NCBI RefSeq assembly: GCF_000828675.1 | Contig: NZ_AP014510.1 | Span: 701,413 to 765,412, forward strand | Origin: Thermotoga profunda AZM34c06 | GTDB lineage: Bacteria > Thermotogota > Thermotogae > Thermotogales > DSM-5069 | Direction: 5' to 3' | DNA: 64,000 nucleotides | Part shown: positions 1-64,000 of the stretch, in pieces | How the letters are laid out: each line of letters begins with the position of its first letter | How positions within the stretch are numbered: the stretch's first letter is position 1 | Notes under the pieces: model-generated | Told to the model about the DNA's origin: nothing | Seen by the model: only the letters and a program-made list of their open reading frames with translations | The model's database searches: none | Made by a program: the position numbers and the translations under genes

Positions 1-137
1 CCAGTTACTGGCACGGGACTGAATGGAAGAGGAATTCTGATCTGAGCTGCAATGCCCGTTAGGAAAGTGAAAACAAGTGTTACCAAAACCTTGTACCACA
101 GATTTTCTCGTGAGAGTATTTCTTCGCGAGTTATCAC
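1..137 (-). CDS. bioY: BioY-type biotin transporter S component (partial, N-terminus only)
   Basis: Only the first 45 codons lie in the window; the gene runs off the left edge. BioY is the membrane substrate-binding subunit of the ECF biotin importer. Translation from the GTG at 137-135 gives a short polar N-terminus, one hydrophobic segment, and then the motif IPLPFSPVPVTG, the conserved Pro-Val-Pro region of BioY. The ribosome site GGAGGTGAT lies about 7 bases before the GTG. It follows the queuosine-precursor transporter gene by 23 bases on the same strand, so both vitamin-type transporters are probably co-transcribed. The motif is clear, but the fragment is short. Confidence 0.75.
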   Translation of the reverse strand, partial: MITREEILSRENLWYKVLVTLVFTFLTGIAAQIRIPLPFSPVPVT

Positions 138-160
138 CTTATCACCTCCAAATTAGGCAA

Positions 161-841
161 TCAGTTTTTGCCAAGTATATCTTTTTTTAGCATATTGACC
201 CCAGCATACACAACCCACGTATCGACATAATCCAGTGCAAACTCAATAACTGTGGTTGTAAGGTATATATTTAGCAGTGTTCTGAAATCGTATATTCCTA
301 CGAATGCCAAACTCACGAAAACGAAATTGTCCAAGATTTGTCCAAGTTTTGTCGCGATATTGTTTCTCATCCACAATTTTGTTTTAGTTCTCAGTCTATC
401 GTGTATCCAGACGGCAAAATAGCCCGAGAGTATATAAGCAATCCAACTGGCAAGAGCTATTCTCGGTGTGAAGGCAAAGGCATTTGAAAGATAACCCTGA
501 GCTACATCGTTTGAAGAAGGTATATATCCTACATAAACAAGTCCAAGTAATACGAAAATGAATTGAGCAAAAAAACCTATCCAGATGGCTTTTCTCCCCT
601 CTCTTTGTCCATAGATCTCTGTGATGATCGAATAGACAGCGAAAGCCATACCCATGCTCATATTTGCAGCCGTCACTTCAAGACCAAGGAGGTTAAAGAG
701 TTTTGCCACTCCTAAATTTGATGCAACTATCAGAGTAGCAAGGGCTACGTATAATCCTTCTTTTTTCAGAAATCGTATGGCAAACAATACTGTCAGACAT
801 GAAACTATATACTCAAGTCCCAAAAAGAGAAAGTTAGTCAG
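161..841 (-). CDS. yhhQ: Queuosine precursor transporter, YhhQ/VUT family, apparent CTG start
   Basis: A membrane protein of about 226 residues with several hydrophobic helices, matching the YhhQ (DUF165) family that imports queuosine precursors. Family-like segments are KKEGLYVALATL, ITEIYGQREGRKAIWIGF and the C-terminal FALDYVDTWVVY. The first ATG/GTG/TTG in frame is the TTG at 823, which has no ribosome site and cuts into helix 1. The CTG at 841-839 lies 6 bases after GAGGTGA and restores an N-terminus of family type (TNFLFLGLEY); a TGA closes the frame just upstream. A competing four-codon ATG frame (848-834) overlaps this start. No preQ1 riboswitch was recognised upstream. QueH at 54706-55254 is a likely metabolic partner. 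Confidence 0.85.
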   Translation of the reverse strand: MTNFLFLGLEYIVSCLTVLFAIRFLKKEGLYVALATLIVASNLGVAKLFNLLGLEVTAANMSMGMAFAVYSIITEIYGQREGRKAIWIGFFAQFIFVLLGLVYVGYIPSSNDVAQGYLSNAFAFTPRIALASWIAYILSGYFAVWIHDRLRTKTKLWMRNNIATKLGQILDNFVFVSLAFVGIYDFRTLLNIYLTTTVIEFALDYVDTWVVYAGVNMLKKDILGKN

Positions 842-1002
842 TAGACATCACCTCTTTGAAGATTATCGCATTGAAATTTTTTCGAAAGTACTAAGAGAAA
901 GAAAAGTCTTTTGAAAAAACATATACTCAAAGAAAAATCAATCGAGCTTTGTGCTGCATTATTTTTTACCTTTCAAAAATAAAGGTGTAATTTTCTGATA
1001 GA

Positions 1003-1008
1003 TATAAT
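1003..1008 (+). promoter_or_regulatory. Probable -10 element of the methionine operon
   Basis: TATAAT lies 28 bases before the leader ORF, in the otherwise AT-rich gap between yhhQ and the methionine operon. No good -35 hexamer sits 17 bases upstream (TAAAGG at 980-985), so the assignment rests on the -10 and on position. Confidence 0.45.
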
Positions 1009-1035
1009 AAGAAAAATGAAGATGGAGGTTTTGCA

Positions 1036-1128
1036 GTGAAAAGTCTTGGTATATTTATTCACTTTGAGAACAACGTGATAGTTATGATAATGTGCATTCA
1101 TGCCCCTGGAGGTGCTCCAGGCATTTAA
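1036..1128 (+). CDS. Putative 30-residue leader peptide of the methionine operon
   Basis: GTG start 6 bases after the ribosome site GGAGG (1024-1028), then 30 codons and TAA. The peptide is roughly MKSLGIFIHFENN followed by VIVMIMCIHAPGGAPGI. Met codons fall at positions 17 and 19 and a Cys codon at 20. The last seven sense codons before Ile-stop lie inside an RNA hairpin (1105-1121). A short translated ORF ending in alternative stem-loops ahead of a terminator and of methionine genes is the classic layout of a transcription attenuator leader. Translation and regulation are inferred; no homolog is known to me. The ORF could be fortuitous if the RNA is a ligand-binding riboswitch. Confidence 0.5.
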   Translation: MKSLGIFIHFENNVIVMIMCIHAPGGAPGI

Positions 1129-1156
1129 TCGTGCTTGGAGGTACTAAAAGGGGCGT
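1100..1156 (+). promoter_or_regulatory. Attenuator-like RNA: mutually exclusive hairpins before the met operon
   Basis: Three alternative pairings can be read. Hairpin A: CCTGGAG (1105-1111) with CTCCAGG (1115-1121), 7 pairs, 3-base loop. Hairpin B: the same CTCCAGG (1115-1121) with CTTGGAG (1134-1140), 7 pairs including one G-U. Outer helix: 1100-1107 with 1149-1156, 8 pairs including one G-T wobble. Hairpin B and the outer helix are compatible and nested. The outer helix uses 1151-1156, the 5' arm of the terminator, so forming it would prevent termination; hairpin A would free the terminator. The signal that selects between states is unknown. Confidence 0.6.
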
Positions 1157-1183
1157 TTCCAAAAATGGGAACGCCCTTTTTTT
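1151..1183 (+). terminator. Intrinsic terminator inside the met operon leader
   Basis: GGGCGTTTCC (1151-1160) pairs with GGGAACGCCC (1167-1176): ten pairs with one G-U, six-base loop, then seven T (1177-1183). It stands 30 bases before the first enzyme gene, so it should act as a conditional terminator for the operon and not as an end-of-gene site. Confidence 0.85.
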
Positions 1184-1212
1184 AACCAAAGATCAATCAT
1201 GGAGGGAAAAAA

Positions 1213-1779
1213 GTGAGTGAGGTTTTTTACCCAGGAAAACTCGATTGCATGCCAGATAAGAAAATCTTTTTGGCGAGAGCAGGGGCAAGATATGGTAAGC
1301 TCGATGAAGATTTCATACATCGTGTCAATGAACTGTTTTTGATCGCACTTGAGAAAATAGAACCTGTTGTTTATTACAGAACATCAGATCTTTCTATACT
1401 GCCAAAAGAAATCATTCCATCGAGTTTTGGTAATATCAAGAAAATGACGATATTTTTATCCACACTTGGTTCAGCGGTAGATACACTGATATCACAGTTA
1501 TCTGAGCAAGGAAAAACCTTTGATGCTTTTATAATTGATTCTTGGGCATCTGAGGCACTTGAAACCCTCAACGAGAATTTTGATCAATCACTCAGGGAAA
1601 GATTTGGTATGGGTACGATGAGGTTTTCTCCAGGTTATGGGAATGTTGATCTGAGGATTAATAAGTACATAGTTAAAGAATTTTTGGGAGTTGATCAAGT
1701 GACGGTTTTAGACAGTGGCGTTATGGTTCCAAGAAAAACCACGACGTGCATGGTGGGGTGGTTCAATGAAGAGAAGTGA
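1213..1779 (+). CDS. Stand-alone methionine synthase reactivation protein (MetH activation domain)
   Basis: 188 residues. Cobalamin-dependent MetH is occasionally oxidised and is rescued by reductive methylation with S-adenosylmethionine through its C-terminal activation domain. Here that domain is a separate protein. The SAM-binding region is visible as MRFSPGYGNVDL near residue 140, with a conserved C-terminal Met-Val-Pro-x-Lys-Thr-Thr segment. The next gene encodes a MetH that lacks this domain, and the two overlap by 14 bases. A split arrangement of this type is known from Thermotoga maritima. GTG start with GGAGGG 6 bases upstream. An electron donor partner is not obvious, though the ferredoxin-bearing gene downstream is a candidate. 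Confidence 0.9.
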   Translation: MSEVFYPGKLDCMPDKKIFLARAGARYGKLDEDFIHRVNELFLIALEKIEPVVYYRTSDLSILPKEIIPSSFGNIKKMTIFLSTLGSAVDTLISQLSEQGKTFDAFIIDSWASEALETLNENFDQSLRERFGMGTMRFSPGYGNVDLRINKYIVKEFLGVDQVTVLDSGVMVPRKTTTCMVGWFNEEK

Positions 1780-4084
1780 ATTTTTGCAGATGTTGAGGGA
1801 AAAGGTTTTATTCTTAGATGGCGCTTATGGCACGGAGTTTTTCAAGAGGGGATACAAAGGTTTGATAGAGTTGCTCAATATAAGTAAACCAGAGATCGTT
1901 GAAAGACTTCAAAGCGATTATATCCAAGCTGGCGCAAACATCCTGCTTACAAATACTTTCAGCGCCAATAGAATGAAATTGAGAGCGCATGGCTTTGAAT
2001 CAGAGATAGAGAAAATAAATTTCAACGCCGTTGAGATAGCAAGATCGGTATGCAAAAATCAACTTGTCTTTGGAGACATGTCCTCAACGGGTAGTTTCGT
2101 TCAACCTTTTGGTGAGATCAGCTTTGATGAAGTTTATGAAATCTTCAAAGAACAAGCTTCAATTTTGATAAAAGCTGGAGTAGATGGAATTATCATCGAA
2201 ACAATGTCAGATTTGAAAGAACTCAAAGCCGCCATCCTTGCGGTGAGAGATCTGTCAAATGATATTCCATTGATTGCACATATGACCTTTGAAGAAGATG
2301 GAAAGTCCGTGACGGGAACATCTGTTGAGATCTTCGCTACACTTATGAACGATCTTGATGTCGATGTAGTTGGTGTGAATTGTTCGCTCGAACCTAAGCA
2401 GATGCTTTCGATTTTTGCAAGATTAGCTAAGTACAGTAAGAAACCATTGAGCGTTGAACCAAACGCTGGGAAACCCTTTTTAGAGAATGGAAAACTTTCT
2501 TACAGGACAACCCCTGAAGAATTTGCAGTGTATATGGCAGACTTTGTCGAGCTTGGCGCTAACATAATCGGCGGGTGTTGTGGTACCGGTCCAGAACACA
2601 TAAAGGTCATGACCAAGTACATAGGAACACAGAAACCAAGAAAGAGAGAAATAATTGATATTCAATATCTTTCTTCAAGAACAAATCTAAAGCCAATCGA
2701 TACTTTCTTGATAATAGGAGAGAGAATAAACGCGAGCGGGAAGAAGAAACTCCAAGCTCAAATTCAACAGAGAGATTTTTCTGGTGTTTTAACTCTCGCA
2801 CAAGAACAGGAACAGGAAGGATGTACAGCAATAGATATTAATTTTGGTATAGAGAAACTTTTGAGAAAAGAACATTTTCAACAAGCGATTATCCAACTTG
2901 ACAAGCATTCTTGTTTACCAGTCTCCTTCGATATACAGAACCTTGATTTTTTGGAGATCGCAATGAAAGAATATGTCGGAAGGGGTTTGATCAATTCCGC
3001 ATTTGCAAGAGAAGACCACTTGGTTGAAAGGATTAATCTTTTGAAGAGATATGGAGGACTGCTGATAGTTCTTGCTATGGAAAAAGATATTCCCAAAACT
3101 GCGGAAGAAAGATTTCAGTTGGTACTAAAGGCTGCAGAGATACTAAAAGGAAATGGAGTCGAACTCGATCGAGTTTATTTCGATCCACTTGTTCTTCCAA
3201 TAGGAGCAAAGAACGACTACCATGTAACTTTGAAAGTGATAGATCTTATCAATAAAGCTGGTTTGAGATCTTCAATTGGTCTTTCAAATTTGAGTTTTGG
3301 TATGCCGAATAGAGAACACATAAATGCTGCTTTTTTGGCTTTATGTGTTGAAAACGGTTTGAATGCCGCTATACTCAACAGCAAAGAAGCTCTTACTATG
3401 GGGGCTTTACAAGGTGCTCTGTCGTTGCAAGGAAAAGAAATTGTGAAAGTCGAGAATGTTTTGCATGATCCACTCGTTGATATCATAATCAAGGGACAAA
3501 AAGAACAATTGATGAATGTTGTTCAGGAACTTCTAAAACAACATGATCCTTTGTACATAAGCCAGCAAGTACTTGCGGAAGCTATGAAAAAAATTGGAAC
3601 ACTTTATGCAAACGGGAGCATCTATTTACCACATTTGATTTTAGCGGCAGAGACAGTACAACCTGCCTTTGATTATTTGAATAACTTGCTTGGTGAATCA
3701 CGGATAAAACTTGGAAAGATACTTCTTGCAACAGTTCAGGGAGATATACATGATATCGGCAAGAAGATCGTTGCAACAGTCCTTAGAAGTGGAGGTTTTG
3801 AAGTCTACGATATAGGTAAAGATGTACCAGCTGAGAAAATTTTGCAAAAATGCAAGGAATATAACCCAGATATAGTCGGACTTTCTGCCATGATGACCAC
3901 AACCGTTGGTCAGGTGAAAGAGGTCGCAGATTTATTGAGATCAGAGAAAATCAATGTTTTTCTGTTAGCTGGCGGGGCTTCGATGAACCAACAATTAGCA
4001 GATCAATTTGGGGTTATGTACGCCAAAGACGCAGTACAGGCATTGGAGTTTTGTAAAAAATTCGTACAAGGAGGTGCAAAATAA
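1766..4084 (+). CDS. metH: Cobalamin-dependent methionine synthase lacking the activation domain
   Basis: 772 residues from the ATG at 1766; the open frame extends upstream but this ATG follows a GGTGGGG site and gives the family N-terminus. It transfers the methyl group of methyltetrahydrofolate through cobalamin to homocysteine. Domains in order: homocysteine/zinc domain (about 1-290) with zinc ligand Cys206 in GVNCSLEP and Cys271-Cys272 in GGCCGTGP; folate-binding domain beginning near 314 (LIIGERINASG); cobalamin cap and B12 domain with the base-off motif DIHDIG, axial His662. Full-length MetH is about 1200 residues; the missing C-terminal reactivation domain is supplied by the preceding gene. 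It ends directly against the aspartokinase gene. Confidence 0.95.
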   Translation: MKRSEFLQMLREKVLFLDGAYGTEFFKRGYKGLIELLNISKPEIVERLQSDYIQAGANILLTNTFSANRMKLRAHGFESEIEKINFNAVEIARSVCKNQLVFGDMSSTGSFVQPFGEISFDEVYEIFKEQASILIKAGVDGIIIETMSDLKELKAAILAVRDLSNDIPLIAHMTFEEDGKSVTGTSVEIFATLMNDLDVDVVGVNCSLEPKQMLSIFARLAKYSKKPLSVEPNAGKPFLENGKLSYRTTPEEFAVYMADFVELGANIIGGCCGTGPEHIKVMTKYIGTQKPRKREIIDIQYLSSRTNLKPIDTFLIIGERINASGKKKLQAQIQQRDFSGVLTLAQEQEQEGCTAIDINFGIEKLLRKEHFQQAIIQLDKHSCLPVSFDIQNLDFLEIAMKEYVGRGLINSAFAREDHLVERINLLKRYGGLLIVLAMEKDIPKTAEERFQLVLKAAEILKGNGVELDRVYFDPLVLPIGAKNDYHVTLKVIDLINKAGLRSSIGLSNLSFGMPNREHINAAFLALCVENGLNAAILNSKEALTMGALQGALSLQGKEIVKVENVLHDPLVDIIIKGQKEQLMNVVQELLKQHDPLYISQQVLAEAMKKIGTLYANGSIYLPHLILAAETVQPAFDYLNNLLGESRIKLGKILLATVQGDIHDIGKKIVATVLRSGGFEVYDIGKDVPAEKILQKCKEYNPDIVGLSAMMTTTVGQVKEVADLLRSEKINVFLLAGGASMNQQLADQFGVMYAKDAVQALEFCKKFVQGGAK

Positions 4085-5434
4085 GTGATCGTTCTCAAAT
4101 TTGGTGGATCTAATTTGAGAAACAAGACAGATCTTGAGAAAATACTCAAAGTGATTAGTATGTATAGAGAACCTTTTATCGTGGTTGTTTCCGCTGTAAA
4201 TGGTGTTACGAACAGATTGATAGATGCTTTGAATAATATCGCCGATCTTGATGTAGATAAATTTCTTGAAGAGTTGTATTCAACTTATCGAAGTTTTTTA
4301 AGTGAAGAAAGTTTTCAATTAAGAGAAAGGGTATATCAGATAAAGGAAATCCTTTTGGGTACAAAGTTGATAGGCAAAGTTCCTGACTTTGTCTATGACC
4401 AAATCGTGAGTCATGGAGAGAGATGTTCTTCATTTCTTTTAACTCACTATCTGAATAAAAATAATATTCATTGCAAAGAAGCTCTTCCTGAAGAATTCGG
4501 GTTGGTGACAGATGGTAAATTCAAGAATGCTTCTGTGGACTTAGTCAATTCTGAAATCAATCTCAAAAGGTTTTTCAGGCAAGATGAAAATTACATCGTG
4601 CCCGGGTTTTATGGCATTCACGAAGGTCAAATAACAATTCTTGGTCGTGGTGGAAGCGATTATTCAGCAACATCGATAGCATACTGCTTAGATGCAAACA
4701 GGGTCGATCTGTACAAAGATGTGTCTGGTTTTATGACCTGTGATCCAAAATATGTTGATGGAGTTAGACCAGTCAGAAGATTGAATTATGACGAAGCCGC
4801 TGAGCTTTCCTATTTCGGAGCTAAGATCCTTCATCACGCATCAGTTGACCCTGTACGCAAAAAAAATATTCCCCTTTACATATTCAATATCAATAGTTTT
4901 GAATCGATAGACAAACCAGACACGATAATTTCTTTCAATGACTCTGTTGCAGAAACGATAATAAAGAGTATATCCTTCACCGATGATATCGCCGTCATAC
5001 AGTTCAAAGGTACCAATGTTGGACGTGTTCCTGGATTATTGGGTCAGATAGCGTCTACCTTAGGCAATGAAGGTGTGAATATCAAATCCGTTGTTACTTC
5101 GCAGACCAGTATAAATGTTCTCATTTCGAAGCAAGATTTGGAAAAATGTAAGCGAATAACCTCAAAAATGCAAATAGCAGAGGTTGAGGATATCCATTAC
5201 AAAACGGAGATATCATTAATAGCTGCGGTTGGAGATGGACTCTTGAAAAGACATGGTATCGCTGCCAGAATTTTCACAGCCGTTTCAAGGAAGAATATAA
5301 ATGTTGAGATGATTTCTGCGGGTGCATCTGACGTGACCATATATTTCATAGTCAGGTTAACCGATAGAGACAAAGCACTGCAGGCTATTCATGAAGAATT
5401 TTTCAGGGGTGGTGAGAATGGTGAAAACAATTGA
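4085..5434 (+). CDS. Aspartokinase with C-terminal ACT domains
   Basis: 449 residues, first step of the aspartate pathway (aspartate to aspartyl phosphate). The N-terminus holds the kinase signature VLKFGGSNL, followed by the catalytic core (LGRGGSDYSATSIA, YKDVSGFMTCDP). The last ~150 residues form two ACT domains (FTDDIAVIQFKG; LIAAVGDGLLKRHGI), the usual site of feedback control by lysine or threonine. The GTG start abuts the metH stop codon, and the ribosome site AAGGAGG lies within the end of metH. In this operon it should supply aspartyl phosphate for Asd (last enzyme gene) and then homocysteine. There is no fused homoserine dehydrogenase. Confidence 0.93.
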   Translation: MIVLKFGGSNLRNKTDLEKILKVISMYREPFIVVVSAVNGVTNRLIDALNNIADLDVDKFLEELYSTYRSFLSEESFQLRERVYQIKEILLGTKLIGKVPDFVYDQIVSHGERCSSFLLTHYLNKNNIHCKEALPEEFGLVTDGKFKNASVDLVNSEINLKRFFRQDENYIVPGFYGIHEGQITILGRGGSDYSATSIAYCLDANRVDLYKDVSGFMTCDPKYVDGVRPVRRLNYDEAAELSYFGAKILHHASVDPVRKKNIPLYIFNINSFESIDKPDTIISFNDSVAETIIKSISFTDDIAVIQFKGTNVGRVPGLLGQIASTLGNEGVNIKSVVTSQTSINVLISKQDLEKCKRITSKMQIAEVEDIHYKTEISLIAAVGDGLLKRHGIAARIFTAVSRKNINVEMISAGASDVTIYFIVRLTDRDKALQAIHEEFFRGGENGENN

Positions 5435-6746
5435 GCAGATCAACGAAAAAATTAGGAATGGGAAGGCAGTAGTTTTAACGGCTGAGGAAGTCGTTCAGCT
5501 TGCAAAACAGTCAAGTCCCAAAGAAATTGCACAAACGGTAGATGTTGTGACCACCGCAACTTTTGCACCTATGTGTTCAAGTGGTGCCTTCATCAATTTT
5601 GGTCATACGACTCCTCCGATGAGAATGGAAAAGATCGATCTTTCTGGAGTTGAAGTATATGGAGGCCTCGCTGCAGTTGATGGGTATATAGGAGCAACAC
5701 AAGAATCGAGAGATGATAAGAGTTTTGGTGGGGCTCACATAATCGAAGCGCTTATCAATGGAGAAGATTTATATCTGAGGGCATCCGGCAAAGGTACCGA
5801 TTGTTATCCAAGAAAGTACTTCGAAGGGTATATAAACAAAGATATGATAAACGACTTCTTTCTTTTTAATCCGAGAAATGCCTACCAGAACTATGCAGCT
5901 GCAACAAATAGCTCTGAGAGAACGATCTATACTTATATGGGGAAATTGCTTCCAAACTACGGTAATGTGACCTATTCAACTTCTGGTGAATTGAGTCCAC
6001 TTTTGAAAGATCCAAAAATGCTCACGATAGGTCTTGGAACGAAGATTTTTCTTTGTGGGGCTGAAGGTTATGTAGTCTGGACTGGAACTCAGTTCAGAAA
6101 CAATGTAAAGGTGAACGAAAATGAAATTCCAATCAGTGCGGCAAGAACCCTTGCAGTAATTGGTGATGCGAAGAAAATGAATTCAAGATACTTAAGAGCA
6201 GCGTATTTCAAGAATTATGGTGTAACACTCTTTGTGGGTATTGGAGTCCCTATACCAATCTTGAACGAAGAAATCGCCTATCATGTATCTCGAGCAAATG
6301 AAGAAATCGAGACAGAGATAAAAGATTACGGTAAACCAGGTAAGCCCACTATCGGTCAGGTTAACTATGCTCAATTGAGATCTGGATGGGTTGAGATCAA
6401 CGGAAAGAGAATCAAAACCTCTCCGATATCGAGTCTTTCAATGGCTCGAGAGATAGCCTCTGTTTTGAAAAATTGGATAGATGAAGGCAAGTTCTTACTC
6501 ACTCAACCAGTGAAATTGTTCAATGAAAATTACACTGTGAAAGGACTTGTTGAGAAAACAGAAGGTAAGCAATTTGAATCTAAAAAGTTAACTTGTGTCG
6601 ATTGTGGTCTATGTGTAAGTCTTTGCTCATTTGATGCCTTAGCGCTGGTCAATAATAAGTTCACCTTTTTTGCCGAAAGGTGTGTGATGTGTGGTATGTG
6701 TTCTGATACATGTCCAGTAGGGGTGAAATTACCACCAGATGAATAG
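5418..6746 (+). CDS. COG1900/DUF39 homocysteine biosynthesis protein fused to a 2x[4Fe-4S] ferredoxin domain
   Basis: 442 residues from ATG 5418 (AGGGG 8 bases upstream), overlapping the aspartokinase gene by 17 bases. The body is the COG1900 (HcyBio) family, shown in methanogens to take part in making homocysteine from aspartate semialdehyde with sulfide. Candidate sulfur-carrying cysteines are Cys53 in FAPMCSSGAF and Cys129 in GKGTDCYPRKY. Residues 393-442 carry two cluster motifs, CVDCGLCVSLC and CVMCGMCSDTCP. In methanogens the ferredoxin is usually on a separate NIL/ferredoxin protein and COG1900 often carries CBS domains; here the ferredoxin is fused and I see no CBS or NIL domain. MetH, MetF and Asd next door support the assignment. 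Confidence 0.85.
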   Translation: MVKTIEQINEKIRNGKAVVLTAEEVVQLAKQSSPKEIAQTVDVVTTATFAPMCSSGAFINFGHTTPPMRMEKIDLSGVEVYGGLAAVDGYIGATQESRDDKSFGGAHIIEALINGEDLYLRASGKGTDCYPRKYFEGYINKDMINDFFLFNPRNAYQNYAAATNSSERTIYTYMGKLLPNYGNVTYSTSGELSPLLKDPKMLTIGLGTKIFLCGAEGYVVWTGTQFRNNVKVNENEIPISAARTLAVIGDAKKMNSRYLRAAYFKNYGVTLFVGIGVPIPILNEEIAYHVSRANEEIETEIKDYGKPGKPTIGQVNYAQLRSGWVEINGKRIKTSPISSLSMAREIASVLKNWIDEGKFLLTQPVKLFNENYTVKGLVEKTEGKQFESKKLTCVDCGLCVSLCSFDALALVNNKFTFFAERCVMCGMCSDTCPVGVKLPPDE

Positions 6747-7491
6747 ATTTTATCGTGATCTACACAATGGAAGATTTCAAAGTTTTAATATTTCCTACAT
6801 GGAGACCGATCTGTGGATCGGCGTGGATAGATTTAAAAAGGAAATGGTAGATACAACACAACGACTCGTCATTGAATTACATGAACAATTACGTGATTAT
6901 ATGAAAGAAAACAGAGATTTCCTTTTGTCTTTTCAGCCGGTGAAAGTTTCTCCACAATGTCCCGAGATTGCAAAAAAGATGGCAGAAGCAGCGGAATATG
7001 CGTGTGTTGGTCCCATGGCAGCTGTTGCCGGTGCCTTTGCAGATGAAGTGGGGAGATTACTAATTGAAAAGTTCAATTGTTCCGAAGTCCTTGTGGAAAA
7101 CGGCGGTGATATATTCATAAAGAACACACAACCTGTGACTGTGTGTATTTATGCAGGAGATTCCCCGTTGTCACAAAAGATTGGTTTTAGATTACCAGCT
7201 GGTAGCTGGGGAGTTTGTACTTCTTCTGGTACTGTAGGGCACTCGATTAGTTTTGGAAAAGCCGACGCAGTGACTGTTATCTGTGAAAATGCCACCATTG
7301 CTGATGCCTTTGCAACTGCTTATTGTAATATGATAAAAACCGAAGAAGATATCGAGAAGTTACTTGAAGTAGCTTTGAATGAACATGTTCAGGCAACCTT
7401 GGTCATTTACCAAGACAAACTCGGTGTAATAGGTAAGCACGAATTAATTTTCATACCATCTAAAGTGGGTGGTAAAAGTGAAAGTGACTGA
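6739..7491 (+). CDS. COG2122 / UPF0280 ApbE-like protein, predicted sulfur-assimilation partner
   Basis: 250 residues, ATG start overlapping the COG1900 stop by 8 bases. Family signatures are the glycine- and alanine-rich GPMAAVAGAFADEVGR, VENGGDIFIK, and a C-terminal ADAFATAYCNMI, resembling the ApbE flavin-transferase fold. In Methanosarcina, COG2122 proteins have been implicated with COG1900 and the NIL-ferredoxin protein in sulfide incorporation into homocysteine and cysteine. Strict co-occurrence and tight overlap with COG1900 here support the same role in a bacterium. Whether it has ApbE activity or handles persulfide is unknown. Its end overlaps the metF frame by 23 bases. Confidence 0.8.
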   Translation: MNRFYRDLHNGRFQSFNISYMETDLWIGVDRFKKEMVDTTQRLVIELHEQLRDYMKENRDFLLSFQPVKVSPQCPEIAKKMAEAAEYACVGPMAAVAGAFADEVGRLLIEKFNCSEVLVENGGDIFIKNTQPVTVCIYAGDSPLSQKIGFRLPAGSWGVCTSSGTVGHSISFGKADAVTVICENATIADAFATAYCNMIKTEEDIEKLLEVALNEHVQATLVIYQDKLGVIGKHELIFIPSKVGGKSESD

Positions 7492-8425
7492 GAGAATTAA
7501 AAAATCACAGATTCTCTCGATAGAAATTCTACCCCCAGGTAGAGGACAGAGCATAGATGAGATATATCGTGTTCTGGATAGTTTGATGGTCTTTCCAGTC
7601 AATTTCGTAAATGTCACAAGACATGCCCCAGAAATGACCTATGTGGAACTGCCAGATAGGATAATCAAGGTTCCAAAGGTCAAAAGACCTGGAACCGTTG
7701 GTCTTACAGCAGCGTTGATGAATAGGTACAAGATAGATGTTGTCCCGCATGTACTTTGCTTTGGAATGAATAAATACCAAATAGAAGACATGCTCATAGA
7801 TCTTCATTTGATTGGGGTCGAAAATATTTTCGTCATTCGGGGTGAGTATGAAAATGAACCTGATTTTGATGAAAAAGATACTTACAAGCATGCATCTGAG
7901 TTAGTGAAACAGATTTCAGATATGAACCAAGGAAAATACCTATATCCTTGTGAAAATGCTCAACCAACGAATTTCTGTATAGGTGTTGCAGGATATCCGG
8001 AAAAACATTTTGAATCTCCAAATATGGAGGAAGATCTGAAACACTTAAAGGAAAAAGTCGATGCAGGTGCAGATTATGTGATCACCCAAATGATCTTTGA
8101 TTTTGATGTGTACAAGAATTTTATACAGATGATTCAGGAATATGGCATAAATGTCCCGGTGATACCAGGAATAAAACCCATTGTGAATTTGAAATCGATT
8201 TATAGTATCCCAAGGAAATTCTTTGTCAATATTCCTCAATCGTTCTTAGTACAAATGCAACAAGCTCGAACACCAAAGGAAGAATTCGAAATTGGTACCA
8301 AGTACATCGCAAAACTTGCAGAGAAATTACTTTCTTTTGGTGCTCCTGGTATACACATCTTCACTATGGGTCGAGGACAGTCAACGAAGGCTTTGATAGA
8401 GGCTATTTATGGTAGAGGAGGGTAA
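7469..8425 (+). CDS. metF: 5,10-methylenetetrahydrofolate reductase
   Basis: 318 residues. It makes 5-methyltetrahydrofolate, the methyl donor for MetH. Family segments visible are LSIEILPPGRG at the N-terminus (the catalytic Glu region), FVNVTRHAP, the nucleotide/flavin region IFVIRGEYENEP, CIGVAGYPEKHFESPN and DYVITQMIFDFDVY (the folate Gln), then VPVIPGIKPI. The start is one of three in-frame GTG codons (7469, 7478, 7484); the ribosome site GGGTGG favours the later two, so the coordinate may be off by up to five codons. It overlaps the preceding gene and is followed 4 bases later by asd. Confidence 0.92.
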   Translation: MVKVKVTERIKKSQILSIEILPPGRGQSIDEIYRVLDSLMVFPVNFVNVTRHAPEMTYVELPDRIIKVPKVKRPGTVGLTAALMNRYKIDVVPHVLCFGMNKYQIEDMLIDLHLIGVENIFVIRGEYENEPDFDEKDTYKHASELVKQISDMNQGKYLYPCENAQPTNFCIGVAGYPEKHFESPNMEEDLKHLKEKVDAGADYVITQMIFDFDVYKNFIQMIQEYGINVPVIPGIKPIVNLKSIYSIPRKFFVNIPQSFLVQMQQARTPKEEFEIGTKYIAKLAEKLLSFGAPGIHIFTMGRGQSTKALIEAIYGRGG

Positions 8426-8429
8426 TGCC

Positions 8430-9461
8430 ATGAAAAAGATCGCCATTCTTGGTGCCACAGGATTGGTTGGACAGAGATTTGTTGAATTTCTTTCAAATCA
8501 TCCTTTTTTTGAAATCTCGGTGCTTGCAGCTTCAGATAATTCTGCTGGTAAGCGATATTCACAAGCTGTACAATGGCATTTAGACACGCCAATTCCAGAT
8601 AAAGTCTGTCAGATGCAAGTACAAAAATGCGAGCCAAATTTTGATTGTGACTATGTCTTTTCGGCACTTCCATCGGACATAGCAGGACCGATAGAAGATG
8701 AGTTTGTCAAATCTGGGTATATAGTATTCTCAAATGCAGCAAGTCACAGAATGGATGAAAATGTTCCCCTCATGATTCCAGAGGTGAATCTTGATCATTT
8801 GAATTTGATCGACCATCAGAAGACACCCGGCAAAATCATTACGAATCCCAATTGTTCAACGATAGGTCTTGTTATGGCGCTCAAGCCGATAATGGATCGA
8901 TTTGGCATTCAACAGGTACATGTGGTGACAATGCAGGCCATCTCGGGTGCAGGCTATCCTGGTGTTGCATCGTTGGACATTCTTGATAACGTCATACCTT
9001 ATATAAAGAATGAAGAAGAGAAAATAATGACAGAATCAAGAAAGATTTTGGGCAACCTTAAGAACGATCATGTTGAATTCGCTGATTTTGATATACAAGC
9101 TCAGTGCAACAGAGTACCCGTTCAAGATGGTCATATGCTTTCAGTTTTCGTGGAAACATGCCAAAAAGCAACCGTTGAGGACATTATCAAAGCCTTTGAA
9201 GAATTTCGTCCATTGAAAGACTTGAATCTTCCAACAGCTCCTGAGAGACCCCTGATTTATCTGCCTGAGCAGAGATCGCCACAACCCAAATTGCACAGAA
9301 ACTTGGGTAATGGTATGTCGGTGAGTATAGGGAGGCTTGTACAGATCTCGGAAAAGAGGTTTCGCTTTGTAGCGCTTGTCCATAACACTATAAGAGGAGC
9401 CGCTGGATGTGCAATATTGAATGGAGAAGTTTATGAGTTTTTGAGAGAAGATTTGGAGTGA
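8430..9461 (+). CDS. asd: Aspartate-semialdehyde dehydrogenase
   Basis: 343 residues from ATG 8430 (GAGGAGG 7 bases upstream). It reduces aspartyl phosphate to aspartate semialdehyde, here the expected substrate of the COG1900 protein. The NADP-binding start is ILGATGLVGQRF; the catalytic cysteine is Cys142 in NPNCSTIGLV; the Gly-Ala region AISGAGYPG and the terminal NTIRGAAG are typical. Sequence length and SALPSD motif resemble the archaeal/thermophile-type Asd. It completes the aspartate-to-homocysteine route together with aspartokinase upstream. Its TGA overlaps the next start as GTGA. Confidence 0.95.
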   Translation: MKKIAILGATGLVGQRFVEFLSNHPFFEISVLAASDNSAGKRYSQAVQWHLDTPIPDKVCQMQVQKCEPNFDCDYVFSALPSDIAGPIEDEFVKSGYIVFSNAASHRMDENVPLMIPEVNLDHLNLIDHQKTPGKIITNPNCSTIGLVMALKPIMDRFGIQQVHVVTMQAISGAGYPGVASLDILDNVIPYIKNEEEKIMTESRKILGNLKNDHVEFADFDIQAQCNRVPVQDGHMLSVFVETCQKATVEDIIKAFEEFRPLKDLNLPTAPERPLIYLPEQRSPQPKLHRNLGNGMSVSIGRLVQISEKRFRFVALVHNTIRGAAGCAILNGEVYEFLREDLE

Positions 9462-9985
9462 TCTCTATAGGATCCATAAGTATTCAAATTCTTATCTATT
9501 TGATCGTTTCTTTGATCTTCGTTTCCATAGCGGCTGTTATTCTAAATACAGTGATAACACACTTTAGAAAAACCATTGGTAGAGTAGATAGAGAGATTGA
9601 TTTTTTTATGGCTGTTGATTTTTTGAGAATGGATTTTTGGTTCCATTCAATTTCAGTTGGTAATGTTTCCAAAGATGGTAATGCATTCATCTTCAGAGAA
9701 AAGATTGATCAAGATGAAAAGTTGGTAAGCTACTTTGTAGAGAAAGTCGATGGTGTGTATCAACTTAAAAGAATTGCCAACGACGGGATTAACATCATTT
9801 ACAAATCGACATCTCCTATGTTTTTTTGTGAACCCACCAAAGATATTTGGGCAATACAAATTGAGGGTTTTTGGTTTGAAATGATCAACGCAACTCCGAC
9901 AGAACTCAGGGATAAGCTCTATAAAGGAAAGGTGAAAACACCAGATTTTCTCCTACCAAAATTAATAGAAGTGAGAAACAAGTGA
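9458..9985 (+). CDS. Unrecognised membrane-anchored protein, perhaps pseudopilin J-like
   Basis: 175 residues, GTG start overlapping the asd stop by 4 bases, so translation is coupled to the methionine operon. One hydrophobic helix (about residues 8-32) is followed by a soluble domain. That layout, the early D/F-rich helix (FFMAVDFLRMDF) and a later segment of type YFVEKVDGVYQLKR faintly recall the minor pseudopilin GspJ, but no prepilin peptidase Gly-Phe motif precedes the helix. I do not assign a function. Its stop codon lies one base from the stop of the convergent hydrolase gene. Confidence 0.6.
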   Translation: MISIGSISIQILIYLIVSLIFVSIAAVILNTVITHFRKTIGRVDREIDFFMAVDFLRMDFWFHSISVGNVSKDGNAFIFREKIDQDEKLVSYFVEKVDGVYQLKRIANDGINIIYKSTSPMFFCEPTKDIWAIQIEGFWFEMINATPTELRDKLYKGKVKTPDFLLPKLIEVRNK

Positions 9986-9986
9986 T

Positions 9987-10982
9987 TCATTTCTCTTCAA
10001 TCTTTGGTTTCTCGAGTAGTTTGACCTTTCTCTTGAATTCTTTTATGTTCATCTCTTTTAAAATGAGGCTTCCGAGAAAATATTGGAAAGGTAACCAAGT
10101 CACGTGTCCTGTGGGAATTATGTATCTTTTTGGTTTTCCAAGGGCATTCCAGAGAATTTTTCTCGTCCTAAGCGGTAAGGCTCTGTCAAATAAAGCTTCT
10201 ATAAAAGTTATTCTATTTGTTTGTACGAATCTTGCATAAGCAATTGGATCGATTTTGAGTATTGGATGGATCTGTGAAGTTATCATTTCCTGTATATTTT
10301 TAAAAGAATCGAGCTTCTTGATATCTTTCTCAAAAGTCTCTAAGAGCCAATTCTTGTCATCCATTCTGTATTCTTTACCGAGTCCTTTCTCGATATCTCT
10401 TCGAAAATAGGCAAGTGTGGGTGAGTACCACATCAAAGTGGCTATATCTCCACCAGAGGTTATAACAACTGTCTTGCGAAATTCCTCGGTTAATGCACTG
10501 AGAATTACCGAGATCATCCCACCCAAGCAATACCCAACAAGACAGTTGTTTTCGTGCCACCAATTTTTTTCTTTAGCGATATGTAGCGTAGTGAGTACAT
10601 CAACAACTGCATGTTCCCAAAACAGTACCATTTTTTTCACGTCTGTTGAGAAATACTCCCTACCACTCACCGAACCATCGGCAGTTCGTGTGAGATTTCC
10701 CGGGAGAATTGGGAGAAAGGTTCTCACACCGGCATTTGCTATGTGTATACCCATCCATAATAAAAAGGGAATATTCATCGTGCCAAGTCCGTGCAAAAGT
10801 ATCAAAGAACCAATCGGCTTTTCTTTAGGTTCGATATGGTAAATTTCCACCGTTTCTGTACCAGGTAAAGGATTCTTATAGAGTGTTGGATACTTAATCA
10901 ACGATACTCTGAAATTTTTCCCTTTCATTATATATCCACTTGACAATTGAGGTGATTTGTATTCAAAATCGAAATTAACCAT
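9987..10982 (-). CDS. Alpha/beta hydrolase with a cysteine-type nucleophile elbow (GYCLGG)
   Basis: 331 residues. The alpha/beta hydrolase fold is indicated by the oxyanion strand LILLHGLGT and by the nucleophile elbow GYCLGG. A Cys in place of the usual Ser is seen in dienelactone hydrolases and in PHA synthases (G-x-C-x-G-G). A late acid/base pair is plausible, with His in PTGHVTWLPFQYFLGS. No cofactor or partner gene for polyhydroxyalkanoate synthesis is nearby, so PHA synthase is only one option; an esterase or carboxylase-like hydrolase is equally possible. It is the last gene of the fliJ-mrnC-rlmB transcript, 15 bases after rlmB. Confidence 0.75.
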   Translation of the reverse strand: MVNFDFEYKSPQLSSGYIMKGKNFRVSLIKYPTLYKNPLPGTETVEIYHIEPKEKPIGSLILLHGLGTMNIPFLLWMGIHIANAGVRTFLPILPGNLTRTADGSVSGREYFSTDVKKMVLFWEHAVVDVLTTLHIAKEKNWWHENNCLVGYCLGGMISVILSALTEEFRKTVVITSGGDIATLMWYSPTLAYFRRDIEKGLGKEYRMDDKNWLLETFEKDIKKLDSFKNIQEMITSQIHPILKIDPIAYARFVQTNRITFIEALFDRALPLRTRKILWNALGKPKRYIIPTGHVTWLPFQYFLGSLILKEMNIKEFKRKVKLLEKPKIEEK

Positions 10983-10997
10983 CCAGATTGTCCTTTC

Positions 10998-11702
10998 CTA
11001 ATTTTTCATACTGGCACATTTCCTTGCTATTTCAAACAACACTATCCCAGCGCTCACAGAGACATTCAGTGAATCTATGGATGAAAACATAGGTATGCTG
11101 ATCAATTGATCGCATCTTTCTTTGACGATTCTGCTCAAGCCTTCTCCTTCATTCCCAAAGACAACGGCGACTGGTGGTATGAATCTCTCATCGAAGAGAT
11201 TTTTACCTCGCATATCTGTTCCATATACCCAATAACCTCGTTCTTTCAATCTTTCAATTGTGTTGGCAAGATTTGTGACGACAACAACTGGTATCCTAAA
11301 AACTGTACCAGCAGAGACCTTTACGACAGCGGCTGTTACCTTGGCTGAACGATCCTTAGTGATCACAACGGCACTCGCACCGGCACCAACAGATGTTCTG
11401 ATTATTGCACCGAGATTGTGTGGATCAACGACATGGTCGAGCAAAACGATCAAATTACCATTAAGAGCTGTTTCGTCGCTGTAATTGAAATCCAAATCTA
11501 TGACAATACCTTGATTCTTTTCTTCTCCACACAGCTTTTCCAGATGCTTCGAAGTTGTGTAAGTGTATGAATAGCCATTTTTTTTGAGCAGTTGCTCAAT
11601 CGCTTTGAATTTGTCGTCATCGCTTTCTTTGAGATAGATTTTCTTAACAGGATAGTGGGTTCTTATGATCTCATCTAAGACACTTTTACCGTAGACTATC
11701 AT
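10998..11702 (-). CDS. rlmB: TrmH/SpoU family RNA 2'-O-methyltransferase (RlmB-like)
   Basis: 234 residues from the second in-frame ATG (11702); the first ATG (11711) touches its own GGAGA ribosome site, so the later start is preferred. SpoU motifs are all present: motif 1 LDHVVDPHNLGAIIRTSVGAGA, motif 2 VVFGNEGEGL, motif 3 SIPMFSSIDSLNVSVSAGI. These knotted methyltransferases use SAM to methylate the 2'-OH of a guanosine; RlmB acts at the 23S rRNA peptidyl-transferase loop. The short N-terminal substrate-binding domain (VYGKSVLDEII) fits RlmB better than TrmH. It overlaps mrnC, which also acts in 23S rRNA maturation. Confidence 0.88.
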   Translation of the reverse strand: MIVYGKSVLDEIIRTHYPVKKIYLKESDDDKFKAIEQLLKKNGYSYTYTTSKHLEKLCGEEKNQGIVIDLDFNYSDETALNGNLIVLLDHVVDPHNLGAIIRTSVGAGASAVVITKDRSAKVTAAVVKVSAGTVFRIPVVVVTNLANTIERLKERGYWVYGTDMRGKNLFDERFIPPVAVVFGNEGEGLSRIVKERCDQLISIPMFSSIDSLNVSVSAGIVLFEIARKCASMKN

Positions 11703-12072
11703 TTTCGTCATTCTCCAAAGTGATTTCGATCAGTTTCATTAATCTATCATAGTTTTGTGATAGGTAAAGAAATCCAAGGAGTGCTTCAAAAGCAGTACTC
11801 TTACGATACAGAGGATCATTACCGTGCTTTTTTGCAGCTTTGCTATTCACTGCTCTTTTCACCAACGACAACTCTGTTTCATTGAGCATGCTCATCAATC
11901 TATCCAAACTCTTTGCTTGACCGCTCCTTGAAACTATTTGATTCACCTTTCTGTGGATTCTGTCAACCCTTAACAAGTCTAAATATTTAATTCTACAGTG
12001 TAGAGAATATACTGCATCGCCGATGTAGGCAATTGTTGAAACAGGTAACTGCAATACTGCACTATCTTTCAC
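11686..12072 (-). CDS. mrnC: Mini-ribonuclease III
   Basis: 128 residues, the length of Mini-III, which is an RNase III catalytic domain without the double-strand RNA-binding domain and trims 23S rRNA precursors. Signatures are the acidic AYIGDAVYSLHCR near the N-terminus and the second acidic motif KSTAFEALLGFLYL. It overlaps the next gene rlmB and the preceding fliJ. The pairing with an rRNA methyltransferase is common in Gram-positive-type gene orders. Confidence 0.9.
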   Translation of the reverse strand: MKDSAVLQLPVSTIAYIGDAVYSLHCRIKYLDLLRVDRIHRKVNQIVSRSGQAKSLDRLMSMLNETELSLVKRAVNSKAAKKHGNDPLYRKSTAFEALLGFLYLSQNYDRLMKLIEITLENDENDSLR

Positions 12073-12505
12073 TTTTAGCCACCTTTCTCAAAGCAATTTC
12101 ATCCAGATACAATCTGTTGAGCCTATCTTGTTCAAAGACATATCTTTTGAATCTCCTTGTTCTCAAATTTTGTAGTACTTTTCTATCCCTTCTCGCAGAA
12201 AGATATTGTTCTTTGAGATCTTCTTCTTGCTTTTTGAGTTGATCGAGCTGTTCGTACAATCTCTTTAAATGCATTTTTTCCATATCTATGTACATGAACC
12301 ACTGGCTGATTTGTACACCTGTTGTGCCTTTTGAAGAATTCTGAAGCATTGTTTTGTAAAGATCACGCAGTGAATTCTCAGCGAGTCCAATTTGTTCTTG
12401 TAACTCATTGATCTTCATTCTAACAGCCGCAAGTTCCAATTTTATTTGATTTTCCTGAGAAGTCTTGAGTTGCAGTAATCTTTCCAACCTGAACTTGAAC
12501 AACAA
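12062..12505 (-). CDS. fliJ: Flagellar FliJ-like coiled-coil protein
   Basis: 147 residues, almost entirely predicted coiled coil. The N-terminus FRLERLLQLKTSQENQIK matches the FliJ opening, and spacing of Leu/Gln/Glu/Lys heptads continues to the end. FliJ is the central stalk-like component of the flagellar type III export ATPase complex. TTG start 6-7 bases after GGAGG. It is first in a minus-strand transcript with mrnC and rlmB, and no other flagellar gene is in the window, so the name rests on sequence alone; another small coiled-coil protein is possible. Confidence 0.72.
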   Translation of the reverse strand: MLFKFRLERLLQLKTSQENQIKLELAAVRMKINELQEQIGLAENSLRDLYKTMLQNSSKGTTGVQISQWFMYIDMEKMHLKRLYEQLDQLKKQEEDLKEQYLSARRDRKVLQNLRTRRFKRYVFEQDRLNRLYLDEIALRKVAKSER

Positions 12506-12539
12506 AATCCGCCTCCATGTAATTCTCTTTCATGTTGAT

Positions 12540-12545
12540 ATTATA
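12540..12545 (-). promoter_or_regulatory. Probable -10 element for the fliJ transcript
   Basis: On the minus strand this reads TATAAT, 35 bases before the fliJ start, in the 80-base gap between divergent fliJ and minC. A -35 match is weak (GTATCA at 17 bases). Confidence 0.4.
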
Positions 12546-12585
12546 GCGTGATAGAATCGTATTGATACACTGGGGGTGATTTGTA

Positions 12586-13230
12586 TTGCCTTTTGACTTT
12601 GTAGATTTCAAGATGACCAAAGAAGGTCTTGTCTTGGTGATAAAAGATTACGAGGATTTAGAAACGGTTATCCACCAACTCGGGTCGCGTATATCCCAAA
12701 TGAGTGGCTTTTTTGCGACTGGTGACAAGATCATGTTGATGATTGAAAACAATGAGAAACATTCCCAAGATATGCCAAAGATTGTCTCTGTTTTGAAAAA
12801 TATGGGCTTGGAAGTTTCCCAAATACTCATGGGTGCCACTTCGGGTGAGAATATAAACGTTCGTGGAAGAATGAAGATGGTCGAAGAAGGTGAGACAAAG
12901 TCTGGCACAAAAGTTGTCAAGAAAAATCTTCGATCTGGTCAGGCATTGATCCATTCCGGTGATGTCATTGTGATAGGAAATGTCCATTCCGGTGCGGAAA
13001 TCATGGCTGGTGGTTCAATAGCCGTTTTTGGTGATGTAAAGGGTATCTTGCGCGCAGGTCTGAATGAAGGTGATCAGGCAGTAATAGCGGCTTTGTCTAT
13101 ACACCCAACTTTGATTCAAATCTCTGGATACACACTCAGAGAGATAGAACCATCTGATGAACCTGTTGTGATACATGTAAAAGACAACAAGATTGTAGTT
13201 CAAAAAGCAAAAGATGTAAAATTTCAATAA
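12586..13230 (+). CDS. minC: Septum site-determining protein MinC
   Basis: 214 residues. MinC inhibits FtsZ polymerisation away from mid-cell. The C-terminal half is the right-handed beta-helix domain: SGQALIHSGDVIVIGNVHSGAEIMAGGS, GDVKGILRAG and the closing VIAALSIHPTLIQISG are diagnostic. The N-terminal ~90 residues form the FtsZ-inhibiting domain. TTG start with GGGGGTGAT upstream. minD and minE are not adjacent. It is the first gene of a long plus-strand run ending at gltX. Confidence 0.93.
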   Translation: MPFDFVDFKMTKEGLVLVIKDYEDLETVIHQLGSRISQMSGFFATGDKIMLMIENNEKHSQDMPKIVSVLKNMGLEVSQILMGATSGENINVRGRMKMVEEGETKSGTKVVKKNLRSGQALIHSGDVIVIGNVHSGAEIMAGGSIAVFGDVKGILRAGLNEGDQAVIAALSIHPTLIQISGYTLREIEPSDEPVVIHVKDNKIVVQKAKDVKFQ

Positions 13231-13243
13231 GGGAGTGATGAAA

Positions 13244-14248
13244 TTGGATGTAAAAGAGTTGATAAAAGAATTTTCGTCCTTGGATGGACCTTCTGGGTAT
13301 GAGGAAGCAGTTTTGAAAGTTATAGAAAAAAGGATTGAACCATTTGTCGACAAAATTTGGTATAACAAAGTCGGTACTCTGGTTGCAGAGAAAAGGGGAT
13401 TGGGTAAGGGAAAACTTGGTATCTTTGCTCATGCAGATGAAGTTGGACATGTAATAGCCAAGATAGAAGATGGACTTTTCGCAAGATTAGAGACAATTGG
13501 TGGAGTGGATCCGAAGATCATGTTTGCGCAGAGAGTCAAGGTTTATACGCGAAAGGGTATGGCAAAAGGAGTCATAGGTGTTCTTCCTCCTCATCTTCAA
13601 AAGGAAGAACACAGAAACAAGGTACCCGGTTTTGACAAGATCTTTGTGGATCTTTCTTGTAGCGAATTGGGTAGATACGTTTCAGTTGGAGATATATGTG
13701 TGGTAGATATGAAACCAATCGAATTAGATGGCAAATTATGTGGTAAGGCAATGGATAACAGAGCAGGATGTGCTTCTTTAGTTTTGACAGCTGAATTGCT
13801 ACAAACTGTGAGAAATTATCAGGATGTCTACTTCATCTTTTCAGGTCAAGAGGAAATCGCTGGTCCAGGAGCCATATCGATTGCGTATGAACTCAAACTC
13901 GATAGAGCAATTGTGGTGGATGTGACACACGGTGATGTAAAAATCCCGCAATTTGTACAGATCAAAGTTGGTGAAGGTCCTGCTGTTTGTGTTGGTCCGT
14001 CTATTGATAGGGAATTTCAGAATAAACTGTGTGAAGTTGCTCAAAAGAACAATGTTAAAACACAAATTGAACCAGCTCCAGGTAGGTCAGGAACCGATAC
14101 AGATGAAATACAACTCACGGGAAGTGGTATACGCACGGCTCTTATTTCCATTCCGGTTATGTACATGCACACACCCGTTGAAGTTGTAGATCCAAAAGAT
14201 GTAGAAGAAACGGCAAGGTTGTTAGCCTTAGCTACGACAATCGAGTGA
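13244..14248 (+). CDS. M42 family metallo-aminopeptidase (paralog 1 of 3)
   Basis: 334 residues from TTG 13244 (GGGAG 8 bases upstream; GTG 13235 and ATG 13238 are too close to it). M42 enzymes are tetrahedral dodecameric aminopeptidases with two metal ions, once misnamed endoglucanases. Metal ligands are visible in FAHADEVGH, MDNRAGCASL, GQEEIAGPGA (catalytic Glu and ligand Glu), VVDVTHGD and the late VMYMHTP. It is followed by two paralogs, a tandem also known from Thermotoga maritima. Confidence 0.9.
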   Translation: MDVKELIKEFSSLDGPSGYEEAVLKVIEKRIEPFVDKIWYNKVGTLVAEKRGLGKGKLGIFAHADEVGHVIAKIEDGLFARLETIGGVDPKIMFAQRVKVYTRKGMAKGVIGVLPPHLQKEEHRNKVPGFDKIFVDLSCSELGRYVSVGDICVVDMKPIELDGKLCGKAMDNRAGCASLVLTAELLQTVRNYQDVYFIFSGQEEIAGPGAISIAYELKLDRAIVVDVTHGDVKIPQFVQIKVGEGPAVCVGPSIDREFQNKLCEVAQKNNVKTQIEPAPGRSGTDTDEIQLTGSGIRTALISIPVMYMHTPVEVVDPKDVEETARLLALATTIE

Positions 14249-14261
14249 GGGAGGTGTAATT

Positions 14262-15281
14262 TTGTATCTGAAAGAGTTGACAGAGCTTGACGGGGTATCG
14301 GGCAATGAACAACAAGTAAGGGATTTCATAAATCAGAAAATAAGGGACAAAGTTGATGAAGTAAAAGTAGACGTACTTGGTAATCTGATAGCTTACAAAA
14401 AAGGAACGAAAGGAAAAAGAAAGATCGTTCTGGCAGCACATATGGACGAGGTTGGTTTCATGGTAACGAATATAGAAGAAGATGGTACTCTGTCATTTTC
14501 TCCAGTCGGTGGAGTTGAGACACAAGTCATGGCTGGCAAAGTTGTTCGTATAAACGGTAAGGTCTTAGGTGTGATTGGATATAAAGCCATTCACATACAA
14601 GATAGAGAACAATTACTCAAGCCGTTGTCAGTAGAACAATTGCGTATTTACATAGGAGCAAAATCGAAAGATGAGGCATCAAAGCAAGTCAAAATAGGTG
14701 ATTATGTGGCTTTTACCACCACATTTGATCAAGAAAATGGTAGAGCGACAGGTAAGGCTTTTGATGATCGTGCTGGGTGTTCGGTTTTAATGGACCTAAT
14801 TGACAAAAATGATCGATACGAAGATGATGTGTATTTTACCTTTGTTGTTCAAGAGGAAGTGGGACTCAGAGGTAGTGCTGTTGTGGTTGAGCAAATTCAT
14901 CCTGATATAGCGATAGTGATTGAAGGAACTACTGCTGGTGATGACCCTGAATTACCAGAATATCAATGGGCAACCCATCTTGGCGATGGTCCTGCGATTA
15001 CCTTCATGCACAGAGGATATGTCGTGAATAAAAAGGTATACGAGTCGATAATTGGAGTCGCTCAAAAGTATTCAATTGCATATCAGTCAAAGAGGAGAAC
15101 CGCCGGGGGAACCGATGCGGCGCGTCTTGCGAGAACGGGAGCAGGTACCGCAGCCGGTGTTGTATCTGTGCCTTCGAGATACATTCACAGCCCGGTTTCC
15201 ATGATTGATTTGAACGATTACAATAATACGGTTCTACTTTTACAAAAAATTCTCGAGGAAGGGGAGGCATTTGCAAGATGA
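14262..15281 (+). CDS. M42 family metallo-aminopeptidase (paralog 2 of 3)
   Basis: 339 residues, TTG start after GGGAGGTG. Metal and catalytic motifs: LAAHMDEVGFM, FDDRAGCSVL, VQEEVGLRGS, VIEGTTAGD and RYIHSP. The Asp ligand strand differs from paralog 1 (EGTTAGD against DVTHGD), as is seen among M42 enzymes of differing specificity. The stop overlaps the next start as ATGA, so paralogs 2 and 3 are translationally coupled and may form mixed complexes or provide complementary peptide trimming. Confidence 0.92.
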   Translation: MYLKELTELDGVSGNEQQVRDFINQKIRDKVDEVKVDVLGNLIAYKKGTKGKRKIVLAAHMDEVGFMVTNIEEDGTLSFSPVGGVETQVMAGKVVRINGKVLGVIGYKAIHIQDREQLLKPLSVEQLRIYIGAKSKDEASKQVKIGDYVAFTTTFDQENGRATGKAFDDRAGCSVLMDLIDKNDRYEDDVYFTFVVQEEVGLRGSAVVVEQIHPDIAIVIEGTTAGDDPELPEYQWATHLGDGPAITFMHRGYVVNKKVYESIIGVAQKYSIAYQSKRRTAGGTDAARLARTGAGTAAGVVSVPSRYIHSPVSMIDLNDYNNTVLLLQKILEEGEAFAR

Positions 15282-16282
15282 TAGATCTCATAAAAAAATT
15301 AACACAAGCATATGGACCAAGTGGTAGAGAAGAAGAGGTACACAATCTGATTCTTCAAGAACTGGAAGGACACATAGATGGTTATAAATTCGATAATGTT
15401 GGAAATCTTTTGGTATGGAAGACAGGTTCAAGTGGCAAGAAGGTCTTATTTGATGCACACGCCGATGAAATAGGGCTTGTCGTTACAAATATCGATGAGA
15501 AAGGTTTTCTGAGGGTAGAGAGTGTAGGAGGAGTTCCACCACATTCTTATGTTGGTCACAGGGTTAGGTTTCCAAATGTTGTAGGGGTTGTTTACGTAGA
15601 AGGAGAAACGGAAGAAGAGAGAAAGAAGAATTTCACGAATTTGAATTTAGACAATATGTTTGTCGATATTGGAGCGAGAAATCGTGATGAAGCGATGAAG
15701 ATCGTGCCCATAGGTTCTTTTGGTGTTTACGATTCATATTTCTACAAAAACGGAGATCTGTTGATCAGTAAGTCCATGGATGATCGAATAGGTTGTGCTA
15801 TCATAGTCGAAGTTCTCAAGAGGATTGAGAAGCCTCACAATACAGTCATAGGTTCATTTACAGTACAGGAAGAGGTAGGACTCATTGGTGCATCGGTTGC
15901 TGCTTATTCTTTGGTTCCTGATGTGTGTGTTGCTATTGATGTCACTGATTCTTCAGATTATCCAAAATCTTTCAAGAGACACTCGATGGCTCTTGGGAAG
16001 GGTCCGGCGATAAAGATCAAAGACAGGGCTTCAATCAGTAACAGAAATATCGTAGAAAAACTCATACAGATAGCCGAGCAACAGAAAATTCCGTATCAGA
16101 TGGAGGTTCTCACGTTTGGCGGGACAAATGCTGCAGCACTTCAAAGAACAAGATCTGGCATACCTTCTGCCACGGTATCGATTGCCACAAGATATGTGCA
16201 TTCTCCGAGCGAAGTTGTCTCTCTGGAAGATGTAGAAAATACTGTGGAGTTACTCATAAATTATGTGGGGAAGGGAGTGTAA
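15278..16282 (+). CDS. M42 family metallo-aminopeptidase (paralog 3 of 3)
   Basis: 334 residues, ATG start in an ATGA overlap with paralog 2. Motifs: FDAHADEIGLV, MDDRIGCAII, VQEEVGLIGAS, AIDVTDSSDYP and RYVHSP. It fits the length of characterised Thermotoga M42 aminopeptidases. Divergence from its two neighbours in the ligand strand (DVTDSSD) suggests a distinct side-chain preference. The next gene follows after 2 bases. Confidence 0.92.
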   Translation: MIDLIKKLTQAYGPSGREEEVHNLILQELEGHIDGYKFDNVGNLLVWKTGSSGKKVLFDAHADEIGLVVTNIDEKGFLRVESVGGVPPHSYVGHRVRFPNVVGVVYVEGETEEERKKNFTNLNLDNMFVDIGARNRDEAMKIVPIGSFGVYDSYFYKNGDLLISKSMDDRIGCAIIVEVLKRIEKPHNTVIGSFTVQEEVGLIGASVAAYSLVPDVCVAIDVTDSSDYPKSFKRHSMALGKGPAIKIKDRASISNRNIVEKLIQIAEQQKIPYQMEVLTFGGTNAAALQRTRSGIPSATVSIATRYVHSPSEVVSLEDVENTVELLINYVGKGV

Positions 16283-16284
16283 AG

Positions 16285-16992
16285 GTGCCGAAAGGTCAAA
16301 TCAGATTGACCGAAATGCAGGCTCGATTACTTGCTATATTAATAATCGCATTGAGCATCGGTTTTGTCAGTTTTACACTTGCAACGTTTTTTGTTTTGAA
16401 AAGTCGTTCCAATATCCAAGTGGAGATAGTAGAGGTACCACCACCGAAAATCGAAGTACCGACTAAAGCAAGTACATCAACTGACTCTTCAACAGAGTAT
16501 GTGACTCCTTCTGTCTACAGAATAGAAGAATTTGATTACAAAAAACTCGTAATTCAAGCAGTTGAAGTGGTTGAAAAGGGCGCAAGTGTATCGGTTTATG
16601 TTCTACAATCAGAAGATGCTCTAAAGGTCATCAGGGCTTCTAATCTGCCATTTTTGATCTGCCAATATTCCAAAGATACTTACACAGTTGGGATCGTTGG
16701 TGATTACATCTTTCAAAATCTCACGCCTATGCGCACTTTGTATGGAGTACTTGTACTGTCAGTTGTGAACAAAGAAACTGCTATGGAACGAGTATTGGCT
16801 TTTAGAAGTGCTGGTTATCCTGCTTATCTGATGCATTTTACACGAGATGGGCGTGATTGGTATTCACTCGTGATAGGGGCTTTTAGCGATGTCAATAGTG
16901 CAGAAGATTTTAACAAGAAATTGGATTGGACAGAGGTGATGAAGATAGCTGGTACTCAGCGCCCCGGATATGTGGGGAGAATAACACCTTGA
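16285..16992 (+). CDS. Membrane-anchored SPOR-domain-like protein
   Basis: 235 residues, GTG start after GGGAG. A short basic cytoplasmic tail is followed by one transmembrane helix (about 13-38), a Pro/Thr/Ser-rich linker (VPPPKIEVPTKAS) and a periplasmic region. The C-terminal ~75 residues have the SPOR pattern: an opening strand, a helix (ETAMERVLAFRSAGYPAYL), then a strand with WYSLVIGAFSD and a second helix. SPOR domains bind denuded peptidoglycan at division sites. Position downstream of minC is consistent with an envelope or division role. The SPOR call is by pattern, not by strong residue conservation. Confidence 0.7.
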   Translation: MPKGQIRLTEMQARLLAILIIALSIGFVSFTLATFFVLKSRSNIQVEIVEVPPPKIEVPTKASTSTDSSTEYVTPSVYRIEEFDYKKLVIQAVEVVEKGASVSVYVLQSEDALKVIRASNLPFLICQYSKDTYTVGIVGDYIFQNLTPMRTLYGVLVLSVVNKETAMERVLAFRSAGYPAYLMHFTRDGRDWYSLVIGAFSDVNSAEDFNKKLDWTEVMKIAGTQRPGYVGRITP

Positions 16993-17534
16993 AGCTTTCG
17001 GTAAGTGAAAAAAGGTTAATTCTCATTTCTTTTGTTGGTTTGATACTCCTTTTAGGATTTGCACTTGAAAAGAGTTACAAAAAAGAAGATGTGGCATCAG
17101 AAGAAGTAGCTCGAAGAACCATTGAATTTCCAATAGATATCAATGTGGCTTCTTACGAAGAGTTACTTGAAATACCTGGGATTGGCCCGGCGAAGGCAAG
17201 GGCCATAATTCAATTCAGGGAACAAAATGGTCCCTTTAAAACTGTTGATGATTTAGTAAAAGTCTCTGGAATTGGTAAATCTACGGCTCAGAGGATATCA
17301 AATTATGTGAGACTTGGGAGTTCTTCTGTTCCATCAAGTATTAGAAAGATCAATGTAAACACGGCTACTTTGGAAGAACTTTTAGAACTTCCTGGTATAG
17401 GAGAAGTCAAAGCAAGTGAAATTATCAAATTCAGAGAGAAAAATGGGTTCTTCAAAAAACCAGAAGATCTTCTACAAGTACCAGGCATAGGTCCAAAAAC
17501 AGTTGAAAAAATAAAAGATATGATTGCATTCTGA
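16989..17534 (+). CDS. ComEA-like protein with two helix-hairpin-helix domains
   Basis: 181 residues from TTG 16989, which overlaps the previous TGA as TTGA and has GGGGAG 9 bases upstream. An N-terminal membrane helix (about 8-28) anchors two tandem ComEA-type helix-hairpin-helix units: INVASYEELLEIPGIGPAKA...FKTVDDLVKVSGIG and INVNTATLEELLELPGIGEVKA...FKKPEDLLQVPGIG. ComEA binds double-stranded DNA at the cell surface during natural transformation. Most ComEA proteins have one such pair; duplication here is notable. ComEC is not in the window. Confidence 0.85.
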   Translation: MKLSVSEKRLILISFVGLILLLGFALEKSYKKEDVASEEVARRTIEFPIDINVASYEELLEIPGIGPAKARAIIQFREQNGPFKTVDDLVKVSGIGKSTAQRISNYVRLGSSSVPSSIRKINVNTATLEELLELPGIGEVKASEIIKFREKNGFFKKPEDLLQVPGIGPKTVEKIKDMIAF

Positions 17535-17546
17535 GGAGGTGCTCGT

Positions 17547-18023
17547 ATGAAAAACGTAACTATATTTTTGGCAGCTTTAGTTCTTGTGTTGATGTTATTC
17601 TTACTTTACGGAGCCACACAGGAAAATGCAAAGATAGTCTTCATCGATGTGAACAGGATCACTCAGGAGTATCCCAAGATGGTTGAACTCAACGAACGTT
17701 ACAAAGCAGATGTCCAATATTATCAAAACAAAATCAACGAAATGACAAAAGAACTCGAGAACATGCAAAAATCTGGTGCTTCTCAATCGGATTTGGAGAA
17801 AAAACAAGCGGAAATACTTGCAAGGAAACAACAATATGAGCAACTCATTCAAAACGAATATCAACCAAAAATGCAACAGGTGATAGATGAAATAGCAAAC
17901 AAGATAGACAAATACGCAAAGATGATGGGTTATGATTATATCCTGAGCAAACAAGCACTTGTTTATGGTGACGATGCATACGATATCACTGACCAGCTCA
18001 TAAAATATTTGAAGGCGCAATGA
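17547..18023 (+). CDS. Skp/OmpH-like periplasmic chaperone
   Basis: 158 residues. An N-terminal hydrophobic signal or anchor (residues 3-22) leads to AKIVFIDVNRITQEYPKM, the typical Skp start, then a long charged, Gln/Lys/Glu-rich coiled coil (residues ~50-110) and a terminal region YILSKQALVYGDDAYDIT. Skp holds unfolded outer-membrane proteins in the periplasm. In Thermotogota this fits delivery of toga (outer sheath) proteins. It lies just before an LptB-like ATPase gene, overlapping it as ATGA. Confidence 0.85.
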   Translation: MKNVTIFLAALVLVLMLFLLYGATQENAKIVFIDVNRITQEYPKMVELNERYKADVQYYQNKINEMTKELENMQKSGASQSDLEKKQAEILARKQQYEQLIQNEYQPKMQQVIDEIANKIDKYAKMMGYDYILSKQALVYGDDAYDITDQLIKYLKAQ

Positions 18024-18726
18024 ATAGAATTGAATGCCATGGACTTGTTAAAAAATTTGGAAGGAAGATCGTTGTTGATCACGTAGATCTATATGTTGAA
18101 CAAGGTGAAGTTGTAGGTCTCTTGGGACCGAATGGTGCCGGCAAAACAACGATCTTCAATATGGTGTTGGGAGTTGTCATTCCCACAAGTGGCAAGATAA
18201 TATTCTCGGGAACAGACATAACAAAGGTTCCAATCAGTCAAAGAGCAAGATTTGGTATAACATACCTTCAGCAAGAAACATCGGTCTTTGGTGGTATAAG
18301 GGTTTTTGAAAACGTCGAATTGGTTCTCAGATTTTATGAAAAAAACAGAGAAAGAAGAAAGCAAAAAGTCGAAGAATTGCTAAGGGAATTTGGGATATGG
18401 GAATTGAGAGATCAATACGCAAATGATCTTTCAGGAGGAGAAAAAAGGAGATTAGAACTGGCAAGAATGATGGCGCTCAATCCATCTTTTTTGTTACTCG
18501 ATGAACCATTTGTTGGTATAGATCCTAAAACGGTGAAGGATATACAGCAGATGATTCGTTCTCTTAAGGGAAGGAACATAGGGATAATAGTGACAGATCA
18601 CACAGTCGATGCTCTATCGCAAGTTGTTGATCGTCTCTACATCATACACAAAGGAAAGATAATAGCACAGGGAGAACCACGTGAAGTTCTTGAAAATAGT
18701 ACAGTCAAGGAGGTTTATCTGGGTAC

Positions 18727-18730
<4 letters not shown>
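18020..18730 (+). CDS. lptB: ABC transporter ATPase, LptB type
   Basis: 236 residues. Walker A GPNGAGKTT (~36-44), Q-loop region YLQQETSVFGGIRVFENV, signature LSGGEKRRLELAR, Walker B FLLLDEP and switch His in VTDHTVDAL. The text YLQQETSVF and LDEPFVGIDP are hallmarks of LptB, the ATPase that drives lipopolysaccharide extraction. The membrane partners LptFG are not in the window. Thermotogota have an outer sheath, so the exported lipid may differ from classical LPS. Coupled to its neighbours by ATGA overlaps on both sides. Confidence 0.88.
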
Positions 18731-20643
<1,913 letters not shown>

Positions 20644-20645
<2 letters not shown>

Positions 20646-20675
20646 AGCTGGGTTGAAAATCCCAGCTTTTATTTT
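20644..20675 (+). terminator. Intrinsic terminator after gltX
   Basis: AAAGCTGGG (20644-20652) pairs with CCCAGCTTT (20661-20669), 8-base loop, followed by a T-rich run. Lying between convergent gltX and the FGGY kinase gene, it may serve both strands because A residues flank the 5' arm. Confidence 0.85.
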
Positions 20676-20677
20676 TC

Positions 20678-22234
20678 TCACAACTCTGGATAACCTGTTA
20701 TTTTCTGCATGGCTTTATAAAGTGGTCGGAGTCTTTTGTATATTTTTCTGTAGACTTTTTCATAAAGTTGCGAGTAGAGTTGCGTATGTTCTTTTTGTGG
20801 TTCAAATTTCTTGGAATATCTAACCATATTTTTCACAGCTTCATTGAAATCTCTGTAGTACTTCAATCCAACGAATCCAACTATTGCAGCACCAAGTCCA
20901 GAACCTTCATAGATCTCTCCTCTGAATACTTCACGATTGAGTACATTTGACAGTATCTGACAGACAAAATCAGATCTTGAACCACCACCAGCTACCATTA
21001 CTTTTTCAATCGGCACACCCGAAACTCTTTCCATTTTTCCAGCAGCTTCGAGCAATGCATATGAAAGTCCCTCGATGATCGCTCTGTACAGGTATGCTCT
21101 GCTGTGGACATCACCAAAACCTATGATTGCTCCTCTCGCTTCTGGCATTTTCAACCCAGCGCCCCAGTAAGGTTGCAATATCAAGCCCATTGAACCGGGT
21201 TTTGTATTTCTCAAAAGTTCATCAAAGATTTCTTCGATGCCAACACCCCTTTGAGCCGCTAATTGCGCTTCATAATTACCAAATTCGTTTTTGAACCAGC
21301 TGACCATCCAGAAGCCTCTGAAGATCTCAACTTCTGGATTAAAATGTCCAGGAATTACAGCAGGGTATGGTGGCATGAATTTGATCGGTTCAAGGTATTT
21401 TTGGGATGTTATCTGTAAAGTTGCGGTAGTACCCAAACTGGCACAAGCCGAAGATTCATTTAGACATCCCATCGCAAGCGTTTCGCATCCTTTATCTGAA
21501 CCGGCGGCGATCACAGGAATCTTTGACATTAAACCCATCAACTGCCGAGCATATTCAGTGAGTTCGCCTATAATAGTTGCGGGATCAACCAGTTGTGGTA
21601 GTTTTTCTTTTTCTATTTGGAAAAGATATGGCTGATAATCTGTTTTGGGATCTGCCCATCTTTGTTTTTTGTAATTGAAAGGGATGTGACCTATCTGATT
21701 TGCAACTGAGTCTATGAATTGTCCAGTCAATAGATAATTGAACCATCCGGAGAGTAAAAGAAATTTATGAGTCTTTTTCCATATCTCAGGTTCATTTTGC
21801 CTTATCCAGTTCGCTTTACATTTTTTTGCTGAGATAAATGCGGCTTTATCCATTCCGATTATTTTGAATCCTATCTTATAATGTAAAGGCAAATGACAAT
21901 CATATTCAGCCATTCTTTGATCAAGCCAGAGTATTGCTGGCTTCAATGGTCTACCTTCTCCATCTAAAAGTACACATGTATCTCTTTGAGTCGTCACACT
22001 AACTGCTCTTATCATTTGCCATTTCTCTGGATTTCTCTGCTTCAAAACAAAACAAGATTTCGCCAACGCTTGTTCATAAACAGACAAATCTTGTTCAGCC
22101 CAACCTGGTTTCAATGATGTATAAGGCTGTGGATATTCTTCTTTGTGAAAATCGATCAATCTGCCAAATGGATCAAAAAGGAGTACCCTTAGACTTTGTG
22201 TACCACAATCAATCGAAAGAATCAGATCATTCAT
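20678..22234 (-). CDS. FGGY-family carbohydrate kinase (xylulokinase-like)
   Basis: 518 residues. FGGY kinases phosphorylate pentuloses, hexitols, glycerol and similar. The N-terminal phosphate-binding loop LSIDCGTQSLRVLLFD, the SVTTQRDTCVLLDG region, the C-terminal ATP region AGSDKGCETLAMG and VMVAGGGSRSDFVCQILS, then GSGLGAAIVG are typical. Substrate is not readable; length and motifs fit xylulokinase or a less specific polyol kinase. No isomerase or transporter lies next to it. A 14-base palindrome (AATCAATCTTGATT, about 22248-22261) stands just upstream of its start and could be an operator. ATG start with GAGGTGG. Confidence 0.85.
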   Translation of the reverse strand: MNDLILSIDCGTQSLRVLLFDPFGRLIDFHKEEYPQPYTSLKPGWAEQDLSVYEQALAKSCFVLKQRNPEKWQMIRAVSVTTQRDTCVLLDGEGRPLKPAILWLDQRMAEYDCHLPLHYKIGFKIIGMDKAAFISAKKCKANWIRQNEPEIWKKTHKFLLLSGWFNYLLTGQFIDSVANQIGHIPFNYKKQRWADPKTDYQPYLFQIEKEKLPQLVDPATIIGELTEYARQLMGLMSKIPVIAAGSDKGCETLAMGCLNESSACASLGTTATLQITSQKYLEPIKFMPPYPAVIPGHFNPEVEIFRGFWMVSWFKNEFGNYEAQLAAQRGVGIEEIFDELLRNTKPGSMGLILQPYWGAGLKMPEARGAIIGFGDVHSRAYLYRAIIEGLSYALLEAAGKMERVSGVPIEKVMVAGGGSRSDFVCQILSNVLNREVFRGEIYEGSGLGAAIVGFVGLKYYRDFNEAVKNMVRYSKKFEPQKEHTQLYSQLYEKVYRKIYKRLRPLYKAMQKITGYPEL

Positions 22235-22309
22235 GACTTACCACCTCAATCAATCTTGATTTTACACTGTTTTTATAGGAAAGTAGCGACGCACAGATTT
22301 TCAAAAAAG

Positions 22310-22318
22310 TGGTAGAAT
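22310..22318 (+). promoter_or_regulatory. Extended -10 promoter for the secreted protein gene
   Basis: TGGTAGAAT matches an extended -10 (TGnTAnAAT) 36 bases before the ATG at 22355. No clear -35 is seen. Confidence 0.45.
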
Positions 22319-22354
22319 GAATTGTAACTCAATCCATCTTTTGGGGGGATGGCA

Positions 22355-23056
22355 ATGAGAAGGATTTTCATCTTTGCATTACTTGTGTTGGCAGTTCTCG
22401 CACTGGCAGATATTTACGCGCTTTATCATTTGTCGGTACCGGGTTATAGAACTACCGTGTTTGTTTCAAACATGAGCGAAGAGGAAGCCAATTTCACTAT
22501 TTCAGCCTTTGATTGCACTGGTCAAAAGCTCTGGGAAGACACCTATATCAGTAAAGAGTATTCGACTGTGGCTATTAACCTTGCTGAGTTTATAGAATCC
22601 AATGACGATTGTTGGGGTCTTCTATTGATCAAGTGTGATCAACTATTACACATCACTGCTTTTTATGAGGATGAAGAGTACGGCTTATTGAACACCGATC
22701 ATGTTATTGAGCCTGTTCAGGCTTCTGAAGACACCAAATATTATTGGTATGCCGCAGGTTATGTCAACAAAGGCAATTCTGAGACAGCACTGGTTTTGAT
22801 AAACCCCAATGAAGATGAGGCAAGTGGCTCTATATGGATATGTAATTCAAACGGTGAAACTGTAAAAGATTTATCAGGTACCATAGAACCATTTTCGGCG
22901 AAATTTTTTGATTTGATAAAGTTCATCAAAGATGACGTAGGTGTTGTCGATATTCAGAGTGATCTACCAATCATCATAGGCATTGAACACTATGAAGATG
23001 GTGAGATTTGGACGATCGATAACATAGTAGACTGGTATACAACTACCGAATGGTAA
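22355..23056 (+). CDS. Secreted protein with two tandem copies of an unknown beta-domain
   Basis: 233 residues from the second ATG (22355), because the first ATG is part of the GGGGGGATG ribosome site. A signal peptide (RRIFIFALLVLAVLALA) precedes a mature region that looks duplicated. Copy 1 has TTVFVSNMSEEEANFTIS...INLAEFI...LLHITAFYEDEEYG; copy 2 has TALVLINPNEDEASGSIW...FDLIKFI...PIIIGIEHYEDGEIW. I do not recognise the family. It is a single-gene transcript with its own promoter-like and terminator elements. Confidence 0.75.
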   Translation: MRRIFIFALLVLAVLALADIYALYHLSVPGYRTTVFVSNMSEEEANFTISAFDCTGQKLWEDTYISKEYSTVAINLAEFIESNDDCWGLLLIKCDQLLHITAFYEDEEYGLLNTDHVIEPVQASEDTKYYWYAAGYVNKGNSETALVLINPNEDEASGSIWICNSNGETVKDLSGTIEPFSAKFFDLIKFIKDDVGVVDIQSDLPIIIGIEHYEDGEIWTIDNIVDWYTTTEW

Positions 23057-23076
23057 GATCATAAGTGACAAACCAT

Positions 23077-23105
23077 TGTGGGAGACAAAAAAGTCTCCCA
23101 CAGTT

Positions 23106-23107
<2 letters not shown>
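23077..23107 (+). terminator. Terminator between convergent genes
   Basis: TGTGGGAGAC (23077-23086) pairs perfectly with GTCTCCCACA (23093-23102), six-A loop, followed by TTTT on the plus strand. It also lies immediately beyond the lacZ stop on the minus strand. Confidence 0.85.
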
Positions 23108-26447
<3,340 letters not shown>

Positions 26448-26469
26448 CTATGACGGTATACCTCTTTCT

Positions 26470-28263
26470 TCACCTCTTTACGAGCTCAAATTGGTCTATC
26501 CATCCCCAGTTTCCAGCGTTAGCCTTTACAATCACACTTATTCTTATTCTGTTTGTGAGAATCTGTATATTACTGATCTTTGGATTGCTCCACTTAAGCC
26601 ATCCATTATTTGCAATAGTTATCGTTTTATCTTGACCACCATAATCACTCACCTTCAATTGCACCAGGTCTCCACCACTACCTTGAATCCACATACTGAC
26701 TTCGTAGATTCCATTTGGTATATCTGTCACAATTTGATAAAGCTCAAATTCAAAAGGTTTATCGAGCCAATAGTTAACCGCGTAAATCCCATGATGTGCA
26801 TTTTGTGCAGGATCTGCACGTACTACTTTGATCGCTTTCTGCTCGCCATTGACTTGCCATGGACCAAATTCACCTGATTCAAAACTTGGGTTGAGCATGT
26901 AGTTTTCCTTATCTTTAACTGAAATTTTGGCTTGGACCTGTTTCCCAAGTTCCAATATCGTACCTTCTACCACATATTCACCTGCCGCTAATTCTTTTGA
27001 AATCTCATTCCATTTCACCTTCAATGATCTGATCGAATCGTCTTTGAAGGTTACCTTAACATACTCTGGCAATTTGAATTCTTCTTTAGAGAAGATTTCG
27101 ATTCTGACAGGGGCAACCTCTTCTATTTCGAATTCTCCTTCGCTCGGCAGAGATGAATCTTTGAAAACCTGAACTGATGAAAGTAAATTCCCATGAAAGT
27201 CAAACAGCGTCTGATTTTCCCATGGATTACCCTCACCTGATTTCCATCCGACATCTTTTACAGGTATCCAGGCTCCTTCCCAGTAAAAAAATCCAAGCCC
27301 CTTATCTTCGGGGACAGAACGGATGACCCTGATCAGATCTCTGAGAAATGAAGTTTGTCCTTTCACTGTCGGTTTGTACCCGGATATTTGATCTGGTCCG
27401 AATATATTTGGGTAACCATCTTCATCTTCCAAAGTCCAGGCATATGCGGTTTCAGCCACAACAACATCCTTACCATATCTCAACGAAACATAATTCAGAT
27501 TTGATGATAAATCCTGCAATGCTCCATGCCAATATGGGTAATAGGACGCACCGATGACATCGAAATCCACTTTGCGTTCAACGATTGAATCGAAAAACCA
27601 CTTGAACAATGAACTATTTCCACCTTCCGCAAGATGTATCATCACTTTTATCTTTGGATCAACTTCTCTCACAGCTCTAACAGCCTCTTTTAACAGACTC
27701 GCAAGACCATCGAATCCCCCGGCATCCTTTCCTGAAATTTTTCCATCGGGCCATAAAAATCCATTGTTCAACTCATTTCCAATCTGTACCATATCTGGCA
27801 ATGCTTGATGATCTTTCATGTAGACCAAGACATCTCTTGTGTACTCATAAACAGCCTTTTTCAGAGCGTCGTCGTGTAGATTTTCCCATGCTTTTGGTTT
27901 ATTTTGTTTTCCTGGATCAGCCCACCAATCGCTGTAATGAAAATCTATAAGCACTTTCATACCGAGCATCTTGGCTCTCTGAGCGATTTGTGTCATATTC
28001 ATGTAGTTGCAATTTCCTCCGCCTAAGGGTTCACCATTTTCGTCTGTCGGATCATTCCAGATTCTGAGTCTTATCCAGTTGACACCGTTATCTTTGAGAA
28101 TTTCAAGACAATCTTTTTGTATTCCATTTTCATAGAATTTTCCACCTTGCTTTTCAATTTCATACAACGTGGAAAGATCTACACCAATTATGAAATCTTC
28201 AGTCGGTTTCATGATTCCAAAACACAAAATAGGCAGTAAAAACATCAAGGTAAAAATCTTCAT
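26470..28263 (-). CDS. Secreted GH53 endo-beta-1,4-galactanase with Ig-like and CBM61-type domains
   Basis: 597 residues. Signal peptide at 1-16, then the GH53 TIM barrel with acid/base Glu164 (QIGNELNNG) and nucleophile Glu271 (VVVAETAYAWT). After residue ~400 a bacterial Ig-like module (KVTFKDDSIRSLKVKW) leads to a C-terminal carbohydrate-binding module that begins MLNPSFESGEFGPWQV and ends WGWIDQFELVK, matching CBM61, a galactan-binding module known from Thermotoga GH53 enzymes. It cuts pectic galactan or arabinogalactan side chains outside the cell. Products would enter through the ABC system encoded next to it and be cleaved by LacZ. Confidence 0.92.
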   Translation of the reverse strand: MKIFTLMFLLPILCFGIMKPTEDFIIGVDLSTLYEIEKQGGKFYENGIQKDCLEILKDNGVNWIRLRIWNDPTDENGEPLGGGNCNYMNMTQIAQRAKMLGMKVLIDFHYSDWWADPGKQNKPKAWENLHDDALKKAVYEYTRDVLVYMKDHQALPDMVQIGNELNNGFLWPDGKISGKDAGGFDGLASLLKEAVRAVREVDPKIKVMIHLAEGGNSSLFKWFFDSIVERKVDFDVIGASYYPYWHGALQDLSSNLNYVSLRYGKDVVVAETAYAWTLEDEDGYPNIFGPDQISGYKPTVKGQTSFLRDLIRVIRSVPEDKGLGFFYWEGAWIPVKDVGWKSGEGNPWENQTLFDFHGNLLSSVQVFKDSSLPSEGEFEIEEVAPVRIEIFSKEEFKLPEYVKVTFKDDSIRSLKVKWNEISKELAAGEYVVEGTILELGKQVQAKISVKDKENYMLNPSFESGEFGPWQVNGEQKAIKVVRADPAQNAHHGIYAVNYWLDKPFEFELYQIVTDIPNGIYEVSMWIQGSGGDLVQLKVSDYGGQDKTITIANNGWLKWSNPKISNIQILTNRIRISVIVKANAGNWGWIDQFELVKR

Positions 28264-28278
28264 CGAGAAATGCCCCTT

Positions 28279-30747
28279 TCATTCTTTCACTGCACCTCTT
28301 GTTAAGCCGCTGACCAAATACCTTTGTAGAGACAAGAATAGTATTACCATTGGTAACATGCCCAGCAAGGCCGCAGCAGTAAACAGCCCCCATTCTGTTT
28401 CATAAGGACCGACTGCAAATGCTTGAAGTCCAAGTGCATAGGTGTAATTCTGAACATTTTGGAGAATGATCCTTGCCACTACATATTCATTAAACGTACC
28501 TATGAAAACTAACAGGAAAACAACTGTTAGAATGGGTCTTGCCAAAGGTAAAACTATTTTGTAGAAACTCTGGAATCTTGTTGCACCATCGACTATCGCC
28601 GCTTCTTCCAAGGAGCTTGGAATTAGATCATAGAATCCCTTTATCAAATACATGTTGTAGGCTATATTTGTCAAGTAGGCAAAGATCAGACCACCAGGTG
28701 TATCCACTCCCAAAAACGTAATGTACCTGCCCAAAAAGTTCAAAAGGTTGTAAATCGCAACCATGAAAATGACACCGGGAAACATCTGAATCAGCAAAAA
28801 GCTCATTATCCCATACTTTCTTCCAGTAAACCTCATTCTACTGAATGGATATGCCGCCGTTGCACAGACACCTGTTGTTATAAGAGCAACGATTAAGGAG
28901 ATGACCACAGAGTTTAAAACCCATCTCAAAAAATAGTGTTTTGTCTTCTGTTTCCATATTTGATCTATTCTGTAGAATTCTTTATCTATTCTCCTAAAAC
29001 TATCTTTCAGGTTAGAGAAGGGTGTGATATTCATCAAAACTCCGGCTTTTCTCATCACAACGGCAAGATCGGCTCTCACTTTGCTCACGAACTCAGATCT
29101 CACTATATCATCGAGCTTGCTGAGATGTTCAGATGTCACAAAAACACCTGAATACGAGACAGATAAAAGATTTCGCCAGGTTTTTTCAAAATCATCTAAA
29201 AGGTCTCTTGTTGCTTTTAAAACTTCTTCAAGGTTCTTCGATGTATTTTCAAATCTGGTTGAAAATGTTCTGTATTCTTCTATCCATTTCAGATCATCAA
29301 TAGTTTTTCGAAGTTTTGCAGAAATTTCGTCCTTTCTTTGGTATGAATTCATGAAATTTCTCAACCATGTCATGAGAGAAGAATATTTCAAAAGATCTGT
29401 CTTACCAAAGGATGTGATAGCCTTGACACTTGTAATTCTGTTATTTAGTTCATAAGAAAACAGTTTTAACTGACCGATTCTTCTCGCATCCAGTATCTGG
29501 TTTTCCAAGGTATTGACTTTCTCCTGAACTGCGAGTTTTTGACGTTCTAATGAATCTATTTGTGCTTTAATCTGTGTTAATTCTTGATTGGCATTGTGCA
29601 GAGTGATCGCTTTGTCTTCTATATCAGACAATGTCATTTCAACTTCATTCAAGATCTTCTCCAATTTTGGCTGGATCTCTCTATAACTTTTTATGAAATC
29701 CAAATATGCTATCTTTACCCTGTCAAGATCGTCAATATCTGTGAAGTTTTTCATAATATCTTTTATTTTCTGTATAGGTATTTTCAAATCTGCATAATCA
29801 CTCAGAATATTCAGTTTTTGTTCGATCCTTCCAAGTTGTTCCATTGATATTGGGATGCTTTGCAAAACAGATGAGTCATCCAACGGCAAATTGGTTTTCA
29901 TCGCACTGTCTTTGATATCATCCTTCAGATTCTTCAGATTTTGTAAAGAGTCAGATATGGTATTTAATTCTGGTAATAGATCATTTTTCAAAATCAAATC
30001 TGTTTTCATGACTTGATCTTGTATGGGAGAAATCTGTTTTCTAAGTTCCTCAGAAGTTTTATTCAGATGATTTAGCTTTGATGAAATTTCATTCAGCTTT
30101 TGTAGATAATCTCCTATGTAAAGATCATAGGCTTGCTTGAGTTTTTCAAGTGCACTGTCGTAATCCTGTACACTGTTCACAGAGAAACCAACGTGTGTTT
30201 CGAGATCTTCTTTGAAAATCTTGAAAATCGTTGAATCAAAGCGCTCTTTTGAAAGATATTCGTATAGCACAATTTCATATTGATCTTTGTTTTGTGGTCC
30301 ATTTTTGAGCTCATTTAGAGACACTTTTTTCAGTTCTTCGAGATTCTTCAAGACAAGTTCTTTGGTTGTTTCGCTATTTTTCTTTAGAAAATCATCGATT
30401 TCTTGGTAAGTTTCTTTGGTTACTTTGTGTTTCGATATTGTTTGCTGGAGATATTGTTCCAATCTTTTCAAGGACTCCTCGGTCTTTTTTTGTGCTCGCT
30501 CAAAAGTCAGTTGATCAAAGGGTTTTGCTCGTGAAATGATGTTTTGCAATTCTTGAACGAGAACAGGCATATTTCTCTCTGGTAGAACAAGGTCTATGTA
30601 ATTCTGCAATGTCAATCGACTGGAAAAAAGTTCACTCGAAAACGCCGCCTCATCTCTTCTGAAAGACGTTGTTATTACCCACACGGTGGGAAACAAGATT
30701 ACGATAATCAAAAAGATCAAAATAGCATGAAGCACAACTTTACTCAT
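28279..30747 (-). CDS. MalG-type sugar ABC permease with a ~540-residue coiled-coil insert
   Basis: 822 residues against about 280-300 for a usual MalG. Residues 5-25 are the first membrane helix, followed by TTSFRRDEAAF. Residues ~60-600 are a charged, Leu/Lys/Glu-rich coiled coil that by topology lies outside the membrane in the first loop. The permease core resumes at ~603 (WVLNSVVISLIVALI) with the EAA loop EEAAIVDGATRFQSFYKIVLP near 714-734, which docks the ATPase. I recall large MalG insertions in other Thermotogota, so this is probably a lineage trait, but its function is unknown. ATGA overlap with the malF-type gene. No ATPase gene is in the operon. Confidence 0.9.
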   Translation of the reverse strand: MSKVVLHAILIFLIIVILFPTVWVITTSFRRDEAAFSSELFSSRLTLQNYIDLVLPERNMPVLVQELQNIISRAKPFDQLTFERAQKKTEESLKRLEQYLQQTISKHKVTKETYQEIDDFLKKNSETTKELVLKNLEELKKVSLNELKNGPQNKDQYEIVLYEYLSKERFDSTIFKIFKEDLETHVGFSVNSVQDYDSALEKLKQAYDLYIGDYLQKLNEISSKLNHLNKTSEELRKQISPIQDQVMKTDLILKNDLLPELNTISDSLQNLKNLKDDIKDSAMKTNLPLDDSSVLQSIPISMEQLGRIEQKLNILSDYADLKIPIQKIKDIMKNFTDIDDLDRVKIAYLDFIKSYREIQPKLEKILNEVEMTLSDIEDKAITLHNANQELTQIKAQIDSLERQKLAVQEKVNTLENQILDARRIGQLKLFSYELNNRITSVKAITSFGKTDLLKYSSLMTWLRNFMNSYQRKDEISAKLRKTIDDLKWIEEYRTFSTRFENTSKNLEEVLKATRDLLDDFEKTWRNLLSVSYSGVFVTSEHLSKLDDIVRSEFVSKVRADLAVVMRKAGVLMNITPFSNLKDSFRRIDKEFYRIDQIWKQKTKHYFLRWVLNSVVISLIVALITTGVCATAAYPFSRMRFTGRKYGIMSFLLIQMFPGVIFMVAIYNLLNFLGRYITFLGVDTPGGLIFAYLTNIAYNMYLIKGFYDLIPSSLEEAAIVDGATRFQSFYKIVLPLARPILTVVFLLVFIGTFNEYVVARIILQNVQNYTYALGLQAFAVGPYETEWGLFTAAALLGMLPMVILFLSLQRYLVSGLTRGAVKE

Positions 30748-32480
30748 CTTCCCACCTCTTCAAAGGCACCCGAAAATTTGAAATTGAGGAAGCTTATTCC
30801 ACCAACTAAGAAAAAGATCATAATGGAAATCGCACTGGCAAAACCAAAGTCTTGTCCTCTACCGGCTTCAAAGGCAAGTTTGTATACATATGAAATGAGT
30901 ATATCTGTGTAACCCGTTGGAGTTGTCGAGCCTGGAATAGGTGGACCTCCCGCGGTGATCAAATAGATGATCGTGAAGTTGTTAAAACTGAAAGCAAAAC
31001 TACTCACAAGCAAGGGTGCAATTACAGCCATTATGAATGGAAGTGTGATGGCAGTGAATCTCTTGAATTTACCCGCGCCGTCTATCATTGCGACTTCGTA
31101 AAGTTCTGGTGGTATTCCCTGTAATGCCCCTAAGGATATAGTCATCATGTAAGGGAAGGTGAGCCATATATTCACAAGTAGAACACCAACTCTTGCCCAG
31201 AAGGCGTCGTTCATCCATCTGACTGGATTGAGTCCAAAGAGTGGCAACAAAAATTTGTTTATCAATCCATAGCTTTCATTCAAAAGACCGTTTCTCCACA
31301 CAAGTGCTGATATGAAAACCGGTATAGCCCATGGAATTATGAGCAACGTTCGATAAATATTTCTTGCTTTCAAGCTCTTGTCATTTAGAACTAATGCAAA
31401 AGGTAACCCGACTGCGAGAGACAAAACAACACTCAAAAGCGCCCATATGAAAGTCCACACGAATATCTGCAAGAAAGGACCAGAAACCTTTGGATCCTTA
31501 ACGATTCTTAGAAAATTCTTTGAACCAACATAATCTATGAACCCCAATAGAAAGATTTCTTCACCTTCATCGTTTTTATCGTAAAACGCACCATCTTTTT
31601 CCATCACTTTTTTCCCGGTTTTGTTGTTATAAATTGCCATTCTCATTTCAATCTTTCCGTTCTCAAAATTTTCATCGTACCCCAGTCGATAGAGTCTTTC
31701 AATCCTAACAAATTGCCACTCCCCCTCAGATGTTACCCTGAGGGCATATTTCTTGCCTTCAAGATCAACAAAATCTGCTTTGTAAAGATATTGTTGAGCT
31801 ATTTTGCTCTTAAAGTACGGTGAATTTATTTGAAGGAACTGATCTTTTGGAGAGTAGAATGCCTTATAAGTTTTATTTCCAGCGGTTATTATTTTCACGT
31901 CTTCTAACTGACCTGTCCATGGAACAAGTGAGTAAATTTGACTATTTATCTGAATCTGCTCTCCATTTACTGGATACAGAGCGGATTCGCTCAGGAGTAC
32001 CTCTCTACCTTTTCTTCTTGTTGGTACTGGTCTTTCACCCAAATACAATTTGCCATTTAGATCGAAAAAAACGATGAAGTCTTCCGTCGGTGTTATACCA
32101 TCATAAACCACAAAGATTTTGTAATCATTACTGCGCTCTTCTTCAATTGTATAAGTGTAATTTGGATCATAAAGGAGCCTTTCTATCGCCTCTTGTCGTG
32201 GCATATAGTGTCCTGTGCCATAATTGGTGAATGCTACTTTCACAGTGAAGTAAATCGGGTACAAAACCAGGATGAACAACAACGTCAGAGCGGGTGCGAT
32301 GTATCTGTATGGGTAGGCACGTGGATTGAAAATGAAAAAATCTATGAGAAACAACAATGCAAAGAAGACTATCCCCATTTCGTAATATGAATTCTGAATT
32401 AGAAAACTTGCCCCCCAGAAGAAAAATACGTTCAAAAGTAGGAACAAAGACCACAGAAAAATTTTTAATAAGTACTTCAC
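30744..32480 (-). CDS. MalF-type sugar ABC permease
   Basis: 578 residues from GTG 32480, which follows GGGAGGAAG; the open frame upstream has no ribosome site. N-terminal helices are followed by a large periplasmic domain (residues ~70-320), as in MalF, then the transport core with EAA loop YEVAMIDGAGKFKRFTAITLP. The final segment (GRGQDFGFASAISIMIF) is typical CUT1. It partners with the MalG-type protein and the binding protein on either side. The locus resembles maltose operons in sequence, but the neighbours are galactan enzymes, so annotation as maltose transporter would mislead. Confidence 0.9.
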   Translation of the reverse strand: MKYLLKIFLWSLFLLLNVFFFWGASFLIQNSYYEMGIVFFALLFLIDFFIFNPRAYPYRYIAPALTLLFILVLYPIYFTVKVAFTNYGTGHYMPRQEAIERLLYDPNYTYTIEEERSNDYKIFVVYDGITPTEDFIVFFDLNGKLYLGERPVPTRRKGREVLLSESALYPVNGEQIQINSQIYSLVPWTGQLEDVKIITAGNKTYKAFYSPKDQFLQINSPYFKSKIAQQYLYKADFVDLEGKKYALRVTSEGEWQFVRIERLYRLGYDENFENGKIEMRMAIYNNKTGKKVMEKDGAFYDKNDEGEEIFLLGFIDYVGSKNFLRIVKDPKVSGPFLQIFVWTFIWALLSVVLSLAVGLPFALVLNDKSLKARNIYRTLLIIPWAIPVFISALVWRNGLLNESYGLINKFLLPLFGLNPVRWMNDAFWARVGVLLVNIWLTFPYMMTISLGALQGIPPELYEVAMIDGAGKFKRFTAITLPFIMAVIAPLLVSSFAFSFNNFTIIYLITAGGPPIPGSTTPTGYTDILISYVYKLAFEAGRGQDFGFASAISIMIFFLVGGISFLNFKFSGAFEEVGR

Positions 32481-32504
32481 AAGTTCTTCCTCCCAAAAGA
32501 TAAA

Positions 32505-32525
32505 GCCCGGCATGATGTGCCGGGC
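32505..32525 (-). terminator. Stem-loop between binding-protein and permease genes
   Basis: GCCCGGCA (32505-32512) pairs with TGCCGGGC (32518-32525), 5-base loop, followed on the minus strand by TTTATCTTTT. It is probably a partial terminator or mRNA-stabilising structure that keeps binding protein made in excess over permeases. Confidence 0.65.
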
Positions 32526-32530
32526 ATGAT

Positions 32531-33706
32531 TCATTGTGTTTGTGCCTTGATTCTTTCAACCGCTGTCTTGAGTGCTTCTTCGGTGGTTGCTTTTCCGTTG
32601 ATGACAAGGTTTAGTGCATCGTTCATAGCACCCCAGACTGCCGCCATCTGTGGAATATTAGGCATCGGTACTCCATTTGCTGCACTTTGAGTGAAGGCAA
32701 CGACATCTGGATTGTCTCTCACAAGTTCCAGTACATCTTTTCTCGCCGGTAATCTCGGATCTCCAAGATACAATTTGTACATAGTGTCTGTTCTTGCAAT
32801 GAAATTGGTCAAGAATTCTTTGGCAAGTAGTTTGTTGGGTGATTTTGCATTCACCATGAATCCCTGAACTCCAACGAATGGTTTTGCAACAAGATTCGCA
32901 TCGATATTTGGAATAACTGCCACACCATAATCGATGCCGGCGTCTTTATATGCCTTGACAGCCCATGGACCGTTGATTATCATTCCTGCCTTTCCCTCTC
33001 TGAACATGGAGTCCATTATCTGGTAATTGTCACTTGGATCAAGTACTTTCTCGTCAACGAATCTCTTAATGATGTTGACCCCTCTTATAGCCCCTTCATT
33101 TGCAAGCCCAATGTCCTTTGGGTCTAACCCTTTTGCTGTTTCTTTGAAGACATATCCACCTGCTCCAAGGATGAATGGTACTGCGTAATAAAATTCCGCC
33201 GTGGAAGTGATGAAGCCTCGCACTTCTTTACCAAATTCTTGGTCGATTTGCTTTGCGATTTGGATCATTTCATCGACCGTCTTGGGCGGGTTCGGTACGA
33301 AATCTTTGTTATAAATGAGTGCAATTGCTTCAAGTGCATAAGGTAATCCGTACAACTTTCCACCATAAGAAAATGCACTGAGCCCCGTTTCGTAGAACTG
33401 ATTGAGTTCTGGGAAGCTCGGAATGGGGTCGATCAATCCATTGACCACCAACTCGCCAACCCAATCGTGGGCACCGACGATGATATCTGCCCCCTGACCT
33501 TCTGGAGCCGCAGTGAGAAACTTGGGTTTAATGTCTGAAAAATTCACATACTGTACTTCGACAACTACACCGTACTTTGCCTTGAATTCCTCGGCGAGTT
33601 TCTGCAAAATATCCACCTGTTTTTCAGAGCACCAGATAACCAGTTTTGACTGTGCAAAGATGAAAATGCTGCTGAAGAGTAAAATAAATAAAAAGAACTT
33701 CTTCAT
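32531..33706 (-). CDS. Sugar ABC transporter substrate-binding protein (MalE-like)
   Basis: 391 residues. Signal peptide MKKFFLFILLFSSIFIFAQS; mature part opens KLVIWCSEKQVDILQKLAEEFKAKYG as in MalE proteins, with FITSTAEFYYAVPFILGAGG and GMIINGPWAVKAYKDAG further on. It delivers an oligosaccharide to the permeases encoded downstream. Because it heads an operon with a galactanase and a beta-galactosidase, galacto-oligosaccharides are the predicted ligand. ATG start with GGGGAGGTGA. A promoter-like pair lies upstream at 33730-33758. Confidence 0.92.
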   Translation of the reverse strand: MKKFFLFILLFSSIFIFAQSKLVIWCSEKQVDILQKLAEEFKAKYGVVVEVQYVNFSDIKPKFLTAAPEGQGADIIVGAHDWVGELVVNGLIDPIPSFPELNQFYETGLSAFSYGGKLYGLPYALEAIALIYNKDFVPNPPKTVDEMIQIAKQIDQEFGKEVRGFITSTAEFYYAVPFILGAGGYVFKETAKGLDPKDIGLANEGAIRGVNIIKRFVDEKVLDPSDNYQIMDSMFREGKAGMIINGPWAVKAYKDAGIDYGVAVIPNIDANLVAKPFVGVQGFMVNAKSPNKLLAKEFLTNFIARTDTMYKLYLGDPRLPARKDVLELVRDNPDVVAFTQSAANGVPMPNIPQMAAVWGAMNDALNLVINGKATTEEALKTAVERIKAQTQ

Positions 33707-33729
33707 GACCTGTCACCTCCCCAACATAA

Positions 33730-33758
33730 AAGTTATCACAAATATCTTCATCAGTCAA
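33730..33758 (-). promoter_or_regulatory. Candidate promoter of the galactan operon
   Basis: On the minus strand: TTGACT (33758-33753), 17 bases, TAACTT (33735-33730). The -35 is good, the -10 weak. A small AAGGG-TTAT-CCCTT hairpin just upstream could end the RND transcript. Confidence 0.45.
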
Positions 33759-33807
33759 AAAGGGATAACCCTTCGCACTGCCCACCGCTCATCAAAATCA
33801 ATGAAAT

Positions 33808-36800
33808 TCACTTTTCTGCTTGAAATTGCTGATCTTTTCTCCGCTTTTCGTGCTTTACTACAACAAAGATTTCCACAAGGGCAGGCACAGCAAATAGTGC
33901 AAAAAGCGTTGTTATACCAAGACCAAAGATTATAGTCCATGCTATTGGCGATTCGAGTTCTGAACCTTCACCCGCGCTCAAGGCAACTGGTAATAAAGCG
34001 ATCACAGTTGTCAGTGTCGTCATGAGTATAGGTCTCAATCTCAGAGCCGCAGATTCGACTATCGTTTGGCGCAAAGGTCTTTCTCTATCCAATCTTTGTT
34101 GAATGAAAGCTATCATGACTATCGCGTTGTTCACAACAACTCCTACAAGTGTTAATGTACCAACCAAGACGGGTAGATTCAAGACATAGCCAAAGATCAT
34201 CATAACTAATGCGAGTGCTATTACTACCACTGGAACAGTTGTGAAAATTATAAATGGTATCGTGAGTGATTCGAACTGAGCACTTAGAAGCATATAAACA
34301 AGTAGTGCGGCTACAATGATGATCGTTCTAAATTCTCTCAACAAAACATCTAAGGATGTTTTCTGACCACCGAGAGAGTAATTCACTCCGCTTGTGTCTA
34401 ATTTGTCAATCACTTTCTGAACAAGGTTTGTCAGTTGTGAAACTGTGTAAGGTGATTTGACAATATCCACATAAACAACTCTTTGACCATTTTTATGCGA
34501 GATTGAGCCGAGTGTTGTTTTTTTACCGATCTGACTAACTGCATTCAATGGTAATTCCTGCCCTCTCATGTTTTTGAAAAGAATCTGCTGAATATCATCC
34601 ACTTTTTCCATTTCTCCTAACTTTATATAGATAGGGAGTATTCCATAATCTGTATTCAGAGTACCGAATTGTTTTCCAACTGTATAATATTGAAGATCCA
34701 TAAACAATTGACCAGGTACTAAGCCGGAAAAGATCGATTTAGACCTTTCGATATTGACCAAAATTGTTTCAACAGTGGCTTCACCCCTGATAGCAACTTC
34801 ACCTATTTTTTCGCGTACGAGTTCTTCTTTCAAATTTTTTGCTGTGTCCATTAATTTGTCTATATCTTTGCTTGTCAATTCAACAGTTAAAGGATACCCA
34901 AAGATTTCCGAGAGAAAGTCTGTCTGGCCAATTTGGATCTCTGCATCTTCTATTTTCAGAGCAGAGATCTCTCGTAATAGATTTTCTTTATTTTTGATGT
35001 ACTGTGTCCTCTTACCCGTAAACCAGATATTTATAATGGCTTTGTCTTCACTTGCACTGCCTATTATCTGTGAAAATTCGCTGGTGATACCTATATCAGA
35101 ATAGACGGCTTGGATCTTGTATTTGTTTTTTCTATCGAGAATGAAATCTTCTATTTGCTTTGCAATCTTTGCTGTTTTTTCGTAACCCGCTTGCTCTTTG
35201 GCTTTGACCGTTATCGTCAAGGTATTAGTGGCAAAATCTGGAATGAAGCTCCTTGGTCTGTTCAATAGATAGAAAGCTGAAAATACTACAGCAGCTATTG
35301 TGGCTATAAAAACCGATAACTTTTTATCCAAGACTTTATCGAGAGTCTTTTTGTAATGTTCCTTAAAATACTCGAAAAATGATATCTTTTTACTTTTTAT
35401 CCATCTTGAACCCGCCGGAACGAGTACTCCAGCCACAAGAAGAGATGCGCCAAGAGACAATGAGAGCGTTGCGGCAAAATATTTGAACATAGTTGCGGCA
35501 AAACTCTCAGTGAAAAGCAACGGAACAAAAACTATGACCGTTGTAGCAGTAGAGGCAAAGATAGCTCCAAAAACTTCTTTGGTACCCCTTGATGCTGCTT
35601 CGTCGTATACCAAACCATCTGATCTATGCCTGTATATATTTTCAAAAACGACAATTGCGTTGTCAACCAACATGCCAACGGCCATCGTTAACCCACCGAG
35701 TGTTAGAAGATCGATGTTTATCCTGAACAAATACATCAAGACAATAGCAATTATGAGTGATATGGGAATGCTCAGTGAAACAATCATCATGCTTTTTACA
35801 TCCAATACGAATATCATGACAACTATCGCAGCTCCGATCAATCCGAGTATAAGGTTTTTCAATAGATTGCTGATAGCCTTCTCGGTGTACAGAGATTGAT
35901 CTACCAATGTGGAATATGATACCTTTAGTTCATCGAGGAGTTTTTTCACTTGTCTGACGCTGTTTACAGTATTTGCCCCAGCTCTCTTTCTAATTGAAAT
36001 GACACTTGACTTTTCACCATCAACCCTTACCAATCCCCTTACTTGTTCATCCACAACTTGTATATCTGCGATTTGTCCTAATCTCACCGGTACAAGGAGT
36101 CTTGGCATCTGTCCGCTCATTGCCATCTGATATGAAAGTCCACGAAAACCGACTATCGCATTCTTCAGATCGTTGATATCTTTAAATCTCCCATCAACTG
36201 TGACAGTATAGACACTTCCCTTTTCGTCCTTGAGTTGTCCCATCGGATAGACAAAATTGCCAGCCAGAAAGGTATCGAGCAACGTGAGATCTAACCCAAG
36301 ATCTCTTGCTTTTTGTTGATCTATCGTTACCTTTACTATCTTCTTCGGTTCTCCTAAATTTTCCACCCCTGATACATCTGGTAGACGTTTGATCTTGTCA
36401 ATGAATGAATTGGGATCTTCAGTCGTTGCAAAAACAAAAACGGGAAGTATCGATGGATCAAATTCAACGACGGTCGGCTTGACCTGTTCTGGCAGTTCTG
36501 TTTGAGCAATATTGAGATATCTTTCAAGCCTTGAAGAAGCAGTGAGTACATCAACACCCCATTCGTACTCCACGAGAATCAAAGAAAGACCTGGTTGGGA
36601 GATGGATGTAAAATTCTTCACACCGGGTACCGTCGCAATGACTTTTTCAATTGGTATTGTTACGAGTTGTTCTATTTCTTCAGTTCCCATACCCATGTAG
36701 GTTGCAAAAACTGCGGCATATGGATATTCAAGCTGAGGTAATAGTTCCATGTGCAATTTTCTAAGCGCGATGATTCCGATCACTGAAATAGCCAAAAGGA

Positions 36801-36849
36801 GCATCAATATGGCGATAGGTCTTCTTGCAGATTCTTTGGCGATATTCAC
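33808..36849 (-). CDS. RND-family efflux transporter (AcrB/HAE1-like)
   Basis: 1013 residues. Two repeats each with a first helix, a large periplasmic domain and a helix bundle. N-terminus SARRPIAILMLLLAISVIGIIAL; the proton-relay helix GGLTMAVGMLVDNAIVVFENIYRHR bears the Asp; the second half has GVVVNNAIVMIAFIQQRLDRERP. Such pumps export drugs, lipids or metals with proton or sodium import. The usual membrane-fusion partner is missing here, and GTG start with GGGAGG. Upstream in the same transcript are a racemase and secreted proteins; no obvious functional link. Confidence 0.9.
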   Translation of the reverse strand: MNIAKESARRPIAILMLLLAISVIGIIALRKLHMELLPQLEYPYAAVFATYMGMGTEEIEQLVTIPIEKVIATVPGVKNFTSISQPGLSLILVEYEWGVDVLTASSRLERYLNIAQTELPEQVKPTVVEFDPSILPVFVFATTEDPNSFIDKIKRLPDVSGVENLGEPKKIVKVTIDQQKARDLGLDLTLLDTFLAGNFVYPMGQLKDEKGSVYTVTVDGRFKDINDLKNAIVGFRGLSYQMAMSGQMPRLLVPVRLGQIADIQVVDEQVRGLVRVDGEKSSVISIRKRAGANTVNSVRQVKKLLDELKVSYSTLVDQSLYTEKAISNLLKNLILGLIGAAIVVMIFVLDVKSMMIVSLSIPISLIIAIVLMYLFRINIDLLTLGGLTMAVGMLVDNAIVVFENIYRHRSDGLVYDEAASRGTKEVFGAIFASTATTVIVFVPLLFTESFAATMFKYFAATLSLSLGASLLVAGVLVPAGSRWIKSKKISFFEYFKEHYKKTLDKVLDKKLSVFIATIAAVVFSAFYLLNRPRSFIPDFATNTLTITVKAKEQAGYEKTAKIAKQIEDFILDRKNKYKIQAVYSDIGITSEFSQIIGSASEDKAIINIWFTGKRTQYIKNKENLLREISALKIEDAEIQIGQTDFLSEIFGYPLTVELTSKDIDKLMDTAKNLKEELVREKIGEVAIRGEATVETILVNIERSKSIFSGLVPGQLFMDLQYYTVGKQFGTLNTDYGILPIYIKLGEMEKVDDIQQILFKNMRGQELPLNAVSQIGKKTTLGSISHKNGQRVVYVDIVKSPYTVSQLTNLVQKVIDKLDTSGVNYSLGGQKTSLDVLLREFRTIIIVAALLVYMLLSAQFESLTIPFIIFTTVPVVVIALALVMMIFGYVLNLPVLVGTLTLVGVVVNNAIVMIAFIQQRLDRERPLRQTIVESAALRLRPILMTTLTTVIALLPVALSAGEGSELESPIAWTIIFGLGITTLFALFAVPALVEIFVVVKHEKRRKDQQFQAEK

Positions 36850-36870
36850 TTTTCCACCTCCCGGCTACAG

Positions 36871-37545
36871 CTATTTCAATTTCCCACCACACAATTCTAT
36901 GACTATCTCTGCCCAGACCATGTTTAGGTCTATTACGTTGAATCTCTGACTCTTCGCAACTACCGGAAGTTCTGTACAACCCAAAAGAACGCTACCACCA
37001 AGAGATGGTTCTACATTTTCATACCAAATTTTCTCGGCTTTGGAAAGCTCTCCTGCTTTTACGGAATAGATTATTTGCATCAGATGATCCTGTATCTTTG
37101 AATTTGGGATGTGTAAGATCATTCCGACTTTTTGTGCTGCTTTTTGATAAACACCGCTTTTTATTAGTCCTTTTGTTCCTGTTAACCAAGCTTCACCGAT
37201 TCCTTTTTTTCTGAGTCTTTCCACGGCGAGTTCTGGTAGACTGAGTACTGGTATGTTGCTTTGCTCTTGCACTTTCTCAAGGAAGGCATGTGCTGTATTA
37301 CAAATGAAAACAGCAAAATCCGCACCAGCCATTTCAAGCCTTTTTACAGAGTCAACGAGATACGGTGTTGGATCCTCTCCACCATGAAGTAGTGCCGTTG
37401 TTCTATCGGGTACCGCCGTGTTGAAATCAACTACCATCCTGATGTGATCTTGGTCTTTTTCTGCCTTTGTGCGTTCAACGACTTTTTGTAGAAAATCTAC
37501 TGTTGAAAGTGATCCCATACCACCTACAATCCCAGCTACTTTCAT
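36871..37545 (-). CDS. Aspartate/glutamate racemase family protein
   Basis: 224 residues. Two catalytic cysteines are visible, in FICNTAH and LLGCTELP, and the opening KVAGIVGGMGSLSTVDF is characteristic of the aspartate racemase branch. The product, a D-amino acid, could feed peptidoglycan or D-amino acid metabolism. Exact substrate (Asp, Glu or another) cannot be decided. It lies 21 bases before the RND gene and 21 after the PqaA-like gene. Confidence 0.87.
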   Translation of the reverse strand: MKVAGIVGGMGSLSTVDFLQKVVERTKAEKDQDHIRMVVDFNTAVPDRTTALLHGGEDPTPYLVDSVKRLEMAGADFAVFICNTAHAFLEKVQEQSNIPVLSLPELAVERLRKKGIGEAWLTGTKGLIKSGVYQKAAQKVGMILHIPNSKIQDHLMQIIYSVKAGELSKAEKIWYENVEPSLGGSVLLGCTELPVVAKSQRFNVIDLNMVWAEIVIELCGGKLK

Positions 37546-37566
37546 TTTCCCACCTCTTTTTATTTA

Positions 37567-38799
37567 TTATTTATAAACCGCTGGTGTACAAAAACTTATC
37601 TTGTTTCCTTCGATCTCAAAAACCACCTCTGCATAATAAGCGACATGTCTTGATTGCGGTGGTTCAACATGAATTGAGTATATACCTTTCTCTGGTAGAA
37701 CTGGTAATCTTATCCAGAGTGAACCCCTAAAATCTGTTTTGTCTGAAACAGCTCTGTTGACGTATACTTCTTTGATCTGAGGACAATCTTTGATGGTTAT
37801 CTCATCTTTCTGTATTGAGAATTCAAAATTAGGCAATTTATCTGTTATTACAAGTTTAAGAAAAATCGATGCGTTATCAACAACGTATGGAATATTTTTA
37901 ATACCATGCTTGTTGTTTGGAACATAGAGAATGTAACTCTTTCCAGGTAGATCAAAAAAATAAAGGTTGGCTGAATATATAGTCCAGTATTCGTCGTTTG
38001 TGGCGTTGATTATATACTTAGGCATAGTGAGCCTGTCTCTATAGGTATAAGGATCGACCATCCTAAGGAGATCTTGACCTTCTTGCGTGTGTATCATTTC
38101 AGGTAGACCTCGTTTTACATAAGGTGAAATGCTCTCACTGTAATTTTCATACATCTTCAGTTGTTGTTCGAATTGTTTTGGAAAATTCAGGTTGTCAAAG
38201 ACTATAGGCGCTATGGCAAAAACACGGCTGTCAACCACTGCTGTAAGCCAAGTAGTCCAACCTCTTTTTGATGCACCAGTTACAAAAAACCGTTTCACAT
38301 TAAACAATTGTTCGATCACATCCATTGCTCCCACAGCCGATGTAGTCATTGGAAACAAAAGTGGCAAAGTAGGGTCCTTTGTCTTGGTGTAATGTAAAAA
38401 TGTATGTGCTATCAGATCGTCTTCTCTCAAATTGTAAATGGGCTGATTTGGTATATCTCCAAGGACTGCAAAAACACAGGAAAACTTTTCTGCAATCCAG
38501 AGATAATCTTCGACATCTTTTGATTTTGTGGGATCGAAATCTCCTGTAATGAACAAGACTGCTACATCACTGAATGTAATCTGACTTGGCTGGACGATCA
38601 AAAGATCATGAACCCAACGTATATCTTGCCAAGTTTGGCTTTCGAATATAACGTGAGTTATCTTCATTCCAGTATCTGTTATCTTTTCGGAATAGATTTC
38701 GTATTTAACATCTTTGTGATTGATCACGTAATTTTCCAACTCTTGAGAAAAAGATATGATCGCAATTGCTACAAGAAAAAACACAAAAGTTTTTTTCAT
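37567..38799 (-). CDS. PqaA-like secreted alpha/beta hydrolase (PhoPQ-regulated family)
   Basis: 410 residues from ATG 38799 (GGGAGGTG upstream). Signal peptide KKTFVFFLVAIAIISFS. The alpha/beta-hydrolase elbow is FFVTGASKRGWTTW, with the Ser nucleophile; later Asp and His appear in YIINATNDEYWT and VPNNKHGIKN. The family was named for PhoPQ-activated pathogenicity-related proteins; the enzymatic role is unknown. The ribosome site can pair with an upstream complementary sequence (38807-38838), so translation may be controlled. Confidence 0.8.
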   Translation of the reverse strand: MKKTFVFFLVAIAIISFSQELENYVINHKDVKYEIYSEKITDTGMKITHVIFESQTWQDIRWVHDLLIVQPSQITFSDVAVLFITGDFDPTKSKDVEDYLWIAEKFSCVFAVLGDIPNQPIYNLREDDLIAHTFLHYTKTKDPTLPLLFPMTTSAVGAMDVIEQLFNVKRFFVTGASKRGWTTWLTAVVDSRVFAIAPIVFDNLNFPKQFEQQLKMYENYSESISPYVKRGLPEMIHTQEGQDLLRMVDPYTYRDRLTMPKYIINATNDEYWTIYSANLYFFDLPGKSYILYVPNNKHGIKNIPYVVDNASIFLKLVITDKLPNFEFSIQKDEITIKDCPQIKEVYVNRAVSDKTDFRGSLWIRLPVLPEKGIYSIHVEPPQSRHVAYYAEVVFEIEGNKISFCTPAVYK

Positions 38800-38806
38800 A
38801 TCAACA

Positions 38807-38838
38807 CCTCCCTCGTATAAATTATCACACAAGGGAGG
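38807..38838 (-). promoter_or_regulatory. Hairpin that would hide the ribosome site of the PqaA-like gene
   Basis: On the minus strand CCTCCCT (38838-38832) can pair with AGGGAGG (38813-38807), the ribosome site of the gene starting at 38799; loop 18 bases. The loop also contains a GATAAT-like -10. Seven G/C-rich pairs would occlude initiation if the RNA starts upstream. Confidence 0.45.
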
Positions 38839-38846
38839 GGTAGGTT

Positions 38847-39761
38847 TTACTTTTGCTTGAAAGAAAAAACAACACACACAGCAGGTAAGATGAACTGATC
38901 AAAGTCCTCCAATTTTGCCATATATGTCAGAGTAAAAGCATCATTGCCCAAAAGAACGTGTGATTGTAAACATTTATAGAAAGTACCTTTTGAAGAAAAT
39001 TGAAAGATTCTCCAATAGAATTCTTCCCCTTGAACCAGATTTTTGCCATTCGAGAATTCTTTGTAATCAGAAAGATTGATGAGTGAATTTTTCTCGACTG
39101 ATTTTGCATATTCTTGAGTGTCCATTTTCTTTGTCAGTTCCTCACGAACTATTTGAATATACCCTGCTTTGTTATCCTGAACGGCTATGAACGAGCCTAT
39201 CTCACCTTGGATTGGTTTTATAACTTCAAAAGGTTCGATCAAATTCACCGAATACCTGAATTCCTCGTTCAAATATTCCTGTTTGATCGAGGCAGTTTTG
39301 ACACTACTCATCGACAGCAATGCAGGAACAAGGTATTTGTGAAAATCCTCTTGCGTTGAATAATAAGTCATGACATAACCTCTTTGAAACTTGATAAAAA
39401 TAATCTGAAAGGCTTCTGATTTTGTACCAGAAATATTGAGTGAGAATCTTCTATAGAAAATCTGTAGATCATCGATTTTGGTTAACCCTGCGGCTGTTTC
39501 CTCTGCTCCAACGAGTTGTATCCCTATCAATTTTGAAAAAGTCACCAAGTCCGTTGATTGAGTAAGATTGACGGATAATACTTGCAATACAGAATTACTC
39601 GTCAGGACTCTGAATGATCCTATTTCATTTGGATTTGTTGGTTTAACCATGATAAAGGGATCATAGACAGTTAAAGCAAGATCGCCATTTGGAGAAAAAT
39701 AAAGTGTTTGGCTAAACAAAGAAAGAGAGAAAATAGTTATTAACATTACTAAAAGCCTCAT
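38847..39761 (-). CDS. Secreted protein of unknown function with duplicated domain
   Basis: 304 residues with signal peptide (LLVMLITIFSLSLFSQ). Two copies of a ~130-residue unit: first ...YDPFIMVKPTNPNEIGSF..., second ...IEPFEVIKPIQGEIGSF..., each followed by a region with a late helix (EDFHKYLVPALLSM and EDFDQFILPAVCVV). The pattern recalls PsbP/DcrB-like folds, but I cannot assign a family. It is first gene of the transcript with the PqaA-like hydrolase, racemase and RND pump and is divergent from the deacetylase gene. Confidence 0.72.
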   Translation of the reverse strand: MRLLVMLITIFSLSLFSQTLYFSPNGDLALTVYDPFIMVKPTNPNEIGSFRVLTSNSVLQVLSVNLTQSTDLVTFSKLIGIQLVGAEETAAGLTKIDDLQIFYRRFSLNISGTKSEAFQIIFIKFQRGYVMTYYSTQEDFHKYLVPALLSMSSVKTASIKQEYLNEEFRYSVNLIEPFEVIKPIQGEIGSFIAVQDNKAGYIQIVREELTKKMDTQEYAKSVEKNSLINLSDYKEFSNGKNLVQGEEFYWRIFQFSSKGTFYKCLQSHVLLGNDAFTLTYMAKLEDFDQFILPAVCVVFSFKQK

Positions 39762-39781
39762 CCAATCACCATCCTTAGATC

Positions 39782-39812
39782 ATTATACACAATACCACAA
39801 ATAGTGTATAAT
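39782..39812. promoter_or_regulatory. Symmetrical divergent promoter, 31-base palindrome
   Basis: ATTATACAC (39782-39790) and GTGTATAAT (39804-39812) are perfect inverted copies 13 bases apart. Each arm holds a TATAAT, one per strand. The plus -10 ends 8 bases before the ATG at 39820, with TATACA 17 bases upstream as -35. The minus -10 lies 20 bases before the divergent start. Confidence 0.6.
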
Positions 39813-39819
39813 AATCACT

Positions 39820-40824
39820 ATGAAAATGTCTATAAAAAAGATCGTGCTGATTTTGTTGGTGATTGTGTCTATTTCTGTACAGGCAAAGGTGATAATCTTT
39901 CTATATCATCGCTTTGATGATGCTCGATATCCATCGACAAGTACATGGACAGGCGAGCTTGAAAATCACATTCGCATTGTTAAAGAACTCGGTCTTGAGA
40001 TTTGGACAGTGAAAGACCTTGAGAATTATATCTATGGAAAAAGGAAGATGACAAAAGATGCCGTTGTTTTCACAATAGACGATGGTTATCGTTCGGTCTA
40101 CGATAGCGCATATGAGATTTTCAAAAAACACAACGTTCCTTTTTGTGTCTTTCTTCAAGTTGGTGCTGTAGGATATCCAGATTATCTAACCTGGGAAATG
40201 ATCAATGAAATGATCAAGAACGGTGTGGAATTTGCAAACCATTCTTTTAGTCACTCAGATTTTCCTTCACTGTTGTCTAAGATGAATAAGGAACAAATGC
40301 TCGAGTATTTCAGATCAGATCTCCAAAAGGCTCAGCGAGTCTTCAAAGAGAAAACAGGTAAAACTACGAATTATTATGCGTACCCTTATGGGCATTATAT
40401 TCCAGAAATGATCGATGTATTGAAACAAGAAGGTTTTACACTCGGTTTTACCCAAAATCCTGGCCCTTATGATCTGAGCTATGGGATCTTTGAAATACCA
40501 AGAGAACCACTGCTTGAAGATTGGGCAAGCGAAAAACACCTGAAGTATATCTTGAACAGGGAACCTCTTGTGACAGAAAGTTTGTCATTCGTGTTACAAA
40601 ATGGTATACTAACAGTAAAAGCAAAGATAACAGTTCCAAAGGAGGTGAAGTACGCGACCCTGTACGTGTCCGAAAAAGGCATAATTAAAAGTCATCTCAA
40701 AGATAGTGAAATCTTTGGTGAGACTGCACTGACAAAAATGTACAACAGAGTCATGATCAGTGCTAATGACGGTAAAAAAGAATATCTAAGATACCATCTA
40801 ATCTTTAACGCACAGGGTGAGTGA
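39820..40824 (+). CDS. Secreted polysaccharide deacetylase (NodB domain)
   Basis: 334 residues with signal peptide (IKKIVLILLVIVSISVQA). Carbohydrate esterase family 4 motifs: VFTIDDGYRS (catalytic Asp and metal Asp), NHSFSHSD (metal His pair) and YAYPYGHY. It probably removes acetyl groups from peptidoglycan or an exopolysaccharide. After the NodB domain, the last ~90 residues form an extra beta-rich domain. No ribosome site precedes the ATG at 39820 and the -10 is 8 bases away, so the mRNA may be leaderless; the next ATG (39826) is an alternative. A Bax-like glucosaminidase gene follows. Confidence 0.88.
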   Translation: MKMSIKKIVLILLVIVSISVQAKVIIFLYHRFDDARYPSTSTWTGELENHIRIVKELGLEIWTVKDLENYIYGKRKMTKDAVVFTIDDGYRSVYDSAYEIFKKHNVPFCVFLQVGAVGYPDYLTWEMINEMIKNGVEFANHSFSHSDFPSLLSKMNKEQMLEYFRSDLQKAQRVFKEKTGKTTNYYAYPYGHYIPEMIDVLKQEGFTLGFTQNPGPYDLSYGIFEIPREPLLEDWASEKHLKYILNREPLVTESLSFVLQNGILTVKAKITVPKEVKYATLYVSEKGIIKSHLKDSEIFGETALTKMYNRVMISANDGKKEYLRYHLIFNAQGE

Positions 40825-40847
40825 GTCTATAAACAGAGGTGATCAAG

Positions 40848-41702
40848 TTGAAAAAGATGATAATGATTCTCGCACTCACTGTTCTTTTTGTGACTGTTCC
40901 GAAATTCACCTTTGAGTTGGTGAGTTATTTTGAAAACTTCGAGACAGAAGAAGATCAGGTTGTTGAGCTTGGATTTGATAGTTACAAAGATCTTTTGGAG
41001 TTTTTCGAAAAGATAGGATATGACCTTGGTAAAAAAGAAGTTCCAGCGGTTATCTTGAAGAACTTACCAAAAGACATGAACCAGATAAAAGACGTCCAGT
41101 TGAAAAAAGATTTATTTGTCAAGATAATGTTGCCGATAATATTGAAGGTGAACGAGGAGATCAAACAAGAAAGAGAAAAAATCATGAAATTGACAAATGA
41201 CAGTCAGGAACTCCAACATTATCTGGCAAAGTATAAAGCAAAGACAAAACAAGAACTCCTTGAGAAAGTCGATGTGATACCAGTAGAGATCGCTTTAGCT
41301 CAAGCGGCAATAGAATCGGCATGGGGAACTTCAAGGTTTGCGATCGAAGCGAATAATATTTTCGGAGAATGGACCTTCAGTCCAGGAAATGGAGTTGTAC
41401 CAAGAGAACGCCCCGATGATGAAGTATACGAAGTCAGAAGGTTTCGAGATTTATTGAGTTCGATGAGAAGTTATGCTTACAATCTGAATGTATCACCGTT
41501 TTACAAAGAGTTCAGAGCCATCAGAGCCGGTAAGATCAAAAAACCTATCGAGGAAGGTTTGTTGTACTATTCTCAAAGGCGTGAAAAATATATTCAAGAA
41601 ATTAAAATTATCATGACCAACAATAAATTCACAGAACTCAAAGAACACAAGGCTTATCCAATCCAGATTGCTTTGATATCAGGAATGAGTTTGATAAAAT
41701 AA
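40848..41702 (+). CDS. Bax-like secreted N-acetylglucosaminidase
   Basis: 284 residues from TTG 40848 (AGAGGTGAT upstream). An N-terminal signal or anchor is followed by a helical region and a C-terminal glucosaminidase-type lysozyme fold: ALAQAAIESAWGTSRFAIEANNIFGEWTF, with the catalytic Glu in AAIESAWG, and RRFRDLLSSMRSYAYNLN. This matches the Bax/FlgJ-like (COG2992, GH73-related) family that cuts peptidoglycan. It is in tandem with a deacetylase, so the two together probably remodel cell wall. Confidence 0.85.
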   Translation: MKKMIMILALTVLFVTVPKFTFELVSYFENFETEEDQVVELGFDSYKDLLEFFEKIGYDLGKKEVPAVILKNLPKDMNQIKDVQLKKDLFVKIMLPIILKVNEEIKQEREKIMKLTNDSQELQHYLAKYKAKTKQELLEKVDVIPVEIALAQAAIESAWGTSRFAIEANNIFGEWTFSPGNGVVPRERPDDEVYEVRRFRDLLSSMRSYAYNLNVSPFYKEFRAIRAGKIKKPIEEGLLYYSQRREKYIQEIKIIMTNNKFTELKEHKAYPIQIALISGMSLIK

Positions 41703-41725
41703 CGTAACTCAAGTGGAACAAACTG

Positions 41726-41756
41726 TTGATCTTTGAAAATTATAGTATAGTATAAT
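41726..41756 (+). promoter_or_regulatory. Candidate pilin promoter
   Basis: TTGATC (41726-41731), 19 bases, TATAAT (41751-41756), 31 bases before the pilin start. The spacer is long; the repeated TATAGTATAGTATAAT offers alternative -10 registers. Confidence 0.45.
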
Positions 41757-41786
41757 GTTCTTGAAAATTGAAAAGGAGGGATTTTT

Positions 41787-42215
41787 ATAAGGAAAGGTTT
41801 CACATTGATCGAATTGTTGATCGTCTTGGCAGTTATGGCCGCCTTGATGGCTATTGCAACTCCTATCGCACTTAATGCAGTTGCTCGAGCAAATGTAATG
41901 AGAGTAGCAAGTAATATGAGAAACATCAAAAGCGCCATTGAAAGTTACGTAAGTATTGAAAGGCCATCCGATACATCAGGGCTCGATCTCGATATAGACG
42001 ACTTAGTAGATTCAGGTTATCTGTCCGCAAACCCAGGTAACGAATACGAGATGAAGGTAGATAACGCCAATTGGGCTACAAAAGGTGAAGTCATTGTGAC
42101 GATTTCTTACACAGGAAATGATGTTGATACGACTAAACTCCAAGAAGCTTATCCAGATGTCAAAATCGTTAATAATACACCCACAATTACCCTTACTCTT
42201 AGAAAATGGTGGTAA
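41787..42215 (+). CDS. Type IV pilin-like protein, apparent ATA start
   Basis: 142 residues if read from ATA 41787. The N-terminus is then (M)RKGFTLIELLIVLAVMAALM, a textbook prepilin: basic leader, Gly-Phe cleavage site, Glu5 and a hydrophobic helix. The frame is closed by TGA at 41769-41771; between it and the motif no ATG, GTG, TTG or CTG exists in frame. ATA lies 7 bases after GGAGG; ATT at 41781 is too close. The first canonical codon, TTG at 41805, would delete the peptidase site. The mature domain is short (pseudopilin-like) and no pilus machinery is adjacent. It has its own promoter-like and terminator elements. Confidence 0.85.
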   Translation: MRKGFTLIELLIVLAVMAALMAIATPIALNAVARANVMRVASNMRNIKSAIESYVSIERPSDTSGLDLDIDDLVDSGYLSANPGNEYEMKVDNANWATKGEVIVTISYTGNDVDTTKLQEAYPDVKIVNNTPTITLTLRKWW

Positions 42216-42233
42216 GATCTGTTGAAAGACAAT

Positions 42234-42265
42234 ACCCAGCAGGGATTGCCTGCTGGGTTTATTTT
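42234..42265 (+). terminator. Terminator after the pilin gene
   Basis: ACCCAGCAGG (42234-42243) pairs with CCTGCTGGGT (42249-42258), 5-base loop, then TTTATTTTT. It overlaps the end of the convergent ArgH-like gene. Confidence 0.85.
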
Positions 42266-43695
42266 TCTATGGAGTAAAAATCACTCTCGAGTCTTTCTAA
42301 GGATTTTGTCATTTCCTGGTTCATCATTTCCACTTTTTTCTTCAGTGTTTTGGTGATTTTTTCAATCTTTTTAATCATCTCAAGTGCTGGTTTTTTCCCT
42401 GGTCCTCCGGCTATTTTTCTGACCTTGACGAAATGTTCTGGTGATAATATTTTCTCAACCTGTTTTTGGTTTAAGGTGAGTTTCATGCCACATATTTTTT
42501 CAAAACTTTGATTCAAGGCATCGTATCTCATATTAGATCTCACATACTCAGAGACAACTGTATGCGCTTGACGAAAGCTGATATTGAATCTCCTAACAAG
42601 TTCATCTGCCAACTCCGTTGTTGTTGCACCCGTTTTCAAGGAGAGTTCTTTCACCCTTGTTTGATCAACATCAACCTTTTGCACAGTCTCCTTGACCAAA
42701 GTTAGTGCTTCTTTTGCTGTTTTCATTCCTTCCAAGAATTTGAACAACACAAAATCCCCATTTTCATTGATATCTTGATATGGTGTATTAACAAAAGTTT
42801 TTTCAGTCATGTCAAAGATTCCATGTGCTATGTTCGCTCTTATCCTGATGTGTTCAAGTATCACGGGATTTCTTTTCTGTGGCATTATGCTACTTATTTG
42901 AACAACTTCATCTGGAAACTGAAAGATCCCAACTTCACAAGAAGATTTGTGGATAAATTCCTGGGTGAATCTTGTTAAATCGTTCATCAATATTCTCAGA
43001 CAACTCGAAGGAAATGTGATCCAATGTGAAGTCGCAATGGCTCTGTAGGAGTTTTCCACAGGTTCTGAAAAACCTAAATATTCGCTTACCATATCTCTGT
43101 CTATGGGAAAACCCGTTGTAGTTATTGCACCTGAACCCATAGGACAGATGTTCACAATTTGTATTGATCTAATTAGATTCTCTAAAACATCAAGAAAATC
43201 GAATGCATAGGCAAGTAAATAATGTGTAAAACTCGATACCTGAGCCGGTTGACCATGGGTATAGAGCAAGATGAGAGTTTCAAGATTGTCTTTTGCTTTT
43301 TGAACAATTACATTTATCACATCGATCAATTGGTGTGCGAACTCCATCAATTCATCACGAATGCACATTCTAAAGATAGTCGTATCTATGTCATTTCTAC
43401 TCCTTGCCGTATGAAGAAATCCTGCTTTTTCAATACCGACCACTTCCGATAACTTTTTTTCTATCAAAAACACCAGATCTTCTGTTTGTTCTGGGAGCTT
43501 TTCTTCTATCTTTTCAACTTCGATTTTTTTCAAAGTCTTTGCTATCTCAACACATATCTGTTGTGGTACTATCTTTGTTTTCTTTAACATCAACAAATGA
43601 GCCTTGTTCAATCGCATGTAGTATCTTACGAGTTTTTTCCAATTTTCAAAAGAACTGTCCAACACTATTTCTTTGTAGATCTCTGAAAATCTCAT
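42259..43695 (-). CDS. Divergent argininosuccinate-lyase-like protein of a catabolic operon
   Basis: 478 residues of the ArgH/fumarase superfamily. Conserved: FLHTARSRNDIDTTI (ArgH has TGRSRND), YTHGQPAQ (ArgH has HLQRAQ), and the signature loop QISSIMPQKRNPV (ArgH has TGSSIMPQKKNP). The substituted positions sit in substrate-contact loops, so true argininosuccinate lyase activity is doubtful. The context, with ABC import, amidohydrolase and ROK regulator, suggests C-N (or C-O) elimination from an imported compound, perhaps releasing fumarate. No other arginine gene is near. The C-terminus is lysine-rich and extended. ATGA overlap with the amidohydrolase gene. Confidence 0.82.
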   Translation of the reverse strand: MRFSEIYKEIVLDSSFENWKKLVRYYMRLNKAHLLMLKKTKIVPQQICVEIAKTLKKIEVEKIEEKLPEQTEDLVFLIEKKLSEVVGIEKAGFLHTARSRNDIDTTIFRMCIRDELMEFAHQLIDVINVIVQKAKDNLETLILLYTHGQPAQVSSFTHYLLAYAFDFLDVLENLIRSIQIVNICPMGSGAITTTGFPIDRDMVSEYLGFSEPVENSYRAIATSHWITFPSSCLRILMNDLTRFTQEFIHKSSCEVGIFQFPDEVVQISSIMPQKRNPVILEHIRIRANIAHGIFDMTEKTFVNTPYQDINENGDFVLFKFLEGMKTAKEALTLVKETVQKVDVDQTRVKELSLKTGATTTELADELVRRFNISFRQAHTVVSEYVRSNMRYDALNQSFEKICGMKLTLNQKQVEKILSPEHFVKVRKIAGGPGKKPALEMIKKIEKITKTLKKKVEMMNQEMTKSLERLESDFYSIEK

Positions 43696-44576
43696 TTGAT
43701 CAACCCCAATATTTCAGCGATGTTTTTATACAGGACACGATCGATTTCATCATCACTGTAACCAACATCAACCATAGCTCTCACTTGCTCATCCAAATAT
43801 GCCTTACAAAAACCACGTGGAAACCAGCTCGAGTCAGTGCCAAAGATTATTCTCTCTGGACCAATCGTCTCTCTGTATTTTCTAAACAATGTTTCAAGAT
43901 TGAGTTCATAAGGCATCCATCTCATCCACTGATTTGAACCACTCGTGTCGATGTAGACATTCGAACATGCCCAGCAAAGATTCAACGTCTCAAAGACATA
44001 TCCACAACCAAAATGCGGCACGATGAACTTTATTTTCTTGAACTGTTTTGCAACATCGTGAATGATCAGAGGGTTTATATTCACATGATAAGCAATACCA
44101 CCAGCGGCACCCATGATGCCAAAGTGTATCAACACCGGTATTTCATACGAATTTGCGACCTCCCAAATTGGATAAAGTGATTTGTCATTCAGTGGTATGT
44201 TTACCGCAGGTCCTAAGATTTTGTATCCCTTAAGACCGTTTTTGAGACATTCCTCAAGTTCTTGTGCAGCACCTTCTTTAGATGGATCGTGATGGGCATA
44301 TCCTATGAATTTGTTTGGATGTTTAGAAATAAGCTTTAACATATTCTCGTTGCCATTCGCAGTTACAAAGACCACTTTGTCAATAGAGTAATCTAAAGTT
44401 TCTTTGTACCAGAGCCGAGAGAGTTCATCAAAATCGTCTATTTTTACTGGCTCTGGAAAGTTCCATGCCTTGAGCCATCTTTCTTTCTCTTTTTTTATCC
44501 ATGGGTCTGCCACTGATTTTATAAGAGAACCAATTGGAAAATGAACATGAGAATCTATCAATCTCATTTTGATCAT
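43692..44576 (-). CDS. Amidohydrolase_2-family TIM-barrel hydrolase
   Basis: 294 residues. Metal motif DSHVHF (HxH) at the N-terminus, His in YAHHDP and LIHFGIMG, PHFGCG, and the late Asp in IIFGTDSSWFPRG. COG2159-type proteins include lactonases, decarboxylases and amide hydrolases. The overlap with both neighbours (ATGA at each end) ties it to the ArgH-like lyase and the ABC importer. Substrate unknown. The first ATG (44576) overlaps the permease stop; the Met four codons on is an alternative start with a better-spaced AAAGG. Confidence 0.85.
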   Translation of the reverse strand: MIKMRLIDSHVHFPIGSLIKSVADPWIKKEKERWLKAWNFPEPVKIDDFDELSRLWYKETLDYSIDKVVFVTANGNENMLKLISKHPNKFIGYAHHDPSKEGAAQELEECLKNGLKGYKILGPAVNIPLNDKSLYPIWEVANSYEIPVLIHFGIMGAAGGIAYHVNINPLIIHDVAKQFKKIKFIVPHFGCGYVFETLNLCWACSNVYIDTSGSNQWMRWMPYELNLETLFRKYRETIGPERIIFGTDSSWFPRGFCKAYLDEQVRAMVDVGYSDDEIDRVLYKNIAEILGLIK

Positions 44577-45394
44577 CCTTTCAATCCAGAGAGCATTATT
44601 CCCCTGATGATCTGTTTTTGAAATATCAGAAAAACAATTATCAATGGAATAGTTGAGATGGTCGCTCCAGTCATAATGAGTTCCCAGTGCATCAAGTTCT
44701 CACTCGAGAAATAAGCCAAACCTACGGGTAATGTGTACATCTTTGGTTTGGAAGAAACTATGAGTGGCCACAAAAATGCATTCCAATTTCCTATGAAATT
44801 CAAGATTGCCAATGATGCCAATGCAGGTTTGACAAGTGGTAGAGCTATCTTATAGAAAATTCCGAACTCAGAAACACCATCGATTCTCGCTGCATCTAAA
44901 AGGTCATCTGGTATCGTTTCCATGAACTGTCTCATCAAAAAGATTCCAAAGGCAGTTATCATGCCTGGAAACATGATACCCCAATATGTATCGATCCAAC
45001 CCAACTTCGATGACATTATGTACCAAGGTATTATGAGCATTTCTGTTGGAATCATCAAAGTGCTTAGAATGAAGATAAAGATGATATTTCTCCCTGGAAA
45101 GCGATATTTGGCTATCGTGTAACCCACAAGAGAATCAAAAAACAAAACAGAAAAAGTGGTTGATAAAGCTACAAGTAGGCTATTTAAAAACCAATTCGGA
45201 AAGAGCGAAGAACCCATTATCTGTTTATAGTTATCCAATGTCGGATTTTTCGGAAACAAATATGGCCTGTATATTTCTCTGAAGGGTTTTAAAGACGATA
45301 AAACCATCCAGACAAAAGGAAAAATCATGACAACTATCAATGCCGTTAGAACAACGTAACTGACCACCTTGATAACCTTTTCTGATTTGGTCAT
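44573..45394 (-). CDS. Carbohydrate ABC permease, MalG type
   Basis: 273 residues, six helices, normal length with no insert. The EAA loop is LDAARIDGVSEFGIFYKIALP. CUT1 family. It pairs with the other permease 9 bases upstream. Unlike the galactan-locus MalG-type protein it lacks the coiled coil, so that insert is not a general trait of permeases in this genome. Confidence 0.92.
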   Translation of the reverse strand: MTKSEKVIKVVSYVVLTALIVVMIFPFVWMVLSSLKPFREIYRPYLFPKNPTLDNYKQIMGSSLFPNWFLNSLLVALSTTFSVLFFDSLVGYTIAKYRFPGRNIIFIFILSTLMIPTEMLIIPWYIMSSKLGWIDTYWGIMFPGMITAFGIFLMRQFMETIPDDLLDAARIDGVSEFGIFYKIALPLVKPALASLAILNFIGNWNAFLWPLIVSSKPKMYTLPVGLAYFSSENLMHWELIMTGATISTIPLIIVFLIFQKQIIRGIMLSGLKG

Positions 45395-45403
45395 CTTACC
45401 ACC

Positions 45404-46291
45404 TCAGTATTGGATCTTTCTGTTTAAAACCTTTAGCTGTACCACAGTTATTCCAAGTATTATGAGAAAAAGTACAACAGTTGCGGCAGTGGCCATTCCC
45501 ATATCAAATGATTTAAATGCCTTTTGATATATATAGAGAACCAACGGTTTGGTTGAATTTAAAGGACCTCCCGAACCTTGATCACTCATGTTGTATACTT
45601 GTGTGAATATCCTCAAAAACATTATTGTTTCCATCACCGACAAGAAGACAATTACCGGGTTTAGCAATGGAAGAGTTATTTTGAATAACAATTGCCTTCG
45701 GTTTGCACCATCAACCTTCGCGGCTTCCAGATATTCCTTGGGTATACTCTGAAGACCAGCAAGAAAAATGATCACACAATAACCAACTTCAATCCAAACA
45801 GTTGTTGTAACTATAGAAGGCAGAGCTTCAGTTGTACTCATCAAAAAATTTCTGACGGGTAGACCAAAGAAATTCAAAAAGTTGTTTATTATACCCGTCG
45901 GTGGTTTTTGATACATCCATCTCCAGACCCAACTTGTCGCAACAAGAGGTGTGATGTATGGCATGACATAGATCAATCTATAAAACCCCTGAAGCTTCGT
46001 GATATTGTTAAGTAAAAGTGCAAGTATTAACGAGAGAATTATCACACTCGGTACACCATACAGTACATATTTCAACGTGTTCAACAAAGAGATTCTAAAA
46101 ACAGAGTCTTTAAAGATGTTCACATAATTCGACAGACCGACAAAGTGTTTAACCGGCGATATTATGTTCCAGTCAGTGAAACTGATGTAAAACGCAGATA
46201 TCATGGGATAAAAACGTATAAATGCGAAAAAAGTAAGAGGCACTAAAAGAAACAAATACGCAGTTAAGATCTTCTTGTGTCTGAGCTTCAT
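45404..46291 (-). CDS. Carbohydrate ABC permease, MalF type
   Basis: 295 residues with six helices. EAA loop LEAAKVDGANRRQLLFKITLP. CUT1 family inner-membrane subunit. ATG start with TTTGAGGTG. The ATPase subunit is not encoded here and is probably shared from elsewhere, as is common for CUT1 systems. Confidence 0.92.
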   Translation of the reverse strand: MKLRHKKILTAYLFLLVPLTFFAFIRFYPMISAFYISFTDWNIISPVKHFVGLSNYVNIFKDSVFRISLLNTLKYVLYGVPSVIILSLILALLLNNITKLQGFYRLIYVMPYITPLVATSWVWRWMYQKPPTGIINNFLNFFGLPVRNFLMSTTEALPSIVTTTVWIEVGYCVIIFLAGLQSIPKEYLEAAKVDGANRRQLLFKITLPLLNPVIVFLSVMETIMFLRIFTQVYNMSDQGSGGPLNSTKPLVLYIYQKAFKSFDMGMATAATVVLFLIILGITVVQLKVLNRKIQY

Positions 46292-46306
46292 GTTTTCACC
46301 TCAAAG

Positions 46307-46328
46307 GGGCGCGACCAAAGTCGCGCCC
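46307..46328 (-). other. Stem-loop between binding-protein and permease genes
   Basis: GGGCGCGAC (46307-46315) pairs perfectly with GTCGCGCCC (46320-46328), loop CAAA. There is no U run on the minus strand, so an RNA-stabilising or processing role is more likely than termination. Same position as the hairpin at 32505-32525 in the other ABC operon. Confidence 0.7.
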
Positions 46329-46333
46329 ATATT

Positions 46334-47578
46334 TCATCTACCAACTGATTTCCAGAACTTATCCAACACAGCTTGTTCAGTCTGAGCAGACTCCTTGAAA
46401 GCTTGTTCGGGAGAGATACCCTTTAGCCAAACTTTGTCTACAGCATCCATCATGACTTGTCTTTGTGCCGTTTCATCGACAAACATGGTTGCGTGTGCAT
46501 ACTCAAGGCCCTTCAAAAATGGTCCATAAATTGGATCGTTGTAGTATTTTTGTGCCACGGTTGGATTTGCTGGGAGCTCTCCAACCCTGTCAAGCCATAT
46601 TTCCATCACTTTGTCGCTCGACAGGAATTTTATAAACTTTATGGCTGCATCTAATTTCTCTCCTGTTGCATTCTTGGTTATACCGTTCGCCCAGAAGGAT
46701 GCAAAATTCGACTTGATGCCATTGTATTCAGGTAATTCAGCAACACCGAAATTGATACCAGCTTTTTTCAAAGATGCAATTCTGAATGACCCATCGATGT
46801 TCATCGCAGCTGCCTGAGATGTAAAAGCAGTGATGTCATCGTTCATAAAGCCAGGATAGCCAACTTTGTGAACGGTTATGAGATCTGTGTAGAATTTCAG
46901 CGCCGCAGGAACATTTTGATAGGTTACTTTTGTATAGTCATCGTTGTATGGTGCACCACCAAATTGCCTGGTCAGGACTTCCCTTATCCAGTGATGCCCT
47001 TGTCCAGATGGCTGTGTTGCCAATCCTGCTTGAACTATATTGCCTTGCTTGTCGTATTTTGTGAGTTTCTTTGCCATTTCAACAAGTTCCTGCAATGTCC
47101 TTGGAGGCTTTTCTGGGTCCAAACCAGCTTCTTTGAAAAGGTCTTTGTTCCAAAATAATGCCAAACTTCTCACAGCTATTGGCAGAGCATAACGTTCTCC
47201 CATGAATTCAACGCCTTTTGGAACAAAAGAAAAGAAATTCTTTGCGAAATACTCATCGGAAAATTCACTCTTTGGGAGAGGTTGTAGATAACCCGATGTG
47301 ACATATTTTGGTATCCATCCATAATAGAGGTTCACCACATCGGGACCTGTTCCCGCAGGAACAGAAGCTGCAACCTTTTCGTTGAAGGTCTCGTAAGGGA
47401 AAGTCACGTGTTCAACTTCGATATCTGGGTAGAGTTTTTGAAATTCTTTGATCAGTTCATCGATTGCCTTAACTTTTGTCTCAAAATAATACTGCCAATA
47501 AACGATCTTCACTTTTGCGAAAACTGAAACAGAAACAATTAGCAAAACCGCCAAAAAAACCAGCAAATACCTCTTCAC
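46334..47578 (-). CDS. ABC transporter substrate-binding protein (family 1, sugar-type)
   Basis: 414 residues with signal peptide (YLLVFLAVLLIVSVSVFA). The mature part opens KVKIVYWQYYFETKVKAIDELIKEFQKLYPDIEVEHVTF; later NLYYGWIPKYVTSGYL and AAAMNIDGSFRIASLKKAGI. Typical of solute-binding proteins for oligosaccharides or sugar derivatives. GTG start with GAGGAGG 8 bases upstream. The ligand is unknown; neighbours imply something processed by an amidohydrolase and an ArgH-like lyase. Confidence 0.92.
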   Translation of the reverse strand: MKRYLLVFLAVLLIVSVSVFAKVKIVYWQYYFETKVKAIDELIKEFQKLYPDIEVEHVTFPYETFNEKVAASVPAGTGPDVVNLYYGWIPKYVTSGYLQPLPKSEFSDEYFAKNFFSFVPKGVEFMGERYALPIAVRSLALFWNKDLFKEAGLDPEKPPRTLQELVEMAKKLTKYDKQGNIVQAGLATQPSGQGHHWIREVLTRQFGGAPYNDDYTKVTYQNVPAALKFYTDLITVHKVGYPGFMNDDITAFTSQAAAMNIDGSFRIASLKKAGINFGVAELPEYNGIKSNFASFWANGITKNATGEKLDAAIKFIKFLSSDKVMEIWLDRVGELPANPTVAQKYYNDPIYGPFLKGLEYAHATMFVDETAQRQVMMDAVDKVWLKGISPEQAFKESAQTEQAVLDKFWKSVGR

Positions 47579-47590
47579 GATAACACCTCC

Positions 47591-48718
47591 TCATATGATG
47601 AAAGTACTTTTTTGTACCATGTATATAGCACCCAAACAAACTCCTAAATCCGCAAGAGAGGCTTTTGTAAAGAAAAGACCTTCGAGGATTTCTCTGGGCG
47701 TGACATTTTCGAGCACCGGTAAGATTCTCTTGATGATTCTTTCATATTGATTGTACCCTATCCCACCCCCAATCACGACAATGTCTGGGTTGAGAAGACA
47801 GACTGCATTCGAAATTGCCAAAGCAAGGTGTTCACAAGCTTCATCAAGGATCTTACTGAAGTTGAGATCTGAATCACTCAGCTCGAAAAAATCCTTCACG
47901 GTTATCTTAGAAAAATTTTTCTCCAAGATTTTTTCAAATGAATATCCCGAGAACCACCTTTCTAATCTGCCAAAAGGTAAATCATGGCTATCTTCTTTGG
48001 ACCAATCGGTTATCATGTAACCAATTTCTCCTGCCATTCCGTTGCTGCCCTCGTAAAGGTTGCCATCGATGATCATCCCAGCACCAGTTCCCGTTCCAAG
48101 TGAAATCATCAGAACATTTTTATGTCCTTTTGCTGCTCCCTTCCACATCTCACCGAGCGCATTCAGAGTTACATCGTTTCCAACGAAAATTGGCATTCTG
48201 ATCATTTTCTGAAGGTCTTCTTTTAATGGTAAATTTCTCAATTCGAAGGCAGGCATATAATTCACAAAACCATTCCTTGAATCCACAGTACCAGGGACAC
48301 CTATACCTATTCCCAAGATTTTGTCGAAATCTAAATTCAGAGACTTGATAACATTACCTATCAAATTGTAGAAATCTTCTTTTGACCTGACAGTTTTTGA
48401 AGAAAAGGTTCTCTCAAGAGAGACATCGCCATTTAGATTAGTCACTACCACCTTTACCTTCGTACCACCTATATCTATACCGACTACTTGACGGTATTCT
48501 GGGTTAAAAGAAAGTAGGATTGGTTTTTTCCCACCTTTGGAAGAACTACTACCCTTGCGTATTTCCTTCACCACGTCGAGTTCAACGAGTTTCTGTACTG
48601 CTTCGGAAACCATTGGTTTGCTCATGCCAATCTCCAAAGCTATTTGTGCTCTTGAAACAAGTGGGTTTCTCCTGATAAATTCCAGTACTCTTGCTTCAGA
48701 GTTTCTGAACTGGTACAA
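47591..48718 (-). CDS. ROK-family transcriptional regulator lacking the zinc motif
   Basis: 375 residues from TTG 48718 (AAGGAG upstream); the frame is open for 26 more codons without support. N-terminal winged helix-turn-helix (VSRAQIALEIGMSKPMVSEAVQKLVE), then a ROK sugar-kinase-like domain (GIDIGGTKVKVVV; MISLGTGTGAGMIIDG; GMAGEIGYM). The usual CxCGxxGCxE zinc motif after the Gly-Tyr/His region is absent: the sequence continues LPFGRLERWFSG. It heads the operon and a palindrome at 48800-48826 upstream is a likely autoregulatory operator. ROK repressors typically respond to the imported sugar. Confidence 0.88.
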   Translation of the reverse strand: MYQFRNSEARVLEFIRRNPLVSRAQIALEIGMSKPMVSEAVQKLVELDVVKEIRKGSSSSKGGKKPILLSFNPEYRQVVGIDIGGTKVKVVVTNLNGDVSLERTFSSKTVRSKEDFYNLIGNVIKSLNLDFDKILGIGIGVPGTVDSRNGFVNYMPAFELRNLPLKEDLQKMIRMPIFVGNDVTLNALGEMWKGAAKGHKNVLMISLGTGTGAGMIIDGNLYEGSNGMAGEIGYMITDWSKEDSHDLPFGRLERWFSGYSFEKILEKNFSKITVKDFFELSDSDLNFSKILDEACEHLALAISNAVCLLNPDIVVIGGGIGYNQYERIIKRILPVLENVTPREILEGLFFTKASLADLGVCLGAIYMVQKSTFII

Positions 48719-48799
48719 ATCTCTCTCTCTCCTTTCAAATTCTTGATGTCTGTTGAGAAGATATGAGACGAAAAATTTGGTGGATCTGAAAAACAAATA

Positions 48800-48826
48800 G
48801 TTAGTTAGGTAATATATCTTACTAAC
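48800..48826. promoter_or_regulatory. Palindromic operator candidate for the ROK regulator
   Basis: GTTAGTTAG (48800-48808), 9-base spacer, CTTACTAAC (48818-48826): 8 of 9 positions symmetrical. It is about 80 bases before the ROK start. ROK repressors bind similar inverted repeats with TTAGT-like arms. A TATATT in the spacer (minus strand) could be the -10 covered by the repressor. Confidence 0.6.
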
Positions 48827-49089
48827 TTGAGCTTACTCGTCTTTACACTTCATGTCAAACTGCTATATTCCCAATCACCAAGAGACAGGTATGAATTTCT
48901 GTGGTTTAAAGGCATGATATATCAGGAAGGTGTGTTTTTCTTTCCTATGCTCTTTTTTTCTTGCCTTTTTCTGTTTTTTTGAATGCGTATTTTGTGTTGT
49001 TAACAAACAACAATGTAAGTCAATGCCATATTGGGGAAAAATCGGCAGCAAGTTTAGGAATTCTATTTTGTATTGATAAAATTCATTTT
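48827..49089. other. Non-coding gap without recognised features
   Basis: AT-rich stretch between panD and the ROK operator. It has a pyrimidine-rich tract on the plus strand (about 48925-48978) and a 10-base palindrome TTGTTAACAA (about 48998-49007). A 73-codon minus-strand frame here has low-complexity, lysine-rich sequence and no independent support. I see no clear terminator for panD. Confidence 0.4.
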
Positions 49090-49458
49090 TCAACAACAGC
49101 TTGATTCTTTTTTCATTTGAGCGATGTGATTTTTTTCGTCCAGTATTGCTACCTTTGGTCCTTTGTATTCACCGTCAGCAAAAAGCCCAAAGCTCATTAT
49201 TATGACTTTATCCCCTTTTTCCACAAGGCGCGCTGCAGCACCATTCAACGCAATAACTCCACTGTTTGGTTTTCCCTTTATCACATAAGTCTCAAATCTT
49301 TCTCCGTTGTTCACATCTGCCACGAGTACCTTCTCATTTTCCTTCAAATCAACGGCTTTCATAAGTTCTTCATCTATTTCAATACTTCCTTCATATGCCA
49401 TGTTTTTATCTGTTACGGTAGCCATATGAAGTTTCGATTTGAGCATAAATCTCATCAT
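49090..49458 (-). CDS. panD: Aspartate 1-decarboxylase proenzyme
   Basis: 122 residues. PanD makes beta-alanine for pantothenate; it self-cleaves at Gly24-Ser25 to form a pyruvoyl group, and here YEGSI places Gly24-Ser25 exactly. Other family motifs are [13 protein letters not shown] and [22 protein letters not shown]. The C-terminus ends in an unusual KKESSCC with two cysteines. ATG start with GGAGGG. A strong promoter with flanking direct repeats lies upstream. Confidence 0.95.
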
Positions 49459-49476
49459 ATCAATCCCTCCTAAAAA

Positions 49477-49513
49477 ATTATAACAGCCTTCAGGCTTATG
49501 ATCAAAGGCTTAT
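49477..49513 (-). promoter_or_regulatory. panD promoter with direct repeats around the -35
   Basis: Minus strand: TTGATC (49505-49500), 17 bases, TATAAT (49482-49477). The octamer AGGCTTAT occurs twice on the plus strand, at 49492-49499 and 49506-49513, immediately on both sides of the -35 and 14 bases apart. A small AGCCT/AGGCT inverted repeat overlaps the inner copy. Confidence 0.65.
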
Positions 49514-49566
49514 AGAATTTCCCAAGAAGTTAGTCTCATCTTTCCTGACTATTTCACTCTGAGGAC

Positions 49567-49597
49567 TTGACAATTCTTCTATAGGATGGTTTATAAT
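49567..49597 (+). promoter_or_regulatory. acpP promoter
   Basis: Perfect TTGACA (49567-49572) and perfect TATAAT (49592-49597), spacer 19 bases. Good hexamers suggest high expression, as expected for acyl carrier protein, though the spacer is long. Confidence 0.7.
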
Positions 49598-49629
49598 ATT
49601 TCGGTTCAGAATTGTTAGGAGGGAAGGAT

Positions 49630-49917
49630 ATGAACAAGGATGAATTGATGGAGAGGATCAAAGAATTGGTTGCTGAAAAACTGGGTGCTGATATCGATGA
49701 AGTTACCGAAGAAGCCGATTTGATCGATGATTTGGATGCAGATTCCTTAGATCTTGTTGACATTGTAATGGCCTTCGAAGATGAATTTGGAGTCTCGATA
49801 CCAGATGAAAAGTTAGAGAAAATAAGAACTGTTAGAGATATCTTCAAGATTCTGTATGCAAGTCTTGAATCTCAAGAAGAGAAAGAGGAAAAGGAAGAAG
49901 AAATCGATGAAGAGTAA
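49630..49917 (+). CDS. acpP: Acyl carrier protein with acidic C-terminal extension
   Basis: 95 residues from ATG 49630 (GGAGGGAAG upstream). The phosphopantetheine Ser39 lies in DDLDADSLDLVDIVM. The four-helix ACP core ends near residue 77; then comes a Glu-rich tail of about 17 residues (SQEEKEEKEEEIDEE). Standard ACPs stop at 76-80. The single-gene transcript is bracketed by its own promoter and terminator; fatty acid synthesis genes are not adjacent. Confidence 0.95.
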   Translation: MNKDELMERIKELVAEKLGADIDEVTEEADLIDDLDADSLDLVDIVMAFEDEFGVSIPDEKLEKIRTVRDIFKILYASLESQEEKEEKEEEIDEE

Positions 49918-49925
49918 TTAATCCC

Positions 49926-49957
49926 AAAGTCGCTGGTTAAACCAGCGACTTTTTTGT
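49926..49957 (+). terminator. Terminator after acpP
   Basis: AAAGTCGCTGGT (49926-49937) pairs with ACCAGCGACTTT (49941-49952), three-base loop, followed by further T. It abuts the end of the convergent manA-like gene and may serve both. Confidence 0.9.
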
Positions 49958-50800
49958 TTGTAAATACTGCCAATTTTGACCAATCTTTATTACCAATGCC
50001 TTTCCTTTTAAATGAGCGATTTGATTGCCCAGCAATAAATAAGTTTCATAGCGATTTGTTTTCATTTCATCTATTGATCCTTCTGTCAACATCACGATGA
50101 TCGAATTAGAAAACACGTAAGTACTGTCATGACATACGTAGATTTCAAAATATCCACAATCAAAATGATCAACGGATTTGAAAATCAACTCATTTGGAGA
50201 GGTTTTCTTGAATGCCTTCAAGGCTTTTTGAATATGTAATTCCCGATCTCTTCCCCAATCATAGACTCTGTATGTGAGATCAGATGACTGTTGTACTTCT
50301 ATCAAGAGTGATCCTGGACCTATGGCATGCAAGACTCCAGCTGGAATATAAACAAGATCACCCGCTCGAGGGTGAAATATCTTCATATCGTCTGAAAAAG
50401 AATTGGATAAGATACTATTTGCTAAATCCATATCTGGACCTGGCAAGGCTATTGTACTATCTTCGAGAAAAAACCAGCATTCTGTCTTTCCCCAAGGTTC
50501 GTTTTCAATTCTCTGAGCCAATTCATCATCTGGGTGAACCTGTACAGAAAGCCACTGTTCGGAGGCAATGAGTTTTATCAGAATCGGAAACCTTGGAAGA
50601 GCCAAATCAAACAAGTCTAAGATGGAACTCAAATCGAAATTCTCACCGGAAAGCGCTTGCAACTTAGTCGGTATCATTGGGTGATCCGATAGTAGCCATA
50701 TTTCACCTACAGGGTTTGGATAATCAGGACAGAAAAGGTCATTGAGTTTGAAACTCCCCCATATCATTTCTCTAACTTTGGGGATTGACTTGAGTATCAA
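49937..50800 (-). CDS. manA: Class I mannose-6-phosphate isomerase
   Basis: 287 residues from TTG 50800 (TTGGAGG 8 bases upstream). Cupin-type zinc enzyme converting mannose-6-phosphate and fructose-6-phosphate. Zinc ligands occur in SVQVHPDDELA, KTECWFFLE and PAGVLHAIGPG; a further signature is LTYRVYDWGR. The length (under 320) fits the short bacterial form. It is the last gene of the mnmG operon and overlaps fapA by 29 bases. Confidence 0.88.
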   Translation of the reverse strand: MILKSIPKVREMIWGSFKLNDLFCPDYPNPVGEIWLLSDHPMIPTKLQALSGENFDLSSILDLFDLALPRFPILIKLIASEQWLSVQVHPDDELAQRIENEPWGKTECWFFLEDSTIALPGPDMDLANSILSNSFSDDMKIFHPRAGDLVYIPAGVLHAIGPGSLLIEVQQSSDLTYRVYDWGRDRELHIQKALKAFKKTSPNELIFKSVDHFDCGYFEIYVCHDSTYVFSNSIIVMLTEGSIDEMKTNRYETYLLLGNQIAHLKGKALVIKIGQNWQYLQTKKSLV

Positions 50801-52178
50801 CAGAATAACCTCCAAGTCTAATCTCTTGATTTTCTATCAAAATAACGGCTTTTTCGATACTCTTATCTGAATAGAATTTTTTCTCAAAGATTATTACTTC
50901 AACACCAGGATGTAAGATCTTCCTGGCAATGACCTTGGCGTGGCTGAATTTTTCCTTTATCTGTGATTCTAATTTCTGCAACTGTTTTTCACTCATTTCA
51001 ATAGTGTTTCTGAGATTTATCATGGTCTGACCGACTTTTCTGTAAACCTCCATTTTGTCAGGTGGAAGCTGACCTTGATTTTTCTCCATCATCGCCTTCA
51101 TTGTTCTGTAAATATTTACCAGTTTTGATAAGTTCTCTCTATCGAGTTCCAGTTTACCTCGTATTATCTTGATTTCATCTCTGATCTGTGGATCAAAGCC
51201 TATTTCTATTAATGTCTTAATACCTAATGGCGAACCTATTTCTTCTGCTTCGACGGTAAAGCCTGCTACAATAGAGCCCCCCGCTATTATTCCCTTGTTG
51301 CCTGTGGCTTTTACTTCTATACCGGCACGAATTTGTGAATTAGTTATAGGACCGTTCACGACAACACTTTTTCCAGCTTCTATGATTGCATTCTCCAGAA
51401 ATCTGGCAATGATATCTTCTTTTGCTTTGACAATACCTTTTTCTCTACCCTTTATTCCCAGTGCGCTGACAGATCCTTCAAAGGAGATAACGGTCGCAGC
51501 CTCTATAACACCATTGACCGTGATATTACCTTTTGCTTTGACGGAAAAACCAGGTTTGACGTCTCCAGAGATCTGTACTTCTCCAGGAAAGTCAATGTTT
51601 CCAGTTGCGTAATCAACATCCCCCTTTATCACTAACACTTCATTTACCTCTATAGATCCATCTGTTCTGGCGACCAATATACCATCTACAGTTGCAATCA
51701 CTTTACTGCCATCTTCAGAAAGTTTCACATTTTTTCCGAGTTTGAGTTGGGCGGGTTTACCAGGTTTGGGGTTTAGAGATCTTCCAAAGACATTTCGACC
51801 TTCTGTACCAGGAGTTGGCTGTATGATCTCTGCGATCTCTTGACCTGCTTTGACTATTTGTCTTGTTCGACTTGGAAGTTCTCTCAAATCGATCTTGTCC
51901 TTTGTCTGTTCCGATGATTCGCGTTTCTCAGGTTGAATCATGAGGATTTGCCCATCTTGACCATCGATTGGTTCCTTCCCAAGAGCAACGAGAACTGGGA
52001 CACCAAAGGTTTTTTTGTTTACCAAACCTTCAATTGCTTCCACAAGAATACCATACACTATTCCATTGGCTTGAAGATACGAAATTATTTGATCTTTTGA
52101 TACTTCTTCGTTTTCCTCTGGTGAAACATTTACATAAGCTTCAAGTCCGTTACTCGAAACCTTCAATTGTGCTCTCAC
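50772..52178 (-). CDS. FapA family (DUF342) protein
   Basis: 468 residues. The middle is a beta-helix of short repeats (VLVIKGDVDYATGNIDFPGEVQISGDVKPG and similar), the end a coiled coil (residues ~340-420) and a small tail. DUF342/FapA proteins are widespread; they are linked with cell-shape, motility or polysaccharide regulation but the mechanism is unknown. The beta-helix is like that of MinC and bactofilin. GTG start overlapping the trmFO end. GGGGGAT upstream. Confidence 0.85.
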   Translation of the reverse strand: MRAQLKVSSNGLEAYVNVSPEENEEVSKDQIISYLQANGIVYGILVEAIEGLVNKKTFGVPVLVALGKEPIDGQDGQILMIQPEKRESSEQTKDKIDLRELPSRTRQIVKAGQEIAEIIQPTPGTEGRNVFGRSLNPKPGKPAQLKLGKNVKLSEDGSKVIATVDGILVARTDGSIEVNEVLVIKGDVDYATGNIDFPGEVQISGDVKPGFSVKAKGNITVNGVIEAATVISFEGSVSALGIKGREKGIVKAKEDIIARFLENAIIEAGKSVVVNGPITNSQIRAGIEVKATGNKGIIAGGSIVAGFTVEAEEIGSPLGIKTLIEIGFDPQIRDEIKIIRGKLELDRENLSKLVNIYRTMKAMMEKNQGQLPPDKMEVYRKVGQTMINLRNTIEMSEKQLQKLESQIKEKFSHAKVIARKILHPGVEVIIFEKKFYSDKSIEKAVILIENQEIRLGGYSVDTQVNPQS

Positions 52179-53478
52179 CAGTATCCCCCTTTATTAACCC
52201 CACTTTTTTCAGGAATTGCTTCATGTCCTCGAGTGCCTTTTGCGCTATCTGTTCTCGGGGTTGCCTGTAGCCACCCAGTAATCCATAATTAGCATACATC
52301 GGTTGTAGGTTTCTTTCACTACCTCCACTAATATAATCGAGCAAAGCCCCCATCATTGTAGTTTTTGGTAAAAGCACTGGATTTAAATTATTAATCATTC
52401 TATAAATATTCAAAGCCACGTACAATCCACTTGCAGCTGACTCTAAATAACCTTCTACTCCTGTTATCTGTCCTGCGAAAAAAATTCTATTATTCGTTTT
52501 CAATCTCATATAAGGGTCTAAAACTTTCTTGGAATTGATGTAAATATTTCTATGCATGACACCATATCGAACGATTTCTGCATTTTCAAGTCCTGGTATT
52601 AATCTGATAATTCGCTTTTGTTCGTTCCACTTCAATCGTGTTTGAAAACCTACTATATTGTACAACGTTCCTTCTACATTATCCTTACGTAATTGAACAA
52701 CCGCATAAGGTTGTCTTCCAGTTCGAGGATCGATTAACCCCACAGGTCTCAGTGGTCCAAAGAGTAGGGACATTTTTCCACTTTTGGCAATTTCTTCTAT
52801 GGGCATACAACGTTCGAACAATAAACCTTTGTCAAAGTCTTCCATTGGTATGACTTCTGCATTGATTAGGGCTTCATAGAATTTTTCATACTGTGACATA
52901 TTCATGGGACAATTCAAATGATCTTTTGTTCCAACACCATAGCGATCCGCAAAGAAGGCTATTGAATAATCAATACTATCTGCTGTTATCACCGGTGCTA
53001 CTGCATCGAAAAAGTAAAGATTCTCTCCTATTATTTTCTCAAGCCATTCACACAAATAATTGCTCGTAACTGGACCTGTAGCTATTACCCAGATCTCCTT
53101 TGTATCTTCTGGAATTTGTATTACTTCTTCGTTGATGATTTGTACACCAAGTTCATTGATGGTATCTGTGATGAACTTTGAAAACTTCTCTCGGTCGACT
53201 GCAAGGGCTTTCCCAGCAGGCACACGAGAAGCATAAGCTGCTTTCATTATTAATGAATCAAATAATTCCATTTCCCTTTTGAGTAAACCCGACGCGTTTT
53301 TAATATCATCTGATTTCAAAGAATTGCTACACACAAGTTCGGCTAACAATCCAGTTTTATGGACGGGTGTCATCTTGATGGGTCTCATTTCATGAATTGT
53401 GGTTTCGATCCCAAATTTAACCAATTGGTACGCTATTTCTGATCCGGCTAAACCTCCGCCAACGACATGTACTCTCAG
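52150..53478 (-). CDS. trmFO: TrmFO, folate/FAD-dependent tRNA U54 methyltransferase, apparent CTG start
   Basis: 442 residues if read from CTG 53478-53476. It makes ribothymidine at tRNA position 54 using methylenetetrahydrofolate and FAD. The FAD-binding motif VHVVGGGLAGSEIAYQL lies wholly before the first canonical start codon (TTG 53424), and TGA closes the frame a few codons before the CTG, so CTG is the only reasonable start. It overlaps the upstream stop codon as CTGA. The EMRP motif (HEMRPIKMTPVHKT) and AGQITGVEGYLESAASG follow. It shares folate metabolism with metF and metH elsewhere in the window. Confidence 0.93.
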   Translation of the reverse strand: MRVHVVGGGLAGSEIAYQLVKFGIETTIHEMRPIKMTPVHKTGLLAELVCSNSLKSDDIKNASGLLKREMELFDSLIMKAAYASRVPAGKALAVDREKFSKFITDTINELGVQIINEEVIQIPEDTKEIWVIATGPVTSNYLCEWLEKIIGENLYFFDAVAPVITADSIDYSIAFFADRYGVGTKDHLNCPMNMSQYEKFYEALINAEVIPMEDFDKGLLFERCMPIEEIAKSGKMSLLFGPLRPVGLIDPRTGRQPYAVVQLRKDNVEGTLYNIVGFQTRLKWNEQKRIIRLIPGLENAEIVRYGVMHRNIYINSKKVLDPYMRLKTNNRIFFAGQITGVEGYLESAASGLYVALNIYRMINNLNPVLLPKTTMMGALLDYISGGSERNLQPMYANYGLLGGYRQPREQIAQKALEDMKQFLKKVGLIKGDTGESTIEGFE

Positions 53479-53906
53479 CGTAAATCACCCGCCAAAGATG
53501 TGAAAACCTTGGTGAGTTTGAGAAGATTTCCATTCTGAAGATTTACCAACTGGACATCATTGAAAATTCTACTGATTATATATAGGCCAAATCCTCCTTC
53601 TTTGTCAGGAGAAGGCATCTTTGGTTTTATCACATCTGGATCAACGTGTTCACCAAAATCCCTCAACAAAATCTGAAGTTGTTTTTCACTCTCATCCCAG
53701 ATGAGTGTCATTGTTATGTATTTATTCTCGTCACCTTTGTATGTGTGTCTGATTATGTTGGTCAAAGCCTCGTTAGCTCCAAGTTCAGTATCCCAGATTT
53801 CTTCTTCACTGATATTTCTATACAGTAGGAATGATCTTATGACTGCTCGAGCAAGTCTGGTGTTGATCGATTTTGAGCTGAAGGACACAGTAACAATCTC
53901 TTTCAT
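53475..53906 (-). CDS. RsbW/SpoIIAB-like histidine-kinase-type ATPase
   Basis: 143 residues from ATG 53906, overlapping the upstream gene as ATGA. GHKL ATPase motifs: N box LGANEALTNIIRHTY, G1 region LLRDFGEHVD, G2 GGFGLYIISRI. The compact single-domain form is that of anti-sigma factor kinases (RsbW, SpoIIAB) in partner-switching systems. No STAS antagonist or sigma gene is adjacent. The partner may be the preceding unknown protein. It is embedded in a translation-related operon between queH and trmFO. Confidence 0.85.
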   Translation of the reverse strand: MKEIVTVSFSSKSINTRLARAVIRSFLLYRNISEEEIWDTELGANEALTNIIRHTYKGDENKYITMTLIWDESEKQLQILLRDFGEHVDPDVIKPKMPSPDKEGGFGLYIISRIFNDVQLVNLQNGNLLKLTKVFTSLAGDLR

Positions 53907-54700
53907 CTCTGCACCTTCCCTTGCCAATTTTTCAATCCAACTGTGTATAAATAGCATTCGATTCCCATATTAAAAAAAAGCCAATATTTTTCCTCAAGTG
54001 ATTTTTCAATTCCATAGGCTTCTTGTAATGAGAGTGTGGTTTTTTCACCGAATTCTTTCAGATCTTGTGATGTGAGTCTTGCATAGATGTTATCGACATC
54101 TTTTTCGTCAAGACTTACAGAGATCTCTGTGTCATATAAGTCTTTGTAAGTGCATAGGCCACGAAAATTGGCATATCTATCAACGATAAAAGCCTGCCTT
54201 ATCGCTTCAAGAACATCAAAGCAACTACACGACATTGCCAGTTTGACATTTTCGTGAACAGAGATATACTCCATCGGGAAAACATACAGGTCTTTCTCAC
54301 CTAAGTTGATAACTTGAGATGCCATCTTGCTCAATTGCGATCTGTAATTAAATCTGATCTCATCTTTTTCCGCAGAAAGAAGACCGACCACCATCTTGCC
54401 TTTCCAGTTGTCAATCAGTTTACTGAGTTCAATCATGAATTGTGGAAAAGAGTGCATTTTAAGTAACATGTTATCAAGGTATACTTTGATCAATTCCAAG
54501 GATATTTCTTGATTTATGAAACCAACAACGGTTGGTCCTATGAGTGTCTCAACATAATTCAATAAAAAAGCTTCACCATTGATATTCAGTGCAACTGGTA
54601 TTTTTGATTCCATGACAAGGTTTACATATTTTGATAAAACGTCTTTTAATCCGAAATCATCCTTGATCAGTCTCTCTTTTGTTGCTATGTACATTTTCAT
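53903..54700 (-). CDS. Unrecognised protein coupled to the RsbW-like ATPase
   Basis: 265 residues from ATG 54700 (GGAGGATAAAAGCC before it). No signal peptide or membrane helix. It begins MKMYIATKERLIKDDFG; hydrophobic helices alternate with charged segments; the end has WLFFNMGIECYLYTVGL. I recognise no family. Translational coupling (ATGA) to the ATPase gene suggests a joint function, for example as a sensor or a target in a partner-switching pathway. Confidence 0.7.
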   Translation of the reverse strand: MKMYIATKERLIKDDFGLKDVLSKYVNLVMESKIPVALNINGEAFLLNYVETLIGPTVVGFINQEISLELIKVYLDNMLLKMHSFPQFMIELSKLIDNWKGKMVVGLLSAEKDEIRFNYRSQLSKMASQVINLGEKDLYVFPMEYISVHENVKLAMSCSCFDVLEAIRQAFIVDRYANFRGLCTYKDLYDTEISVSLDEKDVDNIYARLTSQDLKEFGEKTTLSLQEAYGIEKSLEEKYWLFFNMGIECYLYTVGLKNWQGKVQR

Positions 54701-54705
54701 GGCTT

Positions 54706-55254
54706 TTATCCTCCGTTCGAAGTTTTTCTCAATGAATAGATACATCCACAATAATTTTGTCTATACAGACCGAGTTTTTTGCTCAATTCAATGCTCCTGA
54801 GAAAACCGTTCTTTTTCTTGAAATCTTTATGGAGATACTCTATTTTTAGTTCTTCAGCGATAGTTTCCCCAATCTGAAGAATCAACTTTGAATTCTTCTT
54901 GGGACTCGTTGTCAACGTAGTGGAAAAGATATGAAAACCATTTTTCTTCGCATATTCTGCCGTTGATCTCAAACGATATTCAATACATTTGACACATCTA
55001 AATGAACCTTCTGGAAGATCTTCAAGCCCCTTTATTTGTTGTTCCCACAAGATTTTGTCTTGTTTTTCAACTATCAAATTCAAGTTCCAGAGATTTGCCA
55101 GTTTCACGGTTGCTTCCAGACGTTTTTCATATTCCTCTTCAGGCTGTATATTTGGATTAAAGAAAAACAAAATAGGTTCGTACCCTTCTTCATGCAATCT
55201 TTCGACTGCAGTTGTTGCATCTGGTGCACAACAGACATGAAGAAGTATTTGCAT
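54706..55254 (-). CDS. queH: Epoxyqueuosine reductase QueH
   Basis: 182 residues. QueH (DUF208) reduces epoxyqueuosine to queuosine in tRNA, a non-homologous replacement for QueG. Motifs: LLHVCCAPDATTAVERL with the adjacent Cys8-Cys9, FRCVKCIEYR, TTLTTSPKKN, and the late NYCGCIYS. These Cys bind an iron-sulfur cluster and a second metal. It overlaps the dtd stop by one base (TGATG). The YhhQ precursor transporter at 161-841 suggests salvage of a queuosine precursor. Confidence 0.93.
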   Translation of the reverse strand: MQILLHVCCAPDATTAVERLHEEGYEPILFFFNPNIQPEEEYEKRLEATVKLANLWNLNLIVEKQDKILWEQQIKGLEDLPEGSFRCVKCIEYRLRSTAEYAKKNGFHIFSTTLTTSPKKNSKLILQIGETIAEELKIEYLHKDFKKKNGFLRSIELSKKLGLYRQNYCGCIYSLRKTSNGG

Positions 55255-55703
55255 CAGAATCTCTTCTCACTATCCAAAAGTAGAGTGACCGGTCCGTCAT
55301 TAAAAGCCTCGATATCCATATGCGCACCAAAAACTCCTTCGGCGACATTTTTGATTTTGTTTTTCACAGATTCTACAAATGAGCGATAAAGTCTTTGACC
55401 AAGATCAGGTGGAGCGGCATCGCTGAAAGATGGTCTTCTTCCACGCCGACAGTCACCATAAAGTGTGAATTGAGAAACAACAAGCACACCTCCACCTATT
55501 TGCAAAACATTTAGATTCATTTTCCCTTCTTGATCCTCAAAAATTCTCAAATTAAGAACTTTATCGCAAATCCATTCAACATCGTTTTGTGTGTCATTCC
55601 TTCCCACACCAAGGAATACGAGTAAGCCTCTCTCGATAGAACCAACGATCTTTTCGTCGACAATGACTTTGGCATGATGAACTCTTTGTACAACGGCTCT
55701 CAG
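55254..55703 (-). CDS. dtd: D-aminoacyl-tRNA deacylase, apparent CTG start
   Basis: 149 residues from CTG 55703-55701, the normal Dtd length. Dtd frees tRNA from wrongly attached D-amino acids. Reading from CTG gives (M)[12 protein letters not shown], matching the conserved Dtd N-terminus; the first canonical codon (GTG 55607) would remove 32 conserved residues, and TGA closes the frame six codons before the CTG. Ribosome site GGGGGAG lies 6 bases before. The CTG overlaps the rsh stop as CTGA. Other motifs: [19 protein letters not shown] and the cis-proline NDGPVTLLL. Confidence 0.93.
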
Positions 55704-57838
55704 CTTGGTCTCCCCCTTTCAACGGATATGATATTTTCAACGGATTCCAGAGACTTCTTTGCTTCATCGAGTTGTTTCAAATTACTGACAACGAGACTCA
55801 GTAACACTATGGAATAAGTTCGCTTACTACTCGCAAAAAGTACCTTCAGTACCGTTATACCTTTATTCTCAAGTAACTGCACAAGTTTACCTATATCGGC
55901 TTTATCTCTAATAGTAACTCTCAGAGTTGTTTCATACTTACTTTGTGGATCACCATTCCATCGTGCTTCAAATATCCTATCGGCTTCAACGTGTTTCACA
56001 TTTGGACAGTTGATACTGTGAATCGTCAATCCTCGCTTACCTATCACACCTATTATCTCATCGCCGGGAACGGGACCGCAACATTTTGCCATGTGTATTT
56101 CTATATTCTTGAGTCCTGCTACTTCTATTACAGAAGATGGACTACTTGGCTTTTGTTTTTTCTCTTCTGATTTTGTAATGCTTTTGTCAACCAGTGGATT
56201 GAGTAGATTAATCAATTCCCCGTATGTGATTGTACCTTCTGCAACACGACTATAGAATTCATCTTCCGATATACCTTGGCTCTGAAGATATTTCTGGATC
56301 ACATTTGATTCCATGATTTCTTCTATGGATTTGGATAGTTGTTTACTGATTCGTCTGAGAACGTCTATTCCTCTGTCTATGAGTTCGGTCTGCAATTGCT
56401 CTCGGAAGTATTTTCTGATCTTTGCCTTTGTGCGTGGAGATTTAGCATACTTTAACCAATCAAGACTTGGTCTTGCGATTTTTCCAACCAATATTTCAAC
56501 CAGATCTCCATTTCTCAATTGATAATTGATCGGTACCAACTTGCCGTTAACCTTGGCACCTGAAAATTTATGACCGATATCCGTATGAATGGAATAAGCA
56601 AAGTCTATGGGTGTGGCTCCGACTGGGAGGTGTTTTACCTCTCCTTTTGGTGTGAATACGAATACCTCGTCCATTTGAAGTTCTTTCTTAAATTCTTCAA
56701 GTCCAGACAAGTCCTTTGTGAGCTCTTTTCGCCATTCAAGGAGCTGGTTAACCCATTTTTGCATAGCTTTCACATTGATTCCATCTTTATAGATCCAATG
56801 AGCAATCAAACCGTATTCCGCCTCGGCATGCATTTCTCTATCTCTTATCTGGATTTCGAGTGGTTCCCCATAGCTTGTGATAACTGTAGTGTGCAAGGAT
56901 CTGTAGCCATTTGATTTTGGAGCTGCGATGTAGTCTTTTATCCTACCCGGTAAAGGCTTCCAGATGCTATGGACAATTCCAAGGACGTTATAACAAGTCG
57001 GAATATCATTCACAATGGCGCGAATCCCAAATAAGTCATATATTTCATTGAAATTCTTACCTTTTTCTTTGAGCTTTTGCCATATACCATAGTAGTGTTT
57101 GAAACGTCCTTCAACTTGTGCCTCTATTTCGTTTTCAAAAAGGGCTTTCTGTAGGATCTCGACGTACTCTTTTATTCTCTGTTCTCTTTCTTTCTTTTTT
57201 TCAGCCACAAGGGCTTTTATCCTGTTGTATTCACTTCTATTTAAAACTTTAAAAGATAGATCTTCTAATTCCCACTTAATCGAGTAGATTCCCATTTTGT
57301 GAGCAATTGGGGCATATATCTCCAAGGTTTCCTTGGCTTTGTATATCTTTTTTTGCTCGTCTTTCACAAATTCTATTGTTCTCATGTTGTGCAATCTATC
57401 AGCGAGTTTCACGAAAATAACTCTGATGTCTTCTGCCATGGCAAACAGCATCTTTTGAATTGTTTCCAACTTCAATTTCGAATCGCTTGTACCCACGGGT
57501 GCATTCAATTTGCTCACCTTTGTTACTCCGTCGACTATGCGAGCTATCTGATTTCCAAATTCTTTTTCGACATCTTCTATCCTGACCTTTCCTTCACTGT
57601 CTTCTACTGCGTCGTGTAGTAACGCTGCAGCAAGTGTTTGAACATCGACATTCATTTGAGCAAGGATTTTACAGACTTCCACTGGATGGACAATGAAGGG
57701 ATCACCTGAGTCGCGATAAAAATTCTCATGTGCATATCGAGCCATATTGTAGGCTTTCGCCAGTAATTTTATATCTTCTTCAGAAGATTTGCCTTTTAAG
57801 GACAATATCTGCTTGGCAATCTCAACTGAATCTGTCAT
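55700..57838 (-). CDS. Bifunctional (p)ppGpp synthetase/hydrolase (RSH)
   Basis: 712 residues, long RSH. The order is HD hydrolase domain ([21 protein letters not shown]), synthetase domain ([30 protein letters not shown]), TGS domain ([26 protein letters not shown]), helical and zinc-finger-like region with [12 protein letters not shown], and C-terminal ACT domain. Intact HD residues suggest both synthesis and hydrolysis of the alarmone. Preceded by mnmG by 22 bases and followed by dtd in a CTGA overlap. Confidence 0.94.
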
Positions 57839-57860
57839 TTTCAGTTCGCCTCTTTTTCAA

Positions 57861-59735
57861 TCATTCTACTCGGGATGATTTGAGATAGGAAACCAGAGCA
57901 CTTATATCTGAAGGTGTCACTCCTGGTGTGCGAGAAGCTTCGAGAATATTTGATGGCTTGAGTCTGGATAATTTTTCTGCTGCTTCGGTAGAAAGGTTGA
58001 TAATCTTTTTGTAGTCGATATTCTGTGGTATAGTGATTGCTTCAAGACTGTGAAGTGTTCTAACTTCATCGAGCATTCTTTCGACATAATCTTCGTACTT
58101 TGCATTCAGTTCTACTTGCTCAATGACTTCTGGATCGTCAATGGGATGTGGGTCAAGGGTTTTAATCTCTTTATAACCAATTTGCGGTCTTTTGAGAAGC
58201 TGAATGAATTTTGTAGGTTGGTGAAGTGGTTGTGTCCCCAAACTCACAAGTAATTCATTGACTTGACCTGTGGGCTTTATCGTCATAGATCTCAATCTAT
58301 CTGTCTCGACTTGTATCCTTGTCTCAAGTGCCAGGACTTTTTCATAAAACCATTTTGGAATGAGTCCAATTTGGTAACCTTTCTTAGACAACCTGAGATG
58401 TGCGTTATCATGACGAAGGATTAGTCTGTATTCAGCTCGAGAAGTTAACAATCTATAAGGCTCGTCAACGCCTTTTGTTACAAGGTCATCGATCATGACT
58501 CCAATATACGCTTCTGAGCGGTCCAGAACAATGGGGTTTTCTCCTCTGAGTTTTTGAGCTGCATTTATACCTGCTAATAAACCCTGACCTGCCGCTTCTT
58601 CGTATCCACTTGTGCCGTTGATTTGACCGGCAAAAAACAGTCCTTCGATATTTTTACTTTCAAGTGTATGGAGTAGCTGTGTTGGATCTATGTAATCGTA
58701 TTCGATTGCATAAGCAGGCCTTGTGATTTGTGCATTTTCAAGTCCAGCAATAGATCTAATCAATTTAATTTGAACATCATATGGTAAGCTGGTACTCAAA
58801 CCATTTAGATAATACTCTTCGGTCATTTTTCCTTCGGGTTCAACAAAGATTTGGTGAGATTCTCTATCTGGAAATTTAACGACTTTATCTTCTATCGACG
58901 GACAATAGCGAGGTCCTCTTCCAACGATCAATTTCACATCTCCGTATAAAGGTGAAAAAGAGAGATTCTCCCTTATTATCTTGTGAGTTTCGTCATTCGT
59001 GTAGGTTAACCAACATGGGTAATCTTTTGGCAATACAATTGGTTCATCGAAATATGAAAAACACAATGGCTCGTCGGACGTATCCTGTCTTTTCATCTTT
59101 GAAAAATCTATAGACCTTCCAAGGATTCTCGCGGGTGTACCGGTTTTAAACCTACTGAGCTTAATTCCATACCTTGCCAATGACTCCGAAAGACCCTTAG
59201 ATGGAAAATCTCCAAGTCTACCGGCTTCAAATACATTTCTTCCTATGAATATCTTTCCGTTGAGAAAAGTACCTGTGGTGATTATCGCAGTTTTAACGTC
59301 ATATTGCACTCCTAAGGTATCGATCACCGCCTTGATCTTACCTTCTTCAACGACAAGCTCACACACTTGAGAATGTCTCAAATAAAGATTTTCTGTGTTT
59401 TCCAAACGCTTTTTCATGATCTGACTGTACGCCGGCTTATCTATTTGCGCACGTAAAGCTCTTACAGATGCACCTTTACTGGTGTTGAGCATCCTCACAT
59501 TTATCATAGCCAAATCTGTTACCTTAGCTATCTCGCCACCGAGCGCATCGACTTCTCTAACAACAATTCCTTTTGCCGGCCCACCCATAGCCGGATTACA
59601 AGGTGTCCATGCTATCCTGTCGAGATTTGAGGTCAAAAGAATTGTCTTGAAACCAAGTCTTGCGGTTGCCAATGCGGCTTCTACTCCCGCATGACCACCA
59701 CCTATTACTGCAACATCAAAATTTTCATAAACCAG
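57861..59735 (-). CDS. mnmG: MnmG (GidA), tRNA uridine-34 carboxymethylaminomethyl enzyme, apparent CTG start
   Basis: 624 residues from CTG 59735-59733, the usual MnmG length. It forms cmnm5U at the wobble base with MnmE. The FAD motif VAVIGGGHAGVEAAL lies before the first canonical start (TTG 59672), and TAA closes the frame six codons before CTG, so only CTG makes a functional protein. Ribosome-like AAGGAAGGTGG ends 6 bases before it. Other motifs: WTPCNPAMGGPAKG, FKTGTPARI, GQINGTSGYEEAAGQG and EYRLILRHDNA. First gene of the nine-gene minus-strand run. Confidence 0.94.
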   Translation of the reverse strand: MVYENFDVAVIGGGHAGVEAALATARLGFKTILLTSNLDRIAWTPCNPAMGGPAKGIVVREVDALGGEIAKVTDLAMINVRMLNTSKGASVRALRAQIDKPAYSQIMKKRLENTENLYLRHSQVCELVVEEGKIKAVIDTLGVQYDVKTAIITTGTFLNGKIFIGRNVFEAGRLGDFPSKGLSESLARYGIKLSRFKTGTPARILGRSIDFSKMKRQDTSDEPLCFSYFDEPIVLPKDYPCWLTYTNDETHKIIRENLSFSPLYGDVKLIVGRGPRYCPSIEDKVVKFPDRESHQIFVEPEGKMTEEYYLNGLSTSLPYDVQIKLIRSIAGLENAQITRPAYAIEYDYIDPTQLLHTLESKNIEGLFFAGQINGTSGYEEAAGQGLLAGINAAQKLRGENPIVLDRSEAYIGVMIDDLVTKGVDEPYRLLTSRAEYRLILRHDNAHLRLSKKGYQIGLIPKWFYEKVLALETRIQVETDRLRSMTIKPTGQVNELLVSLGTQPLHQPTKFIQLLKRPQIGYKEIKTLDPHPIDDPEVIEQVELNAKYEDYVERMLDEVRTLHSLEAITIPQNIDYKKIINLSTEAAEKLSRLKPSNILEASRTPGVTPSDISALVSYLKSSRVE

Positions 59736-59859
59736 GTAATACCACCTTCCTTAGTAATCCAACTCGAGTCATTCTGAAGTCTTTGGAAGAACAATCAAAG
59801 ATGAAACTATAGGTGAAATCGAGTTCTCATCATCGTTGCTTGACAATTTATTGTAACAC

Positions 59860-59897
59860 AAACTGAAAAAATCTTTGTTCTAATCTTTTTTCAGTTT
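59860..59897. promoter_or_regulatory. Inverted repeat in the mnmG-surE divergent region
   Basis: AAACTGAAAAAA (59860-59871) and TTTTTTCAGTTT (59886-59897), twelve perfect pairs, 14-base loop. It overlaps the presumed -35 region of surE, whose extended -10 TGATAAAAT lies at 59909-59917. It might be an operator or a bidirectional hairpin. A TTGACA occurs at 59840-59845 but without a well-spaced -10. Confidence 0.55.
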
Positions 59898-59937
59898 TCT
59901 GATCGCTGTGATAAAATTTGAAGAACGAGGTGAGCAT

Positions 59938-60702
59938 GTGCGAATACTTATAACAAACGATGATGGTGTCACATCCACCGGTTTACTAACACTTGCAAAG
60001 GTATTAGCAAAAAAACACAATATATTAGTTGTTGCGCCTGAGTCAGAGCAAAGTGCAACAGGCCATGCCATAACTGTGAGAATGCCGATATGGGTTAAGA
60101 AGGTCGAAGTAGTTGGAGACTTTCCAATATATGCTACCACGGGTACCCCAGCGGATTGTGTCAAAATAGGGGTGGAGGTTCTTGCAAAAAAGACTGTCGA
60201 CCTGGTCATAAGTGGTATAAATTATGGTCATAACCTTGGTACCGATGTTATCTATTCTGGTACCGTTTCTGGTGCTCTTGAGGGTGCACTACTTGGTATA
60301 CCGGCTCTTGCAGTCTCAGCTCCGATTGAAAAAAATTACGATTATCATCAAGCGGCTCTTTTCATAGAAATGTTCATTAAAGATTTTGATTTCAACATTC
60401 TTGAACAATTCACCGCTTTGAACATTAACTTTCCAAGTGGTATCATTAAAGGGTGGAAAGCGACTAAGCAAAGTACCAGAAGGTACGCTGATAGATTCGA
60501 GGCGAGAATAGACCCAGCAGGTAATACTTATTACTGGATGTATGGAGATATTATTGAAGACGACCCTTCTGACGATAGTGATTACAATGCAATCAAAAAT
60601 GGTTATGTTTCTGTCACGCCTATAACTGTTTTCATGAATAATGACAGAGTTCTGATGAAATTAAAGGAGGTTGAAAATGCGGCACATAAGACTCCTCGGT
60701 GA
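59938..60702 (+). CDS. surE: 5'/3'-nucleotidase SurE
   Basis: 254 residues from GTG 59938 (CGAGGTGAG upstream). SurE is a metal-dependent survival-protein phosphatase acting on nucleoside monophosphates. The N-terminus VRILITNDDGVTSTG supplies metal ligands Asp8 and Asp9; further motifs are VVAPESEQSATGHAIT and VISGINYGHNLGTDVIYSGTVSGALEG, with the Ser and Asn metal ligands. Its end overlaps def by 26 bases. Confidence 0.94.
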   Translation: MRILITNDDGVTSTGLLTLAKVLAKKHNILVVAPESEQSATGHAITVRMPIWVKKVEVVGDFPIYATTGTPADCVKIGVEVLAKKTVDLVISGINYGHNLGTDVIYSGTVSGALEGALLGIPALAVSAPIEKNYDYHQAALFIEMFIKDFDFNILEQFTALNINFPSGIIKGWKATKQSTRRYADRFEARIDPAGNTYYWMYGDIIEDDPSDDSDYNAIKNGYVSVTPITVFMNNDRVLMKLKEVENAAHKTPR

Positions 60703-61189
60703 TCCTATTTTGAGAAGAAAAGCCAAAGAAGTTGAGAAAATAGACGAAAATATCAAAGCCTTGGTCAAAGATCTCTTCGAAACTATGTATGCAACAGATG
60801 GCATAGGACTTGCGGCTCCTCAAATAGGAGTTCCTCTGAGAATTTTCGTCATGGACGACGGTACCCCAAAGACATTTATAAACCCTGCTATAGTTTTCAA
60901 AAGCGCAGAGACCAATATTGCCGAAGAGGGATGTCTGAGTGTGCCTGAAGTCTTTGAAAATGTCGAGAGAAGTAACGAGATCGTTATAAGATACACAGAC
61001 CTCGATGGTAATGAAATAGAAGAGAGACTATCTGGTTACAGTGCGAGAGTGGCACAACACGAATACGATCATCTGGATGGTATACTTTTCATAGATTTGA
61101 TCCCTGCATCGAGAAGATTTGCGATAAGGCAAAAACTTTCTAATATAATAAAACAATCTGGAAAGAAATATTCCACGAATAAGCCATGA
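60677..61189 (+). CDS. def: Peptide deformylase
   Basis: 170 residues from ATG 60677 (AAAGGAGG upstream). It removes the formyl group from new proteins. The three motifs are present: GIGLAAPQIG, EEGCLSVP with metal ligand Cys86, and QHEYDHLDG with His128, catalytic Glu129 and His132. Followed by fmt in an ATGA overlap; these two enzymes act at the two ends of the formyl-methionine cycle. Confidence 0.95.
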   Translation: MRHIRLLGDPILRRKAKEVEKIDENIKALVKDLFETMYATDGIGLAAPQIGVPLRIFVMDDGTPKTFINPAIVFKSAETNIAEEGCLSVPEVFENVERSNEIVIRYTDLDGNEIEERLSGYSARVAQHEYDHLDGILFIDLIPASRRFAIRQKLSNIIKQSGKKYSTNKP

Positions 61190-62094
61190 AGATCATCTTC
61201 TTGGGTACTCCCGAGTATGCTTCGAAGCATTTGGAAGCTCTTTTAGAATCTAATTATGATATTGTAGGAGTCGTCACTCAACCGGACAGACCTGCCGGTA
61301 GAGGTCAAAGGCTTTTGCCATCTCCAGTAAAAGAAATCGCTTTGAGAGCGAATTTACCTGTTTTTGAAAAAATGAAGGACATACCTTTCGATTCACTCAA
61401 ACCCGATATCGGAATTGTGGTAGCATATGGTGCGTTGATCAAGGAAAAATATTTGAATCTTTTACCCTTGGGTTTCTATAACGTTCATCCATCGTTGTTG
61501 CCAAAGTATAGAGGAGCTGCTCCAATTCAACGTGCTATTGAAAATGGTGAAAAGGTAACAGGTGTAACTTTATTCAAACTCACAAAGGAACTGGATGCCG
61601 GTCCTATTGCTGCGCAGATTTCGGTTACAATAGACGAATATGAAAATTTCGATTCGCTCGAAACTAAATTGATCAAAGTAGGAGAAAAACTCTTAAAAGA
61701 TTTTCTTAAAGATCCAACATCTTTTTCACTTGTTCCACAGGATGAATCACAGGCAACGTATGCTCCAAAAATAACCGCTCAAGATATAGTTGTGGATTTT
61801 AATAAAAGTACTGAAGAAGTTAAGAACAAAATTAGGGCTTATGATTCACGACCCGGTGCCAGAACTACTCTAAGAGGAGAATTTGTCAAAGTATTTGGAG
61901 TGAGAAAAACCGATAAAACCAAATACAACGAGGTTCCTGGAACAATTGTCTACATAGATCATGAAGGTGGTCATGTTACAACTGTTGATGGAATAGTTGT
62001 TATTTCCCAAATCCAGTTTCCTTCAAAAAAGAAGGTATCGTTTCTTGAGGCGATGAATGGTAGGTTGATAAAGATCAAAGATAGATTTGTGTAA
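61186..62094 (+). CDS. fmt: Methionyl-tRNA formyltransferase
   Basis: 302 residues. It formylates initiator Met-tRNA with 10-formyltetrahydrofolate. The catalytic region is visible as FYNVHPSLLPKYRGAAPIQRAIENG, with the His and a downstream Asp in LTKELDAGPIA; the N-terminal IIFLGTPEYASKHLEALL and the C-terminal OB domain complete the enzyme. Only three bases separate its stop from the 5' end of the RNase P RNA. Confidence 0.95.
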   Translation: MKIIFLGTPEYASKHLEALLESNYDIVGVVTQPDRPAGRGQRLLPSPVKEIALRANLPVFEKMKDIPFDSLKPDIGIVVAYGALIKEKYLNLLPLGFYNVHPSLLPKYRGAAPIQRAIENGEKVTGVTLFKLTKELDAGPIAAQISVTIDEYENFDSLETKLIKVGEKLLKDFLKDPTSFSLVPQDESQATYAPKITAQDIVVDFNKSTEEVKNKIRAYDSRPGARTTLRGEFVKVFGVRKTDKTKYNEVPGTIVYIDHEGGHVTTVDGIVVISQIQFPSKKKVSFLEAMNGRLIKIKDRFV

Positions 62095-62097
62095 ATT

Positions 62098-62431
62098 GCA
62101 GAGAGGAGCGGGTGGTCGCAGGCAATCTTGCCTGAGGAAAGTCCGGACTCCACGGGATGGGATGCTGGGTAACACCCAGAGGGAGTGATCCCTGGATAGG
62201 GCCATAGAGACTTCAAACCGCCCGTAAAAGGGCAAGGGTGGAAAGGTGAGGTAAGAGCTCACCAGCATCGGAGTAATCCGGTGGCTCGGTAACCCCCATC
62301 CGGAGCAAGGCCAAGCAGGGTTTGGGTGATCCCGCCCTATAAACCCGGGTAGGCCGCTTGAGAAGAGTCGAAAGGCTCTTCCCAGATAGATGACCACCTA
62401 TTACAGAATCCGGCTTATAGCTCCTCTCTGC
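62098..62431 (+). ncRNA. rnpB: RNase P RNA, bacterial type A
   Basis: 334 bases. P1 is a perfect 12-base helix of GCAGAGAGGAGC (62098-62109) with GCTCCTCTCTGC (62420-62431). Conserved core elements are GAGGAAAGTCCGGACTCC (about 62136-62153) and ACAGAATCCGGCTTAT near the 3' end, which form P4 and the tRNA-binding centre, and a GGGTGATCCCGCC loop region. RNase P removes 5' leaders from tRNA precursors. It sits between fmt (3 bases) and truA (19 bases) on the same strand with no terminator and no good promoter, so the mature RNA is probably cut from a longer transcript. Confidence 0.97.
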
Positions 62432-62450
62432 TTTCAGAGGTTGAAGAATT

Positions 62451-63191
62451 ATGAAGAGATTCTTAGCAACTGTATCTTATGACGGGACGCAGTTTTTTGG
62501 TTTTCAGACTCAAAGTGATGTAAGAACTGTTCAAAGGGTAATAGAGGAAGCTCTTGAAAGAATTTTCAAGCAAAGAGTGACAACCATTGCCGCCGGAAGA
62601 ACTGACACGGGAGTCCATGCAGTTGGTCAGGTGGTGTTGTTCAGCTGCCCAATTGAGATTGATCCAATGAGCATGAAAAATGCTTTGAATGCCAATTTGC
62701 CAGATGATGTTTATGTTCGCAGAATAATCGAAGTTGATGAAAACTTTCATCCGAGGTTTGATGCTAAAAGGAGGATTTACCACTATTTTATATATAACTC
62801 AAAAGAGCCCAATCTTTTTATTCGAAATTATGCCTGGTGGTTTCCATATGAATTGGATATTGAGAAAATGAGAGTCGCTGCAAAATTTCTTGAGGGAGAG
62901 CATGATTTCAAATCATTTATGAAAAGCGACGATACTCAACAAAAAACTACTACAAGAACCATTTATCGAATAAGGGTAATCAAAATGAGAAATAGGTTGA
63001 TTCTGATCCGGGTAGAAGGTCGTTCATTTTTGAGACGAATGGTTAGGAATATTGTTGGTGCGCTTGTTAAGGTGGGAACTGGCGAATGGAAACCAGAGAA
63101 AATCAAGGAAGTGTTGGAATTGAGAGACCGGTCTCAGGCGGCAGCTACGGCGCCACCACATGGGTTATACTTTTACTCTGTGGATTTCTGA
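62451..63191 (+). CDS. truA: tRNA pseudouridine synthase A (positions 38-40)
   Basis: 246 residues. Catalytic Asp52 lies in [16 protein letters not shown]-terminal [18 protein letters not shown] and C-terminal [19 protein letters not shown] are family signatures. It modifies the anticodon stem of many tRNAs. ATG start with AGAGGTTGAAG directly after the RNase P RNA. The following gene's frame begins inside its last ~100 bases. Confidence 0.95.
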
Positions 63192-64000
63192 TTGCCGCTG
63201 ACCTTGGAAAATTCAATCTACATGGTAGAGAAATGTACATCTATGAACAAGCTGGTGTGGTTTACTACGTCGGGATCACCGAACCGGCTACTGAGGACCT
63301 TGAGGTCATTTCCCAATGGCTAAAACTCCCTGTTGTAAATTTTCTCTACGATGGACCAGCGCAGTATAGGGATTCTTTGGAAGAAAAGCTCAACGAATTA
63401 GGGGTACTTTTTGGTGTTGGAGATGTGTTATACGTATCGATCAAGACATCACATGAATTAGCTCATTACGAAGTTTCATATAAAGAAATTCGTAAAAGTG
63501 ATACGACTGATATTTCGCGATTGATTGATCATCTTACAAACATTTTTGTTGAATTGTTTCCACCTGTCGAAAAACCCAAAACGGGTTTTTTAGTTGAAAT
63601 AGGTGATCAAATAGATGTGAAGAAGGCATCGACGAATAAACCTGTTGAATTCAGATACAAAGAAAAAATCTATTCGGTGACTGTCAAGGGGCGCAAGTTA
63701 CTTTTATCGGAGGGATTTTACGAATTTTTTGGTAAGACAATATACGTCGATAGAGATATGGATATAGATGAACCCGTTTTTTTTGTAGAAGATGCAGCAA
63801 TGGTTTACAAGATTAAAGACAATTTTGCGATTTACAAATTCGGTAGATTGTCATTCCCAGATGGGCGTTCTTTTTATGTTGAAGAGCCATTTGATATTGT
63901 TAATGAGACGATTCTCAAAAAACTTATTACGGTGAAAGTTGATAATACACCAATCACCACACCGATTATCGGACGGTATGACCAGTATCTTTTACTCGCA
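63086..64000 (+). CDS. Secreted protein of unknown function (partial, runs off the right edge)
   Basis: 305 codons are open to the window edge. In this frame a signal-like helix ([16 protein letters not shown]) starts near 63155, followed by a soluble region with [20 protein letters not shown], a long stretch of mixed helices and strands, and a C-terminal part with [22 protein letters not shown]. The first ATG (63086) would overlap truA by 106 bases and place the hydrophobic helix 24 residues in; no better start is seen, so the start is uncertain. I do not recognise the family. Confidence 0.65.

Follow-up and report, generated by a model that had tools for sequence, protein, structure and literature searches.

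The window, a stretch of 64,000 nucleotides from the genome of Thermotoga profunda AZM34c06, carries a pilA-like gene for a type IV prepilin, which lies between a gene for a Bax-like protein and a terminator-like hairpin (Table 1). The assignment of the gene to the type IV pilins was borne out, as the prepilin scored 30.4 bits against the Pfam N_methyl family (PF07963; cut-off 21.2) and 32.9 bits against NCBIfam TIGR02532 (cut-off 16.3), contains the [KR]GFTLxE motif for N-terminal methylation and cleavage, and is matched over its full length by the pilins of the family at 44-60% identity. A pilin match is present in 95 of 103 genomes of the phylum. Moreover, a profile built from nine relatives matches solved PilA and PilE pilins over up to about 93 residues, and the solved PilA pilins of Geobacter, Thermus and others are sequence relatives of the T. 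profunda protein. The phenylalanine at profile position 5 corresponds to residue 1 of the mature chains in these structures, thus the leader consists of four residues, X-R-K-G. The protein resembles known PilA and PilE pilins in its short positive leader ending in G, in F at +1 and E at +5, and in its hydrophobic helix, but it differs from them in the start codon, which is ATG in the known pilins and apparently ATA here.

Table 1. Features of the pilin locus, in coordinates of the window
Feature	Position	Strand	Basis or remark
Glucosaminidase-domain (Bax-like) gene, upstream neighbour	40839..41702	+	Pfam PF01832; syntenic with the pilin gene in congeners
Inferred promoter, TTGATC (41726-41731) and TATAAT (41751-41756), 19-nt spacer	41726..41756	+	Visual alignment with relatives
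Alternative -10 box, TATAGT	41746-41751	+	14-nt spacer, as in one congener
Shine-Dalgarno sequence GGAGG, within AAAAGGAGGG	41775..41779	+	Sequence; same sequence and 6-7 nt spacing in relatives
Apparent start codon ATA	41787..41789	+	ATG in all four nearest genomes sharing the short leader
pilA-like gene for a type IV prepilin, 142 codons and TAA stop	41787..42215	+	Pfam and TIGR matches, solved pilins, matches in the phylum
Leader R-K-G	41790..41798	+	Expected site of prepilin peptidase cleavage between G and F (41799)
Internal TTG	41805..41807	+	First canonical in-frame codon; lies within the motif, beyond the cleavage site
Terminator-like hairpin with a T-rich tail behind it	42234..42258	+	19 bases past the pilin stop

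No second copy of the PilA-like pilin was found in the genome, and the gene is therefore single-copy; two further (minor) pilin-type genes, uninterrupted by stops, sit together about 680 kb away. The genome also encodes pilus machinery, namely two strong matches to T2SSE ATPases, a T2SSF platform protein, a secretin and a Peptidase_A24, all of them uninterrupted. Given the hairpin behind the gene (two terminator hairpins found against 0.3 expected, one hairpin being counted on both strands), the pilin probably forms a transcript of its own, driven by the putative TTGATC/TATAAT promoter, whose counterpart before the pilin gene of the relatives has the form TTGAWT-N14-16-TATAAT. A consensus promoter scan with spacers of 16-18 nt did not report this TTGATC/TATAAT pair.

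From the in-frame stop (41769-41771) into the motif, the codons read TGA(41769) AAA GGA GGG ATT TTT ATA(41787) AGG AAA GGT TTC ACA TTG ATC GAA. The sequence agrees with the initial annotation in that ATA directly precedes RKGFTLIELL, 7 nt past GGAGG, and in that the interval between stop and motif is free of ATG, GTG, TTG and CTG. A spacing of 7 nt is the most frequent one between GGAGG and start in this genome, being found at 59 of 149 GGAGG-preceded starts in a 483-kb sample. In about 483 kb with 415 long frames, the pilin was the only long frame that carried GGAGG with ATA at the 5' end but had no canonical start upstream, and the remaining GGAGG and ATA matches were internal. The bare pattern GGAGG-N7-ATA occurs about as often as expected by chance (2 found against 1.25 expected in 64 kb), therefore the case for the ATA start rests on its position and on the comparison with relatives. 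Two other codons were considered and rejected. ATT at 41781 stands 1 nt past GGAGG, which is too close, and is out of line with the ATG of the relatives. ATG at 41755 opens a short frame that ends with TAA at 41788-41790, over the ATA; this ATG shares bases with the likely -10 box, is missing in relatives, and a slippery site of the usual form that could lead from it into the pilin frame is absent. A search for tandem repeats near the pilin gene, as a basis for phase variation, found none.

The relatives locate the start. Exactly at the ATA codon, the three congeners G001, G002 and G003, as well as G005 from another genus of the same family, have ATG with the Shine-Dalgarno sequence 6-7 nt before it, and this identity of position and ribosome-binding site confirms that the ATA occupies the true start position. 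In the other family members the pilin ATG stands a few codons farther upstream, and the T. profunda gene was the only one of 39 pilin frames counted in relatives of the phylum without a canonical start in reach. The differences are most simply explained by a single G-to-A change at 41789, found in T. profunda, the one genome of the species compared, and nowhere else. As the relatives have ATG at this codon, either ATG changed to ATA on the T. profunda lineage or there is an error in the deposited base. With no canonical in-frame codon upstream, a well-spaced Shine-Dalgarno sequence and orthologues starting at the same place, the pilin ATA would belong to an already known class, that of rare near-cognate starts.

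Initiation at AUA is credible in T. profunda, since infC, the gene for IF3, apparently starts at ATA in each of the four genomes of the genus (loci L095, L096, L098 and L100). The T. profunda gene, in the region of position 1973091 of the contig (G000:C1), reads GGAGG-TCGGGAGC-ATA-GAA-AAG, and no ATG, GTG or TTG was found between the Shine-Dalgarno sequence and the conserved part of infC in G002 and G003. Two genomes of other genera (L097 and L099) have ATC at that place, and the codon always stands 8 nt after GGAGG in the genomes of the genus and in these two. A dedicated initiator tRNA (anticodon UAU) was searched for and rejected; the pattern GGGCTNATAACCC was found once, with CAT, and the sole initiator-type anticodon arm is thus CAU. 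The infC gene of Escherichia coli starts at AUU, and IF3 discriminates against AUA starts in general. In Staphylococcus aureus, infC, ccpN and citZ start at AUA, the infC start being of the same class as that of T. profunda infC, and reporters with AUA (ccpN and citZ) or AUU (cvfC1) reached about 10% of the AUG control (PMC13009471). The ccpN AUA reporter reached up to 30% of AUG in rich medium, its efficiency changing with the medium, and the AUA of citZ is confined to one strain lineage (PMC13009471). These published reporters make it plausible that ATA limits the synthesis of the pilin, as the initial annotation had proposed.

We consider it just probable that this single-copy PilA-like (major-type) pilin has exchanged an ancestral ATG for a weak, lineage-specific ATA start and that prepilin is made at a reduced level. 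One substitution on the lineage would have turned ATG into ATA, and 30S subunits would still start at AUA with the initiator fMet-tRNA (anticodon CAU), given that the Shine-Dalgarno sequence is strong and kept at the best distance. The prepilin would then begin fMet-Arg-Lys-Gly before Phe (fMet-RKG/FTLIE, the slash marking the cut) and be cleaved normally; the mature pilin would be unchanged, with its synthesis reduced to a fraction of the earlier rate and dependent on how stringently IF3 discriminates against near-cognate codons. On the sequence comparisons, such a recent single-base change accounts for the observations most simply and is favoured over a new control system. Against this reading stands the fact that the ATA is not conserved in any relative and comes from a single genome; an erroneous base, or a mutation that recently disabled the gene, would look no different. 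Next in likelihood comes a recent near-null mutation as the main rival, followed by a base error.

The pilin gene itself shows no sign of decay as far as substitution patterns tell. Its reading frame runs without a stop through 142 codons and retains every one of the 33 invariant columns in a nine-member alignment, and in pairs with congeners pN (0.28-0.30) is well below pS (0.70-0.77), much as in pairs without the T. profunda genome. The intact frame does not date the ATA change, and a recent loss would look alike. It is a real, if clearly less probable, alternative that ATG changed to ATA in this strain, perhaps in laboratory culture where pili are dispensable, that pilin became too scarce for pili, and that the frame has not yet had time to decay. 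The change is private to the T. profunda genome, AUA initiation is weak in the known cases (PMC13009471), and another Thermotogales genome, G071, offers a parallel, a tandem pilin copy with ACG beside a near-identical copy with ATG. Moreover, the T. profunda pilin sits on a tip branch of 0.44, against 0.16-0.27 for the congeners. This long branch is, however, not specific: the Tajima rate tests disagree by outgroup (25 against 8 with G001, 13 against 12 with G002), pairs with G002 are equally divergent, and for both the Tajima and the dN/dS tests of relaxed selection the synonymous sites are saturated. The open reading frame and the pilus machinery are both intact and the Shine-Dalgarno sequence is still perfect, which also speaks against a loss.

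A sequencing or assembly error, with G as the true base at 41789 and ATG as the start, we regard as rather unlikely. The close relatives all have ATG and a single base would account for everything, but the difference is an isolated substitution and not a homopolymer indel, and the genome is one contig, 99.99% complete. The quality of the sequence seems good, since none of the 44 window genes compared is frameshifted against the congeners; beyond the pilin, the gene models of the window extend over the full length of their counterparts in the congeners, and 42 of the 44 have a canonical start close to the N-terminus in common with them. The other two are the pilin, where internal TTG codons are all that is shared, and a gene for a Vut_1 family transporter. 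In a wider orthologue comparison, which sampled about 680 kb of the genome, no other credible ATA start was found in 109 orthologue pairs with G003.

A possible role of initiation factors deserves separate consideration. Coupling of the pilin ATA to IF3 is possible, as IF3 rejects AUA starts generally and the genus has an apparent ATA start in infC. The suggestion that the pilin stands under dedicated initiation-factor control found no direct support: its ATA occurs in one genome, the close orthologues all have ATG, and this lack of conservation argues against an established regulatory device. In an IF3-regulated, infC-like start the non-canonical codon would be conserved among relatives, as it is in infC but not in the pilin. 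It strikes us as highly improbable that the AUA starts of pilin and infC together form an IF3-coupled switch in which free IF3, and thus the growth state, tunes pilus production. Still harder to credit is that AUA was selected so that pilin synthesis tracks IF3 activity or the growth state, in the manner of infC autoregulation; the ATA of infC in the same genus and the medium-dependent efficiency of the S. aureus ccpN AUA (PMC13009471) would fit it, but ATA is absent at the pilin start of every other genome compared, the structure of the leader RNA around the start does not rise above that of shuffled sequences in the pilin genome and three congeners (fold z-scores 0.2-1.2), and selection on the codon is not evidenced. 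Equally remote is translation from the internal TTG, which is the first canonical in-frame codon, the one an ORF finder lists, and has a weak AAGG 7 nt upstream, but whose shortened product MIELLIVLAV... would lose the leader and the G/F cleavage site that define a prepilin, whereas translation in the relatives begins before this point, at an ATG preceded by a strong Shine-Dalgarno sequence, and the AAGG is dictated by Lys-Gly codons.

Major pilins are normally made strongly in piliated cells, and an AUA on the sole pilin copy is therefore unexpected. With the known near-cognate starts, those of infC and the AUA starts of ccpN and citZ (PMC13009471), the pilin would share a strong Shine-Dalgarno sequence before AUA, a start with fMet and a lowered output. 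The starts of infC and ccpN are conserved and regulatory, whereas the ATA of the pilin occurs in one genome only, and its nearest likeness is the citZ AUA of one S. aureus lineage (PMC13009471). In the literature searched, we found no example of a pilin with an AUA start. If a weak ATA start is indeed used, the natural AUA starts known, which are very few, would gain a structural gene; if it is not translated, a single base can switch the pilus off while the gene still looks intact. Either way, ORF finders limited to ATG, GTG and TTG reduce the pilin to a leaderless protein, listed here as 41805..42215, with leader and cleavage site lost. The genus apparently has an ATA start in infC too, which gives the species an internal control for initiation at AUA in a thermophile.

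Other unusual starts were noted among pilins. The tandem genes of G071 (L110, G071:C6 21941-23362, minus strand) resemble the T. profunda case in that the first copy has a non-canonical codon exactly at the ancestral ATG; the bases directly upstream are the same as in the ATG neighbour, and this copy is the longest branch in the pilin tree. They differ in that a near-identical ATG copy adjoins and an in-frame GTG overlaps the Shine-Dalgarno sequence, whereas T. profunda has one such gene, which lacks a canonical start. Two distant pilin-motif frames (L035 2501 and L051 2507) lack ATG, GTG and TTG between the upstream stop and the motif; they come from 80 distant pilin loci of a contig scan, in which near records may be left out.

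Within the pilin region (41772-42212), G003 is closer to G001 (72%) than to T. profunda (57%), while the flanking glucosaminidase and deacetylase genes place G003 beside T. profunda (82-84%). This conflict of distances suggests exchange or fast divergence of the pilin genes. As to the Vut_1 family transporter gene (window 164-841, minus strand; Pfam 124.7 bits), its only start supported by a Shine-Dalgarno sequence is CTG (839-841), a codon that reads TTG in G003; TGA stands immediately before the CTG, and the first canonical codon after it is an internal TTG that lacks a Shine-Dalgarno sequence. Two more CTG/TTG exchanges at the likely start, one in each direction, were seen between T. profunda and G003 in the 109 pairs, both on the minus strand: one in the stretch of L134 and L175 (near C1:600001-702000 of the T. 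profunda genome) and the other at L137.

Follow-up and report, generated by a model that had tools for sequence, protein, structure and literature searches.

The described systems closest to the trmFO gene studied here are infC (AUU/AUC/AUA) and Streptomyces sigR (GTC), which, in the passages of PMC5472188 that treat them, carry rare start codons of a kind that ordinary annotation misses and that IF3 is expected to limit, as would hold for trmFO. For infC and sigR the start was shown by experiment and the regulation by IF3 was measured, whereas the start of trmFO is predicted from sequence and swaps between CTG and TTG among close relatives. Conserved weak starts behind a strong SD have likewise been found by initiation profiling in Staphylococcus cvfC1 (AUU) and ccpN (AUA), according to the sections of PMC13009471 on these genes; these pair AUU or AUA with an extended SD, whereas the genes described here pair CTG with an SD of 5-8 bases in G000. 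The junction upstream of trmFO is identical in geometry to the -4 nt ATGA and GTGA overlaps of termination-reinitiation, and it is kept through the family. The main text of PMC10666635 names ATGA and GTGA, and a word search of that main text returns neither TTGA nor CTGA, whereas the conserved junctions considered here have only C or T as the first base. Switches from UUG to CUG in prokaryotes are likewise one-step transitions of the start codon, and the figure given in the relevant part of PMC5622118 is 1 of 2,468 ancestral UUG starts; against that rarity, several genes of one genus carry CTG here. In the open-access literature, which leaves subscription journals mostly uncovered, we found no paper on CUG starts in Thermotoga or Pseudothermotoga, on trmFO starts, or on the rsgA start in connection with IF3. 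The predicted CTG start of trmFO is a well-supported further instance of a known phenomenon, and an uncommon case of it.

The window, by which we mean the whole stretch of 64,000 nucleotides analyzed, comes from a genome of the genus Pseudothermotoga (G000), and the features discussed are collected in Table 1. A TIGR00137 profile search of the genome (2,187,612 bases) returned trmFO as the sole match above cut-off, with 563 bits against a curated cut-off of 428.65 and an alignment spanning model positions 2-432. On the minus strand its frame reads TGA TTT ACG CTG AGA GTA CAT GTC GTT GGC GGA GGT, with TTT and ACG alone between the in-frame TGA and the CTG. The first in-frame ATG, GTG or TTG is the TTG at 53424, 18 codons in and downstream of VVGGGLAGSE, which a protein begun there would lose; the N-terminal FAD GxGxxG motif (LRVHVVGGGLAGSE) forms part of the TrmFO product only if the start is the CTG or just before it. 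Matches to NCBIfam and Pfam families begin at residue 2-3 of the CTG-started protein, and in an alignment with the solved TrmFO structure 3g5q its residue 2 pairs with residue 3. The SD, GGTGAT, is a 6-base match at an aligned offset of 3, and the bulk of ATG starts lie at offsets of 1-3; the anti-SD string used for this scoring was an assumed one rather than that of this genome's 16S gene. A start model that combines SD, codon identity and coding signal assigns the CTG at 53478 a posterior of 0.89 (637 ORFs).

These features bear out the preliminary description, which had placed the start of trmFO in a CTGA overlap, the FAD motif ahead of every in-frame ATG, GTG or TTG, and a TGA shortly before the CTG, now located three codons upstream. 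The CTGA is on the minus strand, where TGA (53477-53475) closes the RsbW-like gene and CTG (53478-53476) opens trmFO. Because sister species keep CTG, others have TTG at the aligned codon, the SD is in register and the N-terminus is family-like, CTG is the only plausible trmFO start. What goes beyond chance at this locus is that no alternative start exists, that the SD stands in register and that relatives conserve the arrangement; a CTGA alone is not improbable.

Table 1. Positions of the trmFO junction and of the other genes with CTG starts, numbered within the window unless a locus (L093) is given.
Feature	Position	Strand	Remarks
trmFO	52150..53478	-	442 codons from CTG; TIGR00137 E 2.1e-169
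CTG start codon of trmFO (predicted)	53476..53478	-	start-like codon before FAD motif, ACG the sole other; CTG or TTG aligned in relatives
GGTGAT, SD of trmFO; also encodes Gly-Asp close to the C-terminus of the RsbW-like protein	53484..53489	-	
TGA stop of RsbW-like gene, in 4-base CTGA overlap with trmFO	53475..53477	-	
RsbW/SpoIIAB-like anti-sigma factor gene, upstream of trmFO	53475..53906	-	PF13581 E 9e-23; exact start ambiguous (posterior 0.55)
dtd (D-aminoacyl-tRNA deacylase), CTG start, CTGA overlap with rel	55254..55703	-	TIGR00256 E 4e-54 from residue 2; posterior 0.98
rel (RelA/SpoT family), upstream of dtd	55700..57838	-	TIGR00691 E 2e-212
mnmG, CTG start, no stop/start overlap	57861..59735	-	TIGR00136 E 1e-250 from residue 6; posterior 0.98
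Queuosine precursor transporter (TIGR00697), CTG start	161..841	-	E 5e-41; 8-base SD; posterior 0.90
rlmN CTG start in G000	L093:18807	-	7-base SD; in G001 (L097) CTG with 6-base SD
rsgA, CTG start in G000	L093:16429-17301	-	

The aligned trmFO start was compared in 11 genomes of the family, among them three sister species of the same genus (G001-G003) and a sister genus (G005, G007-G010). It is CTG in three (G000, G001, G003), TTG in six (G002, G005, G007-G010), GTG one codon upstream in one (G004) and ATG in one (G006), and CTG is thereby kept in three of the four species of the genus. The preceding codon differs from one genome to the next (ACG in G000, GTA in G001, CCA in G003, AAA in G002), the start codon alone being constant, and no ATG, GTG or TTG stands between the upstream stop and the conserved coding sequence in the three genomes with CTG. 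Eight of the nine genomes that have CTG or TTG show an SD of 5-6 bases, placed at offset 3; in G007 this offset falls on a CTG adjoining the TTG. Tandem CTG TTG codons are present at the start in both G007 (L039) and G010 (L042), and either codon could serve. A further 36 trmFO loci were read outside the family, where CTG is in register in G033 and G013 and the remaining loci show other starts or are ambiguous. The CTG codons of G033 (L022) and G013 (L015), which represent two other genera of the order, follow SDs of 6 and 9 bases. With G000, G001 and G003 counted, a predicted trmFO CTG start occurs in three or more genera of the order.

Part of this conservation is explained by the upstream gene, whose TGA stop also holds two of the three bases of the CTG. 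The RsbW-like gene ends ...GCG GGT GAT TTA CGC TGA, and its GGTGAT or GGTGAC is kept in G000-G003 (by eye in G003), while the two residues after Gly-Asp vary. An NTGA overlap between this gene and trmFO was recovered by script at 8 of 10 junctions (G000, G001, G002, G005, G007-G010) and by eye in G003; it is absent in G006, where trmFO has its own ATG. The 4-base overlap of rel and dtd recurs in 9 of 10 genomes, again with G006 as the one without it, and N is a pyrimidine (C or T) at both junctions throughout. Since N is the wobble base of the upstream gene's last codon, where T and C are silent, a simple route would connect TTG and CTG, and a T-to-C transition at this base is the most likely origin of the trmFO CTG from an earlier TTG. 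The preliminary description had listed all four NTGA overlaps in the window; the others that it placed are present (GTGA at 9458, TTGA at 16989, CTGA at 55700-55703), and support for their use was obtained at the two CTGA junctions, trmFO and dtd.

The overlap is not what permits a CTG start, because mnmG and rlmN use CTG without one. For those two genes we would expect plain SD-led initiation at CTG, and for trmFO and dtd the likeliest mode would be termination-reinitiation at the overlap with help from the SD. Ribosomes finishing the RsbW-like gene may thus reinitiate at the overlapping CTG, and its weakness as a codon would give a modest output of TrmFO in step with the upstream gene. We hold it highly probable, from the comparisons available, that trmFO is translated from the CTG at 53478, with methionine inserted by the ordinary initiator tRNA.

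Several other genes have CTG at the aligned start. In dtd it is found in 5 of 10 genomes (G000-G003 and G005), and in mnmG, behind SDs of up to 9 bases, in 4 of the 9 whose N-terminus was read (G000, G002, G003, G006); the G004 match to mnmG is another protein and was left out, and the G010 fragment lacks the N-terminus. For rlmN the count is CTG in 2 of 10 (G000, G001) and TTG in 8, with no overlap in G000. The queuosine precursor transporter has CTG in G000 and TTG in its G001 orthologue, the other six matches, only 32-36% identical, being left out of the comparison; its CTG (841) also lies in a CTGA, behind a 44-codon open frame with no evident gene.

How common such starts are was assessed with the start model, trained on ORFs of the window and of 40 further stretches of the genome; a uniform-codon version had been dropped for its many false calls at rare codons. 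With the window included, CTG is the best of 58 candidate fourth codons (likelihood gain 13.2, next 5.0; 637 ORFs), and without it CTG is not among the best six of the 58 (583 ORFs, 40 stretches); the posterior then passes 0.5 at just two ORFs, rlmN (0.81) and an ambiguous one (0.59). A second set of stretches contains no confident CTG start (285 ORFs), and direct SD counting in the first sample finds no excess at CTG (5/162 vs 290/11470, p 0.39). CTG as a general fourth start codon of the genome was rejected, the likelihood gain having come from the window itself. CTG is hence rarely used as a start in this genome; four cases, at posteriors of 0.89-0.98, fall in the window. The model expects 0.0 CTG starts among 342 ORFs of G021, from another family of the order, and 2.5 among 314 ORFs of G002. 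One of the latter is by eye a HAD-type hydrolase with a probable CTG start (L151:7782, minus strand; SD GAGAGGTGAA).

All six genes with a confident CTG start (mnmG, dtd, trmFO, the queuosine transporter, rlmN and rsgA) are translation-related, with roles in tRNA and rRNA modification, its supply, tRNA proofreading and 30S maturation. This favors an alternative in which weak starts act as a sensor, such that CTG, the ATC of rsgA and the ATA/ATC of infC are kept by selection and the output of genes for ribosome maturation and tRNA modification depends on IF3 and on the condition of the 30S subunit. We consider it unlikely. It would draw on the documented repression of the non-canonical starts of infC and sigR by IF3 (the part of PMC5472188 concerned with them), which would be expected to hold CTG starts down as well, and on the retention of the codon: when the G000 CTG of five such genes is compared in 17 pairs, its C is kept in 13, and the silent C sites of these genes predict 4.0 (Poisson-binomial 2e-6, an optimistic value, as pairs share ancestry and the genes were chosen for their CTG in G000). 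Two of the 13 pairs (mnmG-G002 and rsgA-G006) were scored by eye with the CTG one codon away. This suggests no more than that CTG is held rather than decaying, and it counts for the predicted start of trmFO too. However, the six genes sit in only three places of the genome, and translation genes abound in the window (rlmB, gltX, def, fmt). An RNA-modification regulon on CTG, suggested by six of six genes, failed a prospective test on three pre-named genes, mnmE, ksgA and tgt, which start with TTG, ATG and GTG in this genome and have no CTG in G000-G003; the idea of a functional CTG set is weak on that account, and rsgA alone stands out. The G002 candidate, as a HAD-type hydrolase, also speaks against the sensor, as does the exchange of the predicted CTG starts of trmFO and dtd with TTG in relatives. 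At the 5' end of mnmE in G006 (L277) the aligned start reads TGA, then ACG, which may be an ACG start or an extra assembly base.

The rsgA gene appears to start with CTG in G000, G001, G002 and probably G006, and with ATC behind a GGAGG-type SD in G005 and G007-G010, a non-canonical start in 9 of the 9 family genomes with the gene (the G003 match, another protein, was left out) that also counts for the sensor. This CTG falls, in G000, within an upstream open frame whose stop comes 8 bases later. The 5' end in the sister genus (L119-L123) reads GGAGGGATTGAC ATC AGA, and in G010 no ATG, GTG or TTG occurs between the upstream TAG and the ATC. As a positive control with known non-canonical starts, infC was read at 17 loci: 15 show ATA or ATC in register, and two were left unmatched by the script. 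Its ATA/ATC with SD in register extends from the family to other families of the order (L238 and 14 further loci). Within the family, all orthologues of rsgA are on a codon rejected by IF3, and those of trmFO are not (TTG in six, GTG in one and ATG in one of 11); rsgA is a better parallel to infC and sigR than trmFO. Among 21 rsgA loci read outside the family, most carry TTG or ATG, which argues against the sensor. That an rsgA-led set for ribosome maturation and RNA modification is kept on IF3-rejected starts, with immature or undermodified 30S subunits raising their own repair factors, we judge distinctly improbable.

A changed anticodon stem in the initiator tRNA lowers discrimination against CUG in vitro, as stated in the pertinent part of PMC11497404. 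An altered initiator tRNA as the cause of CTG use is not supported here, the stem-loop being the normal GGG-CTCATAA-CCC in G000-G003 and G005-G010, and IF3 appears ordinary by eye in the alignment. The exact initiator pattern is missing in 5 of 45 genomes (G004, G033, G035, G036, G043); with one mismatch allowed, it is matched in G035 and G036, and not in G004, G033 or G043.

Initiation at CTG can further be weighed against starts at its neighbors. The ACG just before it and the TTT are both in frame after the TGA, but the position of the ACG is not conserved in the sister species (GTA, CCA or AAA, as above), and ACG and TTT are generally weaker starts than CTG; we regard this alternative as highly improbable. 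That TrmFO is instead produced by frameshifting as a fusion with the RsbW-like protein, as overlapping frames might allow, is scarcely credible, given the lack of an evident slippery run at the overlap on inspection by eye, the separate genes of G006 with an ATG for trmFO, and family profiles that start at residue 2. A sequencing error in place of a true TTG, ATG or GTG, which the preliminary description had named as a possible refutation and which the TTG of close relatives could be taken to favor, is very unlikely to the point of being negligible, as two other assemblies (G001, G003) have CTG in the same place, TTG is aligned elsewhere, and dtd has CTG in four species of the genus.

The predicted CTG start of trmFO carries practical weight for annotation. 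Gene finding confined to ATG, GTG and TTG shortens trmFO to 424, mnmG to 603 and dtd to 117 codons, as a mechanical ORF list illustrates, and strips the FAD motif from two enzymes. For tolerance of CUG with a normal initiator tRNA, a thermophile with conserved CTG starts offers natural test cases. In this family, rsgA encodes a ribosome checkpoint factor and is clearly a candidate for control through its start codon; were the improbable set led by rsgA to prove true, an infC-like feedback would reach into ribosome quality control.
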